From NCBI GenBank assembly GCA_903925685.1, contig CAIYGI010000061.1:1-32923 (forward strand): a stretch of DNA of 32,923 bases, given 5' to 3'. This stretch comes from an uncultured bacterium (GTDB lineage: Bacteria > Verrucomicrobiota > Kiritimatiellia > CAIKKV01 > CAIYGI01). The notes beneath the pieces were generated by a model that worked only from the letters and a program-made list of their open reading frames with translations, had not been told where the DNA came from and searched no databases. The position numbers were made by a program, and so were the translations under genes. Of the stretch, positions 1 through 32,923 are shown piece by piece; the first letter of the stretch is position 1, and the number at the start of each line of letters is the position of its first letter.

Positions 1-1
1 C

Positions 2-139
2 CTGCCCCGTAACCGATCCGTGATCGGGAAACATCCCGTTCAGATCGAAGATCGCGCCCGGTCGGCAACTTTGTAGTGCCGCGAAAATTTGGGCGTTGAT
101 TTTCAATGATTTATGACGCAAAGCGCGAAACTTGGGCTA
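2..139 (+). repeat. Left copy of a 138-bp perfect terminal inverted repeat
   Basis: Bases 2-139 are the exact reverse complement of 32786-32923; identity stops at base 140. The outer part can fold: CCGATC (13-18) pairs with GATCGG (22-27), and an overlapping, mutually exclusive stem pairs CGGGA (25-29) with TCCCG (34-38). The repeat carries the first codons (MIYDAKRETWA) of an open frame that runs on differently at each end of the window, so those codons are probably not a real gene start. The simplest reading is a dispersed genomic repeat at which the assembly stopped on both sides. A mobile-element end or an invertible-segment border is also possible. Confidence 0.9.
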
Positions 140-288
140 GCACCACACGCAAGGGGAACTACAAACACCGGGACGGGGACAAATTGAGGGCCTTAGACGA
201 TGATTCGGGACGGTCGATTCCTCTTGTTTGCATAACAACCATGGATTACGCTTATCGCCAAGGCACACCAGCAGAAAGTGAGTTACAT

Positions 289-735
289 ATGAAAATTAAG
301 GATGAACTTCGTGAACGGCAGATTGCAATCGCAAACGATTTCAAGTCCCGCGCTCAGAAGGCCGAGAAGATTATTGGCCAACTCGCTGTGTGCGAGGAAA
401 AACTCTCGGCGTTGAACAGGTCGCTCTCTGCCGTGCTGCTGATTGATGTCATGAAGGCCGCCGCCGCGGCGAAATACCCGAAGGTCAAGTCTGCCAAGAC
501 CGCAAAGGTTGTTCCCGTCATGGAACCGCCTGCAGGTCGGTCACGGAGGGATATTGTGCTCGATTTATTGGCCCGTGAAGGCAAGCCGATGAGGATTTCA
601 GAGCTTGTCGAGGCAATGAAGAGGGCGGGGTATGTTTTCCAGTCGAAGAAACCGTTCAAGGCGGTGAGTAAACTGCTGTACAACCACCCCAAGGTGTTCA
701 AGCGGGTCAAGTCTGGAACGTTCAAGGCTGTCTAA
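289..735 (+). CDS. Small protein with C-terminal winged helix (HARE-HTH-like)
   Basis: The frame is open from 106, but its first codons lie in the terminal repeat and the stretch to about 280 is AT-richer with no family resemblance. ATG 289 follows a GAAAGTGAG stretch at suitable spacing and is chosen; ATG 241 is an alternative. The 148-aa product has a charged helical N-terminal half (about 1-55), a Lys/Ala-rich linker, and a C-terminal domain of about 60 residues. That domain's pattern (RRDIVLDLLAREGKPMRISE, then a second helix, then FKAVSKLLYN and VKSGTFKAV) resembles HARE-HTH winged helices, which occur in restriction, chromatin and RNA polymerase delta proteins. A DNA-binding role is inferred. 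No operon partner is visible. Confidence 0.6.
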   Translation: MKIKDELRERQIAIANDFKSRAQKAEKIIGQLAVCEEKLSALNRSLSAVLLIDVMKAAAAAKYPKVKSAKTAKVVPVMEPPAGRSRRDIVLDLLAREGKPMRISELVEAMKRAGYVFQSKKPFKAVSKLLYNHPKVFKRVKSGTFKAV

Positions 736-772
736 TTGACCGAATTGGACTTGAGAGAATAACGCAATATAC

Positions 773-2755
773 TTACGCCGCCGTGGCCGCCAGGGGCGGG
801 AGGGGGCAATCCAGGGCGTCGCACACGGCGCGTAGCAGGGCGCCTTCGTCGGGGTGGACCACGCCATCGGCGGAGACCGTCGTGACGCATGCCTGCACGA
901 GCGTTTGCTTGCATTGCGGCGACAGTGTGGCCAGCGTGTCGAGGGCCTTGTCGGTTTGTTCCAGCGACCAGTGGGCCGTCGGCGGCGGCACGGAATCGTC
1001 TGGAAACAGCGCCTTCATGCCGGCGGCATAGGCGCGCCGGGCTTCAGTTTCGTCACTAGTCCCGTAGTGCGCCAATGTCACCAGCAGTGTCGCGCAATCC
1101 AGCCGCACGACGCGCAGGTTGTTGTATTGGACCGAACGGCGCGGCGCCTGGAGGAAGGTAGCGTCGAGATTCCGCACCAGCATGCGCATGACGGCGTACT
1201 CGAAAAGATTTATGCCCTCGTCGGCTGTCACCATGTCCATGACGGTTTGACGGAACCCCGTATATTCATCCGCCGGCATCAGCCGCAAGGCCGCCATGGC
1301 CAGTTCCACCAACGGCAAGCGGGCCGCCGGATCGAGACCCGCCAGCGTGGCCACGGCCGCTTCCGCGTCAACCGCGCGCACTTTCCGCTCGTTCAAGTCC
1401 AGCGTTTTAAGTTGCGCCGCGCGCACCTCCGGGCGCTGGTCGAGCAGCAGGGCATAAACCGTCTTCCGTGCTCCGTCGGTCGTGCGGACCGCCTCGCGCA
1501 ACTCCGCCGGTATGCGCGCCAGCAGGGCGGCCATATAGTCCACGGCCTGCGGACGCAGCGTGCCCACGCTGTCCACCACCAGGTTCGACGCCACACCCGC
1601 CTGCGGCGTGGATGGTGGCGAGGGTGGGGTGGATGACGCCGCGAAGCCCATGGCCGCAGCGCCGACGGCGGCGGTTCGATCGTTTCCGACCGCGTGTGCG
1701 GATACGGACAGGGAGACCGCGGCAAAATCCGGTTCAATGCGGCGGATGCGTTCGGCCAGCGGGGGATGCGTGGCAAAAATGCCCAACCACGACGCGCGCA
1801 GCCCGTTGGCGAAATAGAAATGACTGGCTTCCGCGGCCCTGGGCGCGGCCAGCCGCGAACCGGCATCCAGGCCGCCGATCTTTTTCAGCGCCCCGCCGAT
1901 GCCGAGCGGATTACGCGTGAACTGGACGGCCGACGCGTCGGCCAGAAACTCCCGCTGTCGCGAAACCGCCGCCTTGATCAGGTTGGCGAAGAAAACCCCG
2001 ACATAGCCGATGATCCATAGCGCCAGGCCAATCAGCACGAGCGCCACGACCAGGCCGCCACCCTCGCCCTTGCCGTCGCGCGACGAACGCCGCGATCCGC
2101 CCCCGCCGCTGCCGACTAGGCGGAAGAGCAGGTACCCGACCATGGCAATCGCCAGAATGCCGTTCAGCAGTCCCATCAGCCGGATGTTGAGCCGCATGTC
2201 GCCGTTCAGAATGTGACTGAACTCGTGCGCCACGACACCCTGCAACTCGTCGCGGGTCAGCGACTCCAGCGCGCCGCGGGTGACCGCCACGATGGCGTTG
2301 GAGGTGGTAAAGCCCGCCGCGAAGGCGTTGATCCCGGCCTCCTGCTCCAGGACATAGACCGGCGGAACCGGCACTCCCGAGGCGAGCGCGATTTCCTCAA
2401 CGACGTTCAGCAGACGCCGCTCCGCCAGGTCGGAGGTGTCCACGTTGAGCAGTGTGCCGCCAAGACTTTCGGCCACCGTCGCGCCGCCGCCGGAAAGTTG
2501 CGCGATCTTGTAAGCGGAACCGAGAATAACCACCAGCAGCGTTCCGCCCGCCACCCAGGCGAACAGCAGCGGATCCCAGGCCAGCAGCGGCGGCGGGTTA
2601 TCAGGTCCAAATTCGGCGCCTGGCGCATAGGTTCTGAGCGCAGCACCCACGACCAGATAAACGGTTCCGATAATCAGCGCCACCGCCAGGGCATAATAGA
2701 ACAGCAAGAGCGTTGTCCGCCGCCGCGCCTGCGCTTGATGCTCGAAGAAATTCAT
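773..2755 (-). CDS. M48-family membrane zinc metallopeptidase, HtpX-like, with long C-terminal extension
   Basis: An integral-membrane protease of about 660 residues. Hydrophobic segments lie near 16-40, 63-83, 194-214 and 234-258. The zinc motif HEFSH is at about 177-181 and the third ligand probably in EFLAD (about 269-273), with a Gly/Ser/Arg-rich loop near 215-235. After the roughly 350-residue protease core comes about 300 residues rich in Ala and Leu, with an Ala/Pro linker near 360-385, a soluble domain that HtpX lacks. HtpX-type enzymes degrade damaged membrane proteins with the active site facing the cytoplasm. The gene lies downstream of lemA, a pairing common for M48 peptidases. 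A GTG two codons upstream (2761) is an alternative start; neither has a clear ribosome site. Confidence 0.85.
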   Translation of the reverse strand: MNFFEHQAQARRRTTLLLFYYALAVALIIGTVYLVVGAALRTYAPGAEFGPDNPPPLLAWDPLLFAWVAGGTLLVVILGSAYKIAQLSGGGATVAESLGGTLLNVDTSDLAERRLLNVVEEIALASGVPVPPVYVLEQEAGINAFAAGFTTSNAIVAVTRGALESLTRDELQGVVAHEFSHILNGDMRLNIRLMGLLNGILAIAMVGYLLFRLVGSGGGGSRRSSRDGKGEGGGLVVALVLIGLALWIIGYVGVFFANLIKAAVSRQREFLADASAVQFTRNPLGIGGALKKIGGLDAGSRLAAPRAAEASHFYFANGLRASWLGIFATHPPLAERIRRIEPDFAAVSLSVSAHAVGNDRTAAVGAAAMGFAASSTPPSPPSTPQAGVASNLVVDSVGTLRPQAVDYMAALLARIPAELREAVRTTDGARKTVYALLLDQRPEVRAAQLKTLDLNERKVRAVDAEAAVATLAGLDPAARLPLVELAMAALRLMPADEYTGFRQTVMDMVTADEGINLFEYAVMRMLVRNLDATFLQAPRRSVQYNNLRVVRLDCATLLVTLAHYGTSDETEARRAYAAGMKALFPDDSVPPPTAHWSLEQTDKALDTLATLSPQCKQTLVQACVTTVSADGVVHPDEGALLRAVCDALDCPLPPLAATAA

Positions 2756-2763
2756 ATTCACAA

Positions 2764-2841
2764 GGTGTTCAGGTTTCAGGTGTCAGGTGTCAGCACGGAA
2801 GTCTGTGTCGGTGAATTGTTTGAATTTCCTGAAACCTGAAC
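2764..2841. repeat. Period-7 repeats forming a 14-bp inverted pair between lemA and the M48 gene
   Basis: Four tandem 7-mers run from 2764 to 2791 (GGTGTTC, AGGTTTC, AGGTGTC, AGGTGTC). Two units in reverse orientation (CCTGAAA, CCTGAAC) lie at 2828-2841. Bases 2767-2780 and 2828-2841 are perfect reverse complements, so the mRNA could form a 14-bp stem with a 47-nt loop between the two genes. This could attenuate or stabilise the lemA message; function is inferred. Confidence 0.75.
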
Positions 2842-2858
2842 CCTTCCCACCTTATTCT

Positions 2859-3446
2859 TCAGGTGAACTGAACCTTGGGCGCCTGGCGTTCGGCGGGGGC
2901 TTCGACCTCGAAAAGCTGTGCCGCGGCGAAGCCGAAGGGTCCGGCGACCATGACATTGGGGAAGACCTCGCGCGCGGTGTTGTAGACCATCACGGCGTCG
3001 TTATACGACTGCCGGGCGAAGGAGACGCGATTTTCGGTCGAGGTCAGTTCCTCGCTGAGCTGCATCATGTTCTGGTTGGCCTTGAGGTCCGGATAGGCCT
3101 CTGCCAGCGCGAAGAACTTGCTCATCATGCCGGTCAGCAGCGCCTCGGAGCCCATCAGTCCCTTCATGGCGGCGGGGTCGCCGGGGTTCGCCGCCGCGGC
3201 CTGACCGGCGGCCACGCACTGGTTGCGGGCCTTGATAACGTTCTCGAGCGTTTCACGCTCGTGTTTTAGATAGCCCTTGGCAGTTTCGACCAGATTCGGG
3301 ATCAGGTCGTAGCGCCGCTTGAGTTGCACGTCAATCTGCGCAAAGGCGTTCTTGAACTGGTTGCGCAGCGTGACGAGACGGTTGTAGATGCCGACAATGA
3401 ACACCAGCAGGACGACGACCACGATTAAAGCAATCAGCCAGCCCAT
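2859..3446 (-). CDS. lemA: LemA family protein
   Basis: A 195-residue protein with one N-terminal membrane helix (about 3-22), followed by the LemA signature: NQFKNAFAQIDVQLKRRYDL, then IPNLVETAKGYLKHE, and a long helical region with LSEELTSTENRVSFARQSYN. LemA proteins are membrane-anchored helical bundles of unknown biochemical role that often sit beside M48 peptidases or TPM-domain proteins, as here. The frame is open upstream to 3848, but ATG 3446 follows AAGGAG at 7-8 bases and opens directly into the membrane helix. Family length (about 185-200 aa) fits. A promoter lies just upstream, and the M48 peptidase is probably in the same transcript. Confidence 0.92.
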   Translation of the reverse strand: MGWLIALIVVVVLLVFIVGIYNRLVTLRNQFKNAFAQIDVQLKRRYDLIPNLVETAKGYLKHERETLENVIKARNQCVAAGQAAAANPGDPAAMKGLMGSEALLTGMMSKFFALAEAYPDLKANQNMMQLSEELTSTENRVSFARQSYNDAVMVYNTAREVFPNVMVAGPFGFAAAQLFEVEAPAERQAPKVQFT

Positions 3447-3479
3447 GAGTAATCTCCTTTCAACAACGAAGTTGGCTGA

Positions 3480-3509
3480 CTTATCGCGCAAGTACCCGGT
3501 GTTTGTCAA
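3480..3509 (-). promoter_or_regulatory. Probable sigma70-type promoter for lemA
   Basis: Read on the minus strand, TTGACA (3509-3504) is followed after 18 bases by GATAAG (3485-3480), four of six matches to the -10 consensus. The predicted start is about 25 bases before the lemA ATG, leaving room for its AAGGAG ribosome site. It lies in the 109-bp divergent gap shared with the nucleotidyltransferase gene. Confidence 0.5.
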
Positions 3510-3555
3510 GCGCTGATGGCGCGTAATTGCGTATTTTTTCAAACCGTGACATGCT

Positions 3556-4500
3556 ATGCGCATGTTTGCAACAGCGCCCATCCTGGTTCCCGAGGCCGTG
3601 GCGGCCTGGCGCAAAGCCCTGGGGCGCGACGCACATGTCGCGTTGGTCGGCGGCACTTTCGACCTGCTGCATCCAGGTAATCTGAGTACCTTGCGCCAGG
3701 CCGCCGCGCTGGGTACGGTTTGCGTTCTGCTGAACGATGTGCCGCAGGCGGAGGGCGCAACAAGGTATGCGCCGCAGAACATCGCCACCGTACGGGCGGA
3801 ACTGGTGGCAGCCCTGCGCTTGGTTGACGCGGTCAGCGTGGTATCCAACGGCGACGATCTGGCCCGGCGATTGCGCGATCTGCAACCATTTATCTGGGTG
3901 GGTTGCCATGAACGGGAGAACGGGCATGCGCTGGCCGATGGCGGCCGCGCCGCCGCCAGTCAGTGTTTCGAGTTGCCGCGTTTGCAGGGTTGCTCGGGCG
4001 ACGAAATCCGCCAGGCCTTGCGCACGCAGCGCACGCCCATCCCGGTTTCCCCGGCCGCTTTCCCCCCGGCATCCGGCAGCGCTTCCGCGCCGCCGCCGCG
4101 TCCGCTTGTCACGGTCAACGGCTGTTTCGACATCCTGCACATCGGCCACACGCGCTTCCTGGCCGCCGCGCGCGCGCAGGGCGCGTCGCTCACCGTACTG
4201 ATCAACAGCGACGCCTCCGTACGGCGCTACAAGGGCGCCGCGCGGCCGGTTTTCCCGCAGCGCTTCCGCGTGGCGGCGCTGCGCGCGTTGCGCGCGGTTG
4301 ACGATGTGAGAGTGTTCGAAGGCGACCAGCCGCTTGACATGCTTGCCGCGCTGCGTCCCGAGTTGCATATGAAGGGCGGTTCGTTCGAACCAGAGCGGGT
4401 GGCGGAAGAACGCGCCCTGCTGGCCACCTGGGGCGGACGTCTCGTTACCACGCCGCTGGTAGAAGGCTTCAGCACCACGGCCTGGGTCAGCCAGGTGTAA
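3556..4500 (+). CDS. Tandem two-domain RfaE/HldE-type nucleotidyltransferase
   Basis: A 314-residue protein with two cytidylyltransferase-like Rossmann domains in tandem. The C-terminal one (about 184-314) has the full motif NGCFDILHIGH (HIGH at 195-198), then MKGGSFEPE and FSTTAW, as in the ADP-heptose synthase (HldE C-terminal) family. The N-terminal one (about 26-155) has GTFDLLHPGN (33-42): the second His of HxGH is Asn, and the downstream KGG motif reads as WVGCHE, so it is probably inactive or altered. A Pro/Ala/Ser linker (about 161-183) joins them. HldE-type enzymes activate heptose-1-phosphate for LPS core. No heptose kinase is present here, so the sugar or alcohol substrate is open. 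No strong ribosome site; ATG 3562 is an alternative start. Confidence 0.8.
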   Translation: MRMFATAPILVPEAVAAWRKALGRDAHVALVGGTFDLLHPGNLSTLRQAAALGTVCVLLNDVPQAEGATRYAPQNIATVRAELVAALRLVDAVSVVSNGDDLARRLRDLQPFIWVGCHERENGHALADGGRAAASQCFELPRLQGCSGDEIRQALRTQRTPIPVSPAAFPPASGSASAPPPRPLVTVNGCFDILHIGHTRFLAAARAQGASLTVLINSDASVRRYKGAARPVFPQRFRVAALRALRAVDDVRVFEGDQPLDMLAALRPELHMKGGSFEPERVAEERALLATWGGRLVTTPLVEGFSTTAWVSQV

Positions 4501-4533
4501 TTATCGCATTCGAAGAAGAAGAGAGGAGCAATA

Positions 4534-5031
4534 ATGACGACCAGAACCCACATCAAAGCGCCCTTGCTGGTTGCGCTGACAACGCTGGCCATCGGCGGCT
4601 TTCTGCTGCATCTTAGAATCCATCCCTTCGCGGAACATGCCTACGGGGCCATTCCCTTCGTCTCGGGACTTTTGAGCGTACTGGTGGTGCCGTGTCTTTT
4701 TTCGTTCAGAAAAACGCTGGATTACGGCTATGTTCTGAACGGTATGCTCGTGATCCTCGGCACCATCACCATGGCTCACTTCTCGATCGAGCACTGGCCT
4801 CGCCCGGTCAGTCTTGAAGCGTTGCTGCTCAAGACAACACTGGCGGACATTTTGATCCTGTGGGCCAAGTTCTTCGTCGGGAAGGCCTTGTTCGATCTGG
4901 AGTTGCACGGCTACGACCAAAGCCCTGTCCGGCATGGGCCATCGTGGCGTTATCCCAACGCAGGCTGGTGGACGATACACCTGGCGGTGATTTCAGTCGT
5001 ATACCTGCTCGGCAATCTCTTGTGGAGGTGA
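4534..5031 (+). CDS. Four-helix membrane protein of unknown function
   Basis: A 165-residue protein with about four hydrophobic segments (near 9-26, 38-58, 65-84 and 142-162). GAGGAG lies eight bases before the ATG. Residues about 86-110 (HWPRPVSLEALLLKTTLADI, then LILWAKFF) form a further amphipathic or membrane stretch. The C-terminal helix begins GWWTIH and ends LLGNLLW, a pattern repeated in the small peptide encoded immediately downstream. I do not recognise the family. Placement 33 bases after the nucleotidyltransferase suggests the same transcript. It would sit in the inner membrane. Confidence 0.75.
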   Translation: MTTRTHIKAPLLVALTTLAIGGFLLHLRIHPFAEHAYGAIPFVSGLLSVLVVPCLFSFRKTLDYGYVLNGMLVILGTITMAHFSIEHWPRPVSLEALLLKTTLADILILWAKFFVGKALFDLELHGYDQSPVRHGPSWRYPNAGWWTIHLAVISVVYLLGNLLWR

Positions 5032-5033
5032 TT

Positions 5034-5129
5034 ATGAACAAGTTTCGCTTGTACAAGTCCGGTTGGTGGATGCTGCATGCGCTGGCCGTCTTGTTTTTCT
5101 TCTGGCTGGGACATGCGGTGAGTGTTTAA
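5034..5129 (+). CDS. 31-residue single-helix membrane peptide
   Basis: A very small gene whose ribosome site (TGGAGGTGA) overlaps the stop codon of the preceding membrane-protein gene, with the ATG only two bases beyond it, so the two are almost certainly translationally coupled. The peptide has a basic N-terminus (MNKFRLYKSG) and one hydrophobic helix, GWWMLHALAVLFFFWLG. GWW, the His three residues on, and the later Leu-Gly match the last helix of the upstream protein without gaps (GWWTIHLAVISVVYLLG). It may be a duplicated helix that packs against the larger protein. Function unknown. Confidence 0.65.
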   Translation: MNKFRLYKSGWWMLHALAVLFFFWLGHAVSV

Positions 5130-5149
5130 CTGCCGGAGCGACTGAATCC

Positions 5150-6439
5150 ATGTTGATGCGCGTGTTCGAGACGGTTCTGGAAAATGGCGTGCGTGTGATT
5201 ACGGCCGAGATGCCGCATGTCGAAAGCGTCAGTCTCGGTTTCTGGGCGCGGGCGGGCGGGCGCGACGAAAGCGCGGCAATCTCGGGCGTCAGCCACTTTA
5301 TCGAGCACCTGCTGTTCAAAGGCACGCCAACCCGCACGGCGCGCGAAATTTCGCAGGCCATCGAAGGGCGCGGCGGTTACCTCAACGCCTTTACCCAGGA
5401 AGAGTCCACCTGCTACTACGCCCGCGTGGAGGCGGCGTGGACCTGGGAAACGCTGGAAGTTTTGGCGGACATGTACCGCCACTCGCTGCTGGCGCCGGAT
5501 GAAATCGAGCGCGAGCGCGGCGTGATCATCGAGGAAATCGCGATGTACCGCGACCAGCCGCAGCAGCTTGTCGAAGACATTTTGGGCGAACAAATGTGGC
5601 GGGGACATGCGGTGGGCCGGCCGTTGACCGGCAGCCCGGCGAACGTCGCGGCATTGCAGCGGCGGGATTTTCAGGACTACCTCGCGCGGCATTATCTGCC
5701 TTCCGGCACGGTGGTGACCTTTGCCGGGAGGGTCGAACATGCGGCCTGTGTCGAACATACCCGCGCCTTGCTGCGCGGCTGGCGCGCCGCTGGACGGGTG
5801 CCGCGTTTTACGTCCGTCACGCCGCGCGTGGGACAGACGCCGCTGTGCGTGCGGAGCAAGGATGTCGAGCAGGTCAGCATCGCGCTGGGCGTGCGTTTGT
5901 TCGGGCGGCGCGATCCTGGCCGCTACGCCATGCGATTGCTGAGCGTGGTGCTTGGCGAGAACATGAGCTCGCGCCTCTTTCAAGTGATTCGCGAGCGGCA
6001 TGGTCTGGCCTATGCGATTCAATCCGGACTGCATTTGATGAGCGACACCGGGGCCTTTGTGATTACCGCCGGACTGGAACGTGGCAAGCCGGGGCGCGCG
6101 GTGGCGCTGATCGCGCGCGAGTTGACGCGTGTCTGCCGGACCCCGGTGGGCGCCGCCGAACTGCGCCGGGCCAAGGAATATGCCGTGGGCCAGCTGCGGC
6201 TCAGCCTGGAGAGCACGACGCCGCAGATGAATTGGATCGGCGAGCAGGCCATGGCGGGCGTTCCCCGAACCTTGCCCGAGGAGGAAATCGCCACGCTGCA
6301 GGCCGTGACCGCCGCTGAAGTGCGCGCCATGGCCCGCAAGGTCTGCACGCCCCCGCGCCTCAGCCTCGCCGTCGTGGCCCCTGAAATCGCGCCCTCCGAA
6401 GAGCGCGCCTTCCGCGCGGCGCTTGGCTCGGTTGGGTAG
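5150..6439 (+). CDS. M16-family zinc metallopeptidase (processing-peptidase-like)
   Basis: A 429-residue single-unit M16 peptidase. The inverted zinc motif HFIEH is at 49-53, with the third ligand in GVIIEEI about 75 residues later (E128/E129), the spacing typical of M16B enzymes such as mitochondrial processing peptidase beta and bacterial PqqL/YmxG types. The C-terminal half has the usual GLAYAIQSGLHLMSDTGAFV and ALKVVAPE-like segments of the second M16 domain. No signal peptide is seen, so it is cytosolic or associates with the envelope by other means. ATG 5150 follows GGAG; ATG 5156 is also possible. It lies 20 bases after the 31-residue peptide gene and converges with the HAD phosphatase gene. 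Confidence 0.9.
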   Translation: MLMRVFETVLENGVRVITAEMPHVESVSLGFWARAGGRDESAAISGVSHFIEHLLFKGTPTRTAREISQAIEGRGGYLNAFTQEESTCYYARVEAAWTWETLEVLADMYRHSLLAPDEIERERGVIIEEIAMYRDQPQQLVEDILGEQMWRGHAVGRPLTGSPANVAALQRRDFQDYLARHYLPSGTVVTFAGRVEHAACVEHTRALLRGWRAAGRVPRFTSVTPRVGQTPLCVRSKDVEQVSIALGVRLFGRRDPGRYAMRLLSVVLGENMSSRLFQVIRERHGLAYAIQSGLHLMSDTGAFVITAGLERGKPGRAVALIARELTRVCRTPVGAAELRRAKEYAVGQLRLSLESTTPQMNWIGEQAMAGVPRTLPEEEIATLQAVTAAEVRAMARKVCTPPRLSLAVVAPEIAPSEERAFRAALGSVG

Positions 6440-6453
6440 CGCGGGGAATTGCC

Positions 6454-7152
6454 TCAAACGAACTTGGCCGTCACGTCCGCGAAGGAGTTTAGCGTGAGCG
6501 TTGGCGTTTCGCCGCGCGTTTCGCCGTAGCCGTAGGTCAGGAAGAGACTGCGGACACCGGCCCGCCGCGCGCACTCCAGGTCGGTGTAATTGTCGCCGAT
6601 CATCCAGGTCCGGTCGGCCGCGATGCCGGTTTGCGTCATCAGCGTTTCGATCATGGCCGGGTCGGGCTTGAGGGCGCAGGGACCGCCGCCGCCTAAAACG
6701 GCGTAAAGCAGCGGTTCGAGGCCGAAGAAGCGTATGATCAGGTCGCTGGCTGCCTGGGGTTTGTTGGTGGCGACGGCCAGGGTGTGACCGGCGGCAGCGA
6801 GCGCGCGCAGACCATCGGCGACACCGGGATAGAGCGTGGTTTCGACCGTGAGGTGCTCGCGATAGTGGGTTTTCCAGCGCGCATAGGCGGCATCAATCTC
6901 AACCCCGGTGTCCGCCATGCAACGTTCCAACAGCACCCGGCCGCCATTGCCGACGTGGCCGACGATGGTCTTCAAGTCCAGCGGGGGCAGATTAAAATCG
7001 GCGCGCGTTTGATTGACGGCAGCGCCCAGGTCGCGCTGGGAATCTATCAGCGTGCCGTCGAGATCGAAGACCAGCAAACAGGGCCTTTCGGTTTGCGTCA
7101 GCACAATTGTTCGGTGTTCAGTATTCGGCGTTCTGGAAGGTGTGGGGGTCAT
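6454..7152 (-). CDS. gph: HAD-superfamily phosphatase, phosphoglycolate phosphatase-like
   Basis: The product has all four HAD motifs: FDLDGTLIDS (nucleophile and acid/base Asp), ATNKP (Thr), ALKPDPAMI (Lys) and GDNYTDLECA (metal-binding Asp). A cap domain inserted after motif I (about 45-110) places it in the Gph/PGMB group that dephosphorylates 2-phosphoglycolate or similar small phosphates. At 232 residues from ATG 7152 the length fits. The first 20 or so residues (TPTPSRTPNTEHRTIVLTQT) are low-complexity and are encoded by a period-7 repeat (7108-7135). The true start may therefore be a GTG near 7104, just before LTQTERPCLLVFDLDG. It converges on the M16 gene. Confidence 0.85.
   Translation of the reverse strand: MTPTPSRTPNTEHRTIVLTQTERPCLLVFDLDGTLIDSQRDLGAAVNQTRADFNLPPLDLKTIVGHVGNGGRVLLERCMADTGVEIDAAYARWKTHYREHLTVETTLYPGVADGLRALAAAGHTLAVATNKPQAASDLIIRFFGLEPLLYAVLGGGGPCALKPDPAMIETLMTQTGIAADRTWMIGDNYTDLECARRAGVRSLFLTYGYGETRGETPTLTLNSFADVTAKFV
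7108..7135. repeat. Period-7 repeat at the 5' end of the HAD phosphatase gene
   Basis: Four 7-mers in a row: TGTTCGG, TGTTCAG, TATTCGG, CGTTCTG. If translation of the phosphatase begins at ATG 7152 the repeat is read as protein; if it begins at a GTG close to 7104 the repeat is untranslated leader. Confidence 0.65.
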
Positions 7153-7224
7153 GTTGCGCGGAATCCTACTAAAATGCAGACGGGAAGAAAAACATTTCGA
7201 GCGCTCAACCAACCTCTGGAAACC

Positions 7225-7325
7225 AGGGTTCAGTTGTCAGGGTTCAGGAAAAGAGATTAGTGATTTGCAAGAACGTTGAGCGTTGAAACCTGAAACCTGA
7301 ACACTGAACACTGAACCCTGAACCC
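7225..7325. repeat. Inverted pair of period-7 arrays in the gph-argF gap
   Basis: The 326-bp gap between the divergent gph and argF genes holds two arrays. Bases 7225-7245 are three units (AGGGTTC, AGTTGTC, AGGGTTC). Bases 7284-7325 are six perfect-length units in the opposite sense (TGAAACC twice, TGAACAC twice, TGAACCC twice). Bases 7237-7247 and 7311-7321 are exact reverse complements and other registers also pair, so a branched or sliding hairpin is possible. The rest of the gap shows no gene. Confidence 0.8.
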
Positions 7326-7403
7326 CCTGCATCTGTCCAACACCCCGACACCGGAGTTGACCCGCGGGTGGAGGTGTGGGAGTATGCTTCAGATTTTGCG
7401 GCG

Positions 7404-7440
7404 GATGTCTCCCGGGATGGGAGGGGCAGGTGGCGACATC
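7404..7440 (+). promoter_or_regulatory. Nested stem-loop in the argF leader
   Basis: GATGTC (7404-7409) is complementary to GACATC (7435-7440), and inside it CTCCC (7409-7413) pairs with GGGAG (7419-7423); the two stems share one base. The structure ends 38 bases before the argF ATG. No T-tract follows, so it is not a classical terminator. A role in argF control is only a possibility; no ARG-box-like operator was recognised. Confidence 0.3.
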
Positions 7441-7478
7441 TGTCCGTCGTAAGCCGACCGCAGGACGAGACGAATAAT

Positions 7479-8474
7479 ATGGACACGAACGCGCTGGGTT
7501 TTCGCAGGGGCAAGAGTCTCCTGAAGCTTGACGATCTTAGCCACGACGAGTTGTTTCGCATGCTGCGCCTGGCGGCGGAACTCAAACTGCGCAAACGCGG
7601 CGGCGTGCGCGGCGACTACCTTTCGCGGCGCAATGTGGCGCTGATTTTTGAAAAGTCTTCCACTCGCACGCGCTGCGCCTTCACGGTCGCCGCCGCCGAC
7701 GAGGGCGGCATGGCCGAGTATCTCGATATCCACGATATCCACATCGGGCGCAAGGAGACGATTGCCGACACGGCGCGCGTACTGGGCCGCCTTTTCGACG
7801 GCATCGCCTTCCGCGGCTTCAAGCAGTCCACGGTCGAGGAGTTGGCGCGCTGCGCCGGTGTGCCGGTCTGGAATGCGCTGACCGACGACTGGCATCCCAC
7901 CCAGGCCCTGGCGGATCTGCTGACCGTTGAGGAGCACTTTGGACGCCTCGCCGGGCTGAAGTTCGTTTATGTCGGCGACGGCCGCAACAATGTGGTGAAC
8001 ACGCTGATGATCGGCTGCGCCATGACCGGCATGGAGATGGTGGATTGCTGTCCCTTGGAATTGGCGCCCGATCCGGAACTGTTGCATTACGCCCAAGGAC
8101 TGGCGCAAAAGGCCGGCGGCAGCGTTTCGGTGTGCCACGATCCGGTCAAGGCGGTCAAGGGCGCCAACATCGTCTATACCGACGTCTGGGTCTCGATGGG
8201 CGAGGAGGCCAAAACCGCCGAACGCCGGGCGTTGCTCAAACCCTATCAGGTGAACATGGCGCTGATGCGCGGCACCGGCCAGCTTGACCGCGGGCAGGCG
8301 GTTTTTCTTCACTGTCTGCCGGCCTTTCACAACACCGACACGGTTGCGACGCGCGAGAGCGGTCCGATGGAGGTGACGGACGATGTGTTCGAGGCGTCAT
8401 TTTCCAAGGTCTTCGATCAGGCCGAGAACCGCCTGCACACCATCAAGGCCGTGATGGTGGCATCGCTGGCCTGA
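7479..8474 (+). CDS. argF: Ornithine carbamoyltransferase
   Basis: A 331-residue cytosolic enzyme that joins carbamoyl phosphate and ornithine to give citrulline in arginine biosynthesis. The carbamoyl-phosphate site STRTR (about 61-65) follows FEK; DDWHPTQALAD and the ornithine-site HCLPAFH are intact, and VSMGEE matches the usual DxxxSMG loop. The open frame extends upstream, but ATG 7479, 10 bases after an AGGACGAG stretch, gives family length. The next gene, an aspartate carbamoyltransferase, starts 29 bases after its stop, so two enzymes competing for carbamoyl phosphate share a transcript. Confidence 0.95.
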   Translation: MDTNALGFRRGKSLLKLDDLSHDELFRMLRLAAELKLRKRGGVRGDYLSRRNVALIFEKSSTRTRCAFTVAAADEGGMAEYLDIHDIHIGRKETIADTARVLGRLFDGIAFRGFKQSTVEELARCAGVPVWNALTDDWHPTQALADLLTVEEHFGRLAGLKFVYVGDGRNNVVNTLMIGCAMTGMEMVDCCPLELAPDPELLHYAQGLAQKAGGSVSVCHDPVKAVKGANIVYTDVWVSMGEEAKTAERRALLKPYQVNMALMRGTGQLDRGQAVFLHCLPAFHNTDTVATRESGPMEVTDDVFEASFSKVFDQAENRLHTIKAVMVASLA

Positions 8475-8503
8475 GGCAACCTATGTCTAAGGAGAAAAAC
8501 CCC

Positions 8504-9586
8504 ATGCCAGTTGCCGATCCGCTGACCACCATCGGATGGGAAGTCTTCGAGGCGCTGGATTTAATCGGCAAAGCCGGATATCTGCAGGCGCCGGACGGAC
8601 GTGAGAACCATGTGCTGATCGCCCAGCAGTTCGGCCGTGCGCGGTTGGAGACGCTCGGAGCGCTGGCCACGCGCATCCGCCGGATTTCCAAGGACGAAGC
8701 GGGGCTCCGGTATCTGCGCGGCATCATGGCGGGGCGGCGAGCGATGCTCTACTTCACGCAGCCCAGCAGCCGAACCTTCCTCTCCTTTTGCGCCGCCTGC
8801 CAGATCCTCGGCATCGGTATCGGCGAGGTCCGCGACACCGCCACCTCCAGCGAGTTCAAGGGCGAAACGCAGGAAGACTCCGTGCGCACCTTCGGTTCCT
8901 ATTTCGACCTGATCGTCATGCGCAGCCAGTTGGGCGGACTGGCCGAACGCATGGCCTGGGTGTTGTCCAACACGACCCGTCCCGTGCCGATCATCAACGC
9001 CGGCTCGGGCAAGGACCAGCATCCTACACAAGCGCTGCTGGATATCTACACCCTGCAGCGCAGTTTCGAGACCCGCGGCGGAATTGACGGCAAGAGCGTA
9101 GCCTTCGTCGGCGACCTGGCGCGCGGACGTACGGTGCGTTCGCTGGCCTGGTTGCTGACGAATTACAGGGACATGACGCTCTATTTCGTGGCGCCGAAGG
9201 AACTGCAGATCGGCTCGGATATCCTGGAACTGCTGCATCGCCGCGGTGTGCGCACGGTCTTGGAGGAGGATTTTGCGGCGGTCATTCCCAAGGTGGACGC
9301 GATCTACATGACGCGCATTCAGGACGAATGGGACGCGCAGCCGGGCGCGAGCGGCAAACTCGGCACCGACCGCTACCATTTTACCGCCGCCCATCTGGCG
9401 CAACTCCGTCCCGACGCCATTTTGATGCATCCCTTTCCGCGGCGGCAGGAAATCGCCGTCGAAGTGGACCGCGACCCGCGCGCCATGTACTGGCGGCAGA
9501 TGCGCAACGGCATGTGGATTCGCTGCGCGCTGATCGCATCCATGTTCCGCCGCGAGCAAGAAATCGAGAGCTATGATGGGCGCTGA
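8504..9586 (+). CDS. pyrB: Aspartate carbamoyltransferase-like protein (PyrB family)
   Basis: A 360-residue member of the aspartate/ornithine carbamoyltransferase family. PSSRTFLSF (about 87-95) stands for the STRTR phosphate loop, KGETQEDSVRTF carries the 80s-loop Lys typical of aspartate enzymes, and GSGKDQHPTQALLD, GDLARGRTVRSL and MHPFPR match PyrB rather than ArgF. Expected reaction: carbamoyl phosphate plus aspartate to carbamoyl-aspartate in pyrimidine synthesis. The N-terminus is about 35 residues longer than the E. coli chain. ATG 8504 is preferred over ATG 8483 because AAGGAG lies nine bases before it. No regulatory PyrI gene follows. A relative acting on another amino acid cannot be excluded. 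Confidence 0.85.
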   Translation: MPVADPLTTIGWEVFEALDLIGKAGYLQAPDGRENHVLIAQQFGRARLETLGALATRIRRISKDEAGLRYLRGIMAGRRAMLYFTQPSSRTFLSFCAACQILGIGIGEVRDTATSSEFKGETQEDSVRTFGSYFDLIVMRSQLGGLAERMAWVLSNTTRPVPIINAGSGKDQHPTQALLDIYTLQRSFETRGGIDGKSVAFVGDLARGRTVRSLAWLLTNYRDMTLYFVAPKELQIGSDILELLHRRGVRTVLEEDFAAVIPKVDAIYMTRIQDEWDAQPGASGKLGTDRYHFTAAHLAQLRPDAILMHPFPRRQEIAVEVDRDPRAMYWRQMRNGMWIRCALIASMFRREQEIESYDGR

Positions 9587-11003
9587 TGATCCGGCTGCGC
9601 GGCCTGGGCGATTGCGCCGCGTGTGTGGCGCTGCGCTGCTGCCTGCGCTGCTGGCGATCGCGTCGGGACAGGCCACGCCGGTCGTTTCGCTGGACGCGCC
9701 GCAACGCGAGACCTGCAGCGATTTTGTGCAGCACGAAACCAGGAACGCGGAGGAGGTCCGGACGTTTTCGCCCTTCTTCAGCCAGGTGCGCAGCCGTCAA
9801 GATAACAAGGTCCGGACGGACGTGCTCTGGCCGTTGGTCTCGGTGCGCAGTTGGCACGAGGAATCGTCCGGCCGCATTCTTTCGACTTGGTATCGCGATA
9901 CGGACCGGAACGACCCCTCCGGCGCCTACCATGTCTGGGTGGTGCCTATTCTTGGCATCGGCCGCAGCACCAACGGCTTGAGCTATCTCGGCGTCTTTCC
10001 GATCGCGGGCACGCTCTACGACTTCATGGGCATGGACGAGTGGACTTTTACACTGTTTCCACTCTACTCCAAATCGCGCGTGGACGACACGGTCACCGAA
10101 TCCTGGCTCTGGCCGTTTTATTCGCACACCCATGGTCCGCGCATTGACCGCTTCCGGATCTGGCCTTTTTATGGACGTTCGAGCGAGCTGGCCGGTCAGG
10201 TGCGTCGGAAATTCGTGCTCTGGCCCATCTGGTCGCAGGTGCATTACGACTACCGCACTTCCAAGGGCGACGGTTATGTGTTGTTCCCGATCTACGGGCA
10301 CGTCAAGCTGACCGATCAGGAAACCTGGTGGGTGCTGCCGCCGTTCTTCCGGCACACGGTGGGTGCGCGCCAGTCGCTGAGTTATTATCCCTGGCCCTTT
10401 GTCCAGATTGCGCGCGGCGAAAACGAGAAGTTCTGGATCTGGCCGTTCTATGGGCACAAGCGTTACTCCGGCGACAGGTATCAGTTCATCCTCTGGCCGC
10501 TTTATGCGGACGCGACGCGGCCGTCCGGCGCCGACACCTGGCATCGCTGGCGGTTGTTTCCATTTTTATACTCGACGCGCGTGACCGCGCCCGCCAAGGC
10601 CGGCGCGCCGGAAACGGTCAAGGCCAGGGTCTTCAAATTCTGGCCGCTGGTCGAACGCGAGCGGCAGGGCCAGGACCTGCGCTGGCGTTTCCTGTCGCTC
10701 TGGCCGCTGAACGATCTGGGCCCCATCGAGCGCAATCTGGCGCCGCTTTGGACGCTGTTCGATTACCGGCGCGAGGCGGGCAACCGCGAGACCAGTTTGC
10801 TCTGGGGCCTTTACCGGTCGCGGGTGGCCGCGGACGGTGCCGCGCGCGGCCATCTGTTTCCATTATACGGCTGGACGCGCGACCCGGCCCGTTCGGAACA
10901 TACGTGGTCGCTGCTCGGCGGCCTGGCGGGTTATCGACAGCAAGGCGAAAAGCGGGTATATAGGGTTCTGTATTTTCTGAAGTGGGGGGATCGTCAACCT
11001 TGA
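9573..11003 (+). CDS. Exported protein with about 16 aromatic [LI]WPFY repeats
   Basis: A 476-residue protein of no family I can name. Residues 14-34 (RRVCGAALLPALLAIASGQA) look like a signal peptide. From about 85 to 433 a motif of the form hydrophobic-(W/F)-P-(F/L/I)-Y recurs every 16-21 residues: starts near 85, 142, 161, 179, 196, 216, 237, 255, 273, 289, 307, 328, 356, 376, 392, 410 and 428. Each is followed by a short polar, often RD/KS-rich turn. Regular 18-residue beta-type repeats suggest a propeller, solenoid or barrel in the periplasm or outer membrane. It overlaps the pyrB end by 14 bases and the mlaE start by four, so it may serve the MlaEFD transporter; inference only. Confidence 0.75.
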   Translation: MMGADDPAARPGRLRRVCGAALLPALLAIASGQATPVVSLDAPQRETCSDFVQHETRNAEEVRTFSPFFSQVRSRQDNKVRTDVLWPLVSVRSWHEESSGRILSTWYRDTDRNDPSGAYHVWVVPILGIGRSTNGLSYLGVFPIAGTLYDFMGMDEWTFTLFPLYSKSRVDDTVTESWLWPFYSHTHGPRIDRFRIWPFYGRSSELAGQVRRKFVLWPIWSQVHYDYRTSKGDGYVLFPIYGHVKLTDQETWWVLPPFFRHTVGARQSLSYYPWPFVQIARGENEKFWIWPFYGHKRYSGDRYQFILWPLYADATRPSGADTWHRWRLFPFLYSTRVTAPAKAGAPETVKARVFKFWPLVERERQGQDLRWRFLSLWPLNDLGPIERNLAPLWTLFDYRREAGNRETSLLWGLYRSRVAADGAARGHLFPLYGWTRDPARSEHTWSLLGGLAGYRQQGEKRVYRVLYFLKWGDRQP

Positions 11004-11812
11004 TTACCAGAGAACCAGTCTATCTTCCGCCCTCCGATACGCGGCGCGCCGAATTGGGACGCGACGTGCTGGATCTGGTCTGCAACTGCGGCCGGGCCTT
11101 GCTGCTGCTGTTCAGCGCCATCGGTTGCATGCGCTTTGCGTTCCAGGGCCGCTCGCGCGATCGGATCGTCGAACAGATGTTCTCCAGCGGGATTAAAAGT
11201 CTGGGCGTGATCAGCGTCGTTTCCATGTTTACGGGCATGATCCTGGCGCTGCAGACCGGCATCGAGCTGCGTAAGTTCGGCCAGGAGGTCAATATCGGCG
11301 CGGCCGTCATGGTCTCGCTGCTGCGCGAAATGGGTCCCTTCATGACCGCCCTGATTCTCGCGGCGAGCGTGGGATCCTCCTTTGCCGCCCAAATGGGCAC
11401 GATGACGGTTTCCGAGGAAATCCCGGCGCTAGAGTTGATGTCCATCGACCCCGTAAAATTCCTCGTCATGCCGAGGCTGATCGCCATGGCGATCATGACG
11501 CCGCTGCTTTCTTTCTACGGCTGCATTCTGGGCGTGATCGGCGGCGGCATCGTCGGCTCGACGCAATTGGGTGTTTCGTGGGTCTCCTACATCGACAATG
11601 CCATGCGCTTCGCGGAAAACAAGGATCTCTATGTGGGGCTGCTGAAGGCTTTTCTCTTCGGCGTCATCATCACGGTCGTTTCCTGTCACGAGGGCTTTGC
11701 GACGAGGCAGGGCGCCGTCGGCGTCGGGCGCGCGACGCGCCGCACGGTCATTCTCTCCTTTCTGCTGATTCTCGTGGTGGGCTACATCGTCACCAGGTTG
11801 TTCTACATATGA
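11000..11812 (+). CDS. mlaE: MlaE-type lipid ABC transporter permease
   Basis: A 270-residue integral membrane protein of the MlaE/TrnL family. It has five to six hydrophobic segments and conserved blocks FTGMILALQTGIELRKFG, REMGPFMTALILAASVGSSF and AAQMGTMTVSEEIPALELM, the signature of permeases that move phospholipid across the inner membrane. TTG 11000 is chosen because GGGGGAT lies nine bases upstream and it gives a four-base TTGA overlap with the preceding stop, like the ATGA overlaps at the next two junctions. GTG 10982 is the alternative. It forms a complex with the ATPase and the MCE protein encoded next. Confidence 0.92.
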   Translation: MITREPVYLPPSDTRRAELGRDVLDLVCNCGRALLLLFSAIGCMRFAFQGRSRDRIVEQMFSSGIKSLGVISVVSMFTGMILALQTGIELRKFGQEVNIGAAVMVSLLREMGPFMTALILAASVGSSFAAQMGTMTVSEEIPALELMSIDPVKFLVMPRLIAMAIMTPLLSFYGCILGVIGGGIVGSTQLGVSWVSYIDNAMRFAENKDLYVGLLKAFLFGVIITVVSCHEGFATRQGAVGVGRATRRTVILSFLLILVVGYIVTRLFYI

Positions 11813-12570
11813 TCCGCTTCGAAAATGTGCGCAAGTGGCTCGGCGATCACTGGGTTCTCGAAGACGTCAGCTTCGAAATCAAGCGCGGCGAGACTTTTTT
11901 CATCGTCGGCCCCTCCGGCACCGGCAAGAGCGTGACGCTGCAACACATGGTGCGGCTGCTGACGCCCGACGCCGGCCGCGTCATGATCGACAAGGATTGC
12001 GTGAGCACGGCCAGGGGGCGGAATTTGGAACGCATCCGCACCCGTTTCGGCATGCTTTTCCAGAGCGGCGCGCTGTTGGAATGGCTGACCGTGGCCGAAA
12101 ATGTGGCCCTGCCGCTGCTGGAACTGACGAAAATGGGGCATGAAGAGATCGATAAGCTGGTGCGGGAAAAACTGGAACTGGTGGGCTTGCCCGATGCCCT
12201 GGCCAAGTTCCCGGCGGAAATTTCCGGAGGCATGCGCAAGCGCGCGGCGCTGGCGCGGGCGATCATTCTCAAGCCGGAAATCATGCTCTACGACGAACCC
12301 ACCGCGGGCTTGGACCCGGTTTCGGCGCGCAAGATCGACGCGCTGATCGCCGATATGCAGGTCAAGACCGGGATCACGAGCGTCGTGGTCACCCACGATC
12401 TGCAGAGCGCGCTTTCGATCGGCACGCGCATTGCCATGCTGTTCGAAGGCCATGTGGTCGAGTTGTCCACGCCCGCCGACTTCGTGAAATCGCAGGTCGC
12501 CGAAGTGCGTGAATTCCTGGATTCGCAGTACATCACCCGCAGGGGCGATTGGGAGAAGAATACGCCATGA
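11809..12570 (+). CDS. mlaF: MlaF-type lipid ABC transporter ATPase
   Basis: A 253-residue ABC ATPase that would power the MlaE permease from the cytoplasmic face. Walker A is GPSGTGKS, the signature is ISGGMRKRAALARA, and Walker B is IMLYDEPTAGLD, followed by VVVTHD with the switch His. The signature ISGGMRKR is typical of the MlaF/MKL group. The ATG overlaps the mlaE stop (ATGA) and its own stop overlaps the next ATG in the same way, so mlaE, mlaF and mlaD are translationally coupled. MlaB-, MlaC- and MlaA-like genes are absent from the window. Confidence 0.95.
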   Translation: MIRFENVRKWLGDHWVLEDVSFEIKRGETFFIVGPSGTGKSVTLQHMVRLLTPDAGRVMIDKDCVSTARGRNLERIRTRFGMLFQSGALLEWLTVAENVALPLLELTKMGHEEIDKLVREKLELVGLPDALAKFPAEISGGMRKRAALARAIILKPEIMLYDEPTAGLDPVSARKIDALIADMQVKTGITSVVVTHDLQSALSIGTRIAMLFEGHVVELSTPADFVKSQVAEVREFLDSQYITRRGDWEKNTP

Positions 12571-13592
12571 ATACGAATAAACCGCCAAAACGCCACAACG
12601 ACATCTCCATGGAGTTGATTGTGGGAACGGTCGCGCTGATGATTCTGCTGGCCCTGTCCTATTTCACGATTGTGGTCGGCCGGCAGGCCTTCTGGCGCAA
12701 GACCTACCCGATGGAGGTCTATTTCGACAGCGTCATGGGCCTGCGCGACGGCGACAACGTGGTGATTCGCGGCATGACCGTCGGCAAGATCCGCAGTCTC
12801 ACGCTTGTCAGCAACGAGGTGCTGGTGGTCAGCGATCTTTCGCGGATGCTGCAGATGCACCGCGACTATCGCATTCGCGTCGTCTTCACCTCGGTGCTGG
12901 GCGGACGGCAACTCGAAGTAAACGAAGGCAGCGCCGACTCGCCTATGCTGCCGCCCGATGTCCGCTTGCATGGCAATCCGCCCGTCGATCTGATCGACGA
13001 CGCCGCCGCGATGATCAAGGACGTTCGCAGCATGCTCAACGAAGGCGGGGTTGCGAGCAACATTTCCGCCACGGCCGAGAATCTCAGCACAATTTCCGGC
13101 CGTCTCAAACGCGGCGAGGGCACCATCGGACGCCTGCTTGTCGAGGACGGCATGTACGTCCAGCTCCAGGGCACGATGGCGGAGGCGAGCAACGCGCTGG
13201 CCCAGATCAAAATCGTAACGACCAAGTTGAGCCAGGGCGAAGGCACGCTGGGTAAACTGCTGATGGACGACCGTGTCTACAAGGATATCGAGAAGACCAC
13301 GGCCAACTTGCGCGATTTGACCGATCGCGTCAACGCCGGCGAAGGCACGCTCGGCAAACTGCTGGCCAAGGACGACAGCATGTACGTGAACCTGCTGGCC
13401 ACCTCCCGCTCGCTTTCCAACATCACCGCCCGCGTCGAAAACGGCGACGGACTGCTGGGCAAACTGATCAGCGACGAAACGCTGGCCACCAATGTGCAGC
13501 AGACCATCCAGGAACTGCGCGCCGCGATCGACGATTTCCGCGAGACCTCGCCGGTGGTTTCCTTCTCCAGTTTCCTGTTCGGCACCTTCTAG
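12567..13592 (+). CDS. mlaD: MCE-domain lipid-binding protein (MlaD-type) with four GEGTLGKLL repeats
   Basis: A 341-residue protein with one N-terminal membrane helix (about 16-38) and an MCE domain (about 46-125: YFDSVMGLRDGDNVVIRGM, then VGKIRSL and VLGGRQLEV). After it come four copies of G(E/D)GxxG(K/R)L(L/I) at about 183, 224, 258 and 293, each followed by 25-30 predicted helical residues. This tail is common in MCE proteins outside Proteobacteria. MCE rings hold lipid in the periplasm and pass it to or from the permease; the helical tail may form a longer tunnel or bridge. A TTG at 12549 extends the frame, but ATG 12567 keeps the ATGA overlap. Confidence 0.9.
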   Translation: MNTNKPPKRHNDISMELIVGTVALMILLALSYFTIVVGRQAFWRKTYPMEVYFDSVMGLRDGDNVVIRGMTVGKIRSLTLVSNEVLVVSDLSRMLQMHRDYRIRVVFTSVLGGRQLEVNEGSADSPMLPPDVRLHGNPPVDLIDDAAAMIKDVRSMLNEGGVASNISATAENLSTISGRLKRGEGTIGRLLVEDGMYVQLQGTMAEASNALAQIKIVTTKLSQGEGTLGKLLMDDRVYKDIEKTTANLRDLTDRVNAGEGTLGKLLAKDDSMYVNLLATSRSLSNITARVENGDGLLGKLISDETLATNVQQTIQELRAAIDDFRETSPVVSFSSFLFGTF

Positions 13593-13599
13593 TCGGAAC

Positions 13600-14619
13600 A
13601 TGCGCCATTCACGCTTCCACTCCGCCCGCCGGCCGCGCGTGGCCGTGACGATCGGCGATCCCGCCGGCGTCGGCCCTGAAATCGCCTTGCGTCTGGCGGC
13701 GATGCCGCGTCTGCCCGCCATACCGTTGCTGGTGGGCGACGCCGCCGTGCTGCGCCAATGCGCCGCCGCCCTGCGTCTGCCATGTCCCGCCACGGTGCTG
13801 CCGGCGCCGCGCGTGCTGGCCGAGGGGCTGCCGTCGGAGATGAAGCGGGCGGCGATCGTGGACTGCGGCGCGTTCGAGGGCGTGGTCGTTCCCGGCCGCG
13901 TGGACGCCCGTTGCGGCGCGGCGGCTTACGCCTATCTGATGACCGCGATCCGCGGCGCGCAGCGCGGTGTCTTCGACGCCTTGGTCACGGCGCCGCTCAA
14001 CAAGGCCGCGATGCATGCCGCCGGGGTGCATGAGGCGGGCCACGCCGAAATCCTGGCGCGCGCCACCCGCAGCCGCCATACGGCCATGATGCTCTGGAGC
14101 GAATTCCTCTCCTGTGCCTTCGTCACCTGCCACATGGCGATGCGCGACGTGGCCGCCGCGCTGACGATCGAGCGCGAGGTCCGGACCACGGGTCTGCTGC
14201 ACGCCGCGCTCACGCGCATTCTGGGACGTCCACCGCGGCTCGCCATGCTGGCGTTAAATACCCACGCCGGCGAGGCGGGCGCCTTTGGCCGCGAGGAAAT
14301 AGAGATTTTGGAGCCCGCCCTGGCCCGCTGCCGCCGGCGCGGTTGGGATGTTTCCGGTCCGCTGGTCCCCGACGCCGCCTTTTTGAAACACATGCGCTCC
14401 CGTTACGACGGGCTGATCTGTCAGTATCACGACCAGGGCCATATCCCCTTCAAAATGCTCTCATTCGACGAAGGCGTGAACGTGACCCTCGGCCTGCCGC
14501 TCGTGCGCACCTCGGTGGACCACGGCACGGCCTTCGACATCGCCTGGCAGGGCAAAGCCCGCCCCGCCAGCCTCCACGCTGCATTTAACCTAGCCGTCCG
14601 CCTGCTCGCCACGCGCTAA
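13600..14619 (+). CDS. pdxA: 4-hydroxythreonine-4-phosphate dehydrogenase
   Basis: A 339-residue PdxA-family enzyme that oxidises 4-phosphohydroxy-L-threonine in vitamin B6 synthesis. The N-terminal GDPAGVGPEI (about 19-28), TAPLNKAAMHAAG, GHAEILA, the metal ligand His in CHMAM (usually THxPL), NTHAGEAG and YHDQGHIPFK with its metal-binding His and Asp are all present, as is the final VDHGTAFDIAW. It starts seven bases after the mlaD stop. No separate ribosome site is obvious, so it probably depends on coupling to the lipid-transport genes. Replacement of the usual Thr-His-x-Pro-Leu by CHMAM is a modest departure. Confidence 0.92.
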   Translation: MRHSRFHSARRPRVAVTIGDPAGVGPEIALRLAAMPRLPAIPLLVGDAAVLRQCAAALRLPCPATVLPAPRVLAEGLPSEMKRAAIVDCGAFEGVVVPGRVDARCGAAAYAYLMTAIRGAQRGVFDALVTAPLNKAAMHAAGVHEAGHAEILARATRSRHTAMMLWSEFLSCAFVTCHMAMRDVAAALTIEREVRTTGLLHAALTRILGRPPRLAMLALNTHAGEAGAFGREEIEILEPALARCRRRGWDVSGPLVPDAAFLKHMRSRYDGLICQYHDQGHIPFKMLSFDEGVNVTLGLPLVRTSVDHGTAFDIAWQGKARPASLHAAFNLAVRLLATR

Positions 14620-14624
14620 CGCGC

Positions 14625-14666
14625 CTTCCGTTTTCCGCTTTCTTCTTTCCGCCTTCTGTTTTCCCC
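14625..14666. repeat. Period-7 repeat after pdxA (TTTCCGC type)
   Basis: Six 7-mers: CTTCCGT, TTTCCGC, TTTCTTC, TTTCCGC, CTTCTGT, TTTCCCC. The unit matches the array inside lpxB. The rest of the gap to 14819 holds a short AAACCAAATC duplication near 14683-14699 and a partial CCTGAAA unit near 14775, but no gene or clear terminator. Confidence 0.7.
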
Positions 14667-14819
14667 AGCCGACCCTGCGATCAAACCAAATCAAACCAAA
14701 AACATGAGTAATCCCGGGAACGGCGGGGTATGCCAATTTGCCTGCCACTGGTTACTCCTAATTTCCATCTTGCCTGAAACCTGCCCCTTTTGTTGAACAG
14801 GGCTATGCTTTGAGTTGGA

Positions 14820-14933
14820 TCACTGGCGCTTCCCTTTTGCGCGCTCTGTCAACCGCGCCTGCGTCATGCGTTCGCGCAACCCGCCTTGGGCGAGGAATTC
14901 CTTTTCAAGCTGCCGGATTTGTTGATCGAGCAG
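14820..14933 (-). pseudogene. Detached C-terminal tail of the four-helix-bundle protein, beyond an in-frame amber codon
   Basis: Reading on past TAG (14936-14934) in the same frame gives 37 further codons, LLDQQIRQLEKEFLAQGGLR then ERMTQARLTERAKGKRQ, before TGA at 14822-14820. From memory, this matches the usual ending of this protein family, where a Tyr precedes LLDQQ. One base change from TAC or TAT would create the TAG. Either the protein is slightly truncated or the amber codon is read through. Confidence 0.6.
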
Positions 14934-15383
14934 CTAGTTGGTCAGCTTGATCAGGCCGATAATCACGTTAGCGCAGATGGCCGGGTCTTCGTGCTCGACC
15001 CCCTTCTTGAACGTCTCGTAGTTGGCATTGGGTAGCCGGTTCAACGCCTGCAACCGCTTCACGTAGCGGTGATCCTGCGGCCATTCTTTCAACCCGCGCA
15101 GGCGTAGGAAATCGCGGTAGTCGGTGAGCAATTCTTCCAAACTGGCGCGGGCAACGTTGGTCAATTTGATTTCAGACTCCTTAGATGTTCCCGAGGCCAT
15201 GCTCCCCTCGACGATGTTTTGCTTCCCGGAACGCGCGGCTTGCACCATTTGGCCGTGCGTGCGGTCGCGCTGGTCGAAGAAGCGGTCACAGAACCGCACC
15301 GTGGCATCGAAGACAATCTGGGCCTTTTGGAAAGAAAGAAGGTCTTGGTAACCGCCGTGCGGGGGAATGAAGCCTGCGCTCAT
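14934..15383 (-). CDS. Four-helix-bundle (S23 / 23S rRNA intervening-sequence type) protein, truncated
   Basis: A 149-residue protein of the four-helix-bundle family, named for proteins encoded in 23S rRNA intervening sequences but common elsewhere. Landmarks are YQDLLSFQKAQIVFDATVRF, the core QAARSGKQNIVEGS, and ESEIKLTNVARASLEELL with DYRDFLRLRGL. The family is thought to form small helical oligomers; its role is unknown. ATG 15383 follows GGAGG at seven bases, so the upstream codons are not used. The frame stops at an amber codon within a conserved helix. The gene is isolated between pdxA and lpxB with repeats on both sides, as expected for a mobile or dispersed family member. Confidence 0.8.
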   Translation of the reverse strand: MSAGFIPPHGGYQDLLSFQKAQIVFDATVRFCDRFFDQRDRTHGQMVQAARSGKQNIVEGSMASGTSKESEIKLTNVARASLEELLTDYRDFLRLRGLKEWPQDHRYVKRLQALNRLPNANYETFKKGVEHEDPAICANVIIGLIKLTN

Positions 15384-15400
15384 GTGGCGACCTCCGCGGA

Positions 15401-15459
15401 AGGGACGGAAAGGACACAAGGGACATAAGGTTTATGTCCTCTTTGTCGCTTTTGTCCCT
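15401..15459. repeat. Large imperfect palindrome upstream of the four-helix-bundle gene
   Basis: The core GGACATAA (15421-15428) / TTATGTCC (15432-15439) has a 3-base loop. Outside it, ACAAGG pairs imperfectly with CTTTGT, and AGGGAC (15401-15406) is complementary to GTCCCT (15454-15459). Both arms are themselves period-7-like. It lies immediately upstream of the gene's ribosome site on the minus strand, so it may fold in the leader or be part of the repeat family. Confidence 0.55.
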
Positions 15460-15589
15460 CGTTCAGTCTTTGCGCGCTCATTCAGGTTCTCCTTCCGGCC
15501 ATTCATTGCGCCATCTATAGAAAGGAACGAACCCGAATATTTTCCACCACAAGTTTGCGTGACCCCGGTTGCTCAATATTACCTTCTTG

Positions 15590-15610
15590 CCTGAACCCAG
15601 AACCCTGAAC
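15590..15610. repeat. Period-7 repeat after lpxB (CCTGAAC type)
   Basis: Three units, CCTGAAC, CCAGAAC and CCTGAAC, lie 16 bases past the lpxB stop. The rest of the 15460-15626 gap has no convincing gene. Confidence 0.6.
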
Positions 15611-15626
15611 CCTCTTTGACCTGTTG

Positions 15627-16850
15627 CTACCTGACTGGCGTTAAAAATGCCTGGCCGCTTGCGCGGGCGAGTTCTTCCGCTACGGCCGCCGCGGCGCGGT
15701 CGGCGGCGCCGCCGCCGCCGAGAGACTGGCGCACTTCGGCCAAGCCGGCGCGCATGGCGTCGCGTTGGGGTGACGGCGTCAGCAACGGCGTGATCGCCTG
15801 TACCAGACGCGCCGGAGTACAGTCCTGCTGAATCAGTTCCGGACAAAGGGCGCGGCCTGCGATCACGTTGACCATGCCCAAAAAGGGCACGCGGATCAGG
15901 CAACGGCCGAGCAGATAGGTTGTCCAATGGGTCCGGTAAACCACCACCATGGGGCAATCCATCATGGCGGCCTCGATCGTGGCCGTACCCGAGGCCACCC
16001 AGGCGGCGTCGGCTTGGCGTAAAATTTCGCGCGTGCGTCCCGCCACCACGGTCAGCCGCGCGTCTCCGGTGGGGCAGCCCGCTAACACCCGGCGCACAAT
16101 AACGGCGACTTCCTCCGAAGGCGCGGCAATGCTGAAGTCCGCCCGCGGATCTTGCCGGGCCAACTGCTGGGCGGCGGCGGCAAGCGCCGGGAGAATATGT
16201 TCGATCTCCTGCCGCCGACTGCCTGGCAGTAGCGCAATGCGTGGCGCGCCCGATCTGTTGTCTTCATCTTTCCGCTTTCCGCTTTCCGCTCTCGTATTCG
16301 CCTTGTCTTCCGCTTTCTCCCCAGCCTCTCGCGCGGCGCGGGTTTCGTCCACCAGGGGATGGCCGACGAACTCCACCCGCAGCGGCGTGTCGGCGAAGAT
16401 GGCGGGTTCGAAGGGAAAGATGGTCAGCAGGCGGTCCACGTTGCGGGCCATTTCGGGGATGCGCGCGCGGTGCCAGGCCCAGACCTGGGGACAGATGTAA
16501 TAAACGACCCGCAAGCCGAGCGCATGGGCGCGGCGGGCGAAGCGCAGGTTGAAACCGGGATAGTCCACCAGCAGCACCAGGTCGGGCTGCCGTACGCGTG
16601 CCACCTGCAGCAGATCGTTAAACATGCGCCGCAGGAAACGGTAGCGGCGCAGCACCTCGAACAATCCGAGGACTGCGGTGTCGCGCACGTCGTAGATGAT
16701 TTCCATGCCCGCCGCGCGCAGATTATCGCCGCCAATGCCGAAGATTTCCACTTCTGGCCGAAGCTTCCGCAGCGCACACACAAGTTCCGCCGCGCGCATG
16801 TCGCCCGAGACCTCGCCCGCGATCAGGAGAATCCGTGGCGGTTTGTTCAT
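15627..16850 (-). CDS. lpxB: Lipid-A-disaccharide synthase
   Basis: A 407-residue GT19 glycosyltransferase that joins UDP-2,3-diacylglucosamine and lipid X into the lipid A disaccharide at the inner-membrane surface. Landmarks: IAGEVSGDMRAAEL (about 10-23), DYPGFNLRFA (about 96-105), YICPQVWAWHRARI (118-131), FVGHPLVDE (161-169), LLPGSRRQEI (207-216) and ASGTATIEAAM. Between FVGHPLVDE and LLPGSRR the linker is longer than usual (about 172-202, rich in Glu, Lys, Arg and Asp), and part of it is encoded by a period-7 DNA repeat. The ATG overlaps the stop of the upstream dehydrogenase (ATGA), so this is the last gene of the lipid A operon. Confidence 0.95.
   Translation of the reverse strand: MNKPPRILLIAGEVSGDMRAAELVCALRKLRPEVEIFGIGGDNLRAAGMEIIYDVRDTAVLGLFEVLRRYRFLRRMFNDLLQVARVRQPDLVLLVDYPGFNLRFARRAHALGLRVVYYICPQVWAWHRARIPEMARNVDRLLTIFPFEPAIFADTPLRVEFVGHPLVDETRAAREAGEKAEDKANTRAESGKRKDEDNRSGAPRIALLPGSRRQEIEHILPALAAAAQQLARQDPRADFSIAAPSEEVAVIVRRVLAGCPTGDARLTVVAGRTREILRQADAAWVASGTATIEAAMMDCPMVVVYRTHWTTYLLGRCLIRVPFLGMVNVIAGRALCPELIQQDCTPARLVQAITPLLTPSPQRDAMRAGLAEVRQSLGGGGAADRAAAAVAEELARASGQAFLTPVR
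16261..16316. repeat. Period-7 repeat inside the lpxB coding region
   Basis: About eight 7-mers, three of them perfect CTTTCCG (16268-16288), flanked by degenerate units. It is read in frame on the minus strand as part of LpxB residues about 178-197 (KAEDKANTRAESGKRKDEDN), a surface-type linker between the two glycosyltransferase lobes. Three 7-bp units make seven codons, so gain or loss in threes keeps the frame. Confidence 0.7.
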
Positions 16851-17824
16851 GCGGGGACGGTTGTGGGAAGGTTGCGGCGAATCTCGTCGCAAATCGCCGT
16901 GGCGAGTTTGAGGGCGGCCAGGGCCTCTTCGCCGCCCACGAAGGGAGCGGCGCCGGTGCGCACGCATTCCACGAAGTGCGTCAGTTCGCGCACCAGCGGT
17001 TCTTCCTTTTCGATCGGCACATCGCCGCCGGTGATCGCCATGCCCACCTTGCGGTAGAGTTTGCCGGACTGCGCGCCATAGTCCAGCGAGACGTAGGTGT
17101 CCGGCTGGAAGACGCGGATTTTGCGCGTGCGTTCGAAACTGATGCGGCTGGCGGTGATGTTGGCCACGCAGCCGTTGGCGAATTTGAGCCGCACGTTGGC
17201 CAGATCCTCGGCGGCGCTTAAAACCGGCACGCCGACCGCCTGGATGTCCACCACCGGCGACGCCACCAGATGCAAAATGATTTCGAGATCGTGGATCATC
17301 ATGTCGTAGACCACGCCAACCTCCGTGCCGCGCGGCGGCAGGCCGGGGCGGGGGGGCGGATAATTGGCCAGCCGGATGGCCTCGATGTAGCGCGGCTGGT
17401 TAAGTATGCCCTGGAGGTAGTCCAGCACAGGGTTGAATCGCTCGACGTGGCCGACCTGCAGAATGAGGCGGCGCGCGCGGGCCTCGCGAATCATGGCCTC
17501 GGCGTCGGGAAGCGAAGCGGCGATCGGTTTTTCGACCAGCACATGCGCGCCATGAGCCATCAGTTCGAGCGCGGCGGCGGCATGCTGGACGGGCGGAACG
17601 ACCACGCTGGCGGCCCGCACCGCGCCGGCCAGTTCGGCGATGGTGGGGAAGACGCGCGTATGATAGCGGTCGGCGATCTCGGCGGCGCGCGCGGCATTGA
17701 TGTCATACACCCCGACCAGTTCGGCCTCGGGAATTTCGCTATAAACCCGCGCATGCCACTGCCCGAGACTCCCAACCCCCACCACTCCCACCGGAACCCG
17801 TCCCGTTTTATTTGCTTCAGTCAT
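16847..17824 (-). CDS. Gfo/Idh/MocA-family dehydrogenase of the lipid A operon (GnnA-like)
   Basis: A 325-residue NAD(P)-dependent sugar dehydrogenase. The nucleotide-binding GVGSLG is at 16-21, the catalytic-region EKP at 98-100, and MMIHDLEI with the conserved His/Asp near 176-182. The GHVERFNPVL motif is shared with dehydrogenases that neighbour lpx genes. In some bacteria the related GnnA oxidises UDP-GlcNAc at C3 so that an aminotransferase (GnnB) can make the 3-amino sugar for amide-linked lipid A. Coupling to lpxB (ATGA overlap) supports a lipid A role, but no aminotransferase is in this window. AGGAG lies nine bases before the ATG. Confidence 0.85.
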   Translation of the reverse strand: MTEANKTGRVPVGVVGVGSLGQWHARVYSEIPEAELVGVYDINAARAAEIADRYHTRVFPTIAELAGAVRAASVVVPPVQHAAAALELMAHGAHVLVEKPIAASLPDAEAMIREARARRLILQVGHVERFNPVLDYLQGILNQPRYIEAIRLANYPPPRPGLPPRGTEVGVVYDMMIHDLEIILHLVASPVVDIQAVGVPVLSAAEDLANVRLKFANGCVANITASRISFERTRKIRVFQPDTYVSLDYGAQSGKLYRKVGMAITGGDVPIEKEEPLVRELTHFVECVRTGAAPFVGGEEALAALKLATAICDEIRRNLPTTVPA

Positions 17825-17839
17825 ATAATTAAACTCCTT

Positions 17840-18076
17840 TCAATCCTTCCCGGTCAGTGCCGCAGAGATTTTCTGGATGACGATGTCGGGGAGCATCCTG
17901 TCATCTTTAACTTTCCGAAGGGCGGGTCGTTTCGCCCGCAAACGTGTCGCGTAAACATGGAGGATTGCCTCCACACCTTGCCGATCCGTTCCCGTTGGTG
18001 GAGGCGGCGACAGAGGTTCGTCGCCCACCAGTTTCAAAACTCCGTTCACTAAATCGAGTGCTTCTTGCACGGTCAT
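17840..18076 (-). CDS. 78-residue protein of unknown function
   Basis: A small protein starting MTVQEALDLVNGVLKLVGDE, with a Pro-rich stretch (PLSPPPPTG), a basic middle (RLRAKRPALRKVKDDR) and a C-terminal helix. ATG 18076 follows AAGGTAAAG; an upstream ATG at 18109 lacks such a site. I do not recognise a domain, and there is no clear helix-turn-helix. It lies between the restriction endonuclease gene and the dehydrogenase, 15 bases before the latter. It could belong to the restriction-modification cassette or to the envelope operon. Confidence 0.5.
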   Translation of the reverse strand: MTVQEALDLVNGVLKLVGDEPLSPPPPTGTDRQGVEAILHVYATRLRAKRPALRKVKDDRMLPDIVIQKISAALTGKD

Positions 18077-18127
18077 TTCTTTACCTTGCCGAACGATACG
18101 GCTCACCATCGGTTGATACGGTGTCGG

Positions 18128-19159
18128 TCAAGTGTAAGTGTAAGTGTGAAGCCGTTTGGAAGCTGTTTTCGGTTTATGGACCTTGAATATTGGCCCAAAG
18201 TTGTAGCGCCACTGAAGAGCAAAAGACATGCCGATGACACCATCAAGCGGACTATCGATGAATCGCGTCCATTCATTGTCATTCGGATATCGACCAAAAT
18301 CCTTATGAGTCTCGATTACCCAGTTGTCAGCAGCGTTAATCAATCCGATGTGTCGTGGCGTAGTTTCGAGCACGCCCATGACGTTTGAGAGAGATCTTTC
18401 TGTAATAGGGTCACGGCCTTTTTTCACTCGTGAAGCATTAGACTTCGCGAAATTAGCTTCCAAGCGATGAACCGTTTTTTCGATTTCCATGTCATCTGTA
18501 AGACCAGCCAGTAGATGCAGCAGTGCCTTGGCCTCCCAGTCGCTCTGATTCACATAAGCCAAGAATCTCGCAACCTTCTTAAGTTCCGAAACCTTGTCGA
18601 GTAGGAGATGTTGCCGGTTTCTCTTTGCGATGATGCAAAGATTCTTGTCCGCTATCTGGCTGCCAGCGAGATATTGTTGTTTTATTATTTGGATTTGCAA
18701 GGGCGGTGATTTCTTGCGCGTCTGATAGTCTGTCAAAAGAATGATGGCGTCATGGTCGTTACCGAGAAGCCGTTCATATGCCGAGAAGAAGGGTTCGCTT
18801 GTGCAGTAATTCTCGGAGGGCGACTTGATGCCTAGGTGCAATGTTGGGATATCGATCCCCCTTGCCGGATTGATCCGTAGCGGAAGCATCGGAGTGTCGT
18901 AGTAAAACTTTTGTTCAAGAACCGCTACAAATACCATTTCCAGAACGCTCCCGAGACTTTTACCGTCGAGATTAGGAAGAGTTCCATTACGCAATAGAAT
19001 CTCATACCAGTGCGGCAAACGCGCCCCGCGTCCCAGTCGTTCCAAAACAGGTAAAAGTTCTTTGAGCGGTTCGCCGCCTCTCAAGGCGGCGTTTGCGGCG
19101 GACACGATTTCATCAAGACGCGTCTTGATGTCGTTACGAACTTCTTTGACTGTATTCAT
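18128..19159 (-). CDS. Probable type II restriction endonuclease
   Basis: A 343-residue protein whose ATG overlaps the stop of the cytosine methyltransferase gene (ATGA), the arrangement expected for the restriction partner. Residues about 70-125 resemble the core of PD-(D/E)xK enzymes: an acidic helix LGSVLEMVFVAVLEQ (E74), then GIDIPTLHLGIKSPS with D103 and K112, then SEPFFSAYERLLG followed by a beta-strand AIILLTDY. The residue two before K112 is Gly rather than Asp/Glu, so the exact catalytic set is uncertain. It would cut DNA at the site protected by the neighbouring methyltransferase; the site cannot be read. The gene is markedly AT-richer than its flanks and ends in a (AAGTGT)-type hexamer repeat read as HTYTYT. 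Confidence 0.65.
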   Translation of the reverse strand: MNTVKEVRNDIKTRLDEIVSAANAALRGGEPLKELLPVLERLGRGARLPHWYEILLRNGTLPNLDGKSLGSVLEMVFVAVLEQKFYYDTPMLPLRINPARGIDIPTLHLGIKSPSENYCTSEPFFSAYERLLGNDHDAIILLTDYQTRKKSPPLQIQIIKQQYLAGSQIADKNLCIIAKRNRQHLLLDKVSELKKVARFLAYVNQSDWEAKALLHLLAGLTDDMEIEKTVHRLEANFAKSNASRVKKGRDPITERSLSNVMGVLETTPRHIGLINAADNWVIETHKDFGRYPNDNEWTRFIDSPLDGVIGMSFALQWRYNFGPIFKVHKPKTASKRLHTYTYT

Positions 19160-20334
19160 GCGAATAGAACCATCTGGCTGTTGATTGGTGATTGAAGTGC
19201 TTCAAGTGAATGACCTTTGGCATTGACGACGCGATGAACAGCCCATCGTGCTAAGGGGGGTGGCACCGCGTTTCCAAAGAGACCATACTGGTCAAAACTG
19301 GAGGCGATACGGCAGTGGTCATCAGGAAAGCCCTGCAAGCGGGCGTATTCTTTGTTGGTTAGCCTCCGGAAGCGGTCATCTACTTTGTAACGCTCATAGT
19401 GCCGACTATGTGAAGCGGTTAGTGTTGGCGCCACTCCGTCGATTCCAAATACCGTATACCCCATTCTTGCGCCGCCATTCTGGTTAAAAAGAATCCTAAC
19501 GCCAGCCAACATTCGGTTCACAAAGACACTCTGTGTTAGTCGTTCATTCGTTGTTGCATCCATGAAAAAGGTTTCATCTGGCGATGCTTCCATGAAATCT
19601 GCCAGGTAGGGTTTTGGCGTCGATTCTGAAAACAATTCAAGATCGCAAGAGTAACATCTGTTCTTGTAACAGATACCCCATGACGGGAACTTTTTCTTGT
19701 GGTGATCAAGAGATTCCCAAGATTGAAATGACCTGAGAGTCCATGCGTCATGGCGAAGCACACTGTCAAGGTCACCAAGTGGTGCCAGTGTGACGCTTGC
19801 CTGCTCGATTCTCTGGATGCGAGTGCCAACAATGACCACTCGCTCGCGATTCTGCGCGAGCCCAAAGTGTGTGGCATTGAGCAAACGCCATTCAACGAAA
19901 TAGTCTAATTCTGTAAGCGCTGATAGGATCGTGGCGAAATGGTCCCCGTTCTCCATGGAAAGTAGACGTTTAACATTCTCCAGCACAAAATGTGATGGAA
20001 TATGTCGCTTAATGACTTTCACGATTTCCTGAAAGAGAGTTCCACGGGGGTCTCTAGTTCCGAGCTTCTTGCCTGCGCTGCTAAAGGGTTGGCACGGGAA
20101 CCCTGCCGTCAGAAGATCATGCGCGGGAATTGAATTGTGAAGCGCGCGAATGTCTCCTTCATGCAACTCTCTTACGCCAAATACATCGGCGTAAACCGCG
20201 CAGGAAAGAGGGTTAATGTCATTGGCCCAGATGGTCCGTATGTCTAGGCTGTCGCAGGCGAGGCGGAAGCCGCCAATACCGCAGAACAACTCAATGGCTC
20301 GCGTCTTGGTTGTATGGGACTGGGACATGCCCAT
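19156..20334 (-). CDS. DNA (cytosine-5) methyltransferase of a type II restriction-modification system
   Basis: It has the ordered C5-methyltransferase motifs: I (ELFCGIGGFRLA), IV with the catalytic Cys (GFPCQPFS, C81), VI (ENVKRL), VIII (QNRERVVIVG), a variable target-recognition region of about 150 residues with a CxxxxxxC-type pair (CYKNRCYSC), then IX-X (RRLTNKEYARLQGFP and GNAVPPPLA). About 392 residues from ATG 20334; ATG 20328 and a TTG at 20373 are alternatives and none has a strong ribosome site. GATAAT at 20386-20381 could be a -10 element for the cassette, but no -35 is evident. Base composition is close to 50% GC against about 64% in the flanking lpx genes, a sign of transfer. 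Confidence 0.92.
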   Translation of the reverse strand: MGMSQSHTTKTRAIELFCGIGGFRLACDSLDIRTIWANDINPLSCAVYADVFGVRELHEGDIRALHNSIPAHDLLTAGFPCQPFSSAGKKLGTRDPRGTLFQEIVKVIKRHIPSHFVLENVKRLLSMENGDHFATILSALTELDYFVEWRLLNATHFGLAQNRERVVIVGTRIQRIEQASVTLAPLGDLDSVLRHDAWTLRSFQSWESLDHHKKKFPSWGICYKNRCYSCDLELFSESTPKPYLADFMEASPDETFFMDATTNERLTQSVFVNRMLAGVRILFNQNGGARMGYTVFGIDGVAPTLTASHSRHYERYKVDDRFRRLTNKEYARLQGFPDDHCRIASSFDQYGLFGNAVPPPLARWAVHRVVNAKGHSLEALQSPINSQMVLFA

Positions 20335-20468
20335 GATGGTATCAGAATTCACGTTTTTGTCGATTCCGTTCAACAGTTATTATCCATCAACAGGCATGGC
20401 ATCGAGTCGTCCCATCGCCCACTCAATCGGTTCCCTTTTGTGTATTTCGCGTGTTTCGTAGTCAAAAT

Positions 20469-20489
20469 CTTCCGACCTCCGACCTCTGC
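20469..20489. repeat. Short period-7 repeat between lpxI and the methyltransferase
   Basis: Three units: CTTCCGA, CCTCCGA, CCTCTGC. The array lies in the 159-bp gap at the junction where the restriction-modification cassette follows lpxI. The rest of the gap has a TTTCG-rich stretch near 20443-20458 and no gene. Confidence 0.5.
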
Positions 20490-20493
20490 ATTC

Positions 20494-21372
20494 TTACTCC
20501 TGCGCGTCTACCGCGACGACGCAAATGCCCGCGCGTTCGGCGCGGCGCAGGAAGCTTTCGCGTTCCAGCATGATCGTACGGCCGGCTTCGATGGCCAGAG
20601 CGCCGACGCGCGCGCGGCGCAGGCTGCGCAGGGTGCGCAGGCCGACCACGGGAACGTCGAAGCGCATATCGTGACCGCGCTTGGCCACCTTGACCACCAC
20701 CGCACCCGCGCCGCCGAGTTTGCCCGCGCGGCGGATGGCGGCATCCGTGCCTTCAAAGGCCTCCACGGCGAGAATCGCGCCGTTTTTGACGACCACGGTC
20801 TGCCCGATTTCGAGACTGCTGGTCAGTTTGGCCGCGCGCAATCCCAGGCGGATATCCTCCGTCTGTGCGCCTGTCGGAGCGCGCGCGGTGAGCGTGCCGG
20901 CCGCCGGCATTTTCGCTTCCATGAAAAGATATGCCGGCAGCAGTTCGACCCCGACGCCGCGCAGTTCGTCGGCGATGGCGGGGAAGACGGTATGGGCGTT
21001 AATCGCCGGCAGGCGCGTCACCAGGGCGCGCAGCCGCTGGTCCATCAAGAAGGCCAGCCGGAAGATGGCGGTCGGCGTCACCTGTCCGGCCATCACGGCG
21101 TGGGCGATTCCTGTGGCCTGGACGGTGTCGAGCAAAAGTTGAAATTTGCCCAGCGGCAGCCAATGGATTTCGTCCGCCAGGCGGCCGATGGCACGCGTGG
21201 TTTCGCCGCGCAGGGCGATCACGCAAAGACGCCGCACGCCCTGGGCCTTGGCGGCGGCGGCCAGATCCAGCGGGTAGCGTCCGTTGCCGGCGATCAGCAG
21301 CAGCGCTTCGGGTTTCAAGGGGCCGTTTGTCGCAGCGGCGCCTGGCGGGGTGGGGGTGGTATCCGGCGTCAC
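20494..21372 (-). CDS. lpxI: UDP-2,3-diacylglucosamine pyrophosphatase LpxI
   Basis: A 292-residue LpxI (DUF1009) enzyme that hydrolyses UDP-2,3-diacylglucosamine to lipid X, the step before LpxB; it replaces LpxH in many bacteria. Conserved blocks: LLIAGNGRYPLDLA, HAVMAGQVTP, EAFEGTDAAIRRAG and KRGHDMRFDVPVVG (usually KPxQDxRFDxPxxG), with the C-terminal RAGICVVAVD. The N-terminus has a Pro/Thr-rich extra 20 residues before KPEALLLIAG. The GTG start overlaps the pilT stop (GTGA), so lpxI is coupled to pilT. LpxI and LpxB now stand on either side of the restriction-modification genes. Confidence 0.93.
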   Translation of the reverse strand: MTPDTTPTPPGAAATNGPLKPEALLLIAGNGRYPLDLAAAAKAQGVRRLCVIALRGETTRAIGRLADEIHWLPLGKFQLLLDTVQATGIAHAVMAGQVTPTAIFRLAFLMDQRLRALVTRLPAINAHTVFPAIADELRGVGVELLPAYLFMEAKMPAAGTLTARAPTGAQTEDIRLGLRAAKLTSSLEIGQTVVVKNGAILAVEAFEGTDAAIRRAGKLGGAGAVVVKVAKRGHDMRFDVPVVGLRTLRSLRRARVGALAIEAGRTIMLERESFLRRAERAGICVVAVDAQE

Positions 21373-22460
21373 GTTGCGAGAATCCTGCGGGCTTCATCGA
21401 GAAAGATGCCCTTGAGGTTCATGCTGAGCTGCCCGTGATTGGTGGCGTAGCGCATCCCCTCCTCCTGACTGACAGTTCCGCTCTTGATCAGTTGGTAAAT
21501 GGCCTGATTGAAGGTTTGCATTCCGTCTTCAACGCCGGTTTCGATGGCGGCGGGGAGGATTTCGAGTTTGTCCTGTTCGATCAGCTTGCGGACGGTCGGA
21601 GTGTTGATCATGATTTCCACCGCCGGCACCATGCCGCCCTGCGCGCCGCGCAACAGCCGCTGACACACCACGGCTTGCAGCGTGTTGGCGAGCGTCAGGC
21701 GCAGTTGCGCCCATTCGGAGGGCGGGAAGAATTGAAGAATACGGTTGATTGCCGAAGCGGCAGTCGCACTGTGCAACGTGGTAAGCACTCCGTGGCCTGT
21801 CTCGGCGGCGGTGAGGGCGGTGCGGAAACTTGGCTCGTCGCGCATTTCGCCGATCATGATCACATCCGGATTCTGTCGCAGTACGTGTACGAGGGCGATT
21901 TTAAAACTCTCGGTGTCCATGCCGACCTCGCGCTGGGTGATCAGCGCCTGCTTATCGGTGAAGAAATACTCGATGGGATCCTCGACGGTGATGATGCGGC
22001 TGCGTTCGCCCTGATTGATTTCGTTGATCAGCGCGGCCAAGGTGGTGGACTTGCCGCTGCCGGTGGCGCCGCTGACAATGATAATGCCTTGGTTGGACGC
22101 GGCGAGCTTTTTGAGCTGCACCGGCAGATGCAGTTCTTCGATCGTGGGGATGCGTGTCTTGACGTGGCGGATAGCCAGCGTCGGGATGCCCTGCGCCACG
22201 AAGGCGTTGACGCGGAAGCGGGCGACGCCTTCGATTTCGTGCGAAAAGTCCGCTTCATGAAGCGTCTTGAAGGTCTCCCGCAAATGCGGCGGCAGAAATT
22301 GTCCCAGGATCTCGTTCAAGTCCTCCGCCGTGAGCGGTGGACAGGTTGTCGCGATAAGTTTGCTCTGCACGCGGATGTACGGCGGCTGACGCAACTTGAA
22401 ATGAATGTCCGAGGCGCCGGCGGCGACTGCCTCGGTTAATATCCGTGCCAATGGAAACAT
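21369..22460 (-). CDS. pilT: PilT/PilU-type twitching motility ATPase
   Basis: A 363-residue hexameric secretion-superfamily ATPase that drives retraction of type IV pili from the cytoplasmic side. Landmarks: ASDIHFKLRQPPYIRV, AIRHVKTRIPT, Walker A GATGSGKS (about 131-138), Asp box ITVEDPIEY, Walker B PDVIMIGEMRD (about 198-208) and His box TGHGVLTTLHSATA. The start is ATG 22460, not the in-frame ATG 22469, because AGGGAG ends immediately before the latter and sits nine bases from the former. It is the first gene of the run leading into lpxI. No other pilus gene is in the window. Confidence 0.93.
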   Translation of the reverse strand: MFPLARILTEAVAAGASDIHFKLRQPPYIRVQSKLIATTCPPLTAEDLNEILGQFLPPHLRETFKTLHEADFSHEIEGVARFRVNAFVAQGIPTLAIRHVKTRIPTIEELHLPVQLKKLAASNQGIIIVSGATGSGKSTTLAALINEINQGERSRIITVEDPIEYFFTDKQALITQREVGMDTESFKIALVHVLRQNPDVIMIGEMRDEPSFRTALTAAETGHGVLTTLHSATAASAINRILQFFPPSEWAQLRLTLANTLQAVVCQRLLRGAQGGMVPAVEIMINTPTVRKLIEQDKLEILPAAIETGVEDGMQTFNQAIYQLIKSGTVSQEEGMRYATNHGQLSMNLKGIFLDEARRILAT

Positions 22461-22508
22461 CTGCGCCATCTCCCTTCACGCGCTTTTTTGTGCGTGTCCG
22501 ATAGCGAG

Positions 22509-22538
22509 TAGAATGCCGCCGCCGCTCGCCCGCGTCAA
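22509..22538 (-). promoter_or_regulatory. Possible weak promoter for pilT-lpxI
   Basis: On the minus strand TTGACG (22538-22533) is followed 17-18 bases on by CATTCT/ATTCTA, a poor -10. It is the best candidate in the 316-bp divergent gap between pilT and the helicase gene. Confidence 0.25.
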
Positions 22539-22567
22539 GCGCGTTACGTGGTTGGCCAAATCCGGGA

Positions 22568-22597
22568 TTGACAGGGTGGTTAGCGCGGGTGTATGTT
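22568..22597 (+). promoter_or_regulatory. Probable sigma70-type promoter for the DEAD-box helicase
   Basis: TTGACA (22568-22573) and TATGTT (22592-22597) are spaced 18 bases apart. Transcription would start near 22604, giving a leader of about 170 bases before the helicase ATG. It lies in the 316-bp gap with pilT, which holds no gene. Confidence 0.5.
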
Positions 22598-22691
22598 GAT
22601 TGCTTCTGAAATGTTGGACGTCTCGCTTTTCATCTCCTTTGTGTGATTGGACTCGACGCCTGATTCCGGTGAAGGATTCCCGTTGGCCTTG

Positions 22692-22775
22692 TCAGGTCCG
22701 GGAGTGTATTCAGAACGTTCCTGTCCACATGTCCGGCGGGGGCTCGATTTGCAACTTGCCGGACTAAGGACCTGA
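22692..22775 (+). promoter_or_regulatory. Foldable leader that can hide the helicase ribosome site
   Basis: TCAGGTCC (22692-22699) is the exact complement of GGACCTGA (22768-22775), which overlaps the AAGGA ribosome site and ends one base before the ATG. Inside the loop GTCCGGC (22731-22737) pairs perfectly with GCCGGAC (22758-22764). A competing pairing, GTCCGG (22696-22701) with CCGGAC (22759-22764), would break both. The leader could therefore switch between closed and open forms, as in temperature- or helicase-controlled mRNAs. Function is inferred. Confidence 0.5.
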
Positions 22776-22776
22776 T

Positions 22777-24273
22777 ATGCCGACCTCATCGCACTCCGTA
22801 TTGCCCTCTCATGCCGTCCCATCGCCGGCGGCTGCACCACATCATCCAGCACCCGCGCATCCGCACACCGCCGGCCATGCGCCATCTGCCCCTGCTCCAG
22901 TTCACGCACACGTTGCGGCGGTTCCCGTACGTCACGCCCATGTGACCGCGGCGAATCCGGCCTTGCATGGCGGTTTTCTGGAGTTGATGCCGGCGCTTCA
23001 GCGGGCGGTGGCCGAGGAAGGCTATACCATTCCCACGCCCATTCAGACGCAGGCGATTCCGCCTCTGCTGGCCGGGCGCGATATTTTAGGATGCGCGCAA
23101 ACCGGCACGGGCAAAACGGCGGCCTTCGCGTTGCCGCTGCTCCAGCATCTGGCGCTACAGCCGGGTGGCGTGACGCGCAGCCGTCCGCGGGCCTTGATCA
23201 TGGCGCCGACGCGCGAACTCGCGGCGCAGATCGGGGAAAGTCTGCGCGTCTACGGCCGCTATTTGCGGCTTACGCACACGGTGATCTTCGGCGGCGTGGG
23301 GCAGGGGCCGCAGGTCAGCGCGCTGCGGCACGGCGTGGACATCGTCGTCGCCACGCCGGGGCGTTTGCTGGACCTGATGCAGCAGCGCTGCGTGCGGCTG
23401 GACGGGATCGAGATTTTCGTGCTGGACGAGGCCGACCGCATGCTCGACATGGGCTTCATTCACGACGTGCGCAAGGTGATCGCGGCGCTGCCCGCGCAAC
23501 GGCAATCGCTGTTTTTCTCGGCCACCCTGACGAACGAGGTGGTGACCCTCTCGCGCAGCCTGGTGCACGATCCAGTGCATGTCACGATCGCTCCCGAGCA
23601 TCCCGCCGTCGAGCGCATCCAGCAGAAGGTCATGTTTGTGGAGAAGGGCGACAAGGACGCATTGCTGACGAAAATGTTGCGCGATCCCAAGATCAAGCGG
23701 GTACTGGTGTTCACGCAGATGAAGCACATGGCCAATCGCGTGGTCGAGAAACTGGCCGCGGCCGGCATTGCGGCGGAGGCGATCCACGGTAACAAGAGCC
23801 AGAGTGCGCGCACCCAGGCTTTGGCGGCGTTTAAAGCCGGCCGCGTGCGGGTGCTTGTCGCCACCGACCTGGCGGCGCGCGGAATTGACGTGGATGACAT
23901 TACGCATGTGATAAATTACGACCTGCCGCTCGAACCCGAGACCTACGTGCATCGTATCGGACGCACGGCGCGGGCTGGTGCGGAGGGCGACGCCGTGGCC
24001 TTCTGCTGCGCCCACGACCGGGAAATGCTGCGCAGCATCGAGCGCCTGATCCGTCAGCCGGTGCCGGTTGACGCCGCACACGACTACCATTCTGAAATGG
24101 CGCGCAATGCGACCGGCGCCGCGGCCCGCCCGCCTCCCAAAGGACGCGGCGGCGGATACGGCGGCGGCGGCGGACGCGGGGGTGGACATGGTGGTGGTGG
24201 TGGCGGCCGCGGCCGTCCGTCCGGACAGGGCGGCACCCGCAGCTTTGGCGGCGGCGGTCGTTTCCGCCGCTAG
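22777..24273 (+). CDS. DEAD-box ATP-dependent RNA helicase (RhlE-like)
   Basis: A 498-residue helicase with the full motif set: Q motif ([12 protein letters not shown]), I (AQTGTGKT), Ia (PTRELAAQI), Ib (TPGRLLDL), II (DEAD, in [13 protein letters not shown]), III (SAT), IV (VLVFTQMK), V ([10 protein letters not shown]) and VI ([10 protein letters not shown]). It unwinds short RNA duplexes, typically in ribosome assembly, mRNA decay or cold adaptation. The first 60 or so residues are a His/Ala/Pro-rich extension without known fold, and the last 50 a Gly/Arg-rich tail of RGG type that would bind RNA. AAGGA lies six bases before the ATG, within a leader that can mask it. The gene stands alone and converges with the AAA+ gene. 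Confidence 0.95.
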
Positions 24274-24301
24274 GCGTATACGTGTCCGACACAACCGTTG
24301 A

Positions 24302-26110
24302 TCACCGCCGTCCGGCGCGCAATTTGAGTCTGGCGAAGGACTCCATGAGGGCCGCACGGTCTGCGGTCCGGTAACTTTCCGGAAGGTAGCGGCGGTCGGA
24401 ACAGGCCAGCACGGCCGCAAGTTCCTGAAGCGCGAGCAAGTCCGGGTCGAGTGGATCGATGAAGGAGTTCACCGCCTCCTCGATGTCGGCCAATTGCACG
24501 TCGTCGTCGCGTTTGGCGAGCACGGCGCGTTCTTTCGACCGTGTGAGGATGGCCTCGATGTCGCTGCCGGTCAGCGGCCAGCTGCCGAGGCGGTCGCAGA
24601 TGTAAGTCTTGATTTCATCGGCAAGGGCGATTTTTTTGACCTTGGCGACGACCATGAAAAGTTCGAGCACGTCGTCCGGGCTTTGCGCGGGGAACAATGG
24701 CACACACAGGCCGAAGCGGCCCTGGCGCTTCATGTCGATGGAGAGCAAATCCGGACGGGAAGTCATCGCCACCCACAACTCACGTCCCCTCAGCGCGGAA
24801 TCGCCGATGTGCGCGGCGAACGCGGCAAAAACCCGGCCGGAGACCCCGCTGTCGCCTGAATCCGTATCCCGCGATCCAAACACGGCGTCGGCCTCGTCCA
24901 CCACCACGATTACCGGCCCCAGCGCACGGATGGTCATGAGAATTTGCGCTTGCTGCCGTTCGGTGTCGCCCACCCATTTCGACCGGAATTCACCCAGTTC
25001 CATGACCGGCAGGCCGCACTCGCTGGCAAAACAATCCACCAGAAACGATTTTCCCACGCCGACGCGCCCCGGCAGAAGAACGCCGCGTTCGAGCACATCG
25101 GTCTTGTTGTTTTTGATGAGCCAGGCCAGTTCGCGCAGTTTGGCCTTCGCCGCCGTGTGCGTGGCGACGCGATCGAGCGTGACGCCCGGCTTTGGATCTT
25201 TGAAACGCACCAGCCCTTGGCAGAATTCTTCGATCAGCCGTTTCTTGCTGGCCGCCAGATGATCGGCGCCGATACGGATGCCGTTGCGGACGGCCTCGGC
25301 GACGAAGTGCTGGAGGCGCAGCAGGTTCAAGCCCGCGGTGCGCATCGCCAGTTCCGCTGGCGTAAAATCGCTCCACTCGGAGAATGGCCGTCCGTCCGCC
25401 AGCTTCTCCGCCCAGCCGGATTGCAGGAAACGCTGCCGCTCCTCGACATCGGGTAACTCGATGCGGACCTGTGCCACATGCGGATTGCGCAGCAGGTCGG
25501 CGTTCAACTCGGTCGCCGATTCCGTGACCAGGAGCACGCCGACGTCAATACGCGCCAGTTCCGGCGCCGAGGCCCATTTCAGGAAAGTGACCAGATTGAT
25601 GCGTTCCTCGACACTAGCGCCCGACTGCTCGGTGGCCGGAATCAGTTTTTCGGGAAAATCGACGACCAGCGTGACGCCTTTCCACTGGTTGTCCTCCTCG
25701 GCCACTTTGAGGAAAAACCGCGTGAGCAGCGGCGCCAGAGCGAGGAACCCCTTGGGCGTGCCCTGCTGGTGAAAGTTCGTGTTCTCGATGTTGTCGAAAA
25801 TTTCCAGCCACTCGAAGAAGCGCTTTTGCATCTCCGCAGAGGCGAAGGTCAGGCCGCCGGAAATGTCGTAAAAAAGCAGGCAGGAACGTTCGGGGAAAAG
25901 GCGCCCCAACAGGAAGGTCTTCAGCGGCACGTAACTAAGACGGTCGACTTCGGGAAGCGGGAAAAGGTCGAAAATGTTTCCGTGCAAAACGAACAACGAA
26001 TAACTGCCGCCGTTCCAGCGCCGCGCAAGATCGAGCGCCCAGCCGCGTAGGGGAAGACGCGAAACAATCGTCGAAATGTCGCTTGGAACGGCTGTAATCG
26101 GTTTGTTCAT
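24302..26110 (-). CDS. AAA+ ATPase, Ycf46-like, with degenerate N-terminal ATPase-like half
   Basis: A 602-residue protein. The C-terminal half (about 330-560) is a canonical AAA+ module: Walker A GRVGVGKS (348-355), ELGEFRSKWVGDTERQ, Walker B VIVVVDEADAVFG (400-412), sensor 1 WVAMTSRPD, arginine-rich RQGRFG and a small C-terminal helical lid. The first half (about 30-290) has strand-helix elements (LFVLHGNIFDLF, then VTLVVDFPEK and VLLVTES) in AAA order but no usable Walker A, as in Ycf46-type proteins. It would remodel a protein partner in the cytoplasm. It is the last gene of the PspA/ABC operon, 39 bases after the coiled-coil gene, and converges with the helicase gene. Confidence 0.85.
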   Translation of the reverse strand: MNKPITAVPSDISTIVSRLPLRGWALDLARRWNGGSYSLFVLHGNIFDLFPLPEVDRLSYVPLKTFLLGRLFPERSCLLFYDISGGLTFASAEMQKRFFEWLEIFDNIENTNFHQQGTPKGFLALAPLLTRFFLKVAEEDNQWKGVTLVVDFPEKLIPATEQSGASVEERINLVTFLKWASAPELARIDVGVLLVTESATELNADLLRNPHVAQVRIELPDVEERQRFLQSGWAEKLADGRPFSEWSDFTPAELAMRTAGLNLLRLQHFVAEAVRNGIRIGADHLAASKKRLIEEFCQGLVRFKDPKPGVTLDRVATHTAAKAKLRELAWLIKNNKTDVLERGVLLPGRVGVGKSFLVDCFASECGLPVMELGEFRSKWVGDTERQQAQILMTIRALGPVIVVVDEADAVFGSRDTDSGDSGVSGRVFAAFAAHIGDSALRGRELWVAMTSRPDLLSIDMKRQGRFGLCVPLFPAQSPDDVLELFMVVAKVKKIALADEIKTYICDRLGSWPLTGSDIEAILTRSKERAVLAKRDDDVQLADIEEAVNSFIDPLDPDLLALQELAAVLACSDRRYLPESYRTADRAALMESFARLKLRAGRR

Positions 26111-26149
26111 AAGGTGCGATCTTTGGTCATGGCGCTTGAACGTCGATTG

Positions 26150-27103
26150 TTATCTTTGTTTGACCGTTGGTCGCGCGAAACGTGCCTGCTCCGGGAGCGT
26201 CGGCGGTGTGACGGCGGCATAACCAACGCGCATTTCGGTGGCGGGCATGTCGGCCACGAGATCCTTGAACTCGTCCAATTCGGACAGCCACTTGTTGGTC
26301 TGGTCCAGATGCTCGACCGTGGCGTCAATGCGGGCGGTGAGCGCCTCGGCATTTTTCGTGGCGACGGCGTCGGCGCGGATGAGTTTGATTTGCTGGTCCA
26401 GGCGCTCCTGCTCCGACACCACCAGGGCCAGATTTTCCTGGGCTTGATCCAGACGTTGTTGACGCTTGCGCAAGACCTCCAGCCGTTCGAGCCGCGAGCC
26501 CAGATAGCGTTGCTTCGTTTCAAGCCCGGCGCTTGGGCCTTTGCTCTTGAGCGTTTCGAGTTCTCCGGTCAGGCGCCTGACCTCGACTTCGGCGTCCTTG
26601 AGAACGTTCGGAAGATCCTCGCGGCGTTCGGATTCGAGGAATTGTTCGAGCGACTCTTCGATACCGAGCAGACGGAGATACGTCCACATAAGCTCGTCCA
26701 GTTTACGCAAGCGGGGGTCGGGGCCGGAATCGGCGGAAACAAACGGATTGTCCGTGCCGGCGTTTTCGATGTCGCGGCAGACGGCGGCCAGGCGGTTGTA
26801 GCGCTCGCGGCGTGATGGAGAGAGCGAGTTCAGCAACGCGTCGCGACGCTGGACGAATTCGGCGACCCGTTGCAGTTCGGCTGCCCGCCGGGCGTTTTCG
26901 CCGCGACGATCCACCCAGCGGCGGAATAACGGCAGGTCGGGCAGATAAATCCATCCGAGAGCGTAGAGCGTCCCGCCGACGATCAACCCGAGCAGGTTGG
27001 CGCTGAGAAAACCTGCTCCCAGCGTCAGCAGCCCCAGCGCCGCATGATGCGGGCTGGCAAGGAATTCGCCGCGATAGTTGGGCGCTTGTTCGGGCATGCT
27101 CAT
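26150..27103 (-). CDS. Membrane-anchored coiled-coil protein
   Basis: A 317-residue protein with two adjacent hydrophobic helices (about 20-38 and 40-54), then an Arg/Glu-rich region. Long coiled-coil stretches follow at about 150-290 (SLEQFLESERREDL; LTGELETLKSK; LEVLRKRQQRLDQAQENLAL; ALTARIDATVEHLDQTNKWL). No enzymatic motif. The two helices would put the long coiled coil in the cytoplasm, where it could scaffold PspA or the AAA+ ATPase. Its ATG lies one base after the stop of the ABC ATPase gene. I do not recognise the family. Confidence 0.75.
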   Translation of the reverse strand: MSMPEQAPNYRGEFLASPHHAALGLLTLGAGFLSANLLGLIVGGTLYALGWIYLPDLPLFRRWVDRRGENARRAAELQRVAEFVQRRDALLNSLSPSRRERYNRLAAVCRDIENAGTDNPFVSADSGPDPRLRKLDELMWTYLRLLGIEESLEQFLESERREDLPNVLKDAEVEVRRLTGELETLKSKGPSAGLETKQRYLGSRLERLEVLRKRQQRLDQAQENLALVVSEQERLDQQIKLIRADAVATKNAEALTARIDATVEHLDQTNKWLSELDEFKDLVADMPATEMRVGYAAVTPPTLPEQARFARPTVKQR

Positions 27104-27104
27104 A

Positions 27105-27977
27105 TCAGGACCGTGGCCGCCATTTCTCGATGCCTGGCAACTCGCCGGCGGGCGGCGCGTCCGTTTCCAGCCGGTGCAGCAGATCCTGCGTCAGATCGTT
27201 AAACCATGGTCGCTTGCGCATAGCCTCGGGCGGTTCGTCGGGCCGCGGCAATTGCAACTCCTCCACCAGCCGGCCCGGTTTGGTGGCCATGCGCATCACG
27301 CGGTCGCCCAGATAAATCGCCTCCTCCATGGAGTGCGTCACGAGAAACACCGTGCTCTGCTGTTCATTCCAAAGTTGCACGAGCAATTCCTGCATCTGCA
27401 TGCGGATTTTCGGGTCCAGCGCGCCGAACGGTTCGTCCATCAGCAAAATCTTCGGCTCGAGGATCAGCGTAGACGCGATGGAGACCCGCTGCTGCATCCC
27501 GCCCGACAACTCTGATGGATACTTGTCCTCGTTCCCCTCGAGACCGACTTTTGTCGCCCATGCATGCGCTCGGTCGCGTCTTTCCCGTCCGCCGACGCCG
27601 CGCAATTTGAGACCGAACGCAATATTTTCCGCGACCGTCAGATGCGGCATGAGCGAATACTTTTGATCCACCATGCCGCGATCGGCGTCGGGTCTTTCGA
27701 TGGGTTTTCCGAATGCGTGCGTATCGCCGGAGGTGGCGGGGAAATGTGGGCGCAGTCCGGCAATGATCCTCAGCAAGGTGGATTTGCCGCAACCCGAAGG
27801 GCCGACGATGGCGATCAACTCTCCTGTGTCCGGCAGATCGTGGACCACGAACGAAACGTCCTGAATCGCCACCTTCGCGTTGCGTCCTTCGCCGAACGAT
27901 TTCGTGACCTTGTTGAAACGAACCACCTCGGCTGGTTTCGCCGGCACGTCGACGCTTGTTGGAGTATGCTCGTCCAT
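27105..27977 (-). CDS. ABC transporter ATPase of the nitrate/sulfonate/taurine type
   Basis: A 290-residue ATPase related to SsuB/TauB/NrtD. Walker A GPSGCGKS, Q loop near DQKYSLMPHLTVAENIAFGL, signature ELSGGMQQRVSIA, Walker B ILLMDEPFGALD, switch VTHSMEEAIYLGDRV. It has a C-terminal extension of about 40 residues after the core (LPRPDEPPEAMRKRPWFNDL and beyond). It would power the permease encoded immediately upstream, one base away. A SsuB-type importer usually takes up small organic anions, but the substrate protein here is so atypical that the cargo is open. Confidence 0.93.
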   Translation of the reverse strand: MDEHTPTSVDVPAKPAEVVRFNKVTKSFGEGRNAKVAIQDVSFVVHDLPDTGELIAIVGPSGCGKSTLLRIIAGLRPHFPATSGDTHAFGKPIERPDADRGMVDQKYSLMPHLTVAENIAFGLKLRGVGGRERRDRAHAWATKVGLEGNEDKYPSELSGGMQQRVSIASTLILEPKILLMDEPFGALDPKIRMQMQELLVQLWNEQQSTVFLVTHSMEEAIYLGDRVMRMATKPGRLVEELQLPRPDEPPEAMRKRPWFNDLTQDLLHRLETDAPPAGELPGIEKWRPRS

Positions 27978-27978
27978 T

Positions 27979-28839
27979 TTATTTCCGGCCCGCGTAGGGA
28001 AACAGCATCCGTCCGAACAGCCGCCAGAGTTGGTCGCAGGCGACGGCGATCAGCACGATCACAATAATGACGGCGAAGACGGCGTTGGTGTGGCCGCGCC
28101 GGTTCGAGATGTCGATCAGGTAACCCAACCCGCGCTCGGCGTTGACGACCTCCGCCAGAATGATCCAGCCCCAGCCGACGCCATACACGCCTCGCAAATG
28201 ATCCCAGATGTCGGCCTGCGCCACGGGGAACAAAACGTAGCGCACCAGTTGCCACTGGCTCGCGCCTTTTGTCACGGCCACGTCGAGATACGCGGCGGGC
28301 ACGTTGGCGATATCCTTGATGACCAGCGGCAGGAGCGCGACGAAACAGCCGATAAAAAGAAAGCCGACCTTTTGCGTTTCGCTCAGGCCAAACCACGCCA
28401 GCGTCAGCGGAACGAAAACGACGATCGGCACGTAGGAACCCACCAACGCCAGCGGCCGGAAGAAAGCGGACACCGGCGGAAAGGATGCCATATAGACTCC
28501 AAGCGGCACCGCGACAATGGCCGCCAGCGTGAAGCCGACGGAAACCCGCGCGAAGGATGTGAGTGCGCTGCGCGCCAGCCCCTGCTCGAAGTGGAGTTTT
28601 GGAAAGGCCTGCAAGACTTCCAGCGGGCTGGGCAGGATGATGGGCGAGAGGATGCGCGCCTCCACGCTCGCCCCTTGGGTGACGAACCACCACGCCAGCA
28701 GTGTGAGTCCCACGAAACCGATGGTCAGTCCCAAGGCCTTGGTTTCCGGCAGGTCGGCGCGAACCCGCAACCGGCCGAAGCGCACGGCGAGCGTGAGCAG
28801 CGCCACGAAAGCGACTGCAAAGATAAAAAAACCAAACAC
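27979..28839 (-). CDS. ABC transporter permease of the SsuC/NrtB type
   Basis: A 286-residue permease with about seven hydrophobic segments, the first (1-17) being an extra N-terminal helix. The BPD-transport loop is AAYLDVAVTKGASQWQLVRY (about 183-202), followed by VLFPVAQADIWDHLRGVYGV, the part that contacts the ATPase. It starts with GTG one base inside the stop of the substrate-binding gene (TAGTG) and ends one base before the ATPase gene, so the three transporter genes are tightly coupled. Confidence 0.92.
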   Translation of the reverse strand: MFGFFIFAVAFVALLTLAVRFGRLRVRADLPETKALGLTIGFVGLTLLAWWFVTQGASVEARILSPIILPSPLEVLQAFPKLHFEQGLARSALTSFARVSVGFTLAAIVAVPLGVYMASFPPVSAFFRPLALVGSYVPIVVFVPLTLAWFGLSETQKVGFLFIGCFVALLPLVIKDIANVPAAYLDVAVTKGASQWQLVRYVLFPVAQADIWDHLRGVYGVGWGWIILAEVVNAERGLGYLIDISNRRGHTNAVFAVIIVIVLIAVACDQLWRLFGRMLFPYAGRK

Positions 28840-30584
28840 TATTCCTTCTCCAGCGGGAAGACCTTCACCTCGACGCGGCGGTTTTTCTTGTTGTGCTCGG
28901 GATTGCTGGCGTCCGTCATGGTGGGCACGGGATTATCCCAGCCGTTGCCGATGACCTTGAACTTGTTAGGGTCGAACTTGTATTTGATCAGAAGCGCCTT
29001 GCGTACCGAGTCCGCCCGGTCATAGGAAAGCTGGCGCACCAGGTCCGCGGGGACCACGCCCTTGCGGCTGGCGTCGGTGTTGCCTTCGATCACGATGTAG
29101 GCGTTGCCGAAGGTGCCGGCCAGCTTGCCGATTTCTTCCATCACGTTAGGAATGGTAGGGTCGTATTCGGGGTTGAGCGCCGTCTTGTTCGGTTTGAAGG
29201 AAACAATCACGGATTTGGTGAGAATTTCCGCGGTCTCGGCTTCGGCGGTCTTGAAAAGCGCGCCCGGTTTGAAGGTGGCCTGCGAGAGGTCGCGCACTTC
29301 CTTGTATTCCTCGGACAACTTGGCCAGGATGCCAGCCGCCTTGACTTTGGCGGGAAATACGGGAGCGTCGATCGCGCCCAGCGATTTGTAAATCGTCGAA
29401 GCCCGGTTCCAAACGACCTCGAAGTTCGACGGATTCATCGGGTCGAGGAAGAAGTTGGAGTTCTCGCGGTAGTTCGTCAGATGCGCGTCGCCTTCGGCCA
29501 CGCCACCGTCCTTGCCGATCATGCTCTGGCAATCCTCGACCGGGATGCCATAGGCTTTGGAAAGCGTCTGGGCCGCGGCCGGTACGTTCTTGCGCACCAT
29601 GTCCACACCCTCGAAAATCCCACGCACGAGGTTGGCGACAATGTCCGGATGGTCGCGATAGAAATCGTTCCGCACCGCCCACACATCGGCGATGAGATGG
29701 TTGGCGCTGCCGGTGGTGACGATGAGCCGCGTGCCCAGCACCTTGTCAGTAACGGTGTAAATGTCCGGTGACCAGCCGACGAACGCATCGAACGACGGAT
29801 CCTGCACGAAAATCTTCGCCGCCGCCGGCGCGTCCGCCGCCCATTTGAAGTCCACCTGCGCCGGATCGATCCCCGCGTCGATCAAAAGCGACATGACAAG
29901 ATAATGGCTCGGCGAATTTTGCGCCAGCACGACCTTGCGGCGCTTGCCGTTCTTCATCCGGAAATCGTTCATGTTACGCATGTCTCCGCGCGCCACGATG
30001 CCGTCGCCGCCGCCCGACCAGTCGATCTGCTGGGCGATGACCGGCACGGTGCGCGAGTCCTTCACCAGTTCCGGCGCGAACAACGCCATCATGTCGAGCG
30101 TGCCCCACAGAACGTGGCTGTGGCCGCTGGCGAACAGGTCGCGCGCCCTGACCGGATCGTCCACAATCGAGAGTTTCACGAAAAAGCCGTACTTCTTGAA
30201 GAAGACGCTGCCTTCGTTCGGTTCCAGGCCGTTGTTGGCGACAATGATCGGCGCCCAGCCGGGCCAGATGTTGATCGGGAACTGAACGACGAACTTGCCG
30301 TCCTTCAGCGTCTTGTCGTAATCGCTGACACCGCTGACGGGCGGGATTGCCGAGCCGTCCACCAGCGACACCGCCTTGTCGCCCGCGAGCAGTTTGTTGG
30401 CGACATCGGATGCCTTACCTTGCGCGGGTTTGCCGGCGTCGAGCGCGTTCTTGACATCCTGCGGATTGATGGAAACCTGCGAAGATTGGCCGGTTGGCGC
30501 GATCTTGTCCCACCAGCGGTAAACGCCAAAGCCCACCACAGCGAGCAGGATTACAGTCAGAAAAATTTTGCCACGTGTAGTCAT
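28839..30584 (-). CDS. Membrane-anchored substrate-binding protein fused to an OmpA peptidoglycan-binding domain
   Basis: A 581-residue protein in three parts. Residues 7-24 form a single membrane helix with no lipobox or obvious signal-peptidase site, so it stays anchored. Residues about 95-430 resemble NMT1/SsuA-type solute-binding proteins (FPINIWPGWAPIIVANN; SIVDDPVRARDLFASG; VLAQNSPSHYLVMSLLIDAG). Residues about 455-578 are an OmpA C-terminal domain (VSFKPNKTALNPEYDP; IVIEGNTDASRKG; LSYDRADSVRKALL; EHNKKNRRVEVKV) with the Asp and Arg that grip diaminopimelate in peptidoglycan. It could bridge the importer to the cell wall. GAGGG lies ten bases before the ATG. Confidence 0.9.
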   Translation of the reverse strand: MTTRGKIFLTVILLAVVGFGVYRWWDKIAPTGQSSQVSINPQDVKNALDAGKPAQGKASDVANKLLAGDKAVSLVDGSAIPPVSGVSDYDKTLKDGKFVVQFPINIWPGWAPIIVANNGLEPNEGSVFFKKYGFFVKLSIVDDPVRARDLFASGHSHVLWGTLDMMALFAPELVKDSRTVPVIAQQIDWSGGGDGIVARGDMRNMNDFRMKNGKRRKVVLAQNSPSHYLVMSLLIDAGIDPAQVDFKWAADAPAAAKIFVQDPSFDAFVGWSPDIYTVTDKVLGTRLIVTTGSANHLIADVWAVRNDFYRDHPDIVANLVRGIFEGVDMVRKNVPAAAQTLSKAYGIPVEDCQSMIGKDGGVAEGDAHLTNYRENSNFFLDPMNPSNFEVVWNRASTIYKSLGAIDAPVFPAKVKAAGILAKLSEEYKEVRDLSQATFKPGALFKTAEAETAEILTKSVIVSFKPNKTALNPEYDPTIPNVMEEIGKLAGTFGNAYIVIEGNTDASRKGVVPADLVRQLSYDRADSVRKALLIKYKFDPNKFKVIGNGWDNPVPTMTDASNPEHNKKNRRVEVKVFPLEKE

Positions 30585-30610
30585 GATTCAATATCCCTCG
30601 TTTTTTTGAG

Positions 30611-31366
30611 TTATTCTGCGATCTTTTGTTTTTCCGGCGATTTGGCTGCGGCTTGGGCGGTGGCTGCCACTTCCGGTTGCACCATCCCCATTTTCTTCTT
30701 GTACTCCTGAAACAACATCGCGCCGCGCGCTTTGCGCATCTCCTGCTGCCGCGAAATGCCGGAACCCATCTCCTTGGCCAGGTCCAGCGTGGCGCGCATC
30801 TGTCCTTCGCCACCGGCGGCGGACTGGCGGAGTTGTTGCATGGACTGTCCCAACTCGCCGCCGATCATGCCCTGCAGTTCGGTGATGGAGCTTTTCATCA
30901 TACCGGCCAGGCTTTCCAGCGAACGGCCGATGGCAACCTTGGTCTTGACCGACTCGAATTCACGCTGGAATTTCTGAATCTCGCGCAGGCTTTGGGCGAC
31001 AATCTCGGTGTTCTGTTTGTAGAGTTGCTCCAGGCTGTCGGCCTGGCCCTTGTTGTCGGCGAGATCCTGTTCGAGCGCGGACAGTTCCTCCGCGTAATGC
31101 GCGCCGTTGGCTTCGTCGTTGGCCGCGACGGCGGCCTGCAACATACCCTGCAAGTCGTCGCGCTGGCGCTCCTGACGTTTGATCTGATCCTTGAGCATGG
31201 CGATCTGGCCCGCCAACTGGCCGTTGGCGTAGTGGGCCTTGTCCGCCTTGGCCTTGGAGTCGCGAATACCGCGCTCGACGACCGCCTGATTGATGGCGTC
31301 AGTTTCTGTGGCCTGCTCGGCCATCAGACCCAGCCAGATGAATATGCGCTTAATGGCTCTGAACAT
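30611..31366 (-). CDS. pspA: PspA/IM30 (Vipp1) family membrane-stress protein
   Basis: A 251-residue, mostly helical protein. The N-terminus MFRAIKRIFIWLGL is the amphipathic helix 0 that inserts into stressed membrane; residues about 20-215 are a long Gln/Glu/Lys-rich coiled coil (LAGQIAMLKDQIKRQERQRD; ALEQDLADNKGQADSLEQLY) with a Met/Gly-rich segment (LAGMMKSSITELQGMIGGEL) near 155-175. PspA/Vipp1 proteins are ESCRT-III relatives that assemble on the inner membrane and limit proton leakage or reshape lipid. The C-terminal tail is Ala/Lys-rich and disordered. It lies 19 bases after the vWA gene and 26 before the substrate-binding gene. Confidence 0.8.
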   Translation of the reverse strand: MFRAIKRIFIWLGLMAEQATETDAINQAVVERGIRDSKAKADKAHYANGQLAGQIAMLKDQIKRQERQRDDLQGMLQAAVAANDEANGAHYAEELSALEQDLADNKGQADSLEQLYKQNTEIVAQSLREIQKFQREFESVKTKVAIGRSLESLAGMMKSSITELQGMIGGELGQSMQQLRQSAAGGEGQMRATLDLAKEMGSGISRQQEMRKARGAMLFQEYKKKMGMVQPEVAATAQAAAKSPEKQKIAE

Positions 31367-31385
31367 GATGTGTCTTGCCTTTCGG

Positions 31386-32102
31386 TTACTTCTGTTTCAG
31401 CGGTTCTTCTTCTTCCAATAGAATCTTCTTCTCCAGGATAAACTCCAGTTGCATGTTGAGCTGGCTTTCGTTCGACGCGACCACAACCGTCGCGCCCAGT
31501 TTCTTGACGCCATCGAAAACCTTGGCATCCACGTCGAATGCCACGAAGTGGACGGACACCCCGGTCTGCTTCTGCCCGGCCTCCTGCTTGAGTTTGGCCA
31601 GAATCTCGGCGGGATTGGGTCCGATATTGTTTATGCCGTCCGTGATGACCAACACATGCTTGCGCGTCAGGCCCGCGTTGAGCACGGCGTGACCCGCGGC
31701 GTTCAGTGCGTTTCCCAAGGGCGTTCCGCCGGTCGGCTTGGAGAAGTCCCGAGCCCAGCTCGTGAACGCGGCGGCGTCGAAGGGGCCGAAGGGAAGCGCG
31801 GCGCGCGACCCGTCCTTTTGAAACACAAACAAGCCCGCGTGAATTTTGCGCGGACTGCCGGCGACGCCATTGGTGGCGAAAGTCTGAATGCGATTGGCGA
31901 TGGCGATCAACGCGCGGTTTGCGATGAGGTGTTTCGGGGAGGATTGCCCGGTTTCGTTCCTGACCGGTTCGTTCATGCTGCCCGAAGTGTCATAGACGAT
32001 TGCGACGGCTACGCCCTCCTCATCGGCGGAGTAAGCCGGGACCGCGTTCGTACAGAGAACAGCCGCGGCGATTGGAATCGCGATCAGATGAATCAACTTC
32101 AT
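31386..32102 (-). CDS. Exported von Willebrand factor A domain protein
   Basis: A 238-residue protein. Residues 1-26 are a signal peptide (MKLIHLIAIPIAAAVLCTNA, cleavage after about AYSA), then a vWA domain. The metal-ion-dependent adhesion site is complete: DTSGSM, the Thr in GGTPLG and the Asp in ITDGINN. This would bind a divalent metal and a partner protein in the periplasm. The C-terminus (LEEEEPLKQK) is acidic. ATG 32102 is chosen over upstream codons because it opens directly into the signal peptide and lies about 40 bases downstream of the predicted transcription start. First gene of the seven-gene operon. Confidence 0.88.
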   Translation of the reverse strand: MKLIHLIAIPIAAAVLCTNAVPAYSADEEGVAVAIVYDTSGSMNEPVRNETGQSSPKHLIANRALIAIANRIQTFATNGVAGSPRKIHAGLFVFQKDGSRAALPFGPFDAAAFTSWARDFSKPTGGTPLGNALNAAGHAVLNAGLTRKHVLVITDGINNIGPNPAEILAKLKQEAGQKQTGVSVHFVAFDVDAKVFDGVKKLGATVVVASNESQLNMQLEFILEKKILLEEEEPLKQK

Positions 32103-32148
32103 GTTCAGACTCAAATTTAATGGAACTCCGAAACAACAATAGCGCCTC

Positions 32149-32176
32149 ATTCTACGATGCGTTTATACGGTGTCAA
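32149..32176 (-). promoter_or_regulatory. Strong sigma70-type promoter for the vWA-PspA-ABC-AAA operon
   Basis: On the minus strand TTGACA (32176-32171) is a perfect -35, followed after 16 bases by TAGAAT (32154-32149), five of six matches to the -10. Transcription would begin near 32142, about 40 bases before the vWA start codon. It lies just past the stop of the preceding gene, so the operon has its own promoter. No sigma54 GG-N10-GC site was seen, unlike E. coli psp. Confidence 0.65.
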
Positions 32177-32177
32177 C

Positions 32178-32723
32178 CTAAACAATTACCGTTTTTTCGA
32201 CCGGGGCTTTACGCGGAGGCTTGGCTGTGGTTTTGGGGGTGGACTTGGTCTTTTGGTTGGGGCGTGGCATTGGCGGTTTGGCCGGTTTTGGGGCGACGGC
32301 TTGGCATTTGGGTGGTGTTGGAGCGGGGGCAACGCCACGCGTTTTAGGGACGGCGTGACGCTTGGGCGGCGGCACGGCCTCGGACAGCGCCGCGCGTTCG
32401 GTTTCGTCGGGAAGCGGAACGGGCGCGATTTCGCGCGCCGTTGCGAGACCGGGCGTGTGGCAGAGGCGGGTTAGGTAGCGGCGGGCAAAATCGCGCCAAT
32501 AAGCGGCGGCGGGCGGCATTGCGGTATCAAGTTCGCGCGTCGCGAGTTCCAGCAAGCCGGTCTCCGGCGACACGTCGAGTGCCGCTGCCACGCGCCTTCC
32601 CGCCTCCGCAACGGGCCAAAACACGGCGTTGGGCGCCGGTTCGATCCGCAACGCGCCCCGCAGCGTAACCAGCATGTCCGAGAGATGTTCGTCAGCCGAA
32701 ATCACGCGCGCGATTATGTGCAT
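32178..32723 (-). CDS. Unknown protein with basic Pro/Lys-rich tail, possibly a helicase N-terminal fragment
   Basis: The frame is open from 32819, but its first codons (MIYDAKRETWA) lie in the terminal repeat and are shared with the other end of the window. ATG 32723 (MHIIARVISADEH), after a GAGGCGCGG stretch, is a better start and gives 181 residues. Residues about 30-95 contain PPAAAYWRDFARRYLTRLCH, which resembles the N-terminal part of some bacterial SNF2-type helicases; nothing of the helicase core follows. From about 105 the chain turns into a Pro/Lys/Ala-rich basic tail (PKRHAVPKTRG; KPAKPPMPRPNQKTKS). It may be a truncated remnant or a small nucleic-acid-binding protein. Confidence 0.45.
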   Translation of the reverse strand: MHIIARVISADEHLSDMLVTLRGALRIEPAPNAVFWPVAEAGRRVAAALDVSPETGLLELATRELDTAMPPAAAYWRDFARRYLTRLCHTPGLATAREIAPVPLPDETERAALSEAVPPPKRHAVPKTRGVAPAPTPPKCQAVAPKPAKPPMPRPNQKTKSTPKTTAKPPRKAPVEKTVIV

Positions 32724-32785
32724 CCGCGCCTCGGAATGCAATGGCGATCGGCAACTCGGGAAAGGTTGTTTAGGCTGTAGACTGT

Positions 32786-32923
32786 TAGCCCAAGTTTCGC
32801 GCTTTGCGTCATAAATCATTGAAAATCAACGCCCAAATTTTCGCGGCACTACAAAGTTGCCGACCGGGCGCGATCTTCGATCTGAACGGGATGTTTCCCG
32901 ATCACGGATCGGTTACGGGGCAG
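32786..32923 (-). repeat. Right copy of the 138-bp terminal inverted repeat
   Basis: This is the exact reverse complement of 2-139, with no mismatch over 138 bases. On the inner side the two copies diverge at once (GGCTAG on the left, GGCTAA on the right when both are read inward), so the repeat edge is sharp. The same folded motifs occur at the outer end. Confidence 0.9.

Follow-up and report, generated by a model that had tools for sequence, protein, structure and literature searches.

How MlaEFD reaches the outer membrane in PVC bacteria is a question raised by earlier work: most diderms lack MlaABC and encode MlaEFD without MlaA and MlaC, and the MlaD proteins of PVC bacteria also lack the C-terminal outer-membrane β-barrel that the MlaD of Veillonella carries (PMC10665443). 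The stretch of DNA analysed here (the window, 32,923 nucleotides of contig CAIYGI010000061.1, assembly GCA_903925685.1, from an uncultured bacterium of the class Kiritimatiellia, phylum Verrucomicrobiota) contains the parts of an MCE ABC transporter, namely the MlaE permease, a MlaD with its MCE domain and the adjacent ABC ATPase, and a gene for an aromatic repeat protein, designated RP below, directly precedes them (Table 1). RP is probably the missing envelope-side partner of MlaEFD in bacteria without MlaA and MlaC. Our main reading, to which we assign a probability of roughly 55%, is that a lipid transport system encoded by four genes, RP-MlaE-MlaF-MlaD, has RP as its dedicated envelope component, which receives the far end of MlaD. 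Together with a matching signature on MlaD, RP offers a concrete and conserved candidate for the outer-membrane side in PVC bacteria, which makes the question directly testable.

Table 1. Features of the four-gene unit, in positions of the window.
Feature	Position	Strand	Remarks
RP, secreted aromatic repeat protein (β-hairpin repeats predicted)	9573..11003	+	476 aa; without Pfam, NCBIfam or PDB match
RP Sec-type signal peptide	9573..9674	+	cleavage at about GQA34/T35, by eye
RP repeats, about 21 of about 18 residues	9756..10988	+	x(2)-R-R-x-F-x-[LV]-[WF]-P-[LF]-[YW]-[GS]-R-x-R
mlaE permease	11000..11812	+	PF02405 3.3e-70, TIGR00056; TTG start
mlaF ATPase	11809..12570	+	ABC_tran 1.7e-30; Pfam/NCBIfam
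mlaD, long form, 341 aa	12567..13592	+	PF02470 6.2e-11
MlaD C-terminal tail RETSPVVSFSSFLFGTF	13539..13589	+	signature of RP-bearing systems

A preliminary description of the window had presented RP as a protein with a signal peptide and no nameable family, encoded by a gene that overlaps mlaE, and all of this holds. The N-terminal signal peptide is of the Sec type, with a hydrophobic stretch at about residues 17-31 and GQA followed by T at about position 34, as judged by eye. The stop codon of RP (TGA, 11001-11003) overlaps the start of mlaE (TTG, 11000-11002), four nucleotides (TTGA) being shared, and further ATGA overlaps of the same length are present between mlaE and mlaF (11809-11812) and between mlaF and mlaD (12567-12570). 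Since three junctions overlap by four nucleotides, RP-mlaE-mlaF-mlaD look like one translationally coupled unit. At its other end, the gene has its start codon within the 3′ end of a carbamoyltransferase-like ORF (8483-9586). A tandem pair of such ORFs (7368-9586) lies immediately 5′ of RP, and the same order is found at another locus, L063. Most RP homologues have a type-I signal peptide, and clear lipoboxes are seen in three of the loci (L012, L028, L056). Signal peptides and occasional lipoboxes fit a location at the periplasmic face of a membrane, and the RP of the window would be located there too.

Homologues of RP (E ≤ 0.001) were found in 54 of 58 related genomes, the window's own included, with about 28-48% identity, mostly across nearly the full mature length; the genome of the window holds exactly one copy. 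Of 289 genomes of the phylum searched with a profile, 138 have an RP match: 92 of the 97 belonging to the class and 46 outside it. About 35 of the latter are strong, the weak rest being mainly pieces of longer proteins with the same repeat. The named relatives obtained by a contig scan with a four-row RP alignment are mainly Kiritimatiellia/Kiritimatiellae MAGs; the scan gave no relatives with the single RP protein as a query, and no match to RP was found in plasmids. Searches of Pfam, NCBIfam and the PDB sequences were empty for RP itself, and a 26-member RP alignment showed nothing consistent across its members in the family libraries. Three weak Pfam matches, each confined to one member, were treated as chance. 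RP defines a protein family and a repeat architecture that are absent from Pfam and NCBIfam and nearly universal in one bacterial class. While the transporter core is known, the added parts, namely the RP family, the architecture of its repeats and the tail signature of MlaD, were found neither in the libraries nor in the literature searched, a search that had subscription papers and bioRxiv preprints outside its scope.

The coupling of the RP gene with MlaEFD is well supported. MlaE is present in 54 of the 58 relatives, and the four genomes without it are the same four that have no RP. At 52 of the 57 RP places (51 of 54 genomes) mlaE follows directly downstream on the same strand, the median distance between the two (RP match end to MlaE domain start) being 183 nt. 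Among the five other places, one reaches the contig end (G014), two are split-gene fragments in incomplete assemblies (G023, G056), and two, both in family f12, are truly separate (G022 and G049). Outside the class, RP adjoins mlaE in all 20 places for which MlaE coordinates are listed, and the loci examined there have the gene order RP-mlaE-mlaF-mlaD. The pair is kept across about 40 genera; RP-MlaEFD spans the Kiritimatiellia and reaches other Verrucomicrobiota families, MlaA and MlaC being absent in most carriers. Of the MlaE copies in the 58 relatives, half are not linked to RP. On the MlaE tree, the copies linked to RP fall into one or two groups (two label changes), apart from the other MlaEs, and may conceivably share one origin. 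Homologues unlinked to mla genes had been named beforehand as evidence that would count against a role with the transporter; the homologues turned out to be overwhelmingly mla-linked. RP is unlinked in family f12 plus a few other cases, and the objection that these refute the coupling was ruled out, as the MlaD tail is kept in f12 and in the other unlinked cases. At two f12 loci (L056:4432-5943, minus strand, and L055:2283-4073) the RP gene lies apart from mlaEFD; the RP of the former is predicted to be a lipoprotein (LFAGC), and its gene neighbours a glmM-like one. A glmM-like gene is also found upstream of RP in L014/L034.

The genome of the window, which is 96% complete, encodes one MlaE, one MCE protein and LptD, the last being consistent with an LPS-bearing outer membrane. 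The lack of MlaA and MlaC, remarked on earlier for the window, extends to this whole genome: it contains neither MlaA (PF04333; control genomes positive) nor MlaC (PF05494; controls E. coli and Caulobacter positive). Among the 58 relatives, MlaA occurs in six and MlaC in five. Four genomes (G012, G029, G030, G042) have RP with MlaE, plus MlaA and MlaC elsewhere, and because the two lie at different places, RP-mlaE and MlaA/MlaC are separate systems. These four genomes also rule out that RP replaces MlaA/MlaC one for one. It had been suggested that RP could be a β-rich partner which takes over the job of one of the two; a β-rich partner is supported by the all-β predicted fold and by the linkage to mla genes, and the one-for-one takeover is not. 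On three contigs (G029:C71, G030:C124, G043:C20) MlaA adjoins MlaC and MlaE has no match, and in G043 the whole genome is without an MlaE match. L063 harbours a second, divergent MlaE-ATPase-MCE set 5′ of its RP set (L063:1883-5263), followed by a lipobox protein; the MlaD of this second set is tail-less.

The repeats of RP are centred on [LV][WF]P[LF][YW], with a spacing of mainly 16-21 residues and a variable insertion near residue 340, in agreement with the W-P-F-Y type repeats at steady 16-21 residue intervals first described. A relaxed motif, [LIVMFWY][WFLVI][PG][LIFPVA][WFYLIV], has 16 matches in RP, one of them within the signal peptide. Shuffling of the mature protein yielded a mean of 0.93 matches and a maximum of 6 in 5000 shuffles, which rules out that the motif arises by chance. 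Since several repeats have lost the proline, the count made with family conservation is higher, about 21. A profile built from 22 repeat positions in 26 sequences gives the consensus R R x F x L W P L Y G R x R, with a charged turn on either side. The positions -2, -1, +1 and +2 around the proline are 86-96% hydrophobic, and the repeat ends are about 40-57% charged. In the alignment of 26 members, invariant residues are present in nearly all repeats.

AlphaFold2 models, each based on nine sequences, were obtained for the RP of the window (mean pLDDT 59.7, pTM 0.46) and for the mature homologue L033 (pLDDT 73.2, pTM 0.48). Both are meanders of about 42 short antiparallel strands of about six residues, in which each repeat supplies a pair of strands, a hairpin that turns at W-P; the global arrangement is of low confidence. 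Because the two models agree, a hairpin-repeat β-meander is a credible local fold for RP. A fold unsuited to the envelope had been named as another point that would count against the proposed role; the predicted all-β meander is compatible with that location. Foldseek returned no convincing global match for the models. The first one matched the CPAP/SAS-4 TCP domain, a free-standing β-meander (probability 1.00, TM 0.40-0.50 by target length), and also OspA; the second, that of L033, matched OspA and propellers at low TM, and the TCP match is missing from its top 50. The TCP (G-box) domain and the single-layer sheet of OspA resemble the predicted RP in being meanders of short antiparallel strands made of hairpin repeats, but they belong to a different cell compartment and no sequence relationship is shown. 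Matches to megalin, teneurin and WD40 proteins (TM 0.2 or less) were rejected as repeat-β look-alikes, and a viral library search gave nothing informative.

The same repeats could be read as a large outer-membrane β-barrel of about 22 strands, one per 18-residue repeat, forming the channel of the system. The near-invariant proline would then fall in mid-strand, whereas both AlphaFold2 models place a turn at W-P, and their strands are some six residues long. It is true that each repeat has a hydrophobic core of about eight residues flanked by arginine, charged residues and aromatics, and that an aromatic residue is often found close to the C-terminus of RP proteins (LKF or FRW before the stop codon); however, no alternating hydrophobicity is seen in the repeat profile (22 positions, 26 sequences), all four positions next to the proline being hydrophobic. 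A precedent exists in the barrel that Veillonella MlaD carries fused to it, although some RP members carry lipoboxes and the matches of RP to VDAC are weak (Foldseek probability 0.14-0.20). The conserved proline and the lack of alternation disfavour a barrel of this kind, and we consider it unlikely.

The MlaD of the window comprises a membrane anchor, an MCE domain, four helical repeats and a tail. The helical repeats begin with G[ED]G[TL][IL]G[KR]L[LI] (codons at 13113, 13236, 13338 and 13443), and they are followed at the very C-terminus by RETSPVVSFSSFLFGTF. All MlaDs inspected from RP-bearing systems have a similar end: in the class, the tails read RET[AST]PITTFTSIFFGAF, in families such as f44 they read [DS][QS]GPITAVGVVANALF, and for the loci L031-L038, L051, L060, L063, L067, L068, L074-L093 and L114-L124 the tail is written RETxPITTFTSIFFGAF, in each case up to the stop codon. 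Under a strict rule (F or L as the final residue, and the last 13 residues free of charged ones), 36 of 37 MlaDs from RP-bearing genomes pass, namely 30 of the 31 that are RP-partnered and six more; the 37th, which fails the rule, plainly has the same tail. None of the 36 other MlaDs of the phylum has the hydrophobic tail, second MlaDs of RP-bearing genomes included, and in genomes with two MlaDs it is present in one only (e.g., in the two sets of L063). The 36 include seven genomes (G022, G049, G151, G154, G163, G189, G246) that keep the tail in one MlaD, with RP not found beside the mla genes. Three genomes of the class (G136, G167, G279) have MlaE, no RP, and a sole MlaD that is tail-less. 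In G164 the tail is present and RP was not found; the contig ends about 1.4 kb away from its MlaD, which leaves too little room upstream for full mlaF, mlaE and RP, so the absence of RP is probably due to a contig break. By these comparisons the tail goes with RP and is a strong correlate of it, a correlation that rests on few independent events because the RP-linked systems are closely related (one or two MlaE clades). The window itself bears the whole signature of the family: a signal peptide, about 21 repeats, mlaE directly downstream, and the hydrophobic C-terminal tail of MlaD.

Compared with the canonical Mla system of the E. coli type (MlaA-MlaC-MlaFEDB), with which it shares MlaE, MlaF and MlaD homologues, the genome of the window lacks MlaA and MlaC, has a long MlaD and adds RP. 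MlaEFD of Veillonella parvula also has three components without MlaA/MlaC, a long MlaD and a β-rich element on the outer-membrane side (PMC10665443). There, however, the β part is fused to MlaD as a 10-stranded barrel, whereas RP is secreted as a protein in its own right, is much longer, and consists of repeats with another predicted fold. While the MlaD of V. parvula ends in this barrel, that of the window ends in a short hydrophobic tail; no C-terminal β-barrel was found on it, as the protein stops about 50 residues past the start of the last helical repeat, and since 17 of these residues are tail, the end is too short for ten strands. In the Pqi system, the needle formed by PqiB meets the lipoprotein PqiC with its C-terminus at the outer membrane (PMC10897342), and RP would be similar in being an operon-encoded secreted partner at the C-terminal end of an MCE needle. 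PqiC is a lipoprotein of about 187 residues, belongs to the ABC auxiliary (DUF330) family and forms an octameric toroid, whereas RP has predicted β-hairpin repeats, and Pfam searches found no DUF330 domain in RP or its homologues. In mycobacterial Mce1, the helical repeats build a periplasmic needle, and close to the outer membrane the C-termini make a portal barrel of six strands (PMC9882608); an MCE protein with helical repeats in a stack and a distal C-terminal β-strand would be common to both systems. Mce1 is heterohexameric, unlike the RP system. To our knowledge, it has no RP homologue. PqiC, or the β-barrel fused to Veillonella MlaD, is a closer analogue of RP than MlaA/MlaC.

In a four-gene system with RP as its envelope component, MlaE and MlaF would form the inner-membrane ABC transporter, and a MlaD hexamer, with its MCE ring and stacked helical repeats, would project a tunnel into the periplasm. 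RP would leave via Sec and then remain on the side of the periplasm or outer membrane; there its long β-meander with a hydrophobic edge would take up the conserved hydrophobic MlaD tails and join the tunnel to the outer membrane. By analogy with Mce1, Pqi and Veillonella, MlaD would be the needle, its tails a distal ring of strands, and RP the receiver, filling the function given elsewhere to MlaA/MlaC, PqiC or a barrel fused to MlaD; a contact between RP and MlaD, a place on the outer-membrane side and a handling of lipid by RP are inferred. A more specific version, in which the tails of six MlaD subunits pair with RP as β-strands and so plug into it, while the hydrophobic W-P edge conducts lipid between the MlaD tunnel and the outer membrane, is tentative, with a rather low chance of being right. 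If true, a single-layer hairpin-repeat receptor or conduit would be a lipid-transfer architecture unlike MlaA/C, PqiC, LptA and AsmA-type grooves.

RP might instead be a soluble periplasmic lipid chaperone or shuttle, acting in the role of MlaC between the outer membrane and MlaD. A long repeat meander without a predicted closed lipid cavity hardly fits this role, even though RP is secreted, usually lacks a lipobox, has a hydrophobic face and edge, and occurs where MlaC is absent. Moreover, some members are lipoproteins, and a tunnel, as the long MlaD with its helical repeats suggests, would leave no need for a shuttle. We find such a role rather improbable.

With about 42 strands at 4.8 Å, RP would measure about 200 Å if fully extended, and it could be a periplasm-spanning β-blade on which lipids slide; alternatively, it could be a stave sheath around the MlaD needle. 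A hydrophobic W-P edge opposite a charged one would fit these arrangements, and the CPAP/SAS-4 TCP domain is an existing free-standing meander of about 20 strands; the low pTM and the presence of propellers among the top Foldseek matches of the second model speak against them and leave them quite doubtful. It is highly improbable that RP is an envelope protein of unrelated function merely travelling with the mlaEFD operon, since the pair is kept in about 40 genera, is jointly absent, has overlapping reading frames and shows a tail correlate that holds even where RP and mla genes are unlinked, although same-repeat proteins away from mla genes (L057, L058, L059) and the glmM-like neighbour of the f12 RP would be in line with it.

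The same-repeat proteins encoded away from mla are long, LWPLY-type proteins of 863-1291 aa (L057:1161-4562; L058:2955-5546, minus strand; L059:2809-6684, minus strand), and that of L058 has a lipobox (LLATGC). Because such proteins exist, the LWPLY-type repeat is not specific to mla; it is a wider envelope module in the phylum. Elsewhere in the window, a minus-strand ORF (14934-15419) looks by eye like the four-helix-bundle / 23S rRNA intervening-sequence proteins.
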